NCBI GenBank assembly: GCA_027006785.1
Contig: JALTFR010000011.1
Coordinates: 1 to 64,000 of the forward strand
Reading direction: 5' to 3'
Source of the DNA: Thermoplasmata archaeon
GTDB taxonomy: Archaea; Thermoplasmatota; Thermoplasmata; WALJ01
Length of the DNA stretch: 64,000 nt
How positions within the stretch are numbered: position 1 is the first letter of the stretch; each line of letters begins with the position of its first letter. A program made the translations under genes and the position numbers. This document shows positions 1-64,000 of the stretch, piece after piece. Below the pieces are notes generated by a model that saw nothing but the letters and a program-made list of their open reading frames with translations, was not told the DNA's origin and did no database searches.

Positions 1-1
1 A

Positions 2-415
2 CTTTCTTTCCTATTTGTGTCTCCATTGGCCGTACTGGCATCTGCTGATGAAATCAACATCCCACTCCTTTTAATTCATTCCTCGCTTTCATTTCTTGGT
101 ACAACACTCACAGCAATATCCGTCGGTGTTGCAAACGCGTCTTATTTTCCGGTAAAAATTGTTTTTAAAAATGAGGGCCATGAAGAAAACTATTTGAAAG
201 GGATACTTGTAAAATACGGAAATCCCATAATGCTCTTGAAGATTAGGGATTTGGAGGATAACAAAGAGCACAGAAAAAATTATCTCGTTCCTTCTGAGAA
301 TATTCTATACATTGAGTGGGAAGAATCGAAGTCTACAATGCCAAAATCGTTTGGTGGATTGATGGAATATATAAAAAGTGCTTTTCAGGATGGAGGAAAG
401 GAGGCCGACCAATGA
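2..415 (+). CDS. hypothetical protein, 5'-truncated by window edge; hydrophobic N-terminal part
   Basis: Frame is open to the window start (listed GTG at 17 is probably internal); stop TGA at 413-415 overlaps the ATG of the next gene (ATGA). Confidence 0.6.
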   Translation, partial: LSFLFVSPLAVLASADEINIPLLLIHSSLSFLGTTLTAISVGVANASYFPVKIVFKNEGHEENYLKGILVKYGNPIMLLKIRDLEDNKEHRKNYLVPSENILYIEWEESKSTMPKSFGGLMEYIKSAFQDGGKEADQ

Positions 416-3400
416 CCGAATACGAACTATGCGAGAGGCCCATAATCGAAGCCCTTGAATCCCTTGGCTGGAGATATGTTCCGGGCAGGGAACTGGAGCG
501 CGAGAGCTATGAGGTGCCCATTCTTACCGATGTTCTCAGGGATGCGGTCAGAAGGCTGTCCGGGGAGGCCGGCATAGAGATTGAGGACGAGGATGTGGAG
601 CGCCTGATTCTCAGGCTGGAGTCCGGAGGAAGCGGAGCCGAGGGCTTGAAGGATGTGCTGGCCCATCTCAAGGAGGGAGCGGTTCCCATGGACCTCGGGA
701 AGAAGAGAGGGCTGAGGTACATTCCGATAATTGACCACGAGCATCCGGAGAACAACGACCTCATCGTCAGCAATCAGGTTGAGTTCAGGAGCAGGGGAGG
801 GATAATGAGGGCCGACATCGTCCTTTTCGTGAACGGGATCCCTCTGGTCGTCATAGAGTGCAAGGACCCGGCCAGCGAGAATGTTGGATGGAAGGATGCC
901 TACGACGACATCAAATCCTACGAGCGCAGGATTCCCGAGCCGTTCAGATACATACAATTCGGAGTCGCCGCGTGTGACATCTACGACAGCGAGAAAGGCA
1001 AAGGGGTGCGTGTCTTCCCCATCATCCCGTGGTCCGATGACATCAAGCCGAGCGTATGGAGGGACGAGGAGGGAAATGCGGGTATCGAAGGTCTGAAGAA
1101 CCTCCTGTCCCCCGAAACCGTCCTCGACCTCATCAGGAACTTCATCTTCTTCACCCAGAAGAAGGGCGAGGATATCCGCCTCTTTCCGAGATATATGCAG
1201 TACCATGCTGTCCGCAGGATACACGGCAGGGTCAGGGAGCGGATGCTCGAAGGAAAGGAGGATGCGGACCGCGGCCTTATCTGGCACTGGCAGGGCTCCG
1301 GCAAGACATACACCATGATATTCTCCGCATATCGCGTATACACCGACCCGGTGATGGAGAAGCCAACGATATTCTTCATAGTTGACCGGAAGGAGCTTCA
1401 GGACCAGATGTGGAATGTCATAAAGGGCATGAACCTCAGCCCTCTGGAGGTTGAGAAGGTCGGAAGCATCAGGCATCTCAAGGAGATAATCGAGCACGAC
1501 GGAGGAAGGGGAAAGAGAGGGGCCTTCATACTCCTTATCCAGAAGTTCAGGCCGGAAAAGGGCGAGGGCATCGGCGAGGAGGAGCTTCAGGAGCTTATGA
1601 AGGAGAAACTTATATCCGAAAGAAAGAACATAGTGCTTTTCATAGACGAGGGCCACAGGACCCAGTACGGAATACTGGCATCCCAGATGAGAGCGATATT
1701 CAGGAACGCCTTCATGTTCGCATTCACCGGAACCCCTGTCTCGAAGATGAGCAGGAACACATACACCCGTTTCTCCCCGCCCGGAGAGGCCTATCTTCAC
1801 CGCTATTTCATAGAGGAGTCCATAAGGGACGGATACACGGTTCCCATAGTCTACCGCTTCGTGAAAGAGTGGATGGATTTCAGGAAGGAGGATTTCGAGG
1901 CAGCGGTGGAAAGCGTCTTCGCAGAGGAGGACGAGGAGACCGAGAACGAGGTGGCAAAGCGCTTCAACACCGTGAACGAGATTCTTTCAAATCCCGAACT
2001 GATAGAAAAGAAGGCCGCTCACATAGTGGAGAGCTTCATGAAAAGGGAGAACAGGGAGATGAAGGCCATGGTTGTGGCAGCGAACCGGAAGGCCTGCGTG
2101 CTCTACAAGGAGGCCATAGACAGGTACATGAGGGAGAATTACCCGCAGGAATGGTCCCCGCGCTTCTCAGAGGTCGTGATGACCTATTCGGCGAAGGAGA
2201 AGGAGCCGGAGATAGAGGATTATAGGGAGCGCATGAAGGGAAAATATCCGGCCAGCAGCTTCGAGCAGATGGACAGGATGATAACCGAGGCATTCAGGGA
2301 GAAAAAGGACCCGCAGATGCTCATAGTCACGGACAAACTCATTGCCGGCTTCGATGCTCCGGTGCTTCAGATAATGTATCTGGACAAGCTCATGAGCGGG
2401 CACAATCTCCTTCAGGCGATAGCCAGGACAAACCGCCCCTATCCGGGAAAGGCCTTCGGCCTGATAATTGACTATGTCGGCATATTCAAGAGGTTCAAAG
2501 AGGCTCTGGAAGAGTATTACGAGATGGAGGGAGCGCTCAAAATCGCCATTGATATCTCCGAACTGGAGAAAGAGCTCATCTCATCACTTGAAGAGATGGA
2601 GGCGCTCATGAAGGGCTCATTCGACCCTGCGGCGATAAACAGCGGGGACAGGGATGCGATAAACCGCGCTCTCACCCGGATAATGGAGATAGACGACGAG
2701 AATGTTGAATCTCTTTTCGTGCCTCTCTATCGCAGGATAATACACATATACGAGCTACTCGGGCCAAGCGAGATAAAGGTGGAACCCGAGATAATGGAGA
2801 AGATGGACGCCCTGAAAACCATATATGCCCTTTACAGAAAGCGCTTCGGGAAGGACATTGACCCGCAGAAAGCGGAGGAATACCTGAAAGAGGTGCGGGA
2901 TGCGCTCTACGACTCCATGCATATCAAGGAAGTGGATGGAAAGAGTGTCGAGATGGTACTGGATGAGGAATACATCGAGATGTTGAAGTCCATAAAGGAA
3001 CCGGACGACGGCATGATACTGGACATGACCTCCGTTCTCAACAGGTATGTGATGAAGATAAGACAGAACCAGTGGGCCGACACGGTCTATAAGGACATAA
3101 TAGACTCCATAGAGAACGCTGTGGAGCGCTGGAGGAGAAGGGAAAGCGACCCGGAGGCCATAAAACTGGAGTACCTTCGGATAATGGAGGAGATCAACGA
3201 CATTGAGAGGGAAAAGAAGGCCCTGCCTATAAGGGACTATGAATACCCAATTTTCATCTATCTGAAAAGGACCTTCGGAGAGGAGCACGCAGAGGATTAT
3301 GTGCATCTGATTCGGGACATCATGAAAAATCTTGAGGAAAAGGACCTTCTCTTTCCCGGATGGTACGAAAAAGGGGAGACAAGAAGAAAGGTCGGCGAGG

Positions 3401-3525
3401 AGTTCAGAAAATCCATACTTGCCATGCTCATGAAGGAAAAGATACTGCCGTATCAGGAAGCCAAGGAGATCCTTGACGATGTGGTGGAAGACATAATCTC
3501 CATACTGGAGACCGGAAGGCCATGA
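412..3525 (+). CDS. hsdR: type I restriction endonuclease subunit R (HsdR)
   Basis: MTEYELCERPIIEALESLGW start after an AGGAGG-like SD; nuclease domain (RADIVLFVNGIPLVVIECKDP), Walker A WQGSGKT, FIDEGHRTQYG, AFTGTP helicase motifs. ORF track start at 316 rejected in favour of ATG 412. Confidence 0.95.
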   Translation: MTEYELCERPIIEALESLGWRYVPGRELERESYEVPILTDVLRDAVRRLSGEAGIEIEDEDVERLILRLESGGSGAEGLKDVLAHLKEGAVPMDLGKKRGLRYIPIIDHEHPENNDLIVSNQVEFRSRGGIMRADIVLFVNGIPLVVIECKDPASENVGWKDAYDDIKSYERRIPEPFRYIQFGVAACDIYDSEKGKGVRVFPIIPWSDDIKPSVWRDEEGNAGIEGLKNLLSPETVLDLIRNFIFFTQKKGEDIRLFPRYMQYHAVRRIHGRVRERMLEGKEDADRGLIWHWQGSGKTYTMIFSAYRVYTDPVMEKPTIFFIVDRKELQDQMWNVIKGMNLSPLEVEKVGSIRHLKEIIEHDGGRGKRGAFILLIQKFRPEKGEGIGEEELQELMKEKLISERKNIVLFIDEGHRTQYGILASQMRAIFRNAFMFAFTGTPVSKMSRNTYTRFSPPGEAYLHRYFIEESIRDGYTVPIVYRFVKEWMDFRKEDFEAAVESVFAEEDEETENEVAKRFNTVNEILSNPELIEKKAAHIVESFMKRENREMKAMVVAANRKACVLYKEAIDRYMRENYPQEWSPRFSEVVMTYSAKEKEPEIEDYRERMKGKYPASSFEQMDRMITEAFREKKDPQMLIVTDKLIAGFDAPVLQIMYLDKLMSGHNLLQAIARTNRPYPGKAFGLIIDYVGIFKRFKEALEEYYEMEGALKIAIDISELEKELISSLEEMEALMKGSFDPAAINSGDRDAINRALTRIMEIDDENVESLFVPLYRRIIHIYELLGPSEIKVEPEIMEKMDALKTIYALYRKRFGKDIDPQKAEEYLKEVRDALYDSMHIKEVDGKSVEMVLDEEYIEMLKSIKEPDDGMILDMTSVLNRYVMKIRQNQWADTVYKDIIDSIENAVERWRRRESDPEAIKLEYLRIMEEINDIEREKKALPIRDYEYPIFIYLKRTFGEEHAEDYVHLIRDIMKNLEEKDLLFPGWYEKGETRRKVGEEFRKSILAMLMKEKILPYQEAKEILDDVVEDIISILETGRP

Positions 3526-4190
3526 CCCACCCACCTCTCGAATACACCGTCTCCCACCGCCGCGTCCGATACGCCAGAATTGACATGAGAGAGGGGGAAC
3601 TCATGCTGATACTTCCACATGGAACAGACCCTGGGGAATTCGTGGAGCGCCATTATGGGAAAATAAAAAAGATGTACGACGAGGTAAATGAGATAAAACG
3701 AAAGGCGATGGAAGGGGTCAAAGAGGGCTATGTTGAACTGCTGGGCAGGGAATACAGGCTCGTCGAGGACTGCAAAGCCCGGCCATTTATAGAGAAAAAC
3801 GAACTGCATTTCTGCCCGAAGGACTACAGGCGAACAAGGGAGTTCATCAAAGGGATGCTGAGGCCTGGGTTGGAGCGCAGGGTATCTCATTATTCGGAGA
3901 TGACCGGGTTGAGTGCGGAGCGCATCTTCATCAAGGAGCAGGTCACAAAATGGGGCAGCTGCTCAAGCAGGGGAAACCTGAACTTCAACCTGAGGCTCGC
4001 ATTTGTTCCCTCCGATTTTCTGAACTACATCGTGCTGCACGAGGTCCTTCATCTCAGGCACATGAATCATGGAAAGGAGTTCAAAAGGGAATTGAGAGCG
4101 CTTTACGGAAAGGAATTGCCGACGAAGGACGAGATGATGAGGCACTGGCTGAGGAGCGGGCATTATCTCAGAGCGCTCGGCAAAGAATAA
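3522..4190 (+). CDS. YgjP-like (DUF45) zinc metallopeptidase
   Basis: VLHEVLHLRHMNHGKEF HExxH-type motif and KWGSCSSRGNLNFNLRL signature; 4-bp ATGA overlap with hsdR. Confidence 0.9.
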   Translation: MTHPPLEYTVSHRRVRYARIDMREGELMLILPHGTDPGEFVERHYGKIKKMYDEVNEIKRKAMEGVKEGYVELLGREYRLVEDCKARPFIEKNELHFCPKDYRRTREFIKGMLRPGLERRVSHYSEMTGLSAERIFIKEQVTKWGSCSSRGNLNFNLRLAFVPSDFLNYIVLHEVLHLRHMNHGKEFKRELRALYGKELPTKDEMMRHWLRSGHYLRALGKE

Positions 4191-5288
4191 ATGCGGATGC
4201 GATTAAGCACCGTGAAGATCTCCATCGAAAACCTGAGCGAACCCGAGATGCTGCGGATACGGAAATACGACGACCCGGAGAACCCCAGAGGGCCGTATCT
4301 GAGATGGAACGGGAGCTCCTTGGAGACGGACATATTCGGACAGATACCTCTTTTTCTGGCGGCAGAGCGCATTGAAGATTCCATTTTTCCGGGAAGCGTT
4401 CAGCACGACCCGACATATTCCATACTTCCGGCTGAGAACGACATTGCAATGAAATTCGTGAAACGGCCACTGCTGCCCAAAATGTCGGTTAAGAAGCCTG
4501 TGGAAGACCTAGCCCGCTCATTCAGGGAATCCGTCGGTCTCAGGGCAGGGGGAAAGATGGGCGTGCTTCTCTCGGGAGGTGTGGATTCATCGGCCATCGC
4601 TACCCTTCTTTCCGAATATGATGTAAAAGCGTTCTGCGTGGCGGACGGAAAGGACATGGAGAGCGCTCTCCGGCTTTCAAAGAAACTTGGCATAGAACTG
4701 GTCGAGGTGCACATAGCTAAGGATGAGGTTGAGGCATCCATACCAGAGATATACCGCATCCTCGGGATGAAGGACTATGTGTATTCAACGCCGGTCTATC
4801 TCCCTGTGATAACCTCGCTGTCTATCATGTTTTTCTTCGCATTCAGGGAAGCGAGGAAAGAGGGGGTTGAGAGGCTTTTATCCGGCATCGGCTCGGAGGA
4901 ACTCTTCGCAGGCTTTACGGACTGGACCGGAGAGGACATGGAAAGACAGGTCACGGAGCGCTCATACACGATATACAAAAGGGACCTCTGGAGAGACCAT
5001 GCTATGGCCAGTCATTTCGGCATTGAGATGGAGTATCCGTTTCTGGACAGGGAATTCGCATCACTTGCGCTCTCCATTCCGGTCGAGATGAAGGTGAGGG
5101 ATGGCATCAAGAAGTGGATATGGAGGAAGGCGGCCGAAAGGCTTGGCGTCCCTGAGGAGAACGCATGGAGGAAGAACAGGGCAGCGCAGTACGGGAGCGG
5201 TGCGGACCGAATACTTGAAAGGCTCGTTAAGAAGAGAGGCCACAGGTACAGGATGAGCTATCTCATGGAATTACTGGAAAAGGCTTAA
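4191..5288 (+). CDS. asparagine synthase-like ATP-pyrophosphatase lacking a recognisable glutaminase domain
   Basis: GVLLSGGVDSSAIATLLSEY PP-loop, LSGIGSEELFAGF, EYPFLDREF; starts directly after the preceding stop. Confidence 0.85.
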   Translation: MRMRLSTVKISIENLSEPEMLRIRKYDDPENPRGPYLRWNGSSLETDIFGQIPLFLAAERIEDSIFPGSVQHDPTYSILPAENDIAMKFVKRPLLPKMSVKKPVEDLARSFRESVGLRAGGKMGVLLSGGVDSSAIATLLSEYDVKAFCVADGKDMESALRLSKKLGIELVEVHIAKDEVEASIPEIYRILGMKDYVYSTPVYLPVITSLSIMFFFAFREARKEGVERLLSGIGSEELFAGFTDWTGEDMERQVTERSYTIYKRDLWRDHAMASHFGIEMEYPFLDREFASLALSIPVEMKVRDGIKKWIWRKAAERLGVPEENAWRKNRAAQYGSGADRILERLVKKRGHRYRMSYLMELLEKA

Positions 5289-5319
5289 ACTATGGAGGCC
5301 ATTCAGCGCCGGTGATATC

Positions 5320-6540
5320 ATGCTCACGGATAAGGTGGAATCCCTCAGGGATGAGATGGTAAGAGCGATGGTGGAGATGATAAAGATCGAGGCCATAAGC
5401 CCGGAGGCAGGTGGAAAAGGGGAAGTAAAAAGGGCTGAGTTCCTTGAGAAGTGGATATCAGACTTCGGTTTCGATGAGATAAAGAGGTACGATGCTGAAG
5501 ATCCAAGGGCAGAGGGGGGCGTGAGGCCTAACATCGTCGCAACGATATATGGAAAGAACAGGGAGCGCAGCATCTGGATAATAAGCCACATGGACACGGT
5601 TCCTGTGGGTGACATCTCGAAGTGGGACACGGACCCCTTCGACCCTGTTGTGAAAGATGGCAAAATATACGGCAGGGGAACCGAGGACAACGGGCAGTCG
5701 CTCATCGCTTCCATGTATGCGGCAAAGGCCATAATCGAGAGCGGAGAGAGGCCGGATTACAATTACTCTGTGGTCTTCGTAGCCGACGAGGAGACGGGCA
5801 GCAAGTACGGGATACAGCATCTCGTGAAGCTCGGCCTCTTCAAGAAGGATGACCTTGTGGTTGTGCCGGACCACGGGGTTCCAGAGGGAAATGAGATAGA
5901 GATAGCCGAGAAGTCCATCTACTGGGTGAAGGTGACCACCTACGGAAAGCAGACCCATTCAAGCATACCGCATACCGGGATAAATGCACTGCGGGCAGGG
6001 GCAAAATACCTTGTGGAAGTGGATAAGGAACTTCACGAGCGCTTTTCGGACGAGAACCCGATATTCGGGCCGCCTGTGTCAACATTCGAGCCCACGAGGA
6101 AGGAGGAGAACCAACCCAACATAAATGCGGTTCCCGGCGAGGATGTCTTCTACTTCGATATGCGCCTTATCCCGGAACATAACATAGACGATGTCATGGA
6201 GCTCATGAACAGTGTTGCCGACAGAGTATCCAAAGAAACCGGTGCAAAGGTGGTTCCCGAGCTCTTCCGTGGAGAACAGGCTCCCGAACCCACGCCTCCC
6301 GACTCGGAGGTCGTGGTCAGGCTCAAGAATGCCATTGAAAAGGTGCGTGGAATTAAACCGAAACTTGTGGGGATCGGCGGAGGAACATGCGCCGCATACA
6401 TACGATATGAGGGAATTCCCGCGGCGGTCTGGAGCACCATAGATGAAACGATGCACCAGGCGAACGAGTACTGCAAAATAGATAACCTTGTGAACGACGC
6501 GAAGGTCTTTGCGCTCCTCGGCTTCAGCCGTATGCCGTGA
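5320..6540 (+). CDS. M20 family metallopeptidase (ArgE/DapE-like)
   Basis: SHMDTVPVGD, YGRGTEDNGQ, VFVADEETGS motifs; GGTGATATCATG start context. Confidence 0.9.
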   Translation: MLTDKVESLRDEMVRAMVEMIKIEAISPEAGGKGEVKRAEFLEKWISDFGFDEIKRYDAEDPRAEGGVRPNIVATIYGKNRERSIWIISHMDTVPVGDISKWDTDPFDPVVKDGKIYGRGTEDNGQSLIASMYAAKAIIESGERPDYNYSVVFVADEETGSKYGIQHLVKLGLFKKDDLVVVPDHGVPEGNEIEIAEKSIYWVKVTTYGKQTHSSIPHTGINALRAGAKYLVEVDKELHERFSDENPIFGPPVSTFEPTRKEENQPNINAVPGEDVFYFDMRLIPEHNIDDVMELMNSVADRVSKETGAKVVPELFRGEQAPEPTPPDSEVVVRLKNAIEKVRGIKPKLVGIGGGTCAAYIRYEGIPAAVWSTIDETMHQANEYCKIDNLVNDAKVFALLGFSRMP

Positions 6541-7798
6541 GCTCATCCACCTTCATGAACTCCCTCAAAAGCGAGGTGGCATAGCAGCCCTTGGGAAGCA
6601 TGAAAGAGAGCCTTATGGAATTCTGCGGCATCTCCTCTATTCTCAGGTCCATCACCTTTGAGAGCAAGGCCCTTCTTGTTCCTGCTGAGTTCAGGTTCTC
6701 AGGCCTTTCGAATATGAAGTCCCCGGCCTTCAGGCCTTCGGCCTCTATGACCTTCCTTTCTATTTCACCCTGTATTCCATCGGCCAGCATGGTATCGCTG
6801 CCGAAGACAGCGCCTGTGATGGCAGCCTTTCCCTCCTTCACCCTTTTCTCTATCCTCGGCCGATTTCTTTCTTTCACCTTTATCATCTCGCGGTAGACTG
6901 GCATTCCATTATCAAGGCCGACCACGATGTCGCCTTCCAAGACCTCCGTGATGAGCCCCCTCCTTATCCTCTCTGAGAGTATCAGGTTGAAAAGGTATGA
7001 CTGGTAGGCATGCACGAACATCCGCGAAAGGTTCTGGGGAAGCACCTCTATGGCGCCCACCCAGTCGTCCCTGTTCACAACGAGATGGTTCAGTATCGCC
7101 CTCTCGAATGTCAGCTGCTTCGGGTAGTTGCGCAGGGCCTCCTCGAAGTCCAGCGTTTCCATGAACCTCTTTCTCGCCTCGTATGCCTCCTCTCCCTCGA
7201 TAACGCTCGGATAACCCAGGTACTCTATGACAGCGGCCCTGAAGTCCTTTCTCACCAGATGCCTTCCGACGGTGTGCGTTATCGGCCTTACCGAGCCGAA
7301 GCGCTGCACCCCGAAGTAGTTGGGAAATCCGCCCGCATCCTCGATTGCGGAGCGCACACATTCCGCTATATCCATGGCATCCTCACCAACTTCCCTGAGA
7401 ACCACATCGAAGCGGTTTCCTATCAGGTCTCCAAGGAATACCGGGCTGGAGACCCTGTGCGCCCTGTCTATAACGACATCCTTTATCCTTATTGACAGAA
7501 CATCCTCCATGGGAGCGTCGAAGACCATGACCTGCGTGGTTATCGCCCTTTTGTCCTTTGTTCCCGCGAAGTATATCCTCTTCCTGCTGATCCCCAGGGA
7601 GCGCGATAGCTGGCGCACGAGCCGGTTGGTCTCCCAGTTCCGGGAGCGCACAAAAGCGAGGGTGTATCTTCCGTTCTCATCCTCGAGAATGTCCAGAGGC
7701 ACCTCTTCGACTATGAAGTCCTCCGGAAATGCCTTTAACCTTCCGCCTGTCCCACCGCATTCTTCACTCAGGTATGCATCGAGCCCTATCCCGCTCAT
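6524..7798 (-). CDS. truD: tRNA pseudouridine(13) synthase TruD
   Basis: YFAGTKDKRAITTQ, GGFPNYFGVQRFG motifs, C-terminal RLSFMLPKGCYATSLLREFMK. Confidence 0.95.
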   Translation of the reverse strand: MSGIGLDAYLSEECGGTGGRLKAFPEDFIVEEVPLDILEDENGRYTLAFVRSRNWETNRLVRQLSRSLGISRKRIYFAGTKDKRAITTQVMVFDAPMEDVLSIRIKDVVIDRAHRVSSPVFLGDLIGNRFDVVLREVGEDAMDIAECVRSAIEDAGGFPNYFGVQRFGSVRPITHTVGRHLVRKDFRAAVIEYLGYPSVIEGEEAYEARKRFMETLDFEEALRNYPKQLTFERAILNHLVVNRDDWVGAIEVLPQNLSRMFVHAYQSYLFNLILSERIRRGLITEVLEGDIVVGLDNGMPVYREMIKVKERNRPRIEKRVKEGKAAITGAVFGSDTMLADGIQGEIERKVIEAEGLKAGDFIFERPENLNSAGTRRALLSKVMDLRIEEMPQNSIRLSFMLPKGCYATSLLREFMKVDELTAYG

Positions 7799-8061
7799 GA
7801 GTTCAGCCCGTCCAGGGCGTCCCTGTACTCCTTTGACAGGGCTTTGAGCGCCTTCTTAAGGGCGTTCTGCGGCTTCCCCTTCTTGACCTTAACATATATC
7901 TGAGGCAGGTCCATTTCAGGATGCACCTTGTGGTACTTCACCTCTTCCACCTCATCCATCTTCAGAAGCTGATGGACGAAGGGCTGTATCAGTGTGTTGT
8001 CCGGCTCGGATATCTCGATGTGGATGAAATCCTTTCCTTTGTCTATGAGTTTGGCCTTCAT
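7795..8061 (-). CDS. rpoL: DNA-directed RNA polymerase subunit L (Rpo11)
   Basis: 88 aa; DNTLIQPFVHQLLKMDEVEEVKYHKVHPEMDLPQIYVKV; GGTGAT SD; 4-bp overlap with truD. Confidence 0.88.
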   Translation of the reverse strand: MKAKLIDKGKDFIHIEISEPDNTLIQPFVHQLLKMDEVEEVKYHKVHPEMDLPQIYVKVKKGKPQNALKKALKALSKEYRDALDGLNS

Positions 8062-8065
8062 AATA

Positions 8066-8800
8066 TCACCCCGATATGCGCTCTATTTTAAATCTTTCCC
8101 TGCCGAGCGTGTCATGGATCCGGATGTAATTGAATCCCGCATATGCCGCCATGAGAAGAAGTGCGAATTCTTTGGGCATTGGAACGAAGGGTATCAGGAA
8201 GAGGAAGAACTGTATGAATGTGGCCTTCCAGAGGTATCTCATCCCAGCACCTGCGTAGCTCCCGTATCCGATGAGCGCTCCGGTCGAACCCTGAATCGCG
8301 GTGTATGAGAACGCTATTGCGGTGAAGGATATCATCCAGTAGGCCTTCTCGTGGATGTCCGAACCAGGTGGTGACAGGTACATCATTTCGGCGGATATTA
8401 TGGCACCCATCGTGAAGCCCATAGCCGCTCCATACCATATGGTCGCCCTCTCACCCTGGTATTTCTTTCTGTTAAGGATTATGAACTTCGTCAGTTCCTC
8501 GAAAAGGGCAACGAGCCCCAGAAGAACCCACGAGTATGAGAACGCCATCTCAACCACGAGAAATATGCTTCCGATGACTATGCCCATTGCCATGAATATC
8601 AGCATCTTGTTGTGATCGAATTCGCTGTCATTATCGCCAATATACAGGAGGAGCAGGTAGACCCCAAGCCCGAATGATATCAGACCCGGAATGAAGACTT
8701 GAAACGACACGAATTTCCATGGTCGCCATCCTTTTATAGTTTTGTATTGGCCTGATGTGTCCGATATCAATATATAGTGCCTCCTGAAAAGCCAGTTCAT
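8066..8800 (-). CDS. PrsW-like intramembrane metalloprotease
   Basis: Multi-TM, FEELTKF motif and GAAMGFTMGAIISAEMM; start ATG at 8800 or TTG near 8770 after AGGAGG. Confidence 0.75.
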   Translation of the reverse strand: MNWLFRRHYILISDTSGQYKTIKGWRPWKFVSFQVFIPGLISFGLGVYLLLLYIGDNDSEFDHNKMLIFMAMGIVIGSIFLVVEMAFSYSWVLLGLVALFEELTKFIILNRKKYQGERATIWYGAAMGFTMGAIISAEMMYLSPPGSDIHEKAYWMISFTAIAFSYTAIQGSTGALIGYGSYAGAGMRYLWKATFIQFFLFLIPFVPMPKEFALLLMAAYAGFNYIRIHDTLGRERFKIERISG

Positions 8801-9485
8801 GTCAGAGAGCTTTAAACAGTATTTCAGTGACAAAAGTCGCTCCGACCGGGCCCTCCTTCTCATTTCATGGATACTGAAGGTGAATTTTTTTATAAACCTT
8901 ATAATAGGTGTGATGACGGGCAACTATATTGTATTTCTAAGAGGTCTTCTTCCTCTTTTCATAGTTCTCCTGCCGTTCCTTCTGGAGAAATATTATGGCA
9001 TCAGCACTCCAGCTTTCATGGATTTGCTGATAACTCTTGCTTTCTTTCTCCATCAGTGTGGTGTTGTCTACGGGGTGTACACGATTATACCGCAGTTCGA
9101 CATGGTAACCCACTTCTTCTCCTCATTTGTCCTGGCTTTTTCCATAACTGTCATCCTTTATCTAACAGACGCAAACCTCGAGGACGTAAAGCTGAACATC
9201 CCTCTCATTGCACTGTTTACAATATCTCTGACAGCCATGTTCGGAGTGATATGGGAGATGGGCGAGGCCCTTGTTGACCTGCTCCACCTTCTTCCGATGC
9301 CTGCGCAGGAGAGCCTCGCTGACACCATGCAGGACCTTTCGTTCGACATGCTGGGCTCCATCATTGTTGCTATCCTTTACTATTATACCGCTAAAAAGGG
9401 CTATTTCATGGAAGCCATGAAGGAGACTGAGATGAGCATAGAGAGACTCATCGGTAGAGAAGCAGAAAAAACTGAAAGAGTATGA
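8799..9485 (+). CDS. YjdF/DUF2238-like multi-pass membrane protein
   Basis: GVIWEMGEALVDL ... DTMQDLSFDMLGSIIVAI pattern; TATA CAATATATAG 22-31 bp upstream. Confidence 0.65.
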   Translation: MSESFKQYFSDKSRSDRALLLISWILKVNFFINLIIGVMTGNYIVFLRGLLPLFIVLLPFLLEKYYGISTPAFMDLLITLAFFLHQCGVVYGVYTIIPQFDMVTHFFSSFVLAFSITVILYLTDANLEDVKLNIPLIALFTISLTAMFGVIWEMGEALVDLLHLLPMPAQESLADTMQDLSFDMLGSIIVAILYYYTAKKGYFMEAMKETEMSIERLIGREAEKTERV

Positions 9486-9526
9486 GGCGGCACAATTCTT
9501 TAATCCCCCTATACTTTACTTACAGC

Positions 9527-10264
9527 ATGGATGAACTGATTTCCGGCATATTAAATGACCGCGTTTCCGGTTCAAGCGTCATCTGCGAGCGCACATGCGC
9601 TCTCCTCTCATCTCTTCCAATAGACGAAGGCCGCCCCATCGCAATGAAGATACTGGATGCCCACAGGCCGATGGCACTCCTGCATTCATGTGTCAGAAGG
9701 TATCTGGAAGGAGAGGACATCTCATCCTTCATGGAAGAGTATAGGGAACGTATGAAGAGGGCCGCGGAGAATGCGTACAGGCTTATTGAGAAAAAAGAAA
9801 GCGTGCTCACAATAAGCTCCAGTTCAGCCGTGGAGATGATGCTCTCATCCTACGAAGGAAGCATATTCGTCATGGAGAGCAGGCCGATGATGGAAGGGAC
9901 GATGATGGCGGAGCGCCTCGCCAATGTCGGAAGGGATGTCACCGTCATAAGCGATGCATACGGCATCTCAATGGTGGCAAAAGGAGAGGTTGATGCGGTC
10001 CTTGTCGGTGCGGACGCAGTTTACAGGAATATGCTGATAAACAAGGTCGGAACATACGCGCTCTCAACCGCCGCAGAGCATTCGGGAACGGAATTCATCG
10101 CAGTGCTGACAACGGACAAGATATTCCCCGATGACATTGCGCTATCCGAAGATGAGATAATGCAGTTCCACGACCCGAAGGAGATAACGGAAAGGGCAAA
10201 GGCAAAGAATCCGTATTTCGAAGCTACCCCTCTGAAAAATATCCTTATTATAATAGAAAAATAA
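9527..10264 (+). CDS. eIF-2B alpha/beta/delta-like family protein
   Basis: VFVMESRPMMEGTMMAERL, VDAVLVGADAVYRN-INKVGTYALS motifs; ORF extends upstream to 9482 but ATG 9527 fits TATA spacing. Confidence 0.85.
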   Translation: MDELISGILNDRVSGSSVICERTCALLSSLPIDEGRPIAMKILDAHRPMALLHSCVRRYLEGEDISSFMEEYRERMKRAAENAYRLIEKKESVLTISSSSAVEMMLSSYEGSIFVMESRPMMEGTMMAERLANVGRDVTVISDAYGISMVAKGEVDAVLVGADAVYRNMLINKVGTYALSTAAEHSGTEFIAVLTTDKIFPDDIALSEDEIMQFHDPKEITERAKAKNPYFEATPLKNILIIIEK

Positions 10265-10278
10265 AAGGAAAAATGGGT

Positions 10279-11460
10279 TCAGTGCTTTCTCCTGTAGTCC
10301 CATGCCACCATGCTTATAGAGATGGCTGTGACTGCAAGCCATACCCCGAATCCGGGAGTATCGGTAGTGGTATCAGAAGAGCTGGAGACGTCCGTCCCCG
10401 CGCTCACATGGGTTTCCGATGAACTGCTGTCTATGTTCATGTCCCGATATGCTCCGTTCCATGTCCCGTCGGAGGCATATGCTCTTACATAGGACCTCAT
10501 TTTGTCCATGCTGAAATCTGGATTTCCCTGTTTCTGGGATGTGTAGTGCATCCTGAACTCCCATGTGCTGAGGCTTCCGGAGTCATCTCCTTTGAGATAG
10601 AACTGATAGTAGTGTTTCCCATATGCATCCTCGCTGTTGGCCGGATATTCAAAAGGCCCCTTTATCCACAGGCCGCCCCAGTTCCATCCGCCGTCGGAGT
10701 AATGAGCTCCAGATGAGACCCATATCTCGCTGGCGCCTGTGCTTGTACCCCTCATTATATAATCATACTCGACGGTATCGCCGGTCACCTTTATATTCAC
10801 ATGAGCATACTTTATGTGAACCACTATGTTGGTATTTGTCGCCCTCTCGCTGTCCGGAGAGTGTCCCTGCACGATAACAGGGCTTATGTCTATCATGCCT
10901 CCGCTGCCGGTATCGCCGCCGGAATTGTCACCTGAACCGTCGTTTCCGCCAGAGTTCTTATAGAATGTCAGGCCGTCAGCATACTGCATATTGTTGGAAT
11001 ACGCTGTCATCTCAACCTTGTATACGTCAGATATCTCGCTGAAATACGAGTACGGGGGATACAGCTCAAGTTTGGCACCACTTGTGTGGAAATAGTCGGA
11101 AGGCACCTCATCAGAGCCTTTGTAGAGAACTCCTGCAGAATATGAGAATGACGCTACATTGTCAGCCGAATCATGTATGTTTATTATATATAGTGTAGAT
11201 TCGTCAGAACTGTCTATGTTTCCCGCCACCTGTAGGTCCACTATGACGTCGTTGCTGTCCATATCCACGCTCCCATGAACTATATCTATGCTCGGGTCGT
11301 CATACGGCGTGTTATTGAGCATATCCACAACATCTCCCGCAGGGTCATCGCTTTCTATTATGACCGATGACGTGGGGGCGTTCAGGGCGTTCGTTGCGCT
11401 CATCCCCAGAATGATGCTTAGAAGCAGCACTCCAGTTACAGATACTACCTTATTTCTCAT
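10279..11460 (-). CDS. secreted protein with N-terminal signal peptide and PGF-CTERM-like C-terminus
   Basis: N-term MRNKVVSVTGVLLLSIILGMSATNA; C-term TPGFGVWLAVTAISISMVAWDYRRKH (PGF + TM + basic). Confidence 0.75.
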   Translation of the reverse strand: MRNKVVSVTGVLLLSIILGMSATNALNAPTSSVIIESDDPAGDVVDMLNNTPYDDPSIDIVHGSVDMDSNDVIVDLQVAGNIDSSDESTLYIINIHDSADNVASFSYSAGVLYKGSDEVPSDYFHTSGAKLELYPPYSYFSEISDVYKVEMTAYSNNMQYADGLTFYKNSGGNDGSGDNSGGDTGSGGMIDISPVIVQGHSPDSERATNTNIVVHIKYAHVNIKVTGDTVEYDYIMRGTSTGASEIWVSSGAHYSDGGWNWGGLWIKGPFEYPANSEDAYGKHYYQFYLKGDDSGSLSTWEFRMHYTSQKQGNPDFSMDKMRSYVRAYASDGTWNGAYRDMNIDSSSSETHVSAGTDVSSSSDTTTDTPGFGVWLAVTAISISMVAWDYRRKH

Positions 11461-11518
11461 TCTTTAGCACCTCTCGCCTCATCTATCTGCAAATAATTTA
11501 AAAAGTTTTTGCAGTCTC

Positions 11519-12364
11519 TCATTCTTTAAGGGATGAAGCTATCTCCCCTGCCACGCTTATCTCGCTGTACTTGGATTCTATGGTGTCCGTTGACATGAAG
11601 CCGTCCGTGGACCTCGTGAGGCGCTCTATGGCAGGACCTATGAAAAGCCCGTGGGTGCAGAGCGCATAGACCTCGTTTGCGCCTGACCTCTTCAGCATCT
11701 CCGATGCCCTCGCTATCGTTCCGCCCGTGGAGATTATGTCGTCCACTATCGCCACCTTCTTTCCCTCGACATCGAGCGCCTTTTCCTCCATCTCGACCTC
11801 CGTGCCCGAAAGCCTTGTCTTGTCAAGGTGGTCGAATGGCACCTTCATGATGTCTGCAACAGCTTTCGCACGGTGCAGGGCCCCTTTGTCCGGGGAGAGA
11901 ACGAAGTCTATCTCCATCTCGGAGAGCTTTTCGGCTATGGAGCGGGACGGAAGTATGTTCTCACCTAGGCCGCGGTACCATTCGAATATGTGCGGTGCAT
12001 GGACATCCACCGTTATCAATCGGTCCGTCATCTCGCCCAGCATCTTCATTATCGCCCTTGCGCTCACCGCCTCTCCTTCCAGAAAGACCTTGTCCTGCCG
12101 GGAGTATGCGAAATAAGGGATGACAAGGGTTATGGAATCCGCAGATGAAAGGGCATCCAGCATGAAGAAGGTCTCCAGAAGGGATGAATCAGGTTTCGTG
12201 GTGTTTATGAGGACGACATCGTCGCCGGAAAAATCCCCGAGTATGCGGTGATACTGCTCTCCGTCCGGGAAGACCCTGTGCTCCACTTCAAGAGGCTCTA
12301 TTCCAAGCTCCTGAGCGACCTTTTTTCCGAGCAAAGGCGATGACGAGCCATAGACCAGCTTCAT
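11519..12364 (-). CDS. prs: ribose-phosphate pyrophosphokinase
   Basis: ITVDVHAPHIFEWY, VAIVDDIISTGGTIARA PRPP motif. Confidence 0.95.
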   Translation of the reverse strand: MKLVYGSSSPLLGKKVAQELGIEPLEVEHRVFPDGEQYHRILGDFSGDDVVLINTTKPDSSLLETFFMLDALSSADSITLVIPYFAYSRQDKVFLEGEAVSARAIMKMLGEMTDRLITVDVHAPHIFEWYRGLGENILPSRSIAEKLSEMEIDFVLSPDKGALHRAKAVADIMKVPFDHLDKTRLSGTEVEMEEKALDVEGKKVAIVDDIISTGGTIARASEMLKRSGANEVYALCTHGLFIGPAIERLTRSTDGFMSTDTIESKYSEISVAGEIASSLKE

Positions 12365-12433
12365 GGGCCTGCATAGCAATCCCTATTTTATGCCTTTGCC
12401 CCTGCAAACTTTTATACTTCGAGGACATAGGGG

Positions 12434-13177
12434 ATGGTGATGACGGACGAGCGCGTGGAATACTTCGAGAAGGGATACAGGAAGGGGCTTGAAGAGGCCT
12501 GGAACGAGATACTGTCCGATCTGAAGTCAGCAGGTTCTCTCTCCGAGCTCAGAATGATCCTGAAGGCGAAGAGCGCTACGATTGACAGAAGGGTTGAGGC
12601 ACAGGTCTCCCTTCTGAAGAAGGAACTCGGAGTGGCGGAGGAGGCCAGAGCATCCACGGGTAGTGACGAGCTCATCGAAGGCTGCAGTTATCTTGTTCTG
12701 GAAAAGCGGCCAAAGATCGGATACGCTCTTTTCAGGTACCTCATCGTGGAACAGGGGTGCGTGGGATTGTGTGTAAGCAGGACAAGTCATGAAGTCATAA
12801 AGAAGAAGTACAATGTGGATTCTTTCACACACATAAGGCTGGGAAGCTCCGAAAGGGACAGCAATATGCTTTCATCCGCACTTGGAATAGGGGAGAGTAT
12901 ATCTACCGGCGCCAACCTATCGAAGTTATACGAGAAGATAACCCGGTTTCTTGAGGCCAACCCGGGTTCGGTGGTTCTTATGGACGGAGCAGTGGAGTTC
13001 CTTATCAATGAAAATGAGTTCAACAAGGTTCTAAAGTTCATCCAGAGATTGAATGACAGGATAGAATCAACGAAATCCTACATGTTCATCATAATGTCTC
13101 CGAATGCCCTGAAAGAGCAGGATATGGCAGCTCTGGAGCGTGAGACCGTAGAGACTATATTCGAGGATGATTCATGA
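12434..13177 (+). CDS. DUF835 domain-containing protein
   Basis: NLSKLYEKITRFLEANPGSVVLMDGAVEFLINENEFNKVLKFIQRLNDRI, typical DUF835 layout. Confidence 0.75.
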   Translation: MVMTDERVEYFEKGYRKGLEEAWNEILSDLKSAGSLSELRMILKAKSATIDRRVEAQVSLLKKELGVAEEARASTGSDELIEGCSYLVLEKRPKIGYALFRYLIVEQGCVGLCVSRTSHEVIKKKYNVDSFTHIRLGSSERDSNMLSSALGIGESISTGANLSKLYEKITRFLEANPGSVVLMDGAVEFLINENEFNKVLKFIQRLNDRIESTKSYMFIIMSPNALKEQDMAALERETVETIFEDDS

Positions 13178-14454
13178 TACTTCTGAAGAACGGGCTGATA
13201 GTAACACAGGACAGGGACAGAAGGATATTCAGGGGAGATGTGCTGATAGATGGCGACAGAATAGAGCGAATAGGGAAGGAAATAAACGAAAAGGCGGATC
13301 AGGCCATAGACTGCACCGGGGATATCATCGCTCCCGGCATGATAAACACCCACGGCCATGTCTCAATGGCGATAATGCGCTCTTCCGCTGACGACCTCCA
13401 CCTCCACGATTTTCTTGACAGGACATTCGCAATGGATGCGAAGCGCACAAGGGAGGATGTTTACTGGGGCTCGATGCTGGGCATACTTGAGATGATACGC
13501 TCCGGCACCACATCTTTCGTTGACCTGTACTACTGGGAGGATGAGGTGGCAAAGGCGGTTAAGGACACAGGTATCAGGGGTTTTCTCGCATGGGCAACTC
13601 TGGACGAGGAATTCACCACCCAAAAAGGAAACCCGTTGAGCAATGCAGAGAAATTCATAAAGGCACACTCTGGCATGGACAGGATATACCCGATGGTCGG
13701 AATACAGGGAGTCTATGTGGCATCGAAGGAGACATGGCTGGATGCTAAGGAAATAGCACTGGCCCACGGAACCATGACCCATTTTCACCTTTCTGAGACC
13801 AGAAAGGAGGTCTATGAGCATCAGGCGAAGACGGGAAAGAGGCCTGCGGAATGGCTGGACGACATCGGATTCTTCGGAGATGAGAGCCTGGCAGCGCACG
13901 GCGTATGGCTTACGGTTAACGAGATACGCAGGCTTGCTAAGAACGGAGTTAAGGTATCGCACAACCCGACATCCAACATGAAACTCGCCACAGGAGGCTA
14001 TGCGCCCCTGCCGGAGATGTTCAGGGAAGGCGTCACAGTGTCCCTTGGAACCGATGGGTGCGCAACGAACAACAACCTTGACATGATGGAGGAGATGAAG
14101 TTCGCAGCGATAATGCACAAGGCGCACAGGTGGGATGCCACGGTGGTGCCCGCACAGAGAGCGCTGGACATGGCGACGATAGACGGGGCAAAGGCCCTTC
14201 GCATGGAGAAGGAGATAGGCTCCATAGAGGAAGGTAAGAAAGCCGATATAATCATCCTTGATGGAAGGGTTCCTGAGGCCATACCTATCACAGAGGAAAC
14301 CGTGGTCCCCAACATGGTCTATTCCATGAGAGGAGATGCGGTGAAGCACAGCATAATAGAGGGAAATGTCGTCATGAGGGATAGAAAGGTGGTATTCGAC
14401 GGAGAAACCATTCTTAAAAGGTCGCAGGAACTCGGGGCACAGCTCATATCATAA
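13174..14454 (+). CDS. amidohydrolase, methylthioadenosine/S-adenosylhomocysteine deaminase-like
   Basis: PGMINTHGHVSMAIMR metal motif, HFHLSETRKEV, SLGTDGCATNNNLDM. Confidence 0.9.
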   Translation: MILLKNGLIVTQDRDRRIFRGDVLIDGDRIERIGKEINEKADQAIDCTGDIIAPGMINTHGHVSMAIMRSSADDLHLHDFLDRTFAMDAKRTREDVYWGSMLGILEMIRSGTTSFVDLYYWEDEVAKAVKDTGIRGFLAWATLDEEFTTQKGNPLSNAEKFIKAHSGMDRIYPMVGIQGVYVASKETWLDAKEIALAHGTMTHFHLSETRKEVYEHQAKTGKRPAEWLDDIGFFGDESLAAHGVWLTVNEIRRLAKNGVKVSHNPTSNMKLATGGYAPLPEMFREGVTVSLGTDGCATNNNLDMMEEMKFAAIMHKAHRWDATVVPAQRALDMATIDGAKALRMEKEIGSIEEGKKADIIILDGRVPEAIPITEETVVPNMVYSMRGDAVKHSIIEGNVVMRDRKVVFDGETILKRSQELGAQLIS

Positions 14455-14515
14455 AGGGACACATCTGTGCAAAAACATTATATAGGTTATTTTTATGGCC
14501 TTTTTTGGTGATAAA

Positions 14516-15319
14516 ATGGATCTGAACCAACCGTTGCCCTATATCGGGTTTACGCCCATGCAGATAATATGGGCCCTTGTCGTCTTGATAGTGGGCATAA
14601 TAATCGTGAAGATAGTTGTGGCTATCTTCAGAAAGAGCCTGAAAAGAGCGAAGTTGCCACCTATACTGGTGGAGTTCCTGGCAAGGTTCCTGAGCGCTCT
14701 ACTCTATGTGTTCGTCATACTGGCGTTCGCGGCAGCCCTGGGATTCGATGTGAATTCCGTTGTACTGGGACTGTCAGCGGTCATAGGCCTGATACTGGCC
14801 TTCGGCCTGCAGGACAGCTTCATGAACATGGCTGCTGGATTCTGGATAGCATCCATAAGGCCCTTCAACAAGGGCGATGTGGTGAGCACGCAGGGTATGA
14901 CCGGGAAGGTGAGCGCTGTGGGAATAATGTCCACGGAGATGCTCACGCCGGACAACACATACATAACCATACCCAACAAACTGGTCTGGGGAAGCCCGAT
15001 GATAAACTACACCCGCCAGAAGACAAGAAGGGTGGATGTGGATGTGAGCATAGGCTACGGAATGGATGTCAATAAGGCGATACAGATAGCCATGGATGTC
15101 ATGCGCTCCGACAAGCGCATACTGAAGGACCCCGCGCCCAGCGTCTATGTGGTGGAACTGGCGGACAGCTCCATAAACCTCCAGTTGAGGCCATGGACGA
15201 AGACAGCGGACTACTGGGGCGTGCGCGGCGACCTGACACAGAAGGTCTACGAGGCATTCAGGAAGGAAGGGATGGAGATACCATTCCCGCAGGTGGATGT
15301 CCATCTGAAGAAGGAATGA
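14516..15319 (+). CDS. MscS family small-conductance mechanosensitive channel
   Basis: GLSAVIGLILAFGLQDSFMNMAAGFWI pore helix, PNKLVWGSPMINYTR; start at 14516 from TATA 14478-14484 and GGTGAT 14507-14512. Confidence 0.92.
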   Translation: MDLNQPLPYIGFTPMQIIWALVVLIVGIIIVKIVVAIFRKSLKRAKLPPILVEFLARFLSALLYVFVILAFAAALGFDVNSVVLGLSAVIGLILAFGLQDSFMNMAAGFWIASIRPFNKGDVVSTQGMTGKVSAVGIMSTEMLTPDNTYITIPNKLVWGSPMINYTRQKTRRVDVDVSIGYGMDVNKAIQIAMDVMRSDKRILKDPAPSVYVVELADSSINLQLRPWTKTADYWGVRGDLTQKVYEAFRKEGMEIPFPQVDVHLKKE

Positions 15320-15364
15320 ACCCGCCCATGAAACCCTTTAATATCCTTTCTCTTTTTTCCGCCT

Positions 15365-16618
15365 ATGTCCACCATAGTGGAGAAGATATTCGCGGAGCAC
15401 TCGAAGGACCGTGTTGAGCCGGGAGAGATAGTCTGGATAGACCTGGATGTGAGGACGGCTCGTGATTTCGGGGGGCCGAATGTGGTCAAGCACCTCATGG
15501 AGCATTACGAGGGAGATTACCTTGAGGACCCGGAGAAGACATACTTCACCTTCGACCTGAGCGTTCCCGCAAAGACGATAAAGTATGCGATAAACCAGCA
15601 GGTATGCAGGAGGTTCGCAAAGGAGACAGGCATGGGGATATTCGATGTTGATGCGGGAATAGGCACTCATGTCCTTCTTGAAAAAGGCATCGTAAGGCCT
15701 GGAAGCACCGCTGTCGGCACCGATTCCCACTACAACATACTCGGGGCCATAGGCGCTTTCGGTCAGGGGATGGGTGACAAGGACATAGCCTTCGCGTTCA
15801 AGACAGGAAAGACCTGGTTCGAAGTGCCTGAGAGCATGAAGATAACGGTTGAGGGAAAATATGATTGGCCGGCATCCGCCAGGGACCTGACCTTTGCGGT
15901 GATGAAAGAGATAGGCTCATCCGGAATGCTGGGAAAGGCCGCCGATTACTACGGGGATGCCATTGACAATCTGAGCCTCGACGGAAGGATAACCCTTGCG
16001 TCCCAGACAACTGAGATGGGGGGAATAATAGCGTTCATACCTCCGAACAAAGAGGTTCTATCATTTGTGGAGGAGCGCACGGGCCAGCCGCAGAAGGGAA
16101 TATATCCTGATAAGGACGCCACATACTCCGAGGAGGTCCACATAGATGTTGAGGGCCTCGAACCGCTTGTTGCAGCGCCCCCGAAGCCGACCAATGTGAA
16201 ACCGGTCTCGGAACTTGAAGGAATGGAGATAGACTCCGTCTTCATAGGCTCGTGCACCAACGGAAGGTACGAGGATATGCTCGCCGCAGCCAGGGTCCTT
16301 AAAGGAAATAAGGTGAAAGAGGGCGTGAACCTGAGGATAACACCTTCAACAAAGGAGGTCTGGGCCAGGGTCATAAAGGAGGGCCTCATAGATATATTCC
16401 TGAAGGCAGGTGCCGTTGTCCTCACGAACCCCGGATGCGGTGGATGCGCAGAGGGAATGCCCGGACTTGTTGGAAAGGATGAAGTGGAGCTTTCAACAAC
16501 CAACAGGAACTATCCCGGAAAGCAGGGGCCCGGAAAGATATACCTTGTAAGCCCTGCAACGGCGGCGGCGAGCGCTGTTAAGGGCTATCTGACGAGCGCG
16601 AAGGAGGTGATGCAGTGA
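15365..16618 (+). CDS. leuC: 3-isopropylmalate/homoaconitate dehydratase large subunit
   Basis: GTDSHYNILGAIGAFGQGMG, FIGSCTNGRYEDM, TNPGCGGCAEG Fe-S ligands. Confidence 0.92.
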   Translation: MSTIVEKIFAEHSKDRVEPGEIVWIDLDVRTARDFGGPNVVKHLMEHYEGDYLEDPEKTYFTFDLSVPAKTIKYAINQQVCRRFAKETGMGIFDVDAGIGTHVLLEKGIVRPGSTAVGTDSHYNILGAIGAFGQGMGDKDIAFAFKTGKTWFEVPESMKITVEGKYDWPASARDLTFAVMKEIGSSGMLGKAADYYGDAIDNLSLDGRITLASQTTEMGGIIAFIPPNKEVLSFVEERTGQPQKGIYPDKDATYSEEVHIDVEGLEPLVAAPPKPTNVKPVSELEGMEIDSVFIGSCTNGRYEDMLAAARVLKGNKVKEGVNLRITPSTKEVWARVIKEGLIDIFLKAGAVVLTNPGCGGCAEGMPGLVGKDEVELSTTNRNYPGKQGPGKIYLVSPATAAASAVKGYLTSAKEVMQ

Positions 16619-17139
16619 GGCCCACGAAACTGAAGGGGAGGATGTGGCTGATAACCGATCCCGAAGGCAATAGGTTCGACGACATAGACACGGACATGAT
16701 ATTCCATAACAAATGGCTATATATCACGGACATAAATGAGATGGGGGAGTACGCATTCGGGAACACGCCCGGCTGGGAGGACTTTCCTGGAAAGGCAAAG
16801 GAAGGAGATATCCTCGTTGTGGGAAGGAACTTCGGTGCCGGAAGTTCAAGGCAGCAGGCGGTGGACTGCTTCAGAGCGCTCGGCATCCAGGCCATAATAG
16901 GAGAGTCCTTCGGTGCGATATACAAGAGGAATGTGATAAACTCAGGAATGCCGCTGATAGAGGCCCCGGACATCTTTGAGTCAGGGATGAAGAGCGGAGA
17001 TTTGGTGGAGATAGACCTTGAGAACGGCGAGGTGAAGAAGGATGGAGAAGTGGTTTTCAGGGCAAGGCCCATGTCAAAGGTGCAGATGGACATATATCAG
17101 GCAGGAGATCTGTTCGAGTACGGGAAGATGCTGAAATGA
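16615..17139 (+). CDS. leuD: 3-isopropylmalate/homoaconitate dehydratase small subunit
   Basis: GRNFGAGSSRQQAVDCFRALGIQAIIGESFGAIYKRN; 4-bp overlap with leuC. Confidence 0.92.
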   Translation: MRPTKLKGRMWLITDPEGNRFDDIDTDMIFHNKWLYITDINEMGEYAFGNTPGWEDFPGKAKEGDILVVGRNFGAGSSRQQAVDCFRALGIQAIIGESFGAIYKRNVINSGMPLIEAPDIFESGMKSGDLVEIDLENGEVKKDGEVVFRARPMSKVQMDIYQAGDLFEYGKMLK

Positions 17140-18251
17140 GAGTCCTGATGCTTCTCTCCAATCCATATCTGCCGGATGCGAGGGTCTACAGAGAGGCGCG
17201 GAGCCTGATATCCCATGGGCATGAGGTCACGGTGCTGGCGTGGGACCGCGAGGGCACTCACAAAAGAGAAGAGATGATGGAAGGAATAAGGGTCATACGG
17301 ACAGGTCCGAAGGCAAGGGGAAAGAGGCATTTTGTTTCCGATGTCCGCAGGTTCTGGAAGGATGCGCTCAAAGCCTCGGAAGGGCTTGAATTCGATGCGC
17401 TCCACAGCCACGACTTCGACACTCTCCCTCTTGGTGTTAAGATAAAGAAGAAACGGAGGGTTCCTCTTGTATTCGATGCGCACGAGACATATTCCGAGAT
17501 GATCCGCATAGATGTGCCCGGTTTCGTGGCCTCCTTCGTGCAGTTCCTTGAGAACCATTATCTGAAGAAGGTTGACAGGGTCATAGTGGTCAACGAGCAC
17601 CAGCGCTATTTCTACTCGAAGAGGATATCAAAGGACAGGATAAGCGTGATCATGAATGCGAAGCCCGTTCTGAAGGATGCTGAGAAAGCCCGGAGATTAA
17701 GAAAGGAACTCGGCCTTGAAGACAGTCTTTCCCTGATCTACATCGGAGCGCTCGAACCCAAGAGATTCGTGAGGCAACTTGCGGATCTTGCCGGAACGCT
17801 TCCCGGCGTGAAGGTCGTTATCGGTGGATACGGCTCACAGAAAGATTACATTGAAAAGCAATCAAAAAGGAAAAAGGACCTGATATTCCTGGACTTCGTG
17901 CATCCCGACGATGTGATACCGTATTCTGCGGCAGCGGACATGATAGTCGCCATGTATGAGGAGGTGCAGACAGACAGGATAGTCACTAAGTTCTTCGATG
18001 CTGTAGCGGCAGGCAGGGGGATGGTCGTGGCGGACAACGGTGAACTGACGGCAGAACTCGTGAAGAGATACGGAGGCGGGGTGACATGCGAGTACTCGCT
18101 GGAATCATTCAGGAATGCAATTTCATCGCTGGATAAGGAGAGAGTGGCCGAGATGGGAAGGAACATGGAAAAACTGAGAGCCCAGTACTCGTGGGATGCC
18201 ATGGAAAAGAGGCTTCTCAAGCTCTATTCAGGGCTCACTTCTTCCCCCTGA
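17136..18251 (+). CDS. glycosyltransferase family 4 protein
   Basis: MRVLMLLSNPYLPDARVYREARSLISHGHEVTVLAW; LIYIGALEPKRFVRQL. Confidence 0.88.
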   Translation: MRVLMLLSNPYLPDARVYREARSLISHGHEVTVLAWDREGTHKREEMMEGIRVIRTGPKARGKRHFVSDVRRFWKDALKASEGLEFDALHSHDFDTLPLGVKIKKKRRVPLVFDAHETYSEMIRIDVPGFVASFVQFLENHYLKKVDRVIVVNEHQRYFYSKRISKDRISVIMNAKPVLKDAEKARRLRKELGLEDSLSLIYIGALEPKRFVRQLADLAGTLPGVKVVIGGYGSQKDYIEKQSKRKKDLIFLDFVHPDDVIPYSAAADMIVAMYEEVQTDRIVTKFFDAVAAGRGMVVADNGELTAELVKRYGGGVTCEYSLESFRNAISSLDKERVAEMGRNMEKLRAQYSWDAMEKRLLKLYSGLTSSP

Positions 18252-19743
18252 GTTCTCCGTTGACATAACTGGCCATCTTCTTCGGGTGAAGGGCGTCGAG
18301 CACCATATCAAGGTCCTCTTTTGTGAACTCCTTCATGGTGGTCAGTATCAGGAAATAGAGGCCCAGGAAGAGCCCTGCCAGCAATACGAGAGAGTACCAT
18401 CGTACGGCCCATGAGGTGTCCACCGCATAGAATATTATCGAGGTCAGAAGGCCCGCTATGATATGTTTGAATATCCTTCCGTCCATGACAACGCCCGAAA
18501 GCCGGTAGGCTGCCCATCTGAGGCTTACGCTTGTTACTAGGAAGGTTATCAGTGTTGCAATGGCAGCGCCGAAGGCACCCAGTCCAAGGAGTTTTATCCC
18601 CATGAATGAGACGGGAATGAACACCAGATTCAGACCTATATTGAGGAGCGCTCTGACTATGTTTATTTTACCGAGAATTGGGGTACGGTCCATCGCCGCT
18701 ATCAGATTGTTGTATGGATAGTTGAGGACTATAACCGCATAGAGTATCGTAAGTGTTCTCAGGGTTGGTACGGAAGTCAGCATGGATCTGCTCAGCATTA
18801 TTTCGATTATGTTTTCGGGAAAAACCAGTATGAAAAAGGCTGCCGGAAACATGAACATGGACAGATATCTTTCGGCAGCAACGGTCTTTTGCCGGAGTGC
18901 ATCCATTTGACCGCTCGAATGGTAGGAAGAGAGGGTGGGATATAGCGCCGTACTTACGGCTATGCTCACCATGGTGAGAAGCATGGCTATCTTCTTGGAT
19001 GCATAGTAGTCCGCAACATCGCTGGAACTCCAGAACCACTGTATCATCACGACATCCGTGTTTGAAGCTATTGTGACCATGGATGAGGCTATTGCCAGAG
19101 GAATAGCGAACTTTGCATATGAGCGGGCATATTCCATATCCGGACGGGATACGGGCAGTTTCCTGAAGAAAAAGAGGGCGACGCTCAGGGCTATCAATGT
19201 TCCTGCCAGATATGCTCCCGCGAGTGCCAGAACACTTGCAAAGGAGAGTGTTATGATTATCAGAAGGCTGCTCCTGCTTATATCGTTGAAAAATCGAATG
19301 GTCTGTGCTTTTGCAATCTCCTTTCTTCCGTTGAAAGTTGATACGAACCCCATCAAAAGTGAGAATACCGCCCAGTATGCTATGGAGACATAGACCACCT
19401 TCTCGTGAAGCGGAGATTCAAATCCGTTGCCAAGCACATGTTTCCAGACATATATTGACAGGAATACCACAAAGACAAAGAGTGAGATCAGCCCCAGTTT
19501 TATGGAGAAATAGGTGCCGTTGCACTTTGCCATGTCCTTTCCCTCGGATATGCGCTTTGTCTGAGCGCTGTCAAATCCAAGGTTCGCAAGGAAACTGAAC
19601 AACCCTGCAAATGATATCCCGAAGGCAACGATACCGAGGGCCTCCTTTCCCATGTACCTTATGATGAAGAACATCGCCACATATCCGAGCAGTGCGGCGA
19701 GGACATTGTTCATGAAGACCAGGGCCGATTGTCTGGATATCAC
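18235..19743 (-). CDS. oligosaccharide flippase / polysaccharide biosynthesis protein (MOP superfamily)
   Basis: Multi-TM, AMFFIIRYMGKEALGIVAFGISFAGLFSFLANLGFDSAQTKRISEG. Confidence 0.88.
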   Translation of the reverse strand: MISRQSALVFMNNVLAALLGYVAMFFIIRYMGKEALGIVAFGISFAGLFSFLANLGFDSAQTKRISEGKDMAKCNGTYFSIKLGLISLFVFVVFLSIYVWKHVLGNGFESPLHEKVVYVSIAYWAVFSLLMGFVSTFNGRKEIAKAQTIRFFNDISRSSLLIIITLSFASVLALAGAYLAGTLIALSVALFFFRKLPVSRPDMEYARSYAKFAIPLAIASSMVTIASNTDVVMIQWFWSSSDVADYYASKKIAMLLTMVSIAVSTALYPTLSSYHSSGQMDALRQKTVAAERYLSMFMFPAAFFILVFPENIIEIMLSRSMLTSVPTLRTLTILYAVIVLNYPYNNLIAAMDRTPILGKINIVRALLNIGLNLVFIPVSFMGIKLLGLGAFGAAIATLITFLVTSVSLRWAAYRLSGVVMDGRIFKHIIAGLLTSIIFYAVDTSWAVRWYSLVLLAGLFLGLYFLILTTMKEFTKEDLDMVLDALHPKKMASYVNGELRGKK

Positions 19744-19768
19744 GGTATCACGCTGTTATTTTCCACAA

Positions 19769-20686
19769 CTATTTAATCTTATAAGGTGGCGAGCTCACAT
19801 TTTCCTTCGCAGTGCTCAGGTCATAACCGAGAAGTTCCGGCTCAAGTTCCTGCAGCCTCTTTATCCTTTTGGATGTCGGGGGGTGTGTGGAGAATAGGTC
19901 CTGCATCCTTCCTCTGAATGGATTGACGATGAAAAGCGATGATGAAGCGGGATTGCCTGTTCTCAAAGGCCATCTGGTGTTCGCCTCCTCCAGTTTCATG
20001 AGGGCTCTTTCAAGTGGTCTGGGGTCGCCTATGGTCCTAGCACCCACCTCATCTGCCTTGAACTCCCTCTGGCGGGATATTGCGAAGCGTATCAGAACTG
20101 TGGCTATCGCAGCACCGATGAGAGCGAGGGCGACGATGATGAATCCGGCGGCATTCTGCTTCCTGCGGAACATACTGCTCCAGAGGAACCATCTGGCGAA
20201 CAGCGCGGTGCCGGAGGCAAGGACAGCGGCTATGGTCACCATGAGAACATCCCTGTCCTTTATGTGTGCCATCTCGTGGGCTATGACGCCTCTCAGTTCC
20301 TCCTCGTTCAAAATGTTCAGTATTCTCGTGGTCACCACCACTATGGACCTCTTCGGATTCCTTCCGGTGGCAAAGGCATTTGGTGTGGGGCTGTTCATTA
20401 TGCCAACCTTCGGCTTTGGAACACCTGCCTTCTTAGCCACATCGGCCACGATGGAATGCAGTCTAGGATACTGCTTCTCGCTGACCTCCCTGACATTGTA
20501 TCGCCAGAGGACGATCCTGTGACCGGTGAAATAGACGATGATGTTGATGAGCGTGATGAAGAGGAAGAAAAAGAGCATGCCTGTGAGGAAATATGTGGTA
20601 TAGAAGTGGAGAAGGAGCGCTCCGATTCCCATGAATATTGCGGTGAGAATGGCGAAAAGCCCGATTGTGCGCAGCGTCGGGTTCAC
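19769..20686 (-). CDS. htpX: M48 zinc metalloprotease HtpX
   Basis: GVIAHEMAHIKDRDVLM HExxH, FATGRNPKRSIVVVTTRIL, FKADEVGARTIG; GTG start. Confidence 0.94.
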   Translation of the reverse strand: MNPTLRTIGLFAILTAIFMGIGALLLHFYTTYFLTGMLFFFLFITLINIIVYFTGHRIVLWRYNVREVSEKQYPRLHSIVADVAKKAGVPKPKVGIMNSPTPNAFATGRNPKRSIVVVTTRILNILNEEELRGVIAHEMAHIKDRDVLMVTIAAVLASGTALFARWFLWSSMFRRKQNAAGFIIVALALIGAAIATVLIRFAISRQREFKADEVGARTIGDPRPLERALMKLEEANTRWPLRTGNPASSSLFIVNPFRGRMQDLFSTHPPTSKRIKRLQELEPELLGYDLSTAKENVSSPPYKIK

Positions 20687-20732
20687 GGAGTAAAAATGGA
20701 AGTGGGGTTTAAAGGTTGCTCTGACCCTAATG

Positions 20733-20759
20733 ATTTCTAAGAAATGTTCATAAATGAAC
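20733..20759. promoter_or_regulatory. two adjacent short palindromes upstream of htpX promoter
   Basis: ATTTC-TAA-GAAAT (20733-20745) and GTTCAT-AA-ATGAAC (20746-20759); TATA CCTTTAAACC on minus near 20708-20716. Confidence 0.5.
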
Positions 20760-20771
20760 GCTATTTCCCTT

Positions 20772-20998
20772 AAATTCTAAAGAATTTCACTCAAGCAGGC
20801 CAAAGGGGCAGGGCTTAGGAATCTTCTTAAACGAATGACTTTTTCCGCTATACAATGCAGGGGTACCCGCACGGACTTCCAGAAGGAAGTCCTGTTCGTG
20901 AAATTCTAACGAATTTCACTCAAGCAGGCCAAAGGGGCAGGCATTACGAATATTCTTAAATGTGTGGTTTTCTCCGCTCTACAATGCAGGGGTACCCG
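20772..20998 (+). repeat. degenerate ~129-bp tandem duplication containing tRNA-Leu fragments and tRNA promoter region
   Basis: AAATTCTAA(A/C)GAATTTCACTCAAGCAGGCCAAAGGGGCAGG at 20772 and 20901; GCAGGGGTACCCG at 20857 and 20986. Confidence 0.9.
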
Positions 20999-21068
20999 AG
21001 CAGGCCAAAGGGGCAGGGCTTAGGACCCTGTGGTCAGTCCTTCGTGGGTTCGAATCCCACCCCCTGCA
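20986..21068 (+). tRNA. tRNA-Leu (anticodon TAG)
   Basis: Acceptor GCAGGGG/CCCCTGC, anticodon stem CAGGG-CTTAGGA-CCCTG, variable arm, T-arm GTGGG-TTCGAAT-CCCAC; no encoded CCA. Confidence 0.95.
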
Positions 21069-21125
21069 CTTCTTCGCTGCGCTCAGTCGTGCAGGAGGCT
21101 TACTCGCAAAGACATTACTTTGCTC

Positions 21126-21140
21126 ATCCCACCCCCTGCA
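21126..21140 (+). repeat. 15-bp direct repeat of tRNA-Leu 3' end
   Basis: ATCCCACCCCCTGCA at 21054-21068 and again at 21126-21140. Confidence 0.9.
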
Positions 21141-21192
21141 TTTAACAACTATTAACTACGACCCAGCTACAATCAGTTGTCGGGCATGTATC

Positions 21193-22401
21193 TCAGTCCC
21201 CTTTCACACCCATCCTTTCCTTGAAGTCCTCGAACATCACGCCGAGCGCCAGTTCCGTCAGTGTCAGAATGCGGTATGCGTCCTTGTCGTACTTTGCGGA
21301 GGGTTTGTCATGGGCGTATGCGGAGCGCACATCAGCGACGACATCTATCATCCTGTCGGATATCCTGCCCATCTCCTTCTTCTGCTCCATCTCGGCCTTT
21401 GAGAGTTTGTCCAGGTACTGCTTTATCTCCTTCTCCTCGCGCGTCGTGTACTTGACGACCCTGTCGGTCATCTCGCTCCATCTCCTGCTCATGTTCGAGT
21501 TCTTCTTGTAGAAGTTCCAGAGGTCGTTCAGGGAGGCCACGGTTGCGGACCCTTTCCACCTGTATATCGCCATCTCCTTCTCGTTCCCCTTTCCGAGCTT
21601 CTTCATCACATGCTCGTCCCATTTCTCAGCATAGCCGTCTATCGTGGGTATGAGATGCACTTTCAGGGCCCTTTCAAGCACATTGTAGCACTTCAGTATT
21701 GCCATGTGGCTCTTTCCGTCACGATATAGCAAACGGGCATGGACCATCATCAGCGAGATGTCCTCCGGCACCTTGGTCGCAAAGGTTATCCTCGGAAGTT
21801 CCAGGGCATCGAGGCCCTTCGGTGTGAGTGTTATCTTAAGCCCGACACCTTTCAGGCATCCGATGTATTTCTCCGGCGCATCCTTCCTTTTCCTCTCCGG
21901 CTGAGGCACATGGATGTATTCCAGCATGGAAAGCTTTGCAAGGCTCTTTATGGCCTGCTCGTCCGAGAATGCGGATTCCTTTATGTCCTTCTTCACCAGA
22001 GGCACGAATCCTCCATTCTCCTTCACAACATGCTCTATCTCTATGTCCAGGTTGTTCACACCGAACTCGGAACTGTTGACCTCGGGAGCCTTCTTACCAT
22101 TCTCAAGCTCCCTTATTCTCCTTTCAAGGCCCTTTTCCTCCCTCTTTATCCGGCTGATGAACCTCTGGCTGTCTCTCTTCAAGTTACAGAAAGAGATAGA
22201 TAGAAATGGAAGTGAGGCCATTAAAAATAGCATCGGATAAAACCAAGCTTTCCAGTCATATATTGAAACTTTTTCATAAGCCACCAAGATACCATATAAC
22301 AGTGTATCTATTGTACCCACTAACAGAAACAAAAGCCCTATCGCACCGAACGGGTCGAACAGGAGAAGCCCTATCATCTGGCGCTCTCTGGTATCGGACA
22401 C
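21193..22401 (-). CDS. membrane-anchored protein with winged-helix-like middle and HEPN-like C-terminal domain
   Basis: Two N-terminal TM segments; wHTH-like region (FVPLVKKDIKESAFSDEQAIKSLAKLSMLEYI); C-terminal RSAYAH (R-x4-H). Confidence 0.6.
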   Translation of the reverse strand: MSDTRERQMIGLLLFDPFGAIGLLFLLVGTIDTLLYGILVAYEKVSIYDWKAWFYPMLFLMASLPFLSISFCNLKRDSQRFISRIKREEKGLERRIRELENGKKAPEVNSSEFGVNNLDIEIEHVVKENGGFVPLVKKDIKESAFSDEQAIKSLAKLSMLEYIHVPQPERKRKDAPEKYIGCLKGVGLKITLTPKGLDALELPRITFATKVPEDISLMMVHARLLYRDGKSHMAILKCYNVLERALKVHLIPTIDGYAEKWDEHVMKKLGKGNEKEMAIYRWKGSATVASLNDLWNFYKKNSNMSRRWSEMTDRVVKYTTREEKEIKQYLDKLSKAEMEQKKEMGRISDRMIDVVADVRSAYAHDKPSAKYDKDAYRILTLTELALGVMFEDFKERMGVKGD

Positions 22402-22471
22402 AGAAGTGAATGGCCATCATTAAATTAAGTTTTTCCTCAAACCTTATATGAGAAATGCCTTTTTTCCACTC

Positions 22472-23392
22472 ATGCCCACCGCTTCCGCACCGGGAAAGTT
22501 CATACTATTCGGAGAGCACGCGGTAGTATATGGCAAGCCTGCCATAGCCATGGCTGTCAACATGAGGACCGAGGTCACGGCAGCGTTCTCCAGCAGGACA
22601 ACCGTGGACGGAATGCTCCTCAAAGAAGTAAGAAGCTACTACATCCGCGAGATGCTGTCGAGGTGGGAAGGAGAGCCGGTTTCGATATCGATTCATAGCG
22701 GTGTGCCGCCATCATCTGGACTCGGATCATCAGCGGCTCTATCCGTCGCCTTCATAGCAGCGCTCTACTCTCTCAACGGCGATAGGGACATCAGAAGGAT
22801 AGCCGAGGAGGCCTTCGATGTGGAATACACGGTTCAGGGGGGTGCAAGCCCCACGGATACATCCACATCAGCGCTCGGCGGTGCGGTCATGGTCGGCGGT
22901 GAGCAGGAGAATCCTTTATGGGAGTTCTCAAAGGGCGAAAGGTCATGGAAGATAGGCAGGATAGAGAGTCCGGAACTCAGCTTTGTTGTGGGTGTTAGCA
23001 GAGTGCATTCCCCTACAAAAATCATGGTACAGAGGGTCCGGCGTTTGGTTGAGAGGAGTCCCTTCGGAATGGAGATAATAGACAGCATAGGTGAACTTGT
23101 CACTGACGCTATATCTGCCCTGAAGAAGGGAGATGCGGAGGATATGGGCGAGCTCATGAACAGAAACCATGAACTCCTGCGTACCCTGAATGTGAGCTGT
23201 CCCGAGATTGAAAGGATGAGGGATTCAGTTATGGAAATGTCATACGGAGTTAAAATAACCGGCGCAGGTGGCGGAGGAAGTATAGTGGCACTCACGGACA
23301 GGCCGAAAGACGTTAAGAAAGCCATGGAATCTGCAGGTGCCAGGTCTGCATACATTGTAAATGCCGAGAAGAACGGAATTTTATGGGATTAA
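22472..23392 (+). CDS. mvk: mevalonate kinase
   Basis: MPTASAPGKFILFGEHAVVYGKPAIAMAV, PPSSGLGSSAALSVAFI, KITGAGGGGSIVAL; TATA 22443-22451 places ATG 22472 at +1. Confidence 0.95.
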   Translation: MPTASAPGKFILFGEHAVVYGKPAIAMAVNMRTEVTAAFSSRTTVDGMLLKEVRSYYIREMLSRWEGEPVSISIHSGVPPSSGLGSSAALSVAFIAALYSLNGDRDIRRIAEEAFDVEYTVQGGASPTDTSTSALGGAVMVGGEQENPLWEFSKGERSWKIGRIESPELSFVVGVSRVHSPTKIMVQRVRRLVERSPFGMEIIDSIGELVTDAISALKKGDAEDMGELMNRNHELLRTLNVSCPEIERMRDSVMEMSYGVKITGAGGGGSIVALTDRPKDVKKAMESAGARSAYIVNAEKNGILWD

Positions 23393-24585
23393 AGGATGGC
23401 TGCAACCTTATCGAGTATCGCTGAGGCAAGATCCTTTTTCGTCCCTTCAAGGCCAAGAACCTCTTTTTCAGAGATTATGAATGCTTTAGTACTTTTAGAG
23501 TGTACATCAGATATGCGGTTCGCCACGATGATATCTATCTTTGCCTCCGATGCCCGGCGCTCCGCCCTTTTGATCAGTTCCTCGGGGCTATCCACGGATT
23601 CAGCCTTGAACGCCACGAGCACTCCGTCATATCTTTTTCTTATGTGCTCTATGACCTTCGGCGTGGGTCTCAGCCTTATGATGAGCTCATCCTTTCCGGA
23701 CGGTATCTTCCCTTTTTGCCTTTCGGGAGTGTAATCGGATATCGCGGCTGGAACGATTATAGCATCGTAATCGAGTTCTTCCAGCATATCTATGAGGGAC
23801 TGCACAGTGGTGAATCTCTCAGTTTCTATCCACTCGGGAGCGCTCAACGCTGTCCTTCCGAGGAGAAGCCGGACATCCGCGCCCCGCTCATACGCTTCAA
23901 TGGCAAGTTCCACACCCGTCCTTCCGGAGCTCAGGTTGCTTATCACCCTCATGTCGTCTATGGGCTCGATGGTCGCCCCCGCGATTACCAGCACCTTCCT
24001 GCCTTCAAGGTCCCTTTTACCAATCTTTCGTACGACGGCCGAGACTATCTCGTAGATATCCGCCATTTTCGCCTTCTTCTCCTCGAACCTCGGGCCTATG
24101 AAGTCCACGCCCATCTTCTTCAGCCTTTCCATGTTCCTTATCACTGCAGGGTTGTGGTACATCGTCCCGTGCATCGCAGGCACTACCATCAGCGGAATTC
24201 CTGTGCCGAGAGCGGTTGTGGCAAAGGTCGTAACCGGTGTATCGTCTATTCCGCAGGCTATCTTGGATATTGTGTTCGCCGTCGCCGGCGCTATCAGAAG
24301 AAGGTCCGCATGCCCTTCCACATCCCCGCATAGAGCGACATGTTCTACGGCCCCTGTCAGTTCGGTTATCGGCTTCTTTCCAGTTGCGAAACCGAGGGAA
24401 TCAGGGTGTATCAATTTAGTAGCAGCAGGGCTGAGCACGGGATAGACATCCGCTCCCCTGCGTATCAGTTCCCTTGCGAGCTTCACGGTCTCAACGGCTG
24501 CGATGCTCCCGCTTATGGCCAGCACTATCTTCCTGCTGGAGAGTGCATCGTCCTTTATCCCCTTTATCTCGCCGCTCGGGTGCAT
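23389..24585 (-). CDS. coaBC: bifunctional phosphopantothenoylcysteine decarboxylase/phosphopantothenate-cysteine ligase
   Basis: LAISGSIAAVETVKLARELIRRGADV, PAMHGTMYHNPAV, VLVIAGATIEPIDDMRVISNLSSGRTG. Confidence 0.95.
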   Translation of the reverse strand: MHPSGEIKGIKDDALSSRKIVLAISGSIAAVETVKLARELIRRGADVYPVLSPAATKLIHPDSLGFATGKKPITELTGAVEHVALCGDVEGHADLLLIAPATANTISKIACGIDDTPVTTFATTALGTGIPLMVVPAMHGTMYHNPAVIRNMERLKKMGVDFIGPRFEEKKAKMADIYEIVSAVVRKIGKRDLEGRKVLVIAGATIEPIDDMRVISNLSSGRTGVELAIEAYERGADVRLLLGRTALSAPEWIETERFTTVQSLIDMLEELDYDAIIVPAAISDYTPERQKGKIPSGKDELIIRLRPTPKVIEHIRKRYDGVLVAFKAESVDSPEELIKRAERRASEAKIDIIVANRISDVHSKSTKAFIISEKEVLGLEGTKKDLASAILDKVAAIL

Positions 24586-25845
24586 CTAACCCCTTATCTC
24601 GGCCAGGATTTCCTTGGCCCTGTCCACTTTGATGTTCTTCTCCTCGACCATGCGCTCTGCCACTTTATCAACCTCATCGCCTTTGGCCCCTGCCGTGGCA
24701 GCGACATTGCGGGCGTGAAGTTCCATGTGTCCTCTCTGTATTCCCTCTGTTGCAAGGGCGCGGAGCGCTCCGAAGTTCTGTGCAAGGCCGACGGATGCGA
24801 TTATCTGTGCAAGTTCGCTCGCGGTTTTCACTCCCAGTATCTTCACATTCGCCCTTGCCGTGGGATGCACCTTGGTTGCACCTCCCACGAGGCCGACGGC
24901 CATGGGCACCTCTATGGTTCCCACAAGATCGCCATTATTGTCCTTCTCCCAGTGGGTTATCGGCTGGTATTTTCCTGTTATCGCGGCATAGGAATGCACT
25001 CCCGCCTCAACTGCCCTGAAATCATTGCCCGTGGCTATGACCACAGCGCTTATACCGTTCATGACGCCTTTGTTGTGCGTGGAGCACCTGTACGGGTCTG
25101 CCTTTGCGAAGTGGTATGCCCTTATGACACCGTCAACCACATCCTCTCCGCCTATGGCTTCCTTATCCCAGACGGCTCTGGCCCTCGCGAGCCTGAAGAC
25201 AGCCAGGTTCGAGAGTATCCTGAGATACACCTTTCCGCCGGTGAGCTTCTCGATGAACGGCGCCACATACTCGGCCATTGTGTTCACTGCGTTGGCGCCC
25301 ATAGCATCCCGGGTATCAACGAGAAGGTGCGTTATGACCATCGGGCCTGAATCTGAATCTATCACCCTGACCTGGACATCGCGGGCACCTCCTCCGAACT
25401 TCACCAGAATGGAATCCCTCTCGTCGCACATCTTCATTATCTCTTCTTTGTGCTCGAGGATCTTCATCTTTGCGCTCCACGGGTCCTTAACTCCAGTAAG
25501 TTGTATCTGCGCTATCATTATCGGGTCCGTCATGCTCGTATGGAATCCACCCTTAACTCTGGCCATCTTGGCAGCATTGCTGGCGGCGGCCACCACGCTG
25601 GGTTCCTCTATGGCCATGGGTATCAGATAATCTCTGTCGTTTATCAGGAAGTTGGTGGCTATTCCGAGGGGAAGTGGGAACTTTCCGATGACATTCTCAA
25701 TCATCTTGTCCAGAAGCTCTATGTCCACATCCCCGTTGAAGATTATTTTCGCACCCTCATCGTCCATTCCAGTTATCTCTTTCACCTTTGCCAGCCTCTC
25801 CTCAGGGGAGAGCTTGTAGAATCCGGGAATCCTTGAACCAGACAT
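24586..25845 (-). CDS. hydroxymethylglutaryl-CoA reductase, class II type
   Basis: SRIPGFYKLSPEERL N-terminus, EEPSVVAAASNAAKMAR, DTRDAMGANAVNTM, class II layout. Confidence 0.93.
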   Translation of the reverse strand: MSGSRIPGFYKLSPEERLAKVKEITGMDDEGAKIIFNGDVDIELLDKMIENVIGKFPLPLGIATNFLINDRDYLIPMAIEEPSVVAAASNAAKMARVKGGFHTSMTDPIMIAQIQLTGVKDPWSAKMKILEHKEEIMKMCDERDSILVKFGGGARDVQVRVIDSDSGPMVITHLLVDTRDAMGANAVNTMAEYVAPFIEKLTGGKVYLRILSNLAVFRLARARAVWDKEAIGGEDVVDGVIRAYHFAKADPYRCSTHNKGVMNGISAVVIATGNDFRAVEAGVHSYAAITGKYQPITHWEKDNNGDLVGTIEVPMAVGLVGGATKVHPTARANVKILGVKTASELAQIIASVGLAQNFGALRALATEGIQRGHMELHARNVAATAGAKGDEVDKVAERMVEEKNIKVDRAKEILAEIRG

Positions 25846-25906
25846 TTTTACACCGAACCTGCAATTATCGGCGGGTATAAAGGATTTGCGGGCGAAAATG
25901 AGAATA

Positions 25907-27517
25907 TTAAAGGGATTTCTTGTACTCTATTGCCGCCTTTACGAGCCCTAGATAGACAGGTGCCGGTTTCATCGGCCTCGACTTGAACTCGGGATGGAAC
26001 TGCGTGGCGACGAAGTACGGATGCTCGTCCAGTTCGCCTATCTCCATCCTTATGCCCTCAACATCCTTTCCTGTGAACTTTAAGCCGCCCTTCTCTATCT
26101 TATCTATGAAGTCCGGGTTCACCTCGTACCTGTGCCTGTGCCTCTCGGATATCTCGGTCCTTTTGTAGAGACTATATGCCTTGCTGCCCTTCTGGATGAT
26201 CACTTTCTGCTCTCCCAACCTCATGGTGCCTCCCATATCCTTGACACCTCTCTGCTCAGGAAGAAGGTCTATGACAGGGTACGGTGTGTTCTCGTCGAAC
26301 TCCGTGCTGTTGGCTCCATCCATTCCAAGAACATTGCGTGAGAACTCTATGGTTGCCAGCTGGAACCCTAGACATATTCCGAGGAATGGAATCTTATTCT
26401 CCCTTGCATACCTTATCGCCATCATCTTTCCCTCTATGCCTCTGTTCCCGAATCCGCCGGGTATGACCACTCCGTGCACTCCCTTCAGGAATTCGTCCGC
26501 ATCACCTTCCTTTTCAAGGTCCTCTGCTTCAAGCCACCTTATCTTCACATTCACCTTGGTCTCTGCGGTGCAGTGGGCCAGCGCTTCCTTGTGGCTGATA
26601 TACGAGTCCTTCAACCCGGTGTATTTGCCCACTATGGCTATCTCGACCTCTCCCTTCGCGCTCTTCAGGTTCTTAACGAACCTCTCCCATCCGGCAAGGT
26701 CCTCTTCCCTGCTGTTCATCTCCATCCTTTCAAGGATGTAGTCGGTGAGGCCCTGCCTCTCGAAGTTCAGCGGAACCTCATATATCGAATCAACATCCTG
26801 AGCGCTTATGACCGCCCTTTCAGGCACATCGCAGAAGTGCGATATTTTCCTCTTTATTGCTTTTGGAAGAGGTTTCTCGGACCTTCCCAGTATGACATCC
26901 GGCGTTATACCTATCTCTCTCAGTTCTCTGACAGAGTGCTGGGTCGGTTTCGTCTTGAACTCCCCGACGGTTCCGAGCATGGGGACAAGGGTCGTGTGTA
27001 TGAACAGAAAATTCACATGGCCGCCCTCTTCACGGTGCATCTGCCGGAGGGCTTCGAGGAATGGCATGGACTCTATGTCTCCGACTGTCCCACCCACCTC
27101 TATTATCGTTATGTCCGCTCCGCTCTCTCTGGCGACCTTCCTTATCCTGCGCTTTATCTCATCGGTTATGTGCGGTATTATCTGCACGGTCTTTCCGAGG
27201 TATTTTCCCTCTCTCTCCTTGCTTATCACCGTGTGATAGACCTTTCCTGTGGTTATGTTGTGGTCGCTGGCGAGCGCCTCGTCCAGAAACCTCTCGTAGT
27301 TCCCGAGGTCGAGGTCAACCTCTCCACCATCTGCCAGTACGAAAACCTCCCCATGCTGGTAGGGGTTCATCGTACCTGCATCCACATTGAGATAGGGGTC
27401 TATTTTGATAGAGGTAACTTTAAATCCCCTCGACTTCAGAAGCCTTCCTATAGACGACGCAGCTATTCCTTTACCTAGGCCAGATAAAACTCCGCCCGTG
27501 ACTGCTATATACTTCAT
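25907..27517 (-). CDS. pyrG: CTP synthase
   Basis: [53 protein letters not shown]; start chosen at ATG 27517. Confidence 0.97.
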
Positions 27518-27654
27518 TTCATCACGGGGACAGGTCATAGGGTTTTGTAATTAAAACTTTTGGCAGGAAAGCAGGAATTCAAGAAGACTGAAGACATTTT
27601 CGAGTTCCTTGTCCATCCAAAAATGATTTATAGCGTTTGATGTAACGGACATAT

Positions 27655-28593
27655 GTGAATAGCAGGGAAAAAAGCAGTGCATCACAGGTTTTACGCCTTA
27701 TAGCTCTCATATTTGTATTCTGGGCCCTGATGACAATGGCAGTAAGCATTCCATATATGACCCTCGGTCCCGAACAGAAGGCACCGGAGGTACATACTGG
27801 CGGAATGGATACGGGCGCACCCGGTAGTGTATCATCCGCCCACTACGTAAGAATGCTATGGATAATATTCATATCTATTCTCACCATAACTTTCATTGTA
27901 TATACCGTCCTTGCATTGCTTCACAGGGATAAGGAGCATTTCAAAGGACTCTTCATGACTCTAATCGGAACGATTATCCTGGTCGGACTTCTTCTCGGTA
28001 TGGCATATCTCTCGGAAACAGGCACTGCGGAGAAGGTTGCAGCCGGTTTTTCCATGGGGGGTCACATTTCATCGTCGAACTCATCCGCATCGAACGGGAA
28101 CGCCACATCGGATGTGGTGGTCAACTCTGCTACGGAGGCATTCTATGGATTTATGGTACTTTTAATGGCTCTCGTTGCGGGCATTGTCTATGTCGTTGTG
28201 GATACCCTGAGGGGAAGGAAGATTGAGAAGATGCCGAGCCAGACCGAAGAACTCATGGAAAAGATAGAGCTTGCGATGAGGGACCTCGAAGAGGGAAAGA
28301 AGGTCCATGATGTCATAGTGCGGGCATATGAAGAGATGTGCAGGGTTCTGGAGAAGAGCGGTGTGAAAGGTGAGGAAAGTCTCACCCCCCGAGAGTTTCA
28401 GAATGAAGTAATAGAACAGACAGGAATAGACCCGGAACCTGTGGAGCGCCTTACGATGCTATTTGAGGAGGCCAGATACAGCGAGCATCCAATTGACGAC
28501 TCCAAGAGAACGGAGGCTATAAAGGCTCTGGGAGAGCTGAAAACGGAGATGAAAAGGCATGAGCTGGAAGAGCGCATCGGAAGTAAAGCCTGA
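27655..28593 (+). CDS. membrane protein with C-terminal DUF4129-like domain
   Basis: 3 TM segments; AYEEMCRVLEKSGVKGEESLTPREFQNEV...LTMLFEEARYSEHPI; upstream of moxR. Confidence 0.75.
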   Translation: MNSREKSSASQVLRLIALIFVFWALMTMAVSIPYMTLGPEQKAPEVHTGGMDTGAPGSVSSAHYVRMLWIIFISILTITFIVYTVLALLHRDKEHFKGLFMTLIGTIILVGLLLGMAYLSETGTAEKVAAGFSMGGHISSSNSSASNGNATSDVVVNSATEAFYGFMVLLMALVAGIVYVVVDTLRGRKIEKMPSQTEELMEKIELAMRDLEEGKKVHDVIVRAYEEMCRVLEKSGVKGEESLTPREFQNEVIEQTGIDPEPVERLTMLFEEARYSEHPIDDSKRTEAIKALGELKTEMKRHELEERIGSKA

Positions 28594-29140
28594 GATCTAT
28601 GATTCGGGAGGCGTGGAAACAGCAATTATAATGTTATCTGTTTTCATGCTCATCGTCATGGCACTCATGCTCATGTGGGCAGCATACAGCGGCATACTGC
28701 GCTATCTTATAATGCTGGTCTCAATAAGCATACTGCTATTTGTTCCTGCATATCTGCTGTTTCAGAACTCTGCCCGCTCACATATCACGGAGCCCGAGGT
28801 ATTCCATGCGGAGCCCCGGGGGGAAGTGGAGGAACTGAGAGGACTTATAAAGAGGGCGTTTGCCGGCTATCAGGCCAGTCAGTCCATGTTTGAAGACAGG
28901 CTCAGAGAGACCCTTATCGAAAGGATATCCATAAACAGGCGCATGTCAAAAGAGGAGGTTAGAAAGATTGCCTCTACACGCACAGGAGCCATGAAACTTG
29001 CCGGTGATGAGGAACTGGCGGCGCTACTTTATGAAAAGAAGAGTATGGGGCGTGAGAAAAAGGTGTTTTTTGTGCGCCCTTCCAGAGAATACAGAGAGAG
29101 AATGGAAAGGATAATATCCAAAATGGAGGAATTGACTTGA
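28559..29140 (+). CDS. small two-TM membrane protein, MoxR-operon member
   Basis: Two TM helices then charged region; overlaps neighbours in operon. Confidence 0.6.
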   Translation: MSWKSASEVKPEIYDSGGVETAIIMLSVFMLIVMALMLMWAAYSGILRYLIMLVSISILLFVPAYLLFQNSARSHITEPEVFHAEPRGEVEELRGLIKRAFAGYQASQSMFEDRLRETLIERISINRRMSKEEVRKIASTRTGAMKLAGDEELAALLYEKKSMGREKKVFFVRPSREYRERMERIISKMEELT

Positions 29141-30087
29141 AATCGGAAGATGTTGCGGATATAAGCGAAAAGATAACGAAGGAGATCGGAAAAGGAATAG
29201 TTGGAAAGAGAAAGGTCATAAGGAAGGCTCTGGCTGCCATACTGGCAGATGGTCACATACTTTTCGAGGACTATCCAGGACTCGCAAAGACCATGCTGGC
29301 CCGCAATCTTGCGGCGGCCCTGGGATGCGAGTTCAGGAGGATACAGTTCACACCCGACCTTCTACCTTCGGATATAACCGGGACATATGTTCTTGACAGG
29401 AACTCAGGAGAATTCAAGCTTGTAAAGGGGCCGATATTCACGAACATACTTCTGGCGGACGAGGTCAACCGTGCACCTCCAAAGACACAGTCCGCTCTTC
29501 TCGAGGGGATGCAGGAATCTCAGACAACTCTGGAAGGAACCACATACAGGCTTCCTGAGCCATTCATAGTCATGGCAACACAGAACCCGATAGAATACGA
29601 GGGAACATATCCTCTTCCAGAAGCACAGATGGACCGTTTCCTGATAAGGCTTGAGATGGGATATCCATCACAGAAAGGAGAGGTTGAGATACTGCGCAGA
29701 AGGGCATTGAGAAAGACGGATGAATTCATGGCTGGGAAGATAATAGACCGTGAGATACTGAAAGAGATGCAGATGGCCGTTGAGAACGTCCATGTGGACG
29801 ATTCCATAATGTCCTATATGGTGGATATAGTGAAGCGCACACGTGAAGATACTCAGGTGGAGGTGGGTGCCAGCCCCAGAGGCTCTCTTGCCCTCCTGAA
29901 GATGTCCAGAGCCGTGGCTGCCATGAACGGAAGGGACTATGTGATTCCCGATGATGTAAAGGACATTACGATAGAGGCCCTCTCCCACAGACTGGTTCTG
30001 AAGCCGGGACCATGGATAAAGGGGATAAAGACGAGCGCCATCGTAGAGGAGATAGTGAAGAAAGTCCCTGTCCCGAAGGTCGATTGA
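29137..30087 (+). CDS. MoxR family AAA+ ATPase
   Basis: HILFEDYPGLAKTMLARNLA, LLADEVNRAPPKTQSALLEGMQE, MATQNPIEYEGTYPLPEAQMDRF; TTG start. Confidence 0.95.
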   Translation: MKSEDVADISEKITKEIGKGIVGKRKVIRKALAAILADGHILFEDYPGLAKTMLARNLAAALGCEFRRIQFTPDLLPSDITGTYVLDRNSGEFKLVKGPIFTNILLADEVNRAPPKTQSALLEGMQESQTTLEGTTYRLPEPFIVMATQNPIEYEGTYPLPEAQMDRFLIRLEMGYPSQKGEVEILRRRALRKTDEFMAGKIIDREILKEMQMAVENVHVDDSIMSYMVDIVKRTREDTQVEVGASPRGSLALLKMSRAVAAMNGRDYVIPDDVKDITIEALSHRLVLKPGPWIKGIKTSAIVEEIVKKVPVPKVD

Positions 30088-30098
30088 AGGGAGCGCTC

Positions 30099-31355
30099 AT
30101 GAGAACAGAAAGGGCATCCTTCGCTTATGTGATATCCGCATTGTTTATAATCGCCGGACTTCTCACAACATTGTGGGTGCCCTTTGCACTTGCGGGAATA
30201 ACCGCATCTATTTTCGTTATATCCTCCATGATGTCCCCGGAGGGAGTGGAGTTGAAAGGCAGGCGAGAGGTAGAGTCCCACAGCGTCAATGAGGACAGTT
30301 CCGTGAATGTCAGGCTCCTTGTAAGGAATACGGGAAAAGGTTCCATGGTATATGTGAAGGAGAGCATCCCAGAAGGAGTGGAGATAGAGGGCGAGACCTC
30401 AGCGCTCCGCTATCTGGGTCGGGGACAGACACTTGAACTCGAATACACCATGTACTTTCCTTTAAAAGGGGTTTACAGGCTCGGAACTGTGGAGGTTCGT
30501 GCATTCGACCCATTCATTTTCTGGCTTCGAAGCTTTATAATAGAACTGAGAGATAGCATAGAGGTAAGCGTTGGTACGGAGGACCTGAGGAAGATAAAGA
30601 TCGAGCCGACAAAGACGAAAAAATGGCTGGGAAACATCAATTCAAGGAAGATAGGCATAGGCACGGAGTTCTACTCCATCCGGGAATACATGCCCGGCGA
30701 CAGTATGAGAAGGATAAACTGGAAGGCGAGCGCAAGGAAGGGGGAACTGCTTGTAAATGAATATGAAGGGGAGAACAGTGGGGATGCCATAATCGTACTG
30801 GATGCAAATGAGGAGAGCCTGACCGGAACAGAGAGGAGCAATACATTCAAAGCAGGTGTGCGCGCTGCACTTTCGATATCGGCATCCATGCTGCGCCAGA
30901 GGAATAGGGTTGGTCTGGTCGTTCTCGGAGATTATCTCACTTGGCTCTATCCCGAGTTTGGAAAGCGCCAGCTATACAGGATGATGGAGGCGCTCTCCAT
31001 GATAAAGAAGGGTGGAAAATGGGAGTTTGACGAGCTTTTCTGGATAGTTACGAGGCTTTTCCCGTCAAACTCTTTCATCGTACTTATATCAACTCTGCAG
31101 AGCCCACAGATACCGGAAACCGTGATGAAGATACGTTCCAGAGGCTATGACGTGATGATAATTTCTCCATCTCCGGTTGCAATAGAGAAGAGGCTTGCCC
31201 GACTTGACAGAGAAGGAGAACTGGCACTGAGCATTCTATCCATAGAGCGCAACAATGTAATGGATATGTTGAGGGAAAAGGTCACCGTTCTGGAATGGGA
31301 CCCTGCTCAACCACTTGCAGAGCTGTTGAAAGGTGTAAGGAGGCGGAGAAGATGA
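30099..31355 (+). CDS. DUF58 domain-containing membrane protein
   Basis: GTEFYSIREYMPGDSMRRINWKASARKGELLVNEYEGE; start moved from 30012 to ATG 30099 (after moxR stop). Confidence 0.93.
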   Translation: MRTERASFAYVISALFIIAGLLTTLWVPFALAGITASIFVISSMMSPEGVELKGRREVESHSVNEDSSVNVRLLVRNTGKGSMVYVKESIPEGVEIEGETSALRYLGRGQTLELEYTMYFPLKGVYRLGTVEVRAFDPFIFWLRSFIIELRDSIEVSVGTEDLRKIKIEPTKTKKWLGNINSRKIGIGTEFYSIREYMPGDSMRRINWKASARKGELLVNEYEGENSGDAIIVLDANEESLTGTERSNTFKAGVRAALSISASMLRQRNRVGLVVLGDYLTWLYPEFGKRQLYRMMEALSMIKKGGKWEFDELFWIVTRLFPSNSFIVLISTLQSPQIPETVMKIRSRGYDVMIISPSPVAIEKRLARLDREGELALSILSIERNNVMDMLREKVTVLEWDPAQPLAELLKGVRRRRR

Positions 31356-31798
31356 GGAAAGAACTGTTCTTACTCTCTCTGACAATAGCGGCTGCCGTTG
31401 CACTCCTATGTCGGGGGAAGGCCAGTTTCTACCTGATGCTTCTGTCCCTTGTCCCTCTCATTTATGCATATTTCAGGGAGCGCAGAGCACCTCTTTTTCC
31501 ACTCGTACTCGGAGCGGCATTCATATTCGGTTCTTTCACCTACCCATGGGACAGTCTCCATATAATCATACTGAGCATTATGTGGCCGGCTATTTTCGGA
31601 CTTTTTGCACTTCATTCGGTCCCGGAATCGCTGGAGATGGAGAAGAACGTCATGAGCGGTTGTTTGCTTTCATCCTTCATATCCTTCTCTTTCCTGTATT
31701 TTTTGCCGGGTATGATAGGTGCGATACCCAATGCGGGTTTTCTCGTTCTTATGGGTCTGATAGCAGGAATCGCTATGGCATATCTCGCATGGAAATGA
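31352..31798 (+). CDS. multi-TM membrane protein, MoxR-operon member
   Basis: Hydrophobic; ATGA overlap with DUF58 gene; start moved from 31295 to 31352. Confidence 0.65.
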   Translation: MRKELFLLSLTIAAAVALLCRGKASFYLMLLSLVPLIYAYFRERRAPLFPLVLGAAFIFGSFTYPWDSLHIIILSIMWPAIFGLFALHSVPESLEMEKNVMSGCLLSSFISFSFLYFLPGMIGAIPNAGFLVLMGLIAGIAMAYLAWK

Positions 31799-31835
31799 CG
31801 CAAATCCCATATAGAAGGAGGGCGTATCTATTATC

Positions 31836-32663
31836 ATGCGCCATCCGAGAGTGGCAGGCCAGTTCTATCCCGCGGACCCCAGAGAGCTCAAGGCACAGAT
31901 AGAGGCTCTTTTCCTGCACAAACTTGGCCCCGGCAGGCTTCCAGAGGTCAAAGAAGGGAACAGGCTTCTGGCGATAATGTCACCACATGCAGGATACATG
32001 TTCTCAGGCCCCATCGCAGCGCATTCGTACATGGCCCTGGCGGAGAGCTTTCCGAAGGGAGGCACGATAATCGTCATCGGGCCGAACCACACCGGATTCG
32101 GAGCGCCTGTCGCCCTTACCACTCAGGACTGGGAGATGCCATTCGGAACTGTTAGAATAGATAAGGAACTGGCGGATATGCTGGTGAAAGGAGGAGTTGC
32201 GGACGACATCTCTGCCCACAGGTACGAGCATTCCGTGGAGGTTCAGGTTCCTTTCATACAGTATCTATCAAAGGACTTCCTGTTCCTTCCAATCGTTATG
32301 ATGGACCAGAGCAGGCGGACCGCTGAGGCCTTGGGAAAACTGCTCAGGCATTCCATAGATGAACTTGGAAGGAAAGCCGTCATAGTCGCATCCACGGATT
32401 TCTCTCACTATGTGCTGAAGGATGTTGCATACAGGAACGATGCACATGCCCTGAAGGCCATCGAGAGCGGGGACATAAAGGGGCTTTACAACGCCATAGC
32501 TAAGTATGACATAAGCATGTGCGGATACGGCCCTGTGTCTGCCACTATACAGGCTGTGAAAGATAAAGCATCGGAGATGAAGATACTGAAATATGCGACC
32601 TCGGGGGATGTCATGCCAATGAAAGAAGTGGTGGGATACGGGAGTGGGGCATGGTGGAAGTGA
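31836..32663 (+). CDS. MEMO1 family protein (AmmeMemoRadiSam protein B-like)
   Basis: VAGQFYPADPRELKAQIE, SPHAGYMFSGPIAAHSYMAL, IVIGPNHTGFGAPVAL, STDFSHYV. Confidence 0.93.
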   Translation: MRHPRVAGQFYPADPRELKAQIEALFLHKLGPGRLPEVKEGNRLLAIMSPHAGYMFSGPIAAHSYMALAESFPKGGTIIVIGPNHTGFGAPVALTTQDWEMPFGTVRIDKELADMLVKGGVADDISAHRYEHSVEVQVPFIQYLSKDFLFLPIVMMDQSRRTAEALGKLLRHSIDELGRKAVIVASTDFSHYVLKDVAYRNDAHALKAIESGDIKGLYNAIAKYDISMCGYGPVSATIQAVKDKASEMKILKYATSGDVMPMKEVVGYGSGAWWK

Positions 32664-33280
32664 GATTGAAGAGATTTCTGGTGTTTGTTCTGGTTTTTGT
32701 CCTTCTTTCACAGATTCCCATGGTCTCTGCAGAGCGGTATGTGGCGGATGAACCGGGAATGGGATATGCCGTATATATGAGAGAGGTGGTTTCAACAAGG
32801 GATGTTGAGTACTTTCTCATAGATGGAACGAAGGACATGGAGCTGCAGATAAATCTTCAGGTGTACGGTACGAACCTGAACAACGCTCCGGTCAGGGCCT
32901 ATCTTGTGCAGGGAAATTACACACTTCCGGATGGGGAAACGGAACCGGAATTATATGACAGAGCACATTCCATGGATGAAGCAGGTACGAGTTTCAGGAC
33001 GGACATGTTTCTCACGCATACAACACAATACACCCTTGTGGTGGTTCCGGAGGGCAATACTTCATATGAAATCGAGATAATGGGTGACGGACAGATGTCT
33101 TCCTTCGGTACTGCATGGCATACCTGTCTGGTGGGAGGTCTGGCGATACTTGCAGGGTTTCTCGCTTATTTGAAGATATACGGCGTTATCGGAAGGCCCA
33201 GACCTGTGAGGTTCAGGAAAAGGGAGGCTAAGGAAAACAGGGAGATTAAGGAGGAAGACAGCCCGTACAGGGTAAAATAA
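32651..33280 (+). CDS. signal-peptide/ectodomain/single-TM protein with PYRVK tail
   Basis: LKRFLVFVLVFVLLSQIPMVSA signal; TM near C-term; tail KEEDSPYRVK. Confidence 0.6.
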   Translation: MVEVRLKRFLVFVLVFVLLSQIPMVSAERYVADEPGMGYAVYMREVVSTRDVEYFLIDGTKDMELQINLQVYGTNLNNAPVRAYLVQGNYTLPDGETEPELYDRAHSMDEAGTSFRTDMFLTHTTQYTLVVVPEGNTSYEIEIMGDGQMSSFGTAWHTCLVGGLAILAGFLAYLKIYGVIGRPRPVRFRKREAKENREIKEEDSPYRVK

Positions 33281-33315
33281 TGGAAAGTTATTTATGCTCA
33301 AACACACCCTCCCAT

Positions 33316-33864
33316 ATGATGAAGGCCTTAGCTGTACTTTTAATCATCATGTTTCTTTCCATGCCTCCGGTATCCGGAGCAACATACCATTTAAATGGAT
33401 ATGATGAGACCGAATTCCACGAGATACAGCATGGGAGCCTGACAGCATACGACTCGGACACATACATAATTAGCGGTTCACCGGGAATGGAGATAAATCT
33501 GAACATTTCATGCGATTCTCCCCTTTTGCTCGATGTCCGGAACTCCAGCGGCCCGTTCATTTACAGGGACATAGAACCGGAGAGTTACAGCATAACATTC
33601 CTCATCGAGGATAGCGACGAATACCGGATAGAGATAGCATCAAACCATTCGGTGAACTACACGCTGGATGTCAGTTCGGAGTATGAGCCTCCCATAATGG
33701 GAGGTCTGATGGAATATACGGCCTTCTCCGTATGTGGAGTATGCATCATCGTGGTGTTCTCCGTCATTGCACTGGTATATGCGCTCCACCGCGCCAACAG
33801 GAGAAAGGGCGAGACATATGCCGGCGACACATCCTCAGACGATGCACCCTATCGCGTGAAGTGA
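33316..33864 (+). CDS. signal-peptide/ectodomain/single-TM protein with PYRVK tail (paralogue-like)
   Basis: MMKALAVLLIIMFLSMPPVSG; tail SSDDAPYRVK; TATA GTTATTTATG about 25 bp upstream of ATG 33316. Confidence 0.6.
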   Translation: MMKALAVLLIIMFLSMPPVSGATYHLNGYDETEFHEIQHGSLTAYDSDTYIISGSPGMEINLNISCDSPLLLDVRNSSGPFIYRDIEPESYSITFLIEDSDEYRIEIASNHSVNYTLDVSSEYEPPIMGGLMEYTAFSVCGVCIIVVFSVIALVYALHRANRRKGETYAGDTSSDDAPYRVK

Positions 33865-33912
33865 AGAAAATTATTTATCCCATATCCACATACACGAAAA
33901 AGAGGCGCATAA

Positions 33913-34467
33913 ATGAAAGAGGGCATGAGAAGGAAGCTTGCATTGCTTTCCATCTTCGCGGTACTGGTGAGCGCAATGCCGATGGGGAGCGCCGCAGTCT
34001 ATCAGGTGAACAAGGAGGGGGATTACGACTTCAATTATGTCGCAGTTAACCGGAGCATATCCCCTTCGAGGCCGGATGTCTATCACATAACATTCAACGA
34101 CCCGGGGGCTCTTGTCGTGAAAATCAGGCTTGAAAGCACGGTGAAGCAGAACCTCACGCTCTATTTCAACAGGAGCACAGATGATTGGGGCTTCATGCGG
34201 AACGCCACGGGAACGACGTCGTGGGATGCCGAAGGACCTGGAGATATAAGCATAGAACTGCATGTTGAGAAGGCAACGGAGTACAACATAACGATAGAAG
34301 GTACATACACACCTCTGACCTCACTGGAAAAGATCGTCTATTACATGGGTGGGCCGGAGATATGCTTTATGGTTTCTGTGGTGATACTCGCCGCTCTGGG
34401 TGCGGCATACTACCGATGGGTAAAGCGCGCTGAGAAATACCCCTACATAGAGGACGACGAGGAATGA
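33913..34467 (+). CDS. signal-peptide/ectodomain/single-TM protein, third of tandem set
   Basis: RRKLALLSIFAVLVSAMPMGSAA signal, single TM, acidic tail KYPYIEDDEE; same layout as two upstream genes. Confidence 0.6.
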   Translation: MKEGMRRKLALLSIFAVLVSAMPMGSAAVYQVNKEGDYDFNYVAVNRSISPSRPDVYHITFNDPGALVVKIRLESTVKQNLTLYFNRSTDDWGFMRNATGTTSWDAEGPGDISIELHVEKATEYNITIEGTYTPLTSLEKIVYYMGGPEICFMVSVVILAALGAAYYRWVKRAEKYPYIEDDEE

Positions 34468-34521
34468 CATTTTCACCCACCCCTTCAAATCCCTTAAATA
34501 CCCATCTTTTTATGCACCTGT

Positions 34522-35454
34522 GTGAGCATACATGAGCAGATAGAGGGCATACTTCAGGAGATAGAGCAGGACGAGAGCTCTCAGCTGTGGGGAGAGGAGA
34601 TAGACCTCGCAAGTCTTGACTTTTCCGAATTTGAAACGCTTCCCGGCGCAAAGGTGGCCGCGGTGGACGGCAGTTCTGTCATGGTTGAGCCCTACGGTGG
34701 CCTGAAGATAGGCATGATACGGGCCGGCTTCGTGCTGTACAATGGAAGCAGGCTGAAAAAGGATATCTCAGGTATAGAGGTAATGCGCCTCGATTTCAGG
34801 AACTCACGGGAGATATATGAGAAAAGGTACAGGGAGATACTGGCGGATGAGCCTCCGGAACTGGCAGATACGGACCCTTCCTACATGATGCAGCGCCTTC
34901 GCACCCTTGAGGAGTTCAGGTACATGTTCAGGGCCCTTAAAGAGCTTTCAGAGGGTGATATACTGCTCATTGACGGAGCGCTCCGCGGTGACAGGCACAC
35001 TCCTGACAGAGGAATAGCACTGCTATCCGAGATGGCGCAGGACAGAGGCGTATCCCTGGTGGGAATAAGCAAGGACTCGGGGCTGATGCACGGCGCTCTC
35101 CCACTTGTTCCTCAGGTTGACAGGGTTGCAGAGGAGCGCATCGGCCAGAGAAGGTGGTATACGAGAGTTCTCGGAAGGACATCGCCCGGAAGGGAGACGC
35201 TGTTCATAGCGAGGTTCAACCCCTACGGTGAGCATGCGTTCAGGACCGACATAATATCCCTTGATAGCGTGCCTTCGGTGCTTGGAAAGGTGGCATGGTA
35301 CTGCTCGGACCCCGCCTATGTGGGATATCCATATCCCCTTGCGGATGCACACAATGAAGTGATAATAAGGAAGGGCACGGCAGAGGATATCGGCTACATG
35401 ATAGAGGCGAACCTGCCCGAGAACTTCCACAGAAAGCTTGACAGAGGTGTTTGA
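34522..35454 (+). CDS. nurA: NurA domain 5'-3' nuclease
   Basis: AKVAAVDGSSVMVEPYGGLKIGMIRAGF; LLIDGALRGDR; GTG start about 25 bp from TATA CTTAAATA; directly upstream of herA. Confidence 0.88.
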   Translation: MSIHEQIEGILQEIEQDESSQLWGEEIDLASLDFSEFETLPGAKVAAVDGSSVMVEPYGGLKIGMIRAGFVLYNGSRLKKDISGIEVMRLDFRNSREIYEKRYREILADEPPELADTDPSYMMQRLRTLEEFRYMFRALKELSEGDILLIDGALRGDRHTPDRGIALLSEMAQDRGVSLVGISKDSGLMHGALPLVPQVDRVAEERIGQRRWYTRVLGRTSPGRETLFIARFNPYGEHAFRTDIISLDSVPSVLGKVAWYCSDPAYVGYPYPLADAHNEVIIRKGTAEDIGYMIEANLPENFHRKLDRGV

Positions 35455-36978
35455 ATGGGAATAGTGATAGATGGAGAGGTGACGGAGATAGTTTTGAGGG
35501 TTCCGTACGACCGGGACATACACCTCGGCGAACTGCTGGTGATGGATGACAATGTCTTCGATGGAAGGAGGTACCTTCTCCGGGTGACCAGCATAGGCTA
35601 CGGATATGAGGCGGCTGAGAACGACTGGGCAGAGAGGGCCGCTGGAAGCATTATGCTCATGGATGGAAGGGAGGAATACACCATATATCACAGGGAGCGC
35701 AGGCTATACAAGGAGGTGAAATGCCTTCCCATGGGAAGGATAGAGGGGAATGAGATAAGGCCGGTTAAGACCATACCCTCCCATTTCTCAAGTTCAAGGG
35801 AACCGGAGCCACAGGATTACAGGGTGCTTGAGAGGTACATGGGTGACATAGCTGTTGGCAGGTTGAGGAGCGGGGAAAGGGCCCTGGACATAGAGGCCGG
35901 CATAGATGGGAACACCTTCCCTTATCACATAGGCATATTCGCCACGACCGGAATGGGAAAGAGCAACCTTATGCGCGTTCTGGCAGGCTCCACCATGCGG
36001 AGCGGACGGTACGGCATGCTGATCCTCGACCCGCACGGAGAGTACTACGAAGGCCCGCCCTCGGAACCCGGATTGCGCGACCTCAATTCAAGGAGGTTGA
36101 GGGTGTATTCCTCCAGGAACATGAGGGGCATATCTCCGCTTCAGGTCTCATACAGAGAAATATACACATCCGACATGGCATCAATTTACAGCGTGAGCGA
36201 GGCGCAGAGGGAGGCGCTCGGCATATTCTGGAGGGCATTCGGAAGGGACTGGCTTCGCGAGGTGCATGACCACAGCTTTGAGGAGCTTGTGGAGCGCTTC
36301 GCGAGGATAGAGAGGATACATGAGAACACCCTCTCGGTTGTGAAGAGAAGGGTGGATAACATATTCGACATGGGAATGGTGAGCGAGGACCCGGACTACT
36401 CGGTGAGCAACCAGATAATCGCCGACCTCATGGAAGGTAGGGTGGTTCTGGTGGACACCAGCGGGCTAAGGGAAGAAGAAGAGTTGCTCATAAGCTCGGT
36501 GCTTGCCAGAAGGGTCTTCGAGCACTGGCAGAACCTCTTTCTCGAGCATCACGATGAGTTCCAGAGGGCCCCGCCCGTCCTTATAACCCTTGAAGAGGCA
36601 CAGAGGGTGCTTCAGGATGCGAAAAGAGGCGTATTCCCGCGCATCGCCAGAGAGGGAAGGAAGTTCAAGGTAGGGCTCTGTGCCATATCTCAGCAACCGA
36701 AACTGATACACGAGCACATACTCAGCCAGCTGAACACACTCTTCATCATGGGACTGTCGGATGACAAGGACCGGGAGAAGCTGGGGAGCGCATCAAAGCA
36801 GGACCTCTCGCCCCTGAGGAACGAGATAAAGACACTGAATGTGGGTGAGGCGATAATCACATCTCCATTCACTCCGTTCGCAATACCTGTGAGCATATAC
36901 TCATTCGAGGAATTCGTTCGCAACTACAGGGAGGAACAGGAGGGCACGAGAATAGAGCATGACGATGGCTTCGTGTAA
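35455..36978 (+). CDS. herA: HerA-type bipolar DNA helicase/ATPase
   Basis: YHIGIFATTGMGKSNLMRVLAGS Walker A, GMLILDPHGEYYEG, LITLEEAQRVLQD, AREGRKFKVGLCAISQQP. Confidence 0.95.
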   Translation: MGIVIDGEVTEIVLRVPYDRDIHLGELLVMDDNVFDGRRYLLRVTSIGYGYEAAENDWAERAAGSIMLMDGREEYTIYHRERRLYKEVKCLPMGRIEGNEIRPVKTIPSHFSSSREPEPQDYRVLERYMGDIAVGRLRSGERALDIEAGIDGNTFPYHIGIFATTGMGKSNLMRVLAGSTMRSGRYGMLILDPHGEYYEGPPSEPGLRDLNSRRLRVYSSRNMRGISPLQVSYREIYTSDMASIYSVSEAQREALGIFWRAFGRDWLREVHDHSFEELVERFARIERIHENTLSVVKRRVDNIFDMGMVSEDPDYSVSNQIIADLMEGRVVLVDTSGLREEEELLISSVLARRVFEHWQNLFLEHHDEFQRAPPVLITLEEAQRVLQDAKRGVFPRIAREGRKFKVGLCAISQQPKLIHEHILSQLNTLFIMGLSDDKDREKLGSASKQDLSPLRNEIKTLNVGEAIITSPFTPFAIPVSIYSFEEFVRNYREEQEGTRIEHDDGFV

Positions 36979-37003
36979 AAGAGTGGGTGGTCCTTAAGGG
37001 GTT

Positions 37004-37270
37004 TCATTTGTTTATCTCGTCGGCAAAGAGCGCCTCAAGCTGGCTCATTATGTTCCAGACTATGGTCCTTCCGTGGAGTGGAAGATTCTGGTCGTTGGCC
37101 AGTTCGTCCATTATGAATATGGCGCTCGACGCCCTCACATCAAGGGGCTGCGATTCATCCATCAGTTTCTCCTTTGCCTCTGTGGCCCCTCTCCGTATGT
37201 TCCGGGGAATGGAATTGTCCTCGGATATCTGGTCAAGCATCTCTATTGCTTTCTTCACCTTTTCTTCCAT
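37004..37270 (-). CDS. UPF0147 family protein
   Basis: VKKAIEMLDQISEDNSIPRNIRRGATEAKEKL ... VRASSAIFIMDELANDQNLPLHGRTIVWNIMSQLE. Confidence 0.9.
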   Translation of the reverse strand: MEEKVKKAIEMLDQISEDNSIPRNIRRGATEAKEKLMDESQPLDVRASSAIFIMDELANDQNLPLHGRTIVWNIMSQLEALFADEINK

Positions 37271-37307
37271 GTCATCACCTCACAATGAATTTGAAAAGTA
37301 AGGGGTT

Positions 37308-38951
37308 TTATCCCTTCATCTTGGCCTCTTCCATCTTCCTGAGCTCTTTCCTCTTTATCTTTCCGCTCTGGGTCTTCGGAAGATAGTCCGCATCCACGAA
37401 CTCGATTATTCTCGGGTATTTGTAGGGGGCCGTCAGCTCCTTCACATGGTTCTGCAGCTCCTTCTTAAGCTCCTCGCTGGGCTCGTATCCGTCCTTGAGA
37501 ACCACATAGGCCTTCACAAGCTGTCCCCTGACGCCGTCAGGGTCGGGAACTCCGATAACTGCGCTCTCCACCACTGCCGGGTGCTCCTGAAGAGCGCTCT
37601 CCACCTCGAAGGGTCCTATCCTGTATCCTGAGGACTTTATCACATCATCGGCCCTTCCCACGAACCAGAAATAGCCGTCCTCGTCCATGAATGCCTTGTC
37701 CCCGGTGAAGTACCAGTCGCCTCTGAAGGATTCCTCGTTCGCCTCGGGCCTCTTCCAGTACTCCTTCATTATGCCCGGCGGCCTCGGGTTCACTTTAACT
37801 GCGATATGTCCTTCTTCACCTACTGGCAACTCGTTGCCGTCATCATCCACTATTCTGACATCGAATCCAACGGTGGGCTTTCCCATGGAGCCTGCCCTTA
37901 TCGAGAACCACTTGGAATTTCCGACTATCGCTACCGTTTCCGTCTGTCCGTAGTAGTCATATATCTCGAGTCCGGTGGATTCCTTCCACACCCTTATGAC
38001 CTCAGGGTTCAGGGGCTCGCCTGCGCTCAGGCTGTGCCTCAGGTTGTGGAAGTCGAAGTCCTTGAGGTCCTCCTGAAGTATCATCATGCGGTATGCCGTC
38101 GGGGGAGCGCAGAATATGCTCACTCCGTACTCCTCCAGTATCTTCATCACTATGCGGGGGTTGAACCTTCCCTTCGCATACCACTGGAGAACCGCTGCTC
38201 CGTACATCCACTGCGGGAAGAACTTGCCCCACGCCGTCTTCGCCCATCCCGTGTCAGCTATGGTCCACTGAAGGTCAGTGGGCTTGACATCCTGCACCAT
38301 GTATGCGGTGGCCTTGTGGCCGATGGGATATGACTGTGTGTGCAGCACCATCTTCGGATAGGATTCGGTTCCAGATGTGAAGTAGATGAGGAACGGGTCG
38401 TCCGCCTTCGTCGGCTCGACATCGTCCTTCTCAAGCCTTCTGGACGCTGTCTTCATGACCTCTTCATATCTCACCCACCCTTCTCTGTCATCTCCGATTA
38501 TTATGAAGTGCTTCAGGCCGGGCATCTTCGGCCTAGCCTCATCTACCCTGTCTGCGAACTCGTGACTCACTATGGCCGCAACGGCCTCTGCGCTGTTCAC
38601 CCTGTACTCTATGTCATGGGGTGTTGAAAGCGTGGGTGTCGGCATGAACACCGCACCGATCCTGTTGAGCGCAAGTACTGCGATGTAGAACTCGGGGATC
38701 CTCGGTATCAGGAGGAAGACCTTGTCCCCCTTCTTTATTCCTATCTCCCTAAGGTAGTTTGCGAACTTCTTCGAAAGTATCTTCAGGTCCCAGAATGTGT
38801 GGTACTGCGGGTTGTCCCCGTTCTCGTCCACGGATATCAGGGCGAGTTTCGTCCTGTCCTCCGCCCACTTGTCCACAATGTCCCATGTGAAGTTGAAGTA
38901 CTCGGGAACATCCCATTTCCATTTCGCTCTTTCTTCTTCATATCTGTCCAT
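37308..38951 (-). CDS. AMP-forming acyl-CoA synthetase
   Basis: LIYFTSGTESYPKMVLHT, DYYGQTETV, WYFTGDKAFMDEDGYFWFVGRADDVIKSSGYRIGPFEVE; GGTGAT SD. Confidence 0.93.
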   Translation of the reverse strand: MDRYEEERAKWKWDVPEYFNFTWDIVDKWAEDRTKLALISVDENGDNPQYHTFWDLKILSKKFANYLREIGIKKGDKVFLLIPRIPEFYIAVLALNRIGAVFMPTPTLSTPHDIEYRVNSAEAVAAIVSHEFADRVDEARPKMPGLKHFIIIGDDREGWVRYEEVMKTASRRLEKDDVEPTKADDPFLIYFTSGTESYPKMVLHTQSYPIGHKATAYMVQDVKPTDLQWTIADTGWAKTAWGKFFPQWMYGAAVLQWYAKGRFNPRIVMKILEEYGVSIFCAPPTAYRMMILQEDLKDFDFHNLRHSLSAGEPLNPEVIRVWKESTGLEIYDYYGQTETVAIVGNSKWFSIRAGSMGKPTVGFDVRIVDDDGNELPVGEEGHIAVKVNPRPPGIMKEYWKRPEANEESFRGDWYFTGDKAFMDEDGYFWFVGRADDVIKSSGYRIGPFEVESALQEHPAVVESAVIGVPDPDGVRGQLVKAYVVLKDGYEPSEELKKELQNHVKELTAPYKYPRIIEFVDADYLPKTQSGKIKRKELRKMEEAKMKG

Positions 38952-39011
38952 ATCATCACCTCAAAGTTGCTTTGGGGGGTGAAAAACCATTTGATATTTA
39001 GGTTTTGGGTT

Positions 39012-39806
39012 TCATTCTCTCCAGTCCCATCCCACGGTGCGCAGACCTACCTTCGGAATTATAGGGAGTTTCCTCTTGTGGACAGTGGATGCTATCATCT
39101 TCCTGACTCTTTCGATGTCCTTTTCCTCGCATCCACATTCCTCGGAGATGGCCCCGTTCTTCAGGTCCCTTTCTATGCCATATAGTATGCAGTCCAGCAT
39201 CTCATATGTCATTCCGAGCTCCTGCTCATCCGTCTGCCCCTCGTAGAGCCCTGCGCTCGGCGCCTTCTCCACTATCTCGGACGGGATCCCCATCATCTTC
39301 GCCAGTTCCCTGACCTGCGTCTTGTAGAGGTCTCCGATTGGCATCAGGTCAACGCCTCCGTCGCCGAACTTGGTGAAATATCCCGTGAGCAGTTCCGACT
39401 TGTTGCTCGTTCCCATGACCAGCATCTTCCTTTCATAGGCGATCGCATGGAGTATGGTCATCCGTATCCTCGCTTTGATGTTGGACAATGCCTCCCTGCT
39501 CGATCCTGTCAGGGTTTCGGTGTATGCCTCCACCAGAGGGGCTATTTCGATGACCTCATAGGCAATACCTTCGCTCTCTACGAAGCGGAGAGCATGCTCG
39601 TAGTCCATCCCTTCTCTCCTTTCAGGAAGAAGCATGGCCAGAACATTCTCCTTTCCGAGGGCCATTGATGTCAGTTTCAGTGTGACGCAGGAATCCAGGC
39701 CTCCGCTGAGCCCTACCACCGCTCCGTTCGCACCGCTCCTGCTCACGCTATCCCTTATGAATCGAACTATGATGTCCTTCGTCTCTTTGCTCGCGGCAGG
39801 AAGCAT
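39012..39806 (-). CDS. nadE: NAD+ synthase (ammonia-type)
   Basis: AVVGLSGGLDSCVTLKL PP-loop, MGTSNKSELLTGYFTKFGDGGVDLMPIGDLYKTQVRELA. Confidence 0.95.
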   Translation of the reverse strand: MLPAASKETKDIIVRFIRDSVSRSGANGAVVGLSGGLDSCVTLKLTSMALGKENVLAMLLPERREGMDYEHALRFVESEGIAYEVIEIAPLVEAYTETLTGSSREALSNIKARIRMTILHAIAYERKMLVMGTSNKSELLTGYFTKFGDGGVDLMPIGDLYKTQVRELAKMMGIPSEIVEKAPSAGLYEGQTDEQELGMTYEMLDCILYGIERDLKNGAISEECGCEEKDIERVRKMIASTVHKRKLPIIPKVGLRTVGWDWRE

Positions 39807-39849
39807 GGCAGTCCAACTCCTTGTGGTATAAGCAATTTACGAAAAAGAA

Positions 39850-39920
39850 AAAGGGGTGGGGGGCTAGAGAATGATGAGGATGGGATGCACTCATTAACCT
39901 AGCCCGAAATTCCCCCAATT
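39850..39920 (-). ncRNA. candidate small structured RNA upstream of nadE
   Basis: Minus-strand TATA CCTTTAAATAT (39940-39950), then nested inverted repeats (GGGCTAG/CTAGCCC; AATGA/TCATT; flanking GGGGG/CCCCC), then T-rich run CCCCTTTTTCTTTTTC; no ORF. Confidence 0.4.
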
Positions 39921-39997
39921 AATCAGTCTTTTGAAAGCCATATTTAAAGGTAGCGTTACGAAAAAACATAGATATAAGAAAAGTAAATGGATTGTAT

Positions 39998-40864
39998 TTA
40001 CAGAAATCCTGACTTCTGCAGGAGCATGAGGTCCTCCGTGCTGAGCTTCTCTCCGTTCTTGAACTTTTCATATATCTCACGGGCACGTTCGGTGTTTTCA
40101 TCCTCTTCTTTTTCATTCCCTTTCCTCTTGTGTTTCAGACCGGTAAGTATCTTATCGAACTCATGTACCCTCTTCATCTCTTCAAGGAACATCTTGTGCT
40201 CCTCATCCGATTTGAGCTTGGCCTCTATGAACTTTTCCTGGGCCTCATCAGCATCCCTTCTCAGGGAATCCGCTTCTTCAAAGAGTTCCATCATTTTCTC
40301 ATGTTCTACCTGAGCCTCGTCCGCATACTCATTGACTAGTTTATGGTACTTCTCAGCCTCTTCCCTTATCTTTTCAGCTTCTTCCTTAAGATTTTTTATC
40401 TCTTCAGTATCTTCGACGCTCTTCTCTATTTCGTCTATCTCTTTGCTGAGTTTTCTCATGATCTCTATTATCTCTTCCTCTTTTTCTTTGCTGAGCGCTG
40501 CTGTCTGCTGTTTGAATTCGAGATCTTTAAGCTGTTTTTTCAGTTTTCCTATGGAAACTCCGCCTTTGGGAGCCTTCTCTTTCTTCAGTTTCCTTATCTC
40601 TCTTTCCTTTTCCCTGTACTTGGAATTCCATTCATCCCGAAGAACCTTTGTCTCCTGAACCTTCTGGTTGAGGTCATCCCGGTTTTTCTTGTGAGTTGCT
40701 GCTTCCTTGGCAAGTGCACGTGCTTTCTTATTCAGTTCATCTCTTCTGTCAGCCCACTTTCTGGCTTCATCATTAAGATAATCCCTTCTCTTTCTGTGTT
40801 TCATGGCCTCTTTGTAGGCCTTCTCGCGCTTTGCCTTCATATCTTCAGCAAGTTCTCCGGTCAT
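39998..40864 (-). CDS. archaeal coiled-coil protein (COG1340-like)
   Basis: Long charged heptad-rich helices; C-term AREIYEKFKNGEKLSTEDLMLLQKSGFL. Confidence 0.75.
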   Translation of the reverse strand: MTGELAEDMKAKREKAYKEAMKHRKRRDYLNDEARKWADRRDELNKKARALAKEAATHKKNRDDLNQKVQETKVLRDEWNSKYREKEREIRKLKKEKAPKGGVSIGKLKKQLKDLEFKQQTAALSKEKEEEIIEIMRKLSKEIDEIEKSVEDTEEIKNLKEEAEKIREEAEKYHKLVNEYADEAQVEHEKMMELFEEADSLRRDADEAQEKFIEAKLKSDEEHKMFLEEMKRVHEFDKILTGLKHKRKGNEKEEDENTERAREIYEKFKNGEKLSTEDLMLLQKSGFL

Positions 40865-40994
40865 TCTATAGCCTCATATTCGTGTTTTTGAGTGATAAAA
40901 AGCCCGCCTTTATAACGTTTTCGTCAGGTTTGGAACAAGAAAACACAAAAACTTAAAATATCGGCATGAGGTGCGGATGAAAAAGGTGATACTT

Positions 40995-42284
40995 ATGATA
41001 AAGATATCTGATGATATAAAGAATATGAACTGGGTCCACGGTTTTGTATGTGACATCTACGGAAGGATGAGAACCCTTACATTCCCACCCAAGACATTGA
41101 TAAATGAGGGTGAGAGGGGTATAGGTATAGACGGTTCTTCCATAAAGGGCTTTGCAGAGATAGAGGATTCGGACATACTCGGCATTCCTGAGCTGGATAA
41201 GAGTATAATACTGCCCACCAGAAAGGAGGTTCTCATACCTCTCCAGACCCACAGGGCTGACGGAAGCAGGCTTCCCACCGACCCGAGAAACGTCATATTC
41301 AATGTGGAAGAATCCCTGAAGTCCGCAGGCTTCGTCCCCCATATAAGGCCCGAGATGGAGTTCTTCGTTTTCGGGAAGGATGAAGATCCCCTGAACATAC
41401 ACAATCCCCAGGGAAGTATGTATTTCCTTCCTCCGAGTTTTGACAACATTGCCGAATATCGCTCGGAACTGGCATCGACACTGAGGAGAATCGGCATAGG
41501 CGTGCGCTACCATCATCACGAGAATGCATACGGCCAGATAGAGATCGAGCTGCCCTTTACCGAAGGAGCCCTCAGAACCGGAGACTACATACTGGTTCAT
41601 AAGTATCTCTCCCGCATGGTTGCCCGGAACTATGATTTCCGCGTAACCTATATGCCAAAGCCCATACCCAACGAAGCAGGCTCTGGAATGCATATGCACA
41701 TGTATCTTGAAAATAACGGAAAGAATGCATTCTATGACGAGAATGACGAACTCGGTCTGAGTCAGACAGCCCGTTATTTCATAGGGGGAATCCTGGAGCA
41801 CATAAGGTCTTTCACAGCAATAACTAATCCGACCGTCAATTCGTATAAGAGGCTAGCAGGAGGCCTTGAGGCTCCGGCATATATCGCATGGGGAAACAGG
41901 AACAGGAGCGCTCTCCTCCGCGTCCCTGCGGGAAAGTCCAACCCGGATGTCGAGATAAGGAACCCGGACCCATCCGCAAACCCCTATCTCGCCGAGGCGG
42001 TGATATTTGCCTCGGGCCTTGACGGTATAAAGAAGAAGATAGAGCCGCCTGCGCCTGTGGAAGAGAACATATATCATATGAGCGCATCCAAGAGGAAGAG
42101 GCAGGGAATAGGCAAACTTCCGATGAACCTCGGTGACGCTGTGGAGGAACTTCAGTCTGACGAGGTCGTTAAGAGAGCGCTCGGACCCATATACGATGTC
42201 TTCGTATCCATCAAGCAGGAGGAATGGTACAGGTTCATAGGCAACACATCCCCATGGGAAATAGAGCGCTACTTCGATGTCTGA
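40995..42284 (+). CDS. glnA: glutamine synthetase, type I
   Basis: GIDGSSIKGFAEIEDSD, PEMEFFVF, NEAGSGMHMHMYL, NPTVNSYKRL; GGTGAT SD before ATG 40995. Confidence 0.95.
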   Translation: MIKISDDIKNMNWVHGFVCDIYGRMRTLTFPPKTLINEGERGIGIDGSSIKGFAEIEDSDILGIPELDKSIILPTRKEVLIPLQTHRADGSRLPTDPRNVIFNVEESLKSAGFVPHIRPEMEFFVFGKDEDPLNIHNPQGSMYFLPPSFDNIAEYRSELASTLRRIGIGVRYHHHENAYGQIEIELPFTEGALRTGDYILVHKYLSRMVARNYDFRVTYMPKPIPNEAGSGMHMHMYLENNGKNAFYDENDELGLSQTARYFIGGILEHIRSFTAITNPTVNSYKRLAGGLEAPAYIAWGNRNRSALLRVPAGKSNPDVEIRNPDPSANPYLAEAVIFASGLDGIKKKIEPPAPVEENIYHMSASKRKRQGIGKLPMNLGDAVEELQSDEVVKRALGPIYDVFVSIKQEEWYRFIGNTSPWEIERYFDV

Positions 42285-43072
42285 TGCCCATGATATACGA
42301 TGTAGTGGCAGCCGCAGCTCTCTGCCTTCTTATTGGTATCATAACCTACAGGAAAGGCCTTCTGACATCGGACGGAGCCATAACTGCAGCCGCAATAGGT
42401 ATCATCATAGCCCTTACTCATCCTTCATGGCTCGTACTTCTTTTCGGATTCCTTCTGGCAGGCCTTGCGGTCACGAGATACAGGTTCTTGGAAAAGAAAA
42501 AGAAAGGCCTTCAGGAGGGAAAAAGCGGAGAAAGAGGATGGAAGAACGTAGTTTCTACAGGCAGCATTCCAGCAATGGTGGCTCTACTATCCATCCCTGC
42601 CAGCCCAATCATACCACTCGAGCTCTCCGGAAGCCTGTTCCTTGTCGCCATAGCCACTGCTGCTTCGGACACTCTGGCCAGTGAGATGGGGGTTCTTTCC
42701 GGCAAAGCCCGCTTGATAACCACCATGAAACCCGTGGAACCGGGCACTAACGGAGGGGTATCCGCATACGGAACCCTGTGGTCCGTTATCGGAGCGTTCA
42801 CAACAGCCTTTCTCGGTGGCATCTTTCTCCTTTATTTCAGCGACACGATGTGGTCAGATGTCGAAGGCATCTTCTTTCTCTTTGCACTGATAGGGCTTAT
42901 GGGATTCACAGGGTGTATGCTGGACAGCCTTCTCGGTGCGACCCTTGAGAACAGGGGCATCATCGGAAAGGGTACGGTGAACTTCCTTTCGGAACTTTTA
43001 TCCGTAATCCTCTTTGTGGCCATTCTGTATCTCTTCTCAAACCTCGTGTACGCTTCCTGTCTTTTCCTATAA
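42284..43072 (+). CDS. DUF92 family membrane protein (TMEM19/VTE6-like)
   Basis: Multi-TM; KNVVSTGSIPAMVALL, ATAASDTLASEMGVLSGKARLITTMKPVEPGTNGGVSAYGT. Confidence 0.9.
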   Translation: MPMIYDVVAAAALCLLIGIITYRKGLLTSDGAITAAAIGIIIALTHPSWLVLLFGFLLAGLAVTRYRFLEKKKKGLQEGKSGERGWKNVVSTGSIPAMVALLSIPASPIIPLELSGSLFLVAIATAASDTLASEMGVLSGKARLITTMKPVEPGTNGGVSAYGTLWSVIGAFTTAFLGGIFLLYFSDTMWSDVEGIFFLFALIGLMGFTGCMLDSLLGATLENRGIIGKGTVNFLSELLSVILFVAILYLFSNLVYASCLFL

Positions 43073-43110
43073 GTTTTTAATCCCGTGGCCATTCTCATGC
43101 CTGTGATATC

Positions 43111-44331
43111 ATGAAGGTCATGCTGATAATCCTCGATGGAATGGGTGACAGGCCGTCAGAAGCCCTGGGAGGATTGACGCCTCTGGAGGCCGCTGAGACA
43201 CCAAACATGGATGCACTTGCAAAGAAGGGCATAAACGGGATGATGGATCCCATAGCACCGGGAATACGGGCAGGGAGCGATACAGCCCACCTTTCCATAC
43301 TCGGTTATGATCCGTACGAGGTTTACACCGGCAGAGGTCCATTTGAGGCCGCTGGTGAGGGCCTTGAACTGATGCCCGGAGATGTGGCCTTCAGGTGCAA
43401 TTTCGCAACCCTGACCGATGGAAAGATAAGTGACAGAAGGGCAGGAAGGATAAAGGAAGGAACGCATGAGCTGGCTGCATCTCTGGATGGGATGGAGATA
43501 GACGGCGTAAAGGTGATCTTCAAGGAGTCCGTGGAGCACAGGGCGGTTCTTGTGCTCAGGGGGGAAGGGCTTTCGGCCAATATAAGCGACGCAGACCCGC
43601 ATGCTCTCGGGCCTGTGCATAAGGTAAAGCCGCTGGACGACAGCCCCGAGGCGAGGAGGACAGCGGATATCGTGAACACATTCGTGAAGGAATCTTACGA
43701 GAGGCTAAAAGACCACCCGGTAAACATAAAGAGAATCGAGGAGGAATTGCCTCCGGCGAACATAGTGCTTCCCAGAGGTGCCGGAATGGTACCGCATCTC
43801 TCCTCTTTCACGGAGCGCTATGGCATAAAGGCAGGTGCCATATCAGGCGTCTCCATCGTCAGGGGTGTCTGCAGGCTTGCGGGCATGGATGTACTTGATG
43901 TTGAAGGTGCGAAGGGCACTGCGAAGAGCGATTTCCATGCCAAGGTCGTTGCCGGGCTGGAATACCTGTCGAATGGCGGGGATTTCGTTCTCATAAACAT
44001 GAAGGCTCCCGACCTTTTCGGGCATGATTCGGACCCTGAAGGGAAGAGAGACATAATAGAGTGGATAGACTCCGCATTTGAGCCCCTGAATGATGTTGTG
44101 GACAGAGGCATAATAGCGATAACCGCCGACCACTCCACGCCCTGCGATGTGGGTGACCACAGCGGAGATCCTGTCCCTCTGCTAATCGCTGGCAAAGGTG
44201 TTAGAACCGACGATGTGGAGGAGTTCGGGGAAAGGAGCGCCATGAAAGGAGGCCTCGGTCAAATCAGGGGCAATGACCTGCTGAACATACTGTTCCAGCT
44301 TGCAGGGCTCTCCGAGAAGTTCGGAGCTTGA
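43111..44331 (+). CDS. apgM: cofactor-independent phosphoglycerate mutase, archaeal type
   Basis: LIILDGMGDRPSEALGGLTPLEAAETPNMDALAKKGINGMMDPIAPG, SDTAHLSILGYDPYEVYTGRGPFEA. Confidence 0.95.
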   Translation: MKVMLIILDGMGDRPSEALGGLTPLEAAETPNMDALAKKGINGMMDPIAPGIRAGSDTAHLSILGYDPYEVYTGRGPFEAAGEGLELMPGDVAFRCNFATLTDGKISDRRAGRIKEGTHELAASLDGMEIDGVKVIFKESVEHRAVLVLRGEGLSANISDADPHALGPVHKVKPLDDSPEARRTADIVNTFVKESYERLKDHPVNIKRIEEELPPANIVLPRGAGMVPHLSSFTERYGIKAGAISGVSIVRGVCRLAGMDVLDVEGAKGTAKSDFHAKVVAGLEYLSNGGDFVLINMKAPDLFGHDSDPEGKRDIIEWIDSAFEPLNDVVDRGIIAITADHSTPCDVGDHSGDPVPLLIAGKGVRTDDVEEFGERSAMKGGLGQIRGNDLLNILFQLAGLSEKFGA

Positions 44332-44402
44332 AAAGCAGAAACTATCTCTCAGCAAGTGCCCTGGCAATCACACTCCGAAAGAGGAAGGTCGTAGACGTCG
44401 CT

Positions 44403-47400
44403 TCAGTAGGTTATCTCCACTACAACCGTTGACTGATACTGGTCGTCAGGTGTGGAAGGAGGTATGTGTATCCTCCAGTAAACCGGAGTGCTCACATCCG
44501 AGTCGGAATATCCAAATTCCATTCCTGCCGACCATGTTCCATCAGGCAGATTCGGCATAGACTGACCTGCTCCGCCACTGCTTTGATTTCCCCACACGGA
44601 GAAGGGCCCGTTTCCTGCGGCTGAAAACGGCCTCCATGTGGATATCTCGCTGTTTGTGGAATTTGCATCAGGATGTTCATTTTTCACATCAACATTCTCG
44701 CGTGTTATCTTATGTGATGAGTTCCTGACCCCGACAAGGTCGGATATGTTCAATTTCACATAGTACGGGAGGTTTGCCCTCACGCCTATCACTGTGGGTG
44801 GGCTGAGGTCTACCACGGCACTGGGGAAGCCCTGTCCGGATGGATTGTTCTTTACAGTTATCTCTGTGTATGCGTATATTCCAAATTCATCATATTTTGT
44901 CTCTTTCGCGGTGTCAGGTTTATCTTTATCATATATTGTTATATTAAAATTCCAGCTATTGATATCATTAAAAGCCTGTGACGGGTCTAATTGATTTCCG
45001 GCCGGGGACCATCCCTGACCCGGTGCGTATACCATCTGTTCTCCGAATGTTACATTTACATAAAGAAGGAAATAATCGAATTCATCAGAGCCCGGCCCGC
45101 TTCCTGCAAATCCCTTTCTATCCTCTGTTTTCTGGTACCAGTTAACCAGAACAAGTTCGTCCGTGCCATTCGGCCACATGAGCTTCCAGACACCTTCGTT
45201 ATTTACCGGATCAGAGCTATCTGGTGTAAAATGCAGGTGAAAATTGAAGTTCTTCCCTTTTGTCGTGTTATAGCCGTGTGCTGTGATGTTTTCGCTTCCG
45301 AAGTCATACCATGCATAGATGTCAAGACCACCCACCTTTGTCCATCCGCTGTCATAGGAGCAATTCATGAAGAAGGTGTATGTTGAGCCCACATCCGATT
45401 GTTTGTTCAGTCTGCTGTTTCCACTATCGTCAAGAATATCCATTGAATTTATATGTGGTATGTAGTTATCTGCTTTAACCTGCGTTGCTGTGTTGTACAT
45501 CTGGTATGAGATAACGATTCCTCTAGCAGAGGAGCCAAGGGCCAGGCCATAACCCGGACTTCCCGGGGATTTCACGGCCACCGTTGTAAGGTCATCCTGC
45601 ATAGTGCTGTCCGTCCATTCATTTGCAGATGTATGTCCAGGATAATAAACGAAGACTCTTCCTGTATCTCCTACGGCAATGGCCAGGCTCCCATCTTTCT
45701 TCCAGTCCACACTCTGGAGAGGTCTGCCGGTAGAGGGCAGCTTTATATCCTTGAAGTCTGCTCTCACACCAATCGCCATTGAATTGTAAACACCGGCATC
45801 GCTCCGGGTGTCTATGCTATAGACACTCCAGGAGGTCTCCGGTGGCCTCTGTATTGCGAGGTCAAGCCCCCGAGTGGAATAATGGTAAAGGACAAACTTG
45901 TCTCCGTATATACCAACCTTTATTGATGTTGCACCGGCACCGCTGCCAGAATCCACGGTATTGAATGTCCATGAGCCTCCGTTTTTCTCTGCTACCTGTA
46001 TTGCATCATTGTCCACATATGCAATGACGGGATTCCCATACTGATCAAGGTCCATCGAAACAAAACCTGCATCTGAACTCGTTACAGATTCGGTAGTCCA
46101 CGACTGTTGGAGCCCCTCCGTATATGCATACCTCAGCATGTTATTGTTTCCGTCATAATATGCAAGGTTCCAGTAATCGTCGCGATCGGTCGGATAAGGA
46201 CAGAGTTGCAGGTAGGAAACCGTGGATTTTCCAGAATTATCTACAACATAATGATGCCATACACCACCATCCAGATATGAATACATGGGTGTTGAGTTTG
46301 TAGCGTCCATGTAAGCAATGACAGGGCGGTTATATACTGTGTCCAGTGCAAGAGATGTGTACTTTCCCACATCGCTTGAGCCCCCGCTGTGTGCGAACCC
46401 AGTGTTCCATGAGCTCCCGTCATATTTCGCATATTTCAGGGCCTTGTTACTATAATCATAATAGCTGATAGACGGATTGTCGTTCCAGTCAATTGCTACT
46501 GAACTGAACTCACCAACATTTCCGGAGGTATCCACCTCTTCTATGTTCCATCTGTTGTTCTCAAAATAGGCCTGTTTGAGATGTGTTCTTCCACCATCCC
46601 AGTAGCTTATGTGCGGTCTTCCTTCGTGATCCAGTGCTATAGATGGATAGTAACCGGCATATCTGTTTCCGTCAACTACCGATGCATGCCAGGAATATCC
46701 GTCAAAACCAACATATCTCAGTTCTTCACTGCCCGATGTTTGATCATAATATGCTATATGAATGGTCTCTTTTATGTTGCTGATCTTCCACATCCTTCCA
46801 TGGCCGTCGGTGTCATACCCAACCACCAGAAGGCTCTCGTTTCCGGGCCTCCAGGAAACAGACGTGAATTCGGCCGCATCCGGGGGCACCTGTAGTGGAT
46901 AAACATCCTTGTAATCGCATAGATATGCAACACCTCTGTTCTTCGATGTGTCATATCCGACAGCTATGAAGTAGGAGGTACTTGCATTTTTATCACATGC
47001 CACACCCCTGAGAGAGATATCGCTATTCAATTGTATTGAGTGCCACTTTCCTTCATCTATATCAAACCAGGATATCATCCCGTAAGGCGTGCTATCGTAG
47101 GGAGTTCCCACTGCGATAATGCTGCCCTTGCTCCCGTGGAACGGGTCGTAACATCCTGCTGAAAAACCACCACCTGTGGACTCTGCGCTCAGGTCCAGCA
47201 TAGTCGGATCGCTCGAATTTGCATCTTCCATAAAGTATGCAGCGGATTCCCCACCGTCATCCGCAAGAATGAAGAAAGAATTCTCTTTGTAATATACCAC
47301 ATCATGCACAACACAGTCTCTATATATCTTATCCGTTAAATTTGTCCATCCTTCTTCAGGAGAGTATCTGAACAGGGCGGTGTGAGTTTGATTCCTAAGA

Positions 47401-47606
47401 TATGCACCTCCTGCTATGGCGTATTCATAGTTATCTTCATTCCACGCCATTCCATAGAAAAGTATGTTGTTCGGTGCGGCGATTGTGCTTATGGGCTTTT
47501 GCGGCTGATCTGTCGCGTGAACATGGACTGCCGGCAGAAGAATCACTGCCACCATGATGAACACAATCAACATTGCGCCGTTACGTCCGTTCCGGTAAAT
47601 CCTCAT
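44403..47606 (-). CDS. large secreted beta-propeller-like repeat protein
   Basis: Signal peptide MLIVFIMVAVILLPAVHVHA; recurrent ISYYDYSNKALKYAKYDGSSWN...SIALD..G.P.ISYWD modules. Confidence 0.75.
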   Translation of the reverse strand: MRIYRNGRNGAMLIVFIMVAVILLPAVHVHATDQPQKPISTIAAPNNILFYGMAWNEDNYEYAIAGGAYLRNQTHTALFRYSPEEGWTNLTDKIYRDCVVHDVVYYKENSFFILADDGGESAAYFMEDANSSDPTMLDLSAESTGGGFSAGCYDPFHGSKGSIIAVGTPYDSTPYGMISWFDIDEGKWHSIQLNSDISLRGVACDKNASTSYFIAVGYDTSKNRGVAYLCDYKDVYPLQVPPDAAEFTSVSWRPGNESLLVVGYDTDGHGRMWKISNIKETIHIAYYDQTSGSEELRYVGFDGYSWHASVVDGNRYAGYYPSIALDHEGRPHISYWDGGRTHLKQAYFENNRWNIEEVDTSGNVGEFSSVAIDWNDNPSISYYDYSNKALKYAKYDGSSWNTGFAHSGGSSDVGKYTSLALDTVYNRPVIAYMDATNSTPMYSYLDGGVWHHYVVDNSGKSTVSYLQLCPYPTDRDDYWNLAYYDGNNNMLRYAYTEGLQQSWTTESVTSSDAGFVSMDLDQYGNPVIAYVDNDAIQVAEKNGGSWTFNTVDSGSGAGATSIKVGIYGDKFVLYHYSTRGLDLAIQRPPETSWSVYSIDTRSDAGVYNSMAIGVRADFKDIKLPSTGRPLQSVDWKKDGSLAIAVGDTGRVFVYYPGHTSANEWTDSTMQDDLTTVAVKSPGSPGYGLALGSSARGIVISYQMYNTATQVKADNYIPHINSMDILDDSGNSRLNKQSDVGSTYTFFMNCSYDSGWTKVGGLDIYAWYDFGSENITAHGYNTTKGKNFNFHLHFTPDSSDPVNNEGVWKLMWPNGTDELVLVNWYQKTEDRKGFAGSGPGSDEFDYFLLYVNVTFGEQMVYAPGQGWSPAGNQLDPSQAFNDINSWNFNITIYDKDKPDTAKETKYDEFGIYAYTEITVKNNPSGQGFPSAVVDLSPPTVIGVRANLPYYVKLNISDLVGVRNSSHKITRENVDVKNEHPDANSTNSEISTWRPFSAAGNGPFSVWGNQSSGGAGQSMPNLPDGTWSAGMEFGYSDSDVSTPVYWRIHIPPSTPDDQYQSTVVVEITY

Positions 47607-47699
47607 TAAGAAGGCCTCCTGACCGAGCGGATAATGTTGATAGCATTAATAAAGTTTTGCTCCTGAAAAGCATATATAGTGCGAGGGAATGGCCTGTGC

Positions 47700-48044
47700 G
47701 TGAAATCCATCTTCAAAAAGGCCAGGAAAGCCGTTTCAAGGGTCAAACCGAAGAAAGAGAGGCACCTGCCTTTCATGTGTCCCGTATGCGGGGAAGAGGT
47801 CGATGCCACCGCCCCCGTGTGTCCCAAATGCGGCGCTCGCTTCCTTATCGGCGTATATACCTGTGGTAACTGTGGAGAAAGGGTTTCAGTGGATGACGAG
47901 ACCTGCCCGCACTGCGGAACGACATTCTACACCGGGAAAGTGAGGTATTTCTGCCCTGTGTGTGGCGCTGAGGTGGACAAGGACGCAACCTACTGTGATG
48001 TCTGCAATTCCACCTTCTGGAGCCCTGTGGCAAGGGAGTTCTGA
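47700..48044 (+). CDS. double zinc-ribbon protein
   Basis: CPVCGEEVDATAPVCPKCGA, CGNCGERVSVDDETCPHCGT, CPVCGAEVDKDATYCDVCNS; TATA CATATATAG about 25 bp upstream of GTG 47700 (ORF track start 47679). Confidence 0.75.
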   Translation: MKSIFKKARKAVSRVKPKKERHLPFMCPVCGEEVDATAPVCPKCGARFLIGVYTCGNCGERVSVDDETCPHCGTTFYTGKVRYFCPVCGAEVDKDATYCDVCNSTFWSPVAREF

Positions 48045-48081
48045 GCGCCATAACTAAATACACCCCTGTTTTCGCTGTACC

Positions 48082-49914
48082 GTGTCGTTGAAAAGGCTAG
48101 GCCGTATGAAGTTGAAATGGTGCGAGGAATGCAACCTTCCGCTAGTCGGAAAAAGATGCTCCGTATGTGGTTCCGAAGGAAAGAGCGTAGAGGTAACACC
48201 TCCCGGAGATGTGAGGCCTGCCTTTGAGTATGACCTGAACATGATATGGGAACTTGCGGAAAAGCAGTTCGGAGACGGATGCGGAGAGGCCTTCGATCCC
48301 AGAGACAAGGTCCTTGTCCTTAACAGAGCTCCAGGAGAGGACAGAATAGATGAGATAATCTCGGACGGACAGGTCATCGGTTCGCTCAAATACGATATCT
48401 TCCGCGGCCGTTTTATCCTTTCGCCTCGTGTTGAGGGTGCTGTTCGCCTGCTTCCATGCCTGAAAAGGTCATGGGTTGTTGTGGATGAAGGGGCCGTAAG
48501 GCCGATACTGGAGAGCGCAAATGCGCTCGCTGTCGGCATAAGCGAGATGTCCGAGGGTATAGAAAAGGGAGATGAGGTTGTGGTACTGTCTCCCGATGGG
48601 GAAGTGATTGCCGTTGGCAGGGCGATGATGAGCGGAGAGGAGATGAAAAAGGCGGAGAGAGGCGTCGGAATAAAGGTCAGGCACAGGTTGAAAGAGCCAG
48701 TACATATACTGAAAGGAGGTCAGGACTGGGACATGGCCATAGAGGCCAACAGACATGCCATCGAAAGGAATGTGAAGAAGGGCACCGGGTTCATAAAAAG
48801 GGTGGTGGAGGAGAACAACATGCCACTGGTGGCATCGTACAGTGGTGGAAAGGACTCTCTGGCAGCGCTCCTCGTAGCCCTCGATGCAGGTTACAAGCCC
48901 ACGGTGATGTTCCTGAACACAGGCATAGAGATGCCTGAGACAATAGAGAACGCCAGAAAAACGGCGGAGATATACGGGCTGGAATACCAGGAGATAGATG
49001 CAGGGGATGCATTCTGGAGAGGGTTAGAGATATTCGGGCCGCCTGCTAAGGATTATAGGTGGTGCTGCAAGGCATGTAAGTTAGGACCTACGACGCTCTT
49101 CATAAAGGAGAATTACCCTGAAGGCATGATATCCATCATAGGCCAGAGGAAGTACGAGTCCGAATCCCGCTCCAGAAAGGGAGAGGAATGGGAGAACCCC
49201 TGGGTCAAAAAGCAGAAGGGCATAAGCCCGATACAGGACTGGACAGCCCTGGAGGTCTGGCTCTACCTGTTCATGAAAGGAGCGGATTACAACCCGTGGT
49301 ATGAGAGAGGACTTTACAGGATAGGCTGTTATCTCTGCCCGTCCGCGGATATGGGTGATGCCGTCATACTGAAGCAGAATTTTGAAGGCTATGAGCGATG
49401 GGATTCGTACCTGAGCGAGTATGCAAAGGAAAAGGGACTTGAGGATGAGTGGCTTGAATATGGCCTCTGGAGATGGAGAAGGTTCCCGCCGTGGGCGAGA
49501 TCGAGGGGAATGAAGGCACCGGAGATAAAGAGGGGCAAAGGCGGGGTTTCCTTCGAGGGAAAGGAGGAACTGAAACCATCAGTTGATCTTGACATGGAGA
49601 GGGTGAAGGCCTTCGCATCCATACTGGGAGACTGGGAGGAAAAGGACGGGAAGATAGATGTAAAGGGCGTATGCACAATATCCGAGGGCTCTGTTTCAAT
49701 CCATGATATGCGGTCGTTCAGAGACATAGTGGGCGTTCTGGAGCAGGCGGTTAATTGCATGGGCTGCGGCGTCTGCGTGGGAAGATGCCCGACGGGAGCG
49801 CTCTCCATAATCGACGGCATAGCCGTTGCGAACCCGGGGGACTGCGTTCACTGCCGTGAATGCCTGAGAGGGCCCTGCCCTGCCCGTGATTTCAATCCCG
49901 GAAATTCGGCATAA
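48082..49914 (+). CDS. PAPS reductase-family PP-loop protein with N-terminal zinc ribbon, PUA domain and C-terminal 2x[4Fe-4S] ferredoxin domain
   Basis: CEECNLPLVGKRCSVCG; PUA-like WVVVDEGAVRPILESANALAVGISEMSEGIEKGDEVVVLSPDGEVIAVGRAMMSG; ASYSGGKDSLAALLVALDAGYKPTVMFLNTGIEMPET; CMGCGVCVGRCP. Confidence 0.9.
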   Translation: MSLKRLGRMKLKWCEECNLPLVGKRCSVCGSEGKSVEVTPPGDVRPAFEYDLNMIWELAEKQFGDGCGEAFDPRDKVLVLNRAPGEDRIDEIISDGQVIGSLKYDIFRGRFILSPRVEGAVRLLPCLKRSWVVVDEGAVRPILESANALAVGISEMSEGIEKGDEVVVLSPDGEVIAVGRAMMSGEEMKKAERGVGIKVRHRLKEPVHILKGGQDWDMAIEANRHAIERNVKKGTGFIKRVVEENNMPLVASYSGGKDSLAALLVALDAGYKPTVMFLNTGIEMPETIENARKTAEIYGLEYQEIDAGDAFWRGLEIFGPPAKDYRWCCKACKLGPTTLFIKENYPEGMISIIGQRKYESESRSRKGEEWENPWVKKQKGISPIQDWTALEVWLYLFMKGADYNPWYERGLYRIGCYLCPSADMGDAVILKQNFEGYERWDSYLSEYAKEKGLEDEWLEYGLWRWRRFPPWARSRGMKAPEIKRGKGGVSFEGKEELKPSVDLDMERVKAFASILGDWEEKDGKIDVKGVCTISEGSVSIHDMRSFRDIVGVLEQAVNCMGCGVCVGRCPTGALSIIDGIAVANPGDCVHCRECLRGPCPARDFNPGNSA

Positions 49915-49945
49915 TCTTCATAAGAGGATGCGGTTTTCGAGAATT

Positions 49946-50809
49946 ATGCGTCAGATAACCGTTATAAGCGGAAAGGGTGGCACGGGAAAGACCAGCATAA
50001 CCTCGGCACTCGTCACACTGGAGAAGAGAAAGGTCATAGCGGACTGCGATGTGGACGCTCCCGACCTTCACCTGATACTTCACCCTGAAGTAAAGGACAG
50101 TGGGGATTTCTACGGAGGAGTGAGGGCGGCCAAGGACGACGATAAGTGCATAGACTGCGGGCTCTGCAGGCAGGTCTGCCGATTCGATGCGGTGGACGAG
50201 CAGTTCAACATAGACCCTTTCAAGTGCGATGGGTGTGGTTTCTGCGCATATGTGTGTCCCACAAAGGCCATAGAGATGAAGGAGAACCTATCTGGCCACT
50301 GGTATCTCTCGGAGACCGAATACGGGCCAATGGTCCATGCTAAACTCGATATCGGGGAGGAGAACTCAGGTAAACTCGTCACAGTTGTGCGCAACATGGC
50401 GAGGAACATCGCTGAAAAGGAGGGCTATCCATATGTCATCATAGACGGGCCTCCGGGAATAGGCTGTCCGGTCACATCCGCAATAACTGGTGTGGATGCA
50501 GTGCTCATAGTCACCGAGCCCACCATGTCGGGCATACACGATATGGAAAGGGTTCTCAGCGTTGCAAGGCACTTCGGCGCAAGGCCGTTCGTCCTGATAA
50601 ACAAGTACGACCTCAACGAAGAGATGACTGAAAAGATAGAGAATTACTGCAAGGAACAGGATGTTCCCGTGGTCGGAAAGATAGCATTCGACAGGGAGAT
50701 GACCGATGCGATGGTGCAGGGAAAATCAATCATACAGTACAAGCCGGAGGGAAAGACGGCAAAGGCAATACGGAATGCATGGGATAGAGTCAAAGTGGAG
50801 CTTTCCTGA
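49946..50809 (+). CDS. MinD superfamily P-loop ATPase with inserted ferredoxin domain
   Basis: ITVISGKGGTGKTSITSALV; CIDCGLCRQVCRFDAV and CDGCGFCAYVCPTKAIEM; VIIDGPPGIGCPVTSAITG. Confidence 0.93.
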   Translation: MRQITVISGKGGTGKTSITSALVTLEKRKVIADCDVDAPDLHLILHPEVKDSGDFYGGVRAAKDDDKCIDCGLCRQVCRFDAVDEQFNIDPFKCDGCGFCAYVCPTKAIEMKENLSGHWYLSETEYGPMVHAKLDIGEENSGKLVTVVRNMARNIAEKEGYPYVIIDGPPGIGCPVTSAITGVDAVLIVTEPTMSGIHDMERVLSVARHFGARPFVLINKYDLNEEMTEKIENYCKEQDVPVVGKIAFDREMTDAMVQGKSIIQYKPEGKTAKAIRNAWDRVKVELS

Positions 50810-50857
50810 TGCGAATGCATGCGAATGTCCGGTTCTCAGCAGGTGCACATCAAAGAT

Positions 50858-51544
50858 TCAGAAGTAATCCTTTACATCATCCTCTTCTTTTTCATCTCGT
50901 TGTACTCTGCTTTCAGGTGCGGTAGCATATCCTGACTGGTTGGATGATTCCGGATATTGGGGAGAATATTGTGAGTCGTATTCTTGACCATATTGCTGTC
51001 CGTATTGCGGATATTGCGGGTATTCTGGAGCATACCCTGTAGCGGGTTGTGTTGCATATGGCTGAGGTTGATATGTGCCATTCATTCCAATCGCTCCGGG
51101 AGGTCCAATATACATACCGAGATATTCCTTGCGATATACTCCGAACTCCACCAGCCTGTAGAATAACCTTATTGAGAATGATATCGCCAGTATAATCGCT
51201 ATTCCGGGCACGAGGACCTCATAGCTATATGTGTCGGATTCATAGAATATGCTCATGCTTTCTATAAAGAAATAGCCCCAGAGAATGAGAAAGAATGCCG
51301 CTATCGTACCGAATGCGAGGCGTCCAGCGCTGCCTTTTTCATAATAGGCTGTCAACGATGCAAAAACGGTAAGAAGAATTCCCAGAACAAGGATATAGCT
51401 CCCGGTATTATGAAAGTAATCCGTTGGGTCCGCTCCATTGGAGATAAGTATCTGACTGACAGCATTTATGAAACCGAGAGGGGCGGCTATGAATATAAGG
51501 CCGTAGAGTATCCCTATTCCAGCAGCTTTTCCTGCATGTCCCAT
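50858..51544 (-). CDS. multi-TM membrane protein with Tyr/Gln/Pro-rich low-complexity tail
   Basis: TM segments then YQPQPYATQPATGYAPEYPQYPQYGQQYGQEYDSQYSPQYPESSNQSGY. Confidence 0.65.
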   Translation of the reverse strand: MGHAGKAAGIGILYGLIFIAAPLGFINAVSQILISNGADPTDYFHNTGSYILVLGILLTVFASLTAYYEKGSAGRLAFGTIAAFFLILWGYFFIESMSIFYESDTYSYEVLVPGIAIILAISFSIRLFYRLVEFGVYRKEYLGMYIGPPGAIGMNGTYQPQPYATQPATGYAPEYPQYPQYGQQYGQEYDSQYSPQYPESSNQSGYATAPESRVQRDEKEEDDVKDYF

Positions 51545-52656
51545 TATGCATCCCTCCTGAAACCGTAATGCCATCCTGAGACGTTCTCTGTTATGGTAAT
51601 GATTGCGTAAGACGGGTAGCCGCTGACCGAAACACTTGTCTCCCTTTCAATTCTCTGCATAACAGGCGCAGTAAAGTGGTCGCTCTGGCTTCCTATGCTA
51701 TTGCCACCTGAATCATAGACAACCACGTTCACACTGAGGTCCAGATTGCGCGTGTATTCGTTCTTGAAAGAGTAATCTATGGAGAGAGTATTGCCGCTGG
51801 ATTGTGGGTTGCCAACCTGCAAATCATTGAAGGGTGCTCCCCACTCATATGTTCTGCTTATGTTGGTGTAAATGCCCGAATATTCTATTGTGGCGATAAC
51901 CGGAATATTCATGCTGTGTGTCATGAGATAATATGTGTCCCCTGCCGATATGTTGAATACCAGAGTATCGTAGTAATCAGTCCCAAGTTGAATTTTTTCA
52001 CAGGAGGATGAGAGAACTGAACTTCCGTTGTATATCTTTACCACTGCATCGGCAGTTCCGGACAGAAGATGTGAGGTTGATACGCTGTAAGGAAGATATA
52101 CCCTCATGCTGGCGCTCGATGAATCATAATATATGGTGCCGTTGTCTCTGTCTATTATTACGGATTTAATAAGTGGTTCCCAGGGGATTGTATTGCGGTA
52201 ATGTACGAGTATTTCTCCGCCTCTGCGCATGAAATATGCATTGATATCCGCATGGACAGTGAAGTTTGCATATTCCTTCCATATGTCTTCTTTTATGGAC
52301 TCAGGAAGTTCGTTCAAATCTATGCTTGCATTTATGTGCTCTCTATGGGTGCTTCCCGGTGCCACCGGCGGTATGTCTCTTTTCATCTCGTATATCTTCA
52401 TTCCGCTTTCATTGTGGATTATCCAGAGATGGAGGTGCACATCCCTTATTTCATAATTTCCACCGTTTATTATATCAAACCATGTGTGAGCGCTTATGGT
52501 GTCGTTGCCGAACTTCCATTCGATATCATCCTGGTCCTGCATCTCGAGGCTCACTTTTCCCGTAACAATCGGAGTGACTGCATTGTAAAGCGTATAACCT
52601 GAAAACAGAAGAGCTATTACGAATATCAGGTTCAACACTGCAAGGGATTTTTTCAT
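51544..52656 (-). CDS. membrane-anchored extracellular protein
   Basis: N-terminal signal/[29 protein letters not shown]; beta-rich ectodomain; overlaps start of downstream gene. Confidence 0.6.
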
Positions 52657-52761
52657 GCAGGCAGATTCCCGGAAATCGTATTTAATCTTTTAGCCGGCCT
52701 CCACTTTCACACACCTCATGGAAAAAGTCTTTTAATACTGCAGGCATGGCACATCGATATC

Positions 52762-54987
52762 ATGGAAGAAGATGCGGTCACGCTGAAAGTTGTCGAGGCC
52801 CTCCAGGAAGATGTGGGTCTCGGAAGAGTTCGTATAGACTCTAGGACGAGAATGAAGCTTGGAATAGAGGTTGGTGAGGTAGTTGAGATAACAGGCCTTA
52901 AAAAGACCTCCGCAAGGGTCTTCCGTCTGAAGCAGGAGGACGAGGACAGAGGCATAATAAGGATGGACGGCCTTATCAGAAAGAACGCAGGCGGAGTATC
53001 GGTCGGAGACAAGGTGCTTGTGAGAAAGGCAGAAGTTAACGATGCGGAGCGAATAACACTTGTTCTGGCTCTTGACCGCAGTCAGCCTAGGATAAGTCTG
53101 GGAAAGAACATAGATATCTATGTAAAGAGAGGGCTGCTCAATCGTACAGTCTCAAAAGGCGATATAATTGCAGTTCCCGGGATATCCTTCACCGGCAAAT
53201 TCCTTCCTTTTGTTGTCATTGCAACAAAGCCCGCCGAGATAGTTAGAATAACGGAGAACACGGATGTAAAGGTCAAGGAAGGGAGCGCCGAGGACATAGA
53301 GATGAGCCTTGACGGAGTTACTTATGAGGACGTCGGGGGGCTGAGAGACGAGATTCACAAGGTAAGGGAGATGATAGAACTGCCCCTTAAACACCCGGAA
53401 CTCTTCAAAACCCTCGGCATAAACCCGCCCAAGGGTGTCCTGCTATACGGACCTCCCGGCACAGGAAAGACCTTGATAGCCAGGGCGGTTGCCAATGAAT
53501 CCGGAGCATCCTTTTTCAGCATACAGGGTCCGGAGATAATGAGCAAGTTCTACGGCGAGACAGAGGAAAATCTTAGAATGGTATTTGAGAAGGCTGCACA
53601 GGAGGCACCCAGCATAATATTCATAGATGAACTCGATTCCATTGCTCCGAAGAGGGACGATGTCAGAGGTGAGCTTGAAAGAAGAATGGTCGCCCAGCTT
53701 CTCACTCTTATGGACGGCATGAAGAGCAGGCAGAATGTGGTTGTAATCGGAGCAACCAATAGGCCTGATGCGATAGACCCTGCCCTGAGAAGACCCGGGC
53801 GATTTGACAGGGAGATCGAGATAGGTGTGCCTGACACACAGGGAAGATACGAGATACTTCAGATCCATACGCGAGGCATGCCCGTCGAAGGTGGAGATGA
53901 GAAAAGAGAGGAGATTCTGAAGTGGCTTGCCTCTGTCACCCATGGTTTTGTCGGTGCGGACCTTGCCGCGCTCTCTCGCGAGGCTGCTATGAAGGCCCTT
54001 CGCCGTTATCTGCCCGAGATAAACCTTGACAAACCGATAAACCCGGAATTCCTCGAGAAAATGAAGGTGATAGAGGAAGATTTCAAAGGGGCCCTCCGCG
54101 AGGTTGAGCCGAGCAGCCTCAGAGAAGTTCTCGTGGAGGTTCCAAATGTCCACTGGGAGGATGTGGGGGGTCTTGAAGACGTCAAGGAGAAATTGAAGGA
54201 GGTTGTGGAGCTTCCAATAAAGGAACCGGAGCGTTTTGAGAGCCTGGGTATAAGGCCTCCCAGAGGAGTTCTGCTCTACGGCCCGCCCGGAACAGGTAAG
54301 ACCCTTCTTGCAAAGGCGGTTGCAACAGAGAGCGAGGCAAATTTCATCAGTGTAAAGGGCCCGGAGATAATGAGCATGTGGGTGGGAGAGAGTGAACGTG
54401 CTGTTAGAGAGATATTCAAGAAAGCCAAGCAGGCGGCACCCAGTGTAATATTCTTCGATGAATTCGATGCAATTGCACCTGTGAGAGTATCTGGCATAAA
54501 CAACAACAGAGCCATAGAACAGGTGGTGAACCAGCTCCTCACCTCGATGGATGGTCTTGAATCCCTAGAGGGTGTTGTGGTAATCGCAGCTACAAACAGG
54601 CCGGATATAATCGATCCCGCACTTATGCGTCCCGGCAGGTTTGACCGTCAGATATATATTGGTGTACCGGACATAGAGTCCAGAAAGAAGATACTGGCGG
54701 TTCACACCCGGAGGATGAACACGGGCGATATCGATCTGGATGTTCTTGCAAAGCGGACGGAAGGCTTCGTCGGAGCGGATCTTGAATCTCTATGCCGTGA
54801 AGCAGGTATGAACGCTCTTCGTTCCGGAAGAGACAGAGTTATGCAGGAGGACTTTGACGCAGCTCTCAAAGACATAAGCCCTTCAGTGAGCGAGGATGTC
54901 AGAAAGTACTATGAATCCCTGAAGGAGACCCTCAACAAAAGTGTTAGAAATAAAAAGATTGATATAGGGCTGGGATATTACTCCTGA
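52762..54987 (+). CDS. CDC48/VAT-type double AAA+ ATPase
   Basis: Two GPPGTGKTL Walker A motifs, [12 protein letters not shown] and [12 protein letters not shown] Walker B, VAT-N domain. Confidence 0.97.
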
Positions 54988-54999
54988 TGAGGTATTGCA

Positions 55000-55248
55000 A
55001 TGGTCAGAAGATTCGTCACCGAACTCAGAGGAAAGACCGTAATGACAAACGATGGTGAGATACTCGGAGTCATAGATGACTTCGTGGTAGATACCAAGCT
55101 CGGCGATATAAAAAGCGTCCTTGTGGTCCCGGCAGAGGACATAGAGCCGAGGCTTTTCCAGACCGATGCTGACGGTCGCCTTGTACTTCCTTTCACGGAG
55201 ATGAAGGCGGTAAAAGATGTCGTGGTCATGGAGCCTGAGCTTGAATAA
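55000..55248 (+). CDS. PRC-barrel domain protein
   Basis: GKTVMTNDGEILGVIDDFVVDTKLGDIKSVLV; 12 bp after VAT stop. Confidence 0.85.
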   Translation: MVRRFVTELRGKTVMTNDGEILGVIDDFVVDTKLGDIKSVLVVPAEDIEPRLFQTDADGRLVLPFTEMKAVKDVVVMEPELE

Positions 55249-55307
55249 ACCCTTTAAATTTATAGATTTTTAACTTTACTAATTACTATCTGTGTGTATC
55301 CGAAACC

Positions 55308-55331
55308 CCTATATACTTGCATGCTCATGCA
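55308..55331 (+). promoter_or_regulatory. TATA box followed by perfect palindrome TGCATG-CT-CATGCA upstream of tldD
   Basis: CCTATATAC (55308-55316), palindrome 55318-55331, tldD ATG at 55346. Confidence 0.55.
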
Positions 55332-55345
55332 GTTATAGTGATACT

Positions 55346-56752
55346 ATGAAGGAACTTGTTGAGAAAGGCATCTCCTATGGTGGAGATAAGGCAGAATTTC
55401 TGGAGATAAGGTCGGAAAGCAGGAAATACAGTGTCAATTTTATGAAGAATGGCATACTGACGTCATCCGTTGAGGGTACGGACAGCGGTTTTTCTGTAAG
55501 AGCACTCCACGATGGAGGAATGGGTGCGTCATATACGAACATAAACGACTGGAAGCATCTGAAAAAAGTCATTGATTCCGCCATATCTCAGGCAAAAAAA
55601 GCCTCGTCCATATCTGATATCTCACTTGCAGAAGAAGAGATACACAGGGATTTCTGGACTGTTGAGCAGAAGAAGAGCATAGAGGAGGTACCTAACGAGC
55701 AGAAGGTAGAGTGGCTCTCCGAGATTGAAAAGAGCCTTATTGCCGGAGATATCCGTGTCGTTGCCCGCATACAGGTACTGCGTGATGCCCTCAATGAAAA
55801 ACATATAATGAACACGGAAGGAACGGAGATTTCATCTCTACTTCCGACAATCGAATACTTCTATTTCATAGTTGTAGCTGGTCAGAACGGGACGGAACAG
55901 GCATACAACCAGCTGGGATGGACCGGAGGATACGAGCACTGGGAGCGATGGGACCCTATGAAAAAGATAAACGACAACGCAAAGGCCCTCTTCAATTCCA
56001 TCGAACACGGAAAGACACTTAAGAACGGGAAGATGGATCTCATAGTCGGGCCGGAGGTGGCAGGTATTGCTGCTCATGAGTCATCGGGGCATCCCAGCGA
56101 GGCCGACAGAATACTCGGAAGGGAAGCATACCTTGCGGGAGAATCTTTCATAAAGCCGGACATGGTCGGCCAGAGGGTCGGCAGCGATGTGGTTAATGTG
56201 GTGGATGACCCAACGGTGCCTAACAGCTTCGGTTACTACAAGTACGATGACGAGGGCGTGCCTGCCAGAAAGCGCTATCTCTACAAAAACGGGTTGATAA
56301 ACGAGTTCCTTCAGAACCGGGAGACTGCAGCTGTTCTCGGGACAAGGAGCAATGCAGCGGCCCGTGCAAGCTCATGGGACCGCGAGCCAATAGTCAGGAT
56401 GAGCACCACATTCGTGGAGCCTGGAGATCATGAGGTTGAGGAGCTCTTTGAGGATGTGAAATATGGCGTGTACATGAAGTCTTTCACTGAATGGAACATA
56501 GATGATGTGAGGTACAACCAGAAGTACACCGGCAGGGAAGCATACCTCATAGAGAACGGAGAGGTGAAAGGGCCGATAAGAAGGCCAATCATAGAGCTGA
56601 CCACACCCACATTCTGGGGAGCCGTGGATGCAGTGGGAAAGGACCTTGAGTTCGTAGGAGCGACATGCGGAAAGAGCGACCCCGAACAGGGAGTGGATGT
56701 ATGGACTGGTGGCCCACATATGAGGCTGAGGAATGTTTACATGAGGTGGTAA
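55346..56752 (+). CDS. tldD: TldD family metalloprotease
   Basis: GIAAHESSGHPSEADRILGREAYLAG; start moved from 55292 to 55346. Confidence 0.93.
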   Translation: MKELVEKGISYGGDKAEFLEIRSESRKYSVNFMKNGILTSSVEGTDSGFSVRALHDGGMGASYTNINDWKHLKKVIDSAISQAKKASSISDISLAEEEIHRDFWTVEQKKSIEEVPNEQKVEWLSEIEKSLIAGDIRVVARIQVLRDALNEKHIMNTEGTEISSLLPTIEYFYFIVVAGQNGTEQAYNQLGWTGGYEHWERWDPMKKINDNAKALFNSIEHGKTLKNGKMDLIVGPEVAGIAAHESSGHPSEADRILGREAYLAGESFIKPDMVGQRVGSDVVNVVDDPTVPNSFGYYKYDDEGVPARKRYLYKNGLINEFLQNRETAAVLGTRSNAAARASSWDREPIVRMSTTFVEPGDHEVEELFEDVKYGVYMKSFTEWNIDDVRYNQKYTGREAYLIENGEVKGPIRRPIIELTTPTFWGAVDAVGKDLEFVGATCGKSDPEQGVDVWTGGPHMRLRNVYMRW

Positions 56753-56754
56753 AC

Positions 56755-58068
56755 ATGGATGTGGAAAATATCCTGAATATGGCTCTCAGGCTCGGAGCAG
56801 AGGAAGTGATTGCAAAACGCACCGTGAAGGACGATCTGCAGGTGAGATTCTCCCAGAACCGGGTTGACATACTCAACAACTGGATATCGGAATCCACGAA
56901 TGTTTTCATAGCAGTTGATGGAAGGACGACAGGCGTGGAGATAAAGGATGAGAAGTTTGCCGAAAAAGAGCTTGAAAAGGCCATGGAATTTGCAAAAAAA
57001 CTGCCGAAAAATCCTGATTTCAGGGGAATATACGATAGAAAAACGAAGTCTTCTTCCGGTCCGGAGCTAAAGGAGATCGACGTATCGGAAATGGCTGATG
57101 TGGCCATCAATTCCGCTCTGGCCCATGATGTGAAAAGAGTCTCGGGTGAGATATATCTTGCGAGGCACAGGGTGGAAGTCTGCACGAGGTATAATCATCT
57201 CGAGGAGTTAAGGGCATACCTTCTCAGTACCGTAAGGGCTTTCAACTCTGAGGGGAACCCCGGTCAGGCCAGCACACATGTCGGAAGCATGGCGGATATG
57301 CTGAACTATGGTCCAGAGTTCGTCGGAGATAAGGCAGGGCGGATTGCATCCATGAACACCCGTGTGAAAGACGGAGAAGAGGGAGAATTCACCGTTCTAT
57401 TCGACCCTCTGACATTCGGCTCCATTCTCAGTTCTGTGGGAAGGTCTCTGTCGGCTTTCAGTGTTGATACCGGCACCAGTTTCTTCACCGATATGCTCGA
57501 AAAGAAGGTTGCTTCCGAGGCCCTCACAATATATGATGACCCCACAAGGCCGGGGAGAGGACAGGCATCTTTCGATGATGAAGGGGCCCCCACAAGGAGG
57601 ACAGAGGCCATATCAAGGGGCGTTCTTAAGACGTATCTTCACAGCGTTTCAACTGCCAAGAAGTTTGGCACTGAAACAACAGGAAACGGCAGGGATGCAG
57701 GGAAGATGAGCTCCATAAATCCTTCGTACTGGCAGCTATCTGTTGAGCCGGGAAAGAGGAAGATGGAAGCCCTCATGGGAGAGATAAAGGACGGACTTTA
57801 CATAGCGAACACCTGGTACACCAGATATCAGGACTATCGAAAAGGAGACTTTTCTACCATACCCAGAGACGGGATTTTCAGGATAAAGGACGGTGAGATC
57901 GTCGAATCATGGAAGGGCATCAGAATAAGTGACAATATGCTGAGAATAGCTAAAAATCTGCTGGAACTTAGCTCGGATACAATTCCTGCTGACTGGTGGG
58001 GCGAGACTAGCTCTGTTTTCTCCCCCTATGCCCTTGTGGAAGGTGTGAGGATAACAAAGTCCCATTAA
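56755..58068 (+). CDS. tldE: TldE/PmbA family protein
   Basis: Follows tldD by 2 bp; DDPTRPGRGQASFDDEGAPTRRTEAISRGVLKTYLHS. Confidence 0.92.
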   Translation: MDVENILNMALRLGAEEVIAKRTVKDDLQVRFSQNRVDILNNWISESTNVFIAVDGRTTGVEIKDEKFAEKELEKAMEFAKKLPKNPDFRGIYDRKTKSSSGPELKEIDVSEMADVAINSALAHDVKRVSGEIYLARHRVEVCTRYNHLEELRAYLLSTVRAFNSEGNPGQASTHVGSMADMLNYGPEFVGDKAGRIASMNTRVKDGEEGEFTVLFDPLTFGSILSSVGRSLSAFSVDTGTSFFTDMLEKKVASEALTIYDDPTRPGRGQASFDDEGAPTRRTEAISRGVLKTYLHSVSTAKKFGTETTGNGRDAGKMSSINPSYWQLSVEPGKRKMEALMGEIKDGLYIANTWYTRYQDYRKGDFSTIPRDGIFRIKDGEIVESWKGIRISDNMLRIAKNLLELSSDTIPADWWGETSSVFSPYALVEGVRITKSH

Positions 58069-58237
58069 ACCCTTTTTCCATATCTTATTACAAAGTTTTC
58101 CACCGGAAATTGTGGTTTTAACCCGCTTATTTCCATCCAAACAGGTTATGGCTTTTAATTTAAGAATTCTTTTGTCGCTTATGTGACTACAAAATCTTTA
58201 AGTTAAAATCAGCCTTGCTGGAAAACAAGGTGTTATC

Positions 58238-59938
58238 ATGGTCGTAAGCAACAATGACCTCAAAAAAGGACTGGTTATCCAGCCCTCCAAGTTGAAGAAG
58301 GGGCTGCCGAAGGAGACCAAGTCCCTGTGCCCAGAATGTAAGAAGGTGATTCCGGCAATAATATATGAGGAGAACGGCAAGGTGATGTATAAAAAGACAT
58401 GTCCGGAACACGGAGAGTTCATAGATGTCTATTTCGGAGATGTGGAGGCCTATCTTCGCCTTGAGAGATGGGCGGTAGATGGCATTGGCGTGGAAGATCC
58501 TGTGGCACAGGTATATGATGGTTTTCCCCCATCATGTGAGGGGTGTCCAACCCATTTCAGTCATACATCGCTGGCCAACATAGACCTCACCAACAGGTGC
58601 AATCTCAAATGTCCCATATGCTTCGCAAATGCGAACGCAGCGGGATATGTCTATGAGCCCGATCTTGAGACCATAAGGCAGATGATGGTGGACCTGAGGG
58701 AAGAGAGGCCGGTGCCAACCGCTGCCATACAGTTCGCAGGCGGAGAGCCAACAGTGTATCCCCACTTCCTTGAAGCGGTGAGGATGGGTAAGGAACTCGG
58801 CTTCTCGCAGATACAGGTGGCGACCAACGGAATAAGGCTGGCGAGGGACCCCAACTTCGCACAGGCCATGCTGGATGCAGGGATGCACACAATATATCTT
58901 CAGTTCGATGGATTCAAGGAGGAAACATACATCAGGGCAAGGAACAGACCGATGTTCCTGAAGGATAAGCTTCTGGCAATAGAACATGCTCGCAATACGA
59001 AGCCGAAGCCTCTGACAACAGTCCTTGTACCTGTAATAGTCAGGGGAATAAACGACGATGAGGTTGGAAAGCTCATAGAGTTCGGTCTTCAGAACCTCGA
59101 TGTCATAAAGGCCGTGAATTTCCAACCCGTCTCATTTTCTGGTAGGATAAACCAGAATGAGAGGATAAAGGGGAGATACACCTCAGGAGACCTGATTCGC
59201 GATCTGACAGAACAGACGGATTACTTCGAGGGAAAGGATGATTTCTTCCCGATTCCGGCAGGAGCGATAATATCGGAGCTTGTATCTCAGATAACTGGAC
59301 AGCCAAAACTCGCATTCACTTCGCACCCCGCATGTGGAACAGCAACATATCTGTTCAAGGACAGTGAGAGCGGAGAAGTCATGCCGATAACGCGCTTTAT
59401 AGATGCGGACGGCCTACTTGATGAAGCATATGAGCTTGTGATGAGCGGAGAGCTCAAAAAGATGGGAAAACTGAGAGGTGGCCTCAAGGCATACAAGCTT
59501 CTCAAGAGGCACATAGACAACAGCAAGGCTCCGAAGGGTCTCAATATGCTGAGCATGCTGAAGGAGCTCTTCGTGAAGGGAGACAAGGACTCCGTCGGAG
59601 CAATCCAGTGGCGCTCTCTGTTCATCGGTTCAATGCACTTCCAGGACCTGTACAACTACGACATCGAAAGGATAAAGAGGTGTGTTATACACTACACCAC
59701 TCCGGACCACAGGATAATACCCTTCTGTTCCTACAATACCGGACCGGAGTACAGGAAAGAGGTGGAGAGCAAGTTCGGAATACCAATGGAGGAATGGATA
59801 AAGAACCATCCCGACATACACCCCATGGGATTCGATCTCTACCCGGATGCTACGGTGATGCCGGCGGATTACAAATATCCTGAGAAGATAGAGAAGATAT
59901 ACAGGGAATGGAGCGTCCCATACACTCCCAAGGCGTGA
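58238..59938 (+). CDS. tes: radical SAM tetraether lipid synthase (Tes)-like protein
   Basis: CNLKCPICFANANAAGYVYEP (CX3CX2C), N-terminal CPECKKVIPAIIYEENGKVMYKKTCPEHGEF, AIQFAGGEPTVYPHF. Confidence 0.88.
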   Translation: MVVSNNDLKKGLVIQPSKLKKGLPKETKSLCPECKKVIPAIIYEENGKVMYKKTCPEHGEFIDVYFGDVEAYLRLERWAVDGIGVEDPVAQVYDGFPPSCEGCPTHFSHTSLANIDLTNRCNLKCPICFANANAAGYVYEPDLETIRQMMVDLREERPVPTAAIQFAGGEPTVYPHFLEAVRMGKELGFSQIQVATNGIRLARDPNFAQAMLDAGMHTIYLQFDGFKEETYIRARNRPMFLKDKLLAIEHARNTKPKPLTTVLVPVIVRGINDDEVGKLIEFGLQNLDVIKAVNFQPVSFSGRINQNERIKGRYTSGDLIRDLTEQTDYFEGKDDFFPIPAGAIISELVSQITGQPKLAFTSHPACGTATYLFKDSESGEVMPITRFIDADGLLDEAYELVMSGELKKMGKLRGGLKAYKLLKRHIDNSKAPKGLNMLSMLKELFVKGDKDSVGAIQWRSLFIGSMHFQDLYNYDIERIKRCVIHYTTPDHRIIPFCSYNTGPEYRKEVESKFGIPMEEWIKNHPDIHPMGFDLYPDATVMPADYKYPEKIEKIYREWSVPYTPKA

Positions 59939-59942
59939 GCCA

Positions 59943-60128
59943 ATGATACAAATAAACAGGGATAAATGCATGTACTGCGGTGCCTGCGTCGGCACCTGCC
60001 CGGTGAACTGCATGTTCCTCTACGAGACGAGGGTAGAGGTGGACGAGGATAAGTGCATCCAGTGCGGGTTCTGCGAGAGGGTCTGCCCGGTAGGCGCGAT
60101 AACCATGATAAAGGAGGCCAAGAAATGA
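59943..60128 (+). CDS. 2[4Fe-4S] ferredoxin
   Basis: CMYCGACVGTCPVNC and CIQCGFCERVCPVGAI. Confidence 0.93.
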   Translation: MIQINRDKCMYCGACVGTCPVNCMFLYETRVEVDEDKCIQCGFCERVCPVGAITMIKEAKK

Positions 60129-61315
60129 AGGAAATGGATTATGATGTCGTGGTTGTCGGCGGTGGACCGGCCGGGTCGGTGAGCGCTCGCTATGCGGCAG
60201 AGAACGGAGCCTCCGTGCTTATGATAGAGAAAAGGCAGGAGATAGGAAGCCCTGTCCGGTGCGGAGAGGGCATCGCAAAGCGCTGGCTCGACGAGATAGG
60301 TCTCCAGCCCTCCAAGAGATGGATAGCCAATGAAGTGGACGGAGCCCGCATAATCGCACCCAACGGGACCTATGTGGAAGTGGACGAGTCCAAGGCAGGT
60401 GACGAATCTGGATATGTCATAGACAGGGATGCCTTCGACAAGATACTGGCCATGAAGGCGGCCAAGTCGGGGGTTGATGTCATGGTCAAGACCTATGCCC
60501 GCGGGCTGATAAAGGAGGACGGAAAGGTCAGCGGCATAGTCATGAAGCACATGGGCGAGGATGTGAAGGTGAAGGCAAAGGTGATCATAGGTGCCGACGG
60601 CTTCGAATCACAGGTCGGAAGATGGGCGGGGATAAACACGGCCCTGCATCCGAAGGACATAGATTCGTGCTACCAGTACACCCTCGAGGGCATAGATGTG
60701 GACAGGAGGTTCAACGACTTCTACCTCGGTTCGATGGTGCCCGGAGGATACATCTGGGTCTTCCCGAAGGGCGATGGAGTGGCCAATGTGGGCATAGGTG
60801 TCCAGATGAGCAAGATAGACAGGCCCGGAGCTGCAAAGTGGTATCTGGACAGGTTCATAGAGTCACATCCTGAACTCGCCAAGGGAAAGCCGATAAGGGA
60901 GGTGTCGGGCGCAGTTTCAATATCCGCACCCATAGAGCGCACGACCACCGATGGCGTGATGCTGGTCGGCGATGCTGCCCGCATGATAGATCCCGTCAGT
61001 GGCGGAGGAGTTTACAATGCGTCAATAGCCGGAAAGTTCGCAGGAATGGTGGCTGCAGAGGCAGTGCAGGAAGGCGACAGCTCGGCGGAATTCCTTCAGA
61101 AGTACGAGAAGCTCTGGAGAGGAAGGCTTGAAGAGCATCTCTTCCGCAACTGGCTGGTGAAGGAGAAGATGACCACCCTGAGTGACGATGTCTTCAACCG
61201 CGTCATAGGGATTCTGGCCGATGTCGGAATGGAAGAGATGAATGTGGGCAACATACTGAAGGCAGTGCAGGAGAAGGATCCCGAACTGATAAAGGAGTTC
61301 GAGGACTTCCTCTGA
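60125..61315 (+). CDS. digeranylgeranylglycerophospholipid reductase (geranylgeranyl reductase family)
   Basis: DYDVVVVGGGPAGSVSARYAAENGASVLMIEKRQEIGSPVRCGEGI, YIWVFPKGDGVANVGIGV; ATGA overlap with ferredoxin gene. Confidence 0.93.
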   Translation: MKEMDYDVVVVGGGPAGSVSARYAAENGASVLMIEKRQEIGSPVRCGEGIAKRWLDEIGLQPSKRWIANEVDGARIIAPNGTYVEVDESKAGDESGYVIDRDAFDKILAMKAAKSGVDVMVKTYARGLIKEDGKVSGIVMKHMGEDVKVKAKVIIGADGFESQVGRWAGINTALHPKDIDSCYQYTLEGIDVDRRFNDFYLGSMVPGGYIWVFPKGDGVANVGIGVQMSKIDRPGAAKWYLDRFIESHPELAKGKPIREVSGAVSISAPIERTTTDGVMLVGDAARMIDPVSGGGVYNASIAGKFAGMVAAEAVQEGDSSAEFLQKYEKLWRGRLEEHLFRNWLVKEKMTTLSDDVFNRVIGILADVGMEEMNVGNILKAVQEKDPELIKEFEDFL

Positions 61316-61343
61316 AACCCTTTTAATCCTCAAGGGTGGGAAG

Positions 61344-64000
61344 ATGTCCCTGTTATCCTCTCTGAATGCGACGCAAAGGGAGGCTGTGACATATCTCGAC
61401 GGCCCGCTGTCGGTGTTCGCAGGCCCGGGAACCGGGAAAACAAGGGTGACCACATACAAGGTGGCATATTTGATAGAACAGGGATACAGGCCCGAGGAGA
61501 TACTGGCGCTCACCTTCACTCAGAAGGCCGCTCAGGAGATGGAGGATAGGGTGAGAGAACTTGTTCCTGATGCACGAGGGATAAGGATATCCACATTCCA
61601 CTCCTTCTGCAACGAGATAGTGAACGACAATGCGCTGGAACTCGGCGTGAACACCGGAAGGACCGTGCTAACTGAGCCGTATCAGCAGGCATTCATTTAC
61701 AGGCACATAAGAAGCTTAGGGCTGGAGTATCCCGAAATTCCCGGAGACCCAAGGGACCTTGCAAAGATATTTCAGTCGGCGATATCGAGGTTCAAGCAGG
61801 AGAACATAGGCCTTGAAAGGCTGAGAGAATACATAGAAAGAAAAGAAGGAGAGCTTGGAGAGGATCCCGATGAGGAAGATGTCGCAGCCCTGATGAAACT
61901 TGTGAGACTTTACCATGTGTACGAAGCATATGAGAGGTTCAAGGAGGAGAAAGGGCTCATAGATTTCGAGGATATGCAGTTGCTCGCCCTGAAAGTCCTT
62001 GAGATGCCACATATAAGGAAGAAGTACAGCGAGAGGATAAGGTACATCATCGTGGACGAGTTCCAGGACACGGATTACATACAGTTGCAGGTCCTATTCA
62101 GGCTGGCCGAGGATGGCAACATAACGATAGTCGGGGACGATGACCAGTCAATTTACAGGTTCAGAGGCGCATATCTAACGAATGTGCAGGAGTTCAGGCA
62201 GTTCTACACAGATAAGGGCATGCCTCCGAAGGAGATCGTGCTGGACATGAACTACAGGAGCACCGAAGAGATACTGAACGCCGCGCTGGAACTGATATAC
62301 CACAATGAAGAGAGGGTGGAGAAGAGCATAAGGACACACAAAGGAAAGGGAGAGGATGTCCTGCTGTGGCACTATGTGACCGAACAGGACCAGGCATACG
62401 GCATAGTGAGGACCATACATGAACTCAGGGAGAAGGAGGGGAGGGACTGGAAGGACTTTGCGATACTTGTAAGGAGAAGGGCGGAGGCCAGGGCCATAAC
62501 AGAGGCACTCCGTAAAGCAGGTATGCCCTATGAGATACTCGGTGCAAGGGATTACTTCGAAAAACCGGTCATAAGGTCGCTTTATCTATATTTGAAATAC
62601 ATCAACGACCCATCCATAGAGGCACCTCTCGCCCACCTGCTTCTCAGGCCCGCATATGGCCTCACGCCACTGGATGTCCGGCTCATAGAGGACCTTGCAA
62701 AGGAGCGGAAGGAGAGCGCATGGGAGGTCATGCAGAAAATATCAAGCGGAGAGGTGGATTTCGAAGGATACACCGAAGGGGTCCGTATGTTCGTGGAGAA
62801 CATGCAGAATCTCTTCGACAAACTGGGCGACGAAGGGCTCTATGAGCTTGTGCGCTCCATACTGTTCAGCAGGGACTTCTTCAAGATAGAAGTGGCCAGA
62901 GAGAATAAAGAGAACATACGGCTTCTGAACCGGTTCCTGAAGATGACCGAGGAATACCTTGACATATACCCTGATGCTACTCTCGGCGAATTCGTTGAGC
63001 AACTGGATACAATGAAAAGGCTGGGGGTGAGCGACGAAGAGAACGAAGGCTCCGATGAGGACAGGATACACATATCCACGGTGCATGGTGCCAAAGGAAT
63101 GGAATATCCCGTGGTCTTCGTTCCTGCCCTGAACGAGTCCAAGTTCCCCACGAAGTACAGGGAGGACCACATACCGGTTCCGGACGAGCTCTCGGATGGC
63201 ATAAGGTCAGGGTTCTCCGATGAGCAACTGCATTACTTCGAAGAGCGCAGGCTTCTATATGTGGCAATGACCAGGGCAAAGGAGAGGCTATTCCTATCAT
63301 ACGCTGATTTCTACCCGGGCAGGAAGGGAAAGTATGAAAAGTCAAGATACAGGGATGATATTAAGAAGGTAAAAGGCGTGGATGAGCCGTCCATTGAGCC
63401 TCTCGAGGCCACATCTGGCGATGTTCACGATGCGCTCCTGGATCACCTGATAAAGATGGTGCAGAGGAAGGAATGGCAGAGCGCTCTGGATGCTGTCCTT
63501 GCCCTCGGAATGAGCCACGGCGAATCCATCTCATCGTTCAGAATACATTCCTCGCTTAAGGTGGAGGATGTGCTGTCGGAGATAGAGAGCATACGGATGG
63601 AGCCGGTTAAAGCCCATGCTGAGAGGAACTCGTATTCCCCCACACAGCTGAGCACCTACGATAAATGCCCGAGGCAGTACTACTATTCCTACATATTGGG
63701 CATACCGGGAGCGCCGAAGACATATTTCTTCCTGGGGAGCGTTGTGCATAAGGTGGTTGAGATAATCACAAAGAAGATGAAGGGCGGGGAGAATGTGGAT
63801 GAGAGCGATGCCCTGAAACTCCTGGACACGCTGTGGAACCCATCCGTCTATCGCTCGGAACCCGAAGAGAAGAAGGACAGGGAACTGGCCGAGGAGATGA
63901 TAAGGATGTTCCTGAGGGCACAGGCATCCATGCCCGGCGAGATACTTGGAATAGAGGAATGGGTGGAGATGGAGATAGGCGGGAAGAGGATACACGGCAG
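61344..64000 (+). CDS. UvrD/Rep-type superfamily 1 helicase with C-terminal PD-(D/E)XK-type nuclease domain, 3'-truncated by window end
   Basis: MSLLSSLNATQREAVTYLDGPLSVFAGPGTGKTRVTTYKVAYLI, IIVDEFQDTDYIQLQ, VHGAKGMEYPVVFVPAL, YVAMTRAKERLFL, SPTQLSTYDKCPRQYYYSYILGIP; no stop before 64000. Confidence 0.92.
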   Translation, partial: MSLLSSLNATQREAVTYLDGPLSVFAGPGTGKTRVTTYKVAYLIEQGYRPEEILALTFTQKAAQEMEDRVRELVPDARGIRISTFHSFCNEIVNDNALELGVNTGRTVLTEPYQQAFIYRHIRSLGLEYPEIPGDPRDLAKIFQSAISRFKQENIGLERLREYIERKEGELGEDPDEEDVAALMKLVRLYHVYEAYERFKEEKGLIDFEDMQLLALKVLEMPHIRKKYSERIRYIIVDEFQDTDYIQLQVLFRLAEDGNITIVGDDDQSIYRFRGAYLTNVQEFRQFYTDKGMPPKEIVLDMNYRSTEEILNAALELIYHNEERVEKSIRTHKGKGEDVLLWHYVTEQDQAYGIVRTIHELREKEGRDWKDFAILVRRRAEARAITEALRKAGMPYEILGARDYFEKPVIRSLYLYLKYINDPSIEAPLAHLLLRPAYGLTPLDVRLIEDLAKERKESAWEVMQKISSGEVDFEGYTEGVRMFVENMQNLFDKLGDEGLYELVRSILFSRDFFKIEVARENKENIRLLNRFLKMTEEYLDIYPDATLGEFVEQLDTMKRLGVSDEENEGSDEDRIHISTVHGAKGMEYPVVFVPALNESKFPTKYREDHIPVPDELSDGIRSGFSDEQLHYFEERRLLYVAMTRAKERLFLSYADFYPGRKGKYEKSRYRDDIKKVKGVDEPSIEPLEATSGDVHDALLDHLIKMVQRKEWQSALDAVLALGMSHGESISSFRIHSSLKVEDVLSEIESIRMEPVKAHAERNSYSPTQLSTYDKCPRQYYYSYILGIPGAPKTYFFLGSVVHKVVEIITKKMKGGENVDESDALKLLDTLWNPSVYRSEPEEKKDRELAEEMIRMFLRAQASMPGEILGIEEWVEMEIGGKRIHG

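Follow-up and report, generated by a model that had tools for sequence, protein, structure and literature searches.

Double-hairpin modules within partial tRNA gene copies at the tRNA loci of a Thermoplasmata family

Many tRNA genes in one family of Thermoplasmata archaea lie next to incomplete copies of their own sequence, and these are broken up by a recurring double-hairpin module, here called A-B. We put at about even the chance that these modules form a family of DNA palindromes specific to tRNA genes, whose gain and loss go along with a partial duplication of the tRNA gene. The anatomy of the units, their recurrence, their specificity for tRNA genes, the clustering of the breaks, the paired change of the two stem arms and the presence or absence of units in close relatives were all observed directly.

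Results

The tRNA-Leu(TAG) locus

The window, i.e., the whole stretch of 64,000 nucleotides that was analysed (contig JALTFR010000011.1, assembly GCA_027006785.1), carries an intact tRNA-Leu(TAG) gene, at which no Rfam family but tRNA reached its gathering threshold. A preliminary description of this DNA had reported tRNA fragments upstream of the gene with a period of 129 bp, and both were confirmed. A 98-nt repeat pair (20772-20869 and 20901-20998) shows 88% identity at a spacing of 129 bp, GCAGGGGTACCCG (nt 1-13 of the tRNA) occurs a second time at 20857-20869, and a 26-mer of the tRNA lies at 20795-20820, with an 18-mer part of it at 20924-20941. A 23-mer from the repeat was found three times in the window (with at most 2 mismatches), and not once in 100 shuffles. 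The fragments had been read as being in permuted order, which is wrong: each unit is collinear, running from the promoter through nt 1-13, hairpins A and B and nt 14 to ~40 to the next promoter, and the first unit (20772-20820) is merely the second one without its 5′ part, the truncation falling in hairpin B. Missed at that stage were the two hairpins between nt 13 and 14, and a 15-nt copy on the 3′ side that is associated with a reverse complement and a hairpin. The features of the locus are as follows.

20772..20793, + strand: hairpin B remnant of the first, 5′-truncated unit (AAATTCTAAAGAATTTCACTCA); from the 98-nt repeat and the sequence
20794..20820, + strand: partial tRNA copy 1, nt 14-40, ending exactly after the anticodon loop; from the repeat and the sequence
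20821..20856, + strand: duplicated promoter region of copy 2, with a TATA-like TTCTTAAA at 20824-20831; 28/36 nt identical to the promoter of the intact gene
20857..20869, + strand: partial tRNA copy 2, nt 1-13; from the repeat and the sequence
20870..20922, + strand: double-hairpin A-B module (53 nt) between nt 13 and 14, hairpin A at 20873-20892 and hairpin B at 20898-20919; covariance model R1 (see below), 52.6 bits; fold z = -5.2
20923..20949, + strand: continuation of partial tRNA copy 2, nt 14-32 exact (20923-20941), then diverged to ~nt 40; from the repeat
20950..20985, + strand: promoter of the intact tRNA, with TTCTTAAA at 20953-20960; from the sequence
20986..21069, + strand: intact tRNA-Leu(TAG); ARAGORN; Rfam RF00005, 56.8 bits
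21070..21088, + strand: 19-nt spacer TTCTTCGCTGCGCTCAGTC, resembling the spacers directly 3′ of many tRNA genes of the genome; from sequence comparison
21089..21125, + strand: downstream unit, reverse complement of the tRNA 3′ end (GTGCAGGAGG) plus a B-type hairpin (21106-21123); fold z = -4.8 (21089-21143); R1, 30 bits
21126..21140, + strand: direct copy of the last 15 nt of the tRNA (T-loop to 3′ end); from the repeat

Spacers of the type CTCGCTTCGCTCAGTCG recur right 3′ of many tRNA genes (window 21070-21088; L069, L071, L073, L084, L127), and are often followed by the reverse complement of the tRNA 3′ end.

Partial tRNA copies in five genomes

The flanks of nearly all tRNA genes were compared in the window's genome (G000) and in four relatives of the same family (G001-G004). 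An own-tRNA copy was defined as an exact match of at least 12 nt to the tRNA's own sequence within 500 bp. Such copies were found near 20/43, 19/34, 17/32, 17/29 and 16/43 tRNAs in G000 to G004, respectively (37-59%), versus 3-10% in a control where tRNAs were paired with the flanks of other isotypes. A search of other tRNA genes, suggested in the preliminary description, recovered the same layout elsewhere in the genome and in its relatives. Chance repeats were rejected by the mismatched-isotype and shuffle controls. An assembly artefact, which had been raised as the refuting explanation, is ruled out in practice, since five separately assembled genomes share the arrangement.

In the five genomes, upstream copies were nearly all 5′ parts of the tRNA, and downstream copies were 3′ ends. 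The 53 upstream 5′-part copies break at nt 13-15, at nt 18-27 (with a peak at 24) or at nt 59-61, i.e., in the D-arm region or the T-loop, and none of the 53 was unbroken. A Watson-Crick stem of at least 5 bp lies within 60 nt after the break in 46 of them, versus 21% in shuffles. At His (G001), Arg(CCG) (G002) and Arg(GCG) (G003), the upstream copy extends to nt 59-61, with the module in the T-loop and then the 3′ end. The downstream 3′-end copies (n = 48) were 15 or 16 nt long in 37 cases and lay 44-325 bp from the tRNA end, several of them in tandem. An intact, uninterrupted tRNA stands beside every copy, and most copies are without a 3′ half.

Promoter-like sequence precedes many copies (mean motif score 6.8 vs 3.7 in shuffled sequence). 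The promoters of the copy and of the intact gene are identical at some loci (36/36 nt at Ala(CGC) of G000), related at others (28/36 nt in the window) and unrelated at still others, and tandem units with identical promoters were found at Ala(CGC) in G000 and at Ala(GGC) and Arg(CCT) in G003. Because the two promoters are unrelated at some loci, simple tandem duplication is insufficient to explain all units, and the idea of an exact duplicate of the original promoter in every unit was dropped.

Variants of this layout were also seen. Where tRNA-Met has 5′ copies (L228 in G002, L239 in G003, L257 in G004), the partial copy lies from a few to ~20 nt from the intact tRNA, a promoter-like motif is found inside the insert, and in G002 the unit is in tandem; the copied nt 25-44 may thereby have turned into the pre-tRNA 5′ leader. 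At tRNAs for Val and Thr (L143 and L206 in G001; L219 and L221 in G002; L236 and L241 in G003; L140 in G004), one long hairpin is made up of the 5′ copy, hairpin A and the tRNA 5′ end in imperfect reverse complement; tandem versions occur at Val(TAC) of G001 and Thr(GGT) of G004. Upstream tRNA copies are likewise interrupted by another tRNA-linked repeat, which is longer and has a CTTTCTTT...AAAGAAAG stem (L073, L074, L077, L092 and L072 in G000; L208 in G001; L226 in G002); it frequently ends with GGGTTCGCCTGCTCGCTCGC.

The A-B hairpin module

Alignment of units from 17 places gave a module consensus of ~48-55 bp: CAYG, hairpin A, a TGSTCG linker, hairpin B and CTC. A covariance model of the A-B module, R1, was run on the five genomes and yielded 92 matches, of which 74 (80%) had a tRNA gene within 400 bp, although this zone makes up 2.3-2.8% of the genome; in G000 alone, this was the case for 27 of 28. 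The tRNA-linked matches were 39 upstream in sense, 29 downstream in sense and 6 downstream in antisense orientation (68 sense to 6 antisense). The other 18 of the 92 had no tRNA within 400 bp, several being at contig ends, and no other stable Rfam RNA gene was found beside them. A search of viral contigs with two exact patterns of the B hairpin gave 0 matches.

The stems are maintained while their sequences change. Among 86 distinct sequences, 92% of the stem cells pair; the 98% for B stems is inflated, as these were partly selected for pairing, whereas A stems were not so selected. The stem covariation score was 0.522, compared with 0.224 in shuffled alignments and at most 0.143 in slid versions. 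The loop GCGTAA was found on ~10 different stems, and the loop ATCCTC on ~6 different fully paired stems. With all mismatches counted alike, single stem mismatches were G-U (G-T) in 47 cases and A-C in 38, so that the stems do not show a clear wobble excess such as selection at the RNA level usually leaves. Stems and even insertion sites vary between loci, and neither a constant target-site duplication nor a constant target sequence was found for A-B modules.

Filled and empty sites in relatives

The comparison with close relatives, also suggested earlier, revealed that the arrangement varies: at Leu(TAG), Arg(CCT), His, Ser(GGA) and Gln(TTG), G001 is filled, having both copy and module, and G004 is empty, having neither, with all tRNAs intact. 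The flanks of this pair are similar enough to be aligned, and two genomes cannot separate insertion from excision. Homology (87-96% identity) extends across the upstream flank and part of the tRNA, and is taken up again near nt 1 of the intact gene. It ends within the tRNA at nt 13/14 in Leu(TAG), 23 in Arg(CCT), 59 in His, 14 in Ser(GGA) and 13 in Gln(TTG), and the alignment ends give inserts of ~226, ~139, ~229, ~140 and ~123 bp, respectively.

Across the class, 19 of 300 genomes match R1, 14 of them outside the family and mostly with single weak matches; the A-B model is thus nearly restricted to the window's family. Simpler versions occur in other families of the class, where the tRNA 5′ end is found with an opposite-sense hairpin (GAGC...GCGAC) and a reverse complement, or where 3′-end copies are present. 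Examples are G005 (5 of 15 tRNAs), G024, G034 and G080. The nearest homologues of the HtpX gene beside the locus carry the label Thermoplasmata or that of archaea at large, which puts G000 near Thermoplasmata.

Search for candidate enzymes

Y1 transposase (PF01797) had no match in G000, G002, G003 and G004, which are incomplete drafts, and partial matches in G001. Tyrosine recombinase (PF00589) had matches in each of the four relatives but none in G000, whose assembly is 90% complete; even a Xer-type recombinase was thus missing from the PF00589 search of G000, which may reflect a gap of the assembly. Reverse transcriptase was not found in the five genomes. These three enzymes, none of them found in G000, were rejected as drivers, as was an RNA-mediated route, considered for the strand bias, given that the five genomes yielded no reverse transcriptase. 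A casposon-type solo Cas1 was likewise rejected: the sole Cas1 of G000 sits with Cas4, Cas2 and an apparent CRISPR array (L329, contig C19), and G001-G004 gave no Cas1 match.

Discussion

On our preferred reading, the tRNA-Leu(TAG) locus is one instance of a palindrome family that belongs to tRNA genes throughout the genome. The A-B module interrupts a partial copy of the adjoining tRNA gene in the D-arm or the T-loop, and with it comes a fresh copy of the interrupted part, in most cases with a promoter, so that an intact tRNA gene is always left. Module insertion and duplication of the 5′ (or 3′) part of the gene may be one coupled event, probably at the DNA level and acting on palindromes where the DNA of tRNA genes is single-stranded or stalled. 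Units would later be multiplied or lost by recombination between the direct repeats, which would account for the 129-bp period at tRNA-Leu(TAG). No candidate enzyme was found among those searched, and host repair or replication acting on the palindromes is a possible agent. The modules are most likely selfish or neutral. Some observations go against this reading: a simple DNA palindrome would hardly give a sense bias as strong as 68:6, G000 showed no candidate enzyme among those searched, no constant target was found, and 18/92 R1 matches have no tRNA within 400 bp, though several of these are at contig ends. Only tentatively, and with some doubt, do we suggest that the gene-less hairpin cassettes are mobile DNA that enters tRNA loop positions exclusively and restores an intact tRNA and its promoter in the same event, without any recombinase tested and with a simpler form across the class.

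The main rival to a DNA module is a functional RNA. The interrupted copy would then be a gene for a structured small RNA, composed of the tRNA 5′ half and two hairpins and expressed from a tRNA-type promoter, which would serve as a decoy, a leader or a processing signal for the neighbouring tRNA. The strand bias, the paired change on both stem arms with conserved loops, the promoter-like sequence 5′ of many copies and the good folding of the window copy (z = -5.2) would fit such an RNA. We nevertheless consider it somewhat improbable, since G-U is not clearly above A-C, close relatives differ in whether a given tRNA has a copy, stems vary among loci as do insertion sites, and similar hairpins have the opposite sense outside the family. 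The near-absence of a G-U bias also speaks little for the tRNA-mimic RNAs suggested in the preliminary description. The main idea of that description was a recombination scar. In its plain form, tRNA genes would have undergone unequal crossing-over or tandem slippage without any mobile module, and the hairpins would have triggered this or resulted from it. The core of the idea, repeated recombination or duplication, holds up in the direct repeats, which could recombine, in the tandem units with identical promoters, and in the empty versus filled sites of relatives. What did not survive is the picture of a scrambled locus peculiar to tRNA-Leu(TAG), given that a like architecture is found at 37-59% of tRNA genes in five genomes. 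As a full account, a scar is unlikely: one A-B module with conserved linkers recurs at many different tRNA genes, no 5′-part copy is free of interruption, and break positions are common to different tRNAs.

Partial tRNA copies in archaea come mainly from integrative elements that use tRNA genes (PMC9897764), and the 15-16-nt 3′ copies resemble att repeats. Attachment-site debris of elements that have themselves been lost is, however, a very improbable source here, because the repeats enclose ~40-230 bp without genes, are nested and in tandem, include the end of the local tRNA in reverse complement, and occur as 5′ copies too, and because G000 has no tyrosine recombinase match. Least probable of all, to the point of being nearly negligible, are tRNA introns or split or permuted tRNA genes at non-canonical positions. 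Extra archaeal tRNA introns do occur in tRNA loops or arms, where the breaks at 13/14, ~24 and 59/60 lie, and some Arg and His upstream copies reach nt 59-61 and continue with the 3′ end after the insert. Set against this, an intact tRNA accompanies every copy, most copies are without a 3′ half, and no bulge-helix-bulge motif was evident by eye at the insert ends.

tRNA genes are classic landing sites for mobile DNA, where insertion as a rule depends on an integrase and on an element able to restore the tRNA. In the family studied here, about half of all tRNA genes have a gene-less palindrome of ~50 bp, placed at positions that different tRNAs share and always with the intact tRNA kept. If insertion and duplication are indeed coupled, this would point to a so far unknown route of DNA movement at tRNA genes, and if the copies are transcribed they would point to a large class of tRNA-half RNAs. 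The interrupted copies also account for false partial tRNA calls in such genomes.

Several known systems share part of these features. The double-hairpin and repetitive hairpin-forming elements (DHE, RHE) of fungal and sponge mitochondria are mainly intergenic (PMC2800124). Like them, the A-B modules are short, non-coding hairpin modules that invade genomes and vary in close relatives, with two hairpins per unit and a structure that is kept as the sequence varies. Unlike them, A-B modules are archaeal, nearly confined to tRNA loci (80% of matches within 400 bp), and in many cases inside partial tRNA copies; instead of a dispersed intergenic insertion, we find them at set tRNA positions and with a partial tRNA duplication. 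REP/BIME sequences are dispersed, non-autonomous bacterial palindromes that occur in arrays and are moved by RAYT (IS200/IS605-like Y1) transposases, whereas A-B modules are specific to tRNA genes, no constant flanking tetranucleotide was seen beside them, and four of the five genomes have no Y1 match. The RtT repeats at E. coli tyrT (Rfam RtT) are tandem units 3′ of the tRNA, each with a copy of the tRNA 3′ end, at a single locus. Tandem downstream copies of the tRNA 3′ end are found here as well, but the archaeal units occur at many tRNAs, include 5′ copies, and have a reverse-complement and hairpin layout absent from RtT, with no Rfam match besides tRNA. Plastid trnF pseudogene arrays are known in Brassicaceae as well as in Solanaceae, and we know of no recurring hairpin module in them. 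Those of Solanaceae are tandem partial tRNA copies beside the intact gene (PMC3786074); they concern one tRNA only, as opposed to the many tRNAs of the archaeal family. The archaeal tRNA gene fragments that derive from integrative elements flank elements of ~9-23 kb (PMC9897764). Partial tRNA gene copies are common to both, yet the segments enclosed here are gene-free and of ~40-230 bp, the 5′ inserts being ~120-230 bp. In the open literature that we searched (subscription journals being outside its scope), we found no description of tRNA-linked palindromes in archaea. In none of the compared systems do confinement to tRNA loci, set breaks in the tRNA, a double hairpin that recurs and a regenerated tRNA occur together, and the units described here look like a tRNA-gene-linked repeat system undescribed so far.
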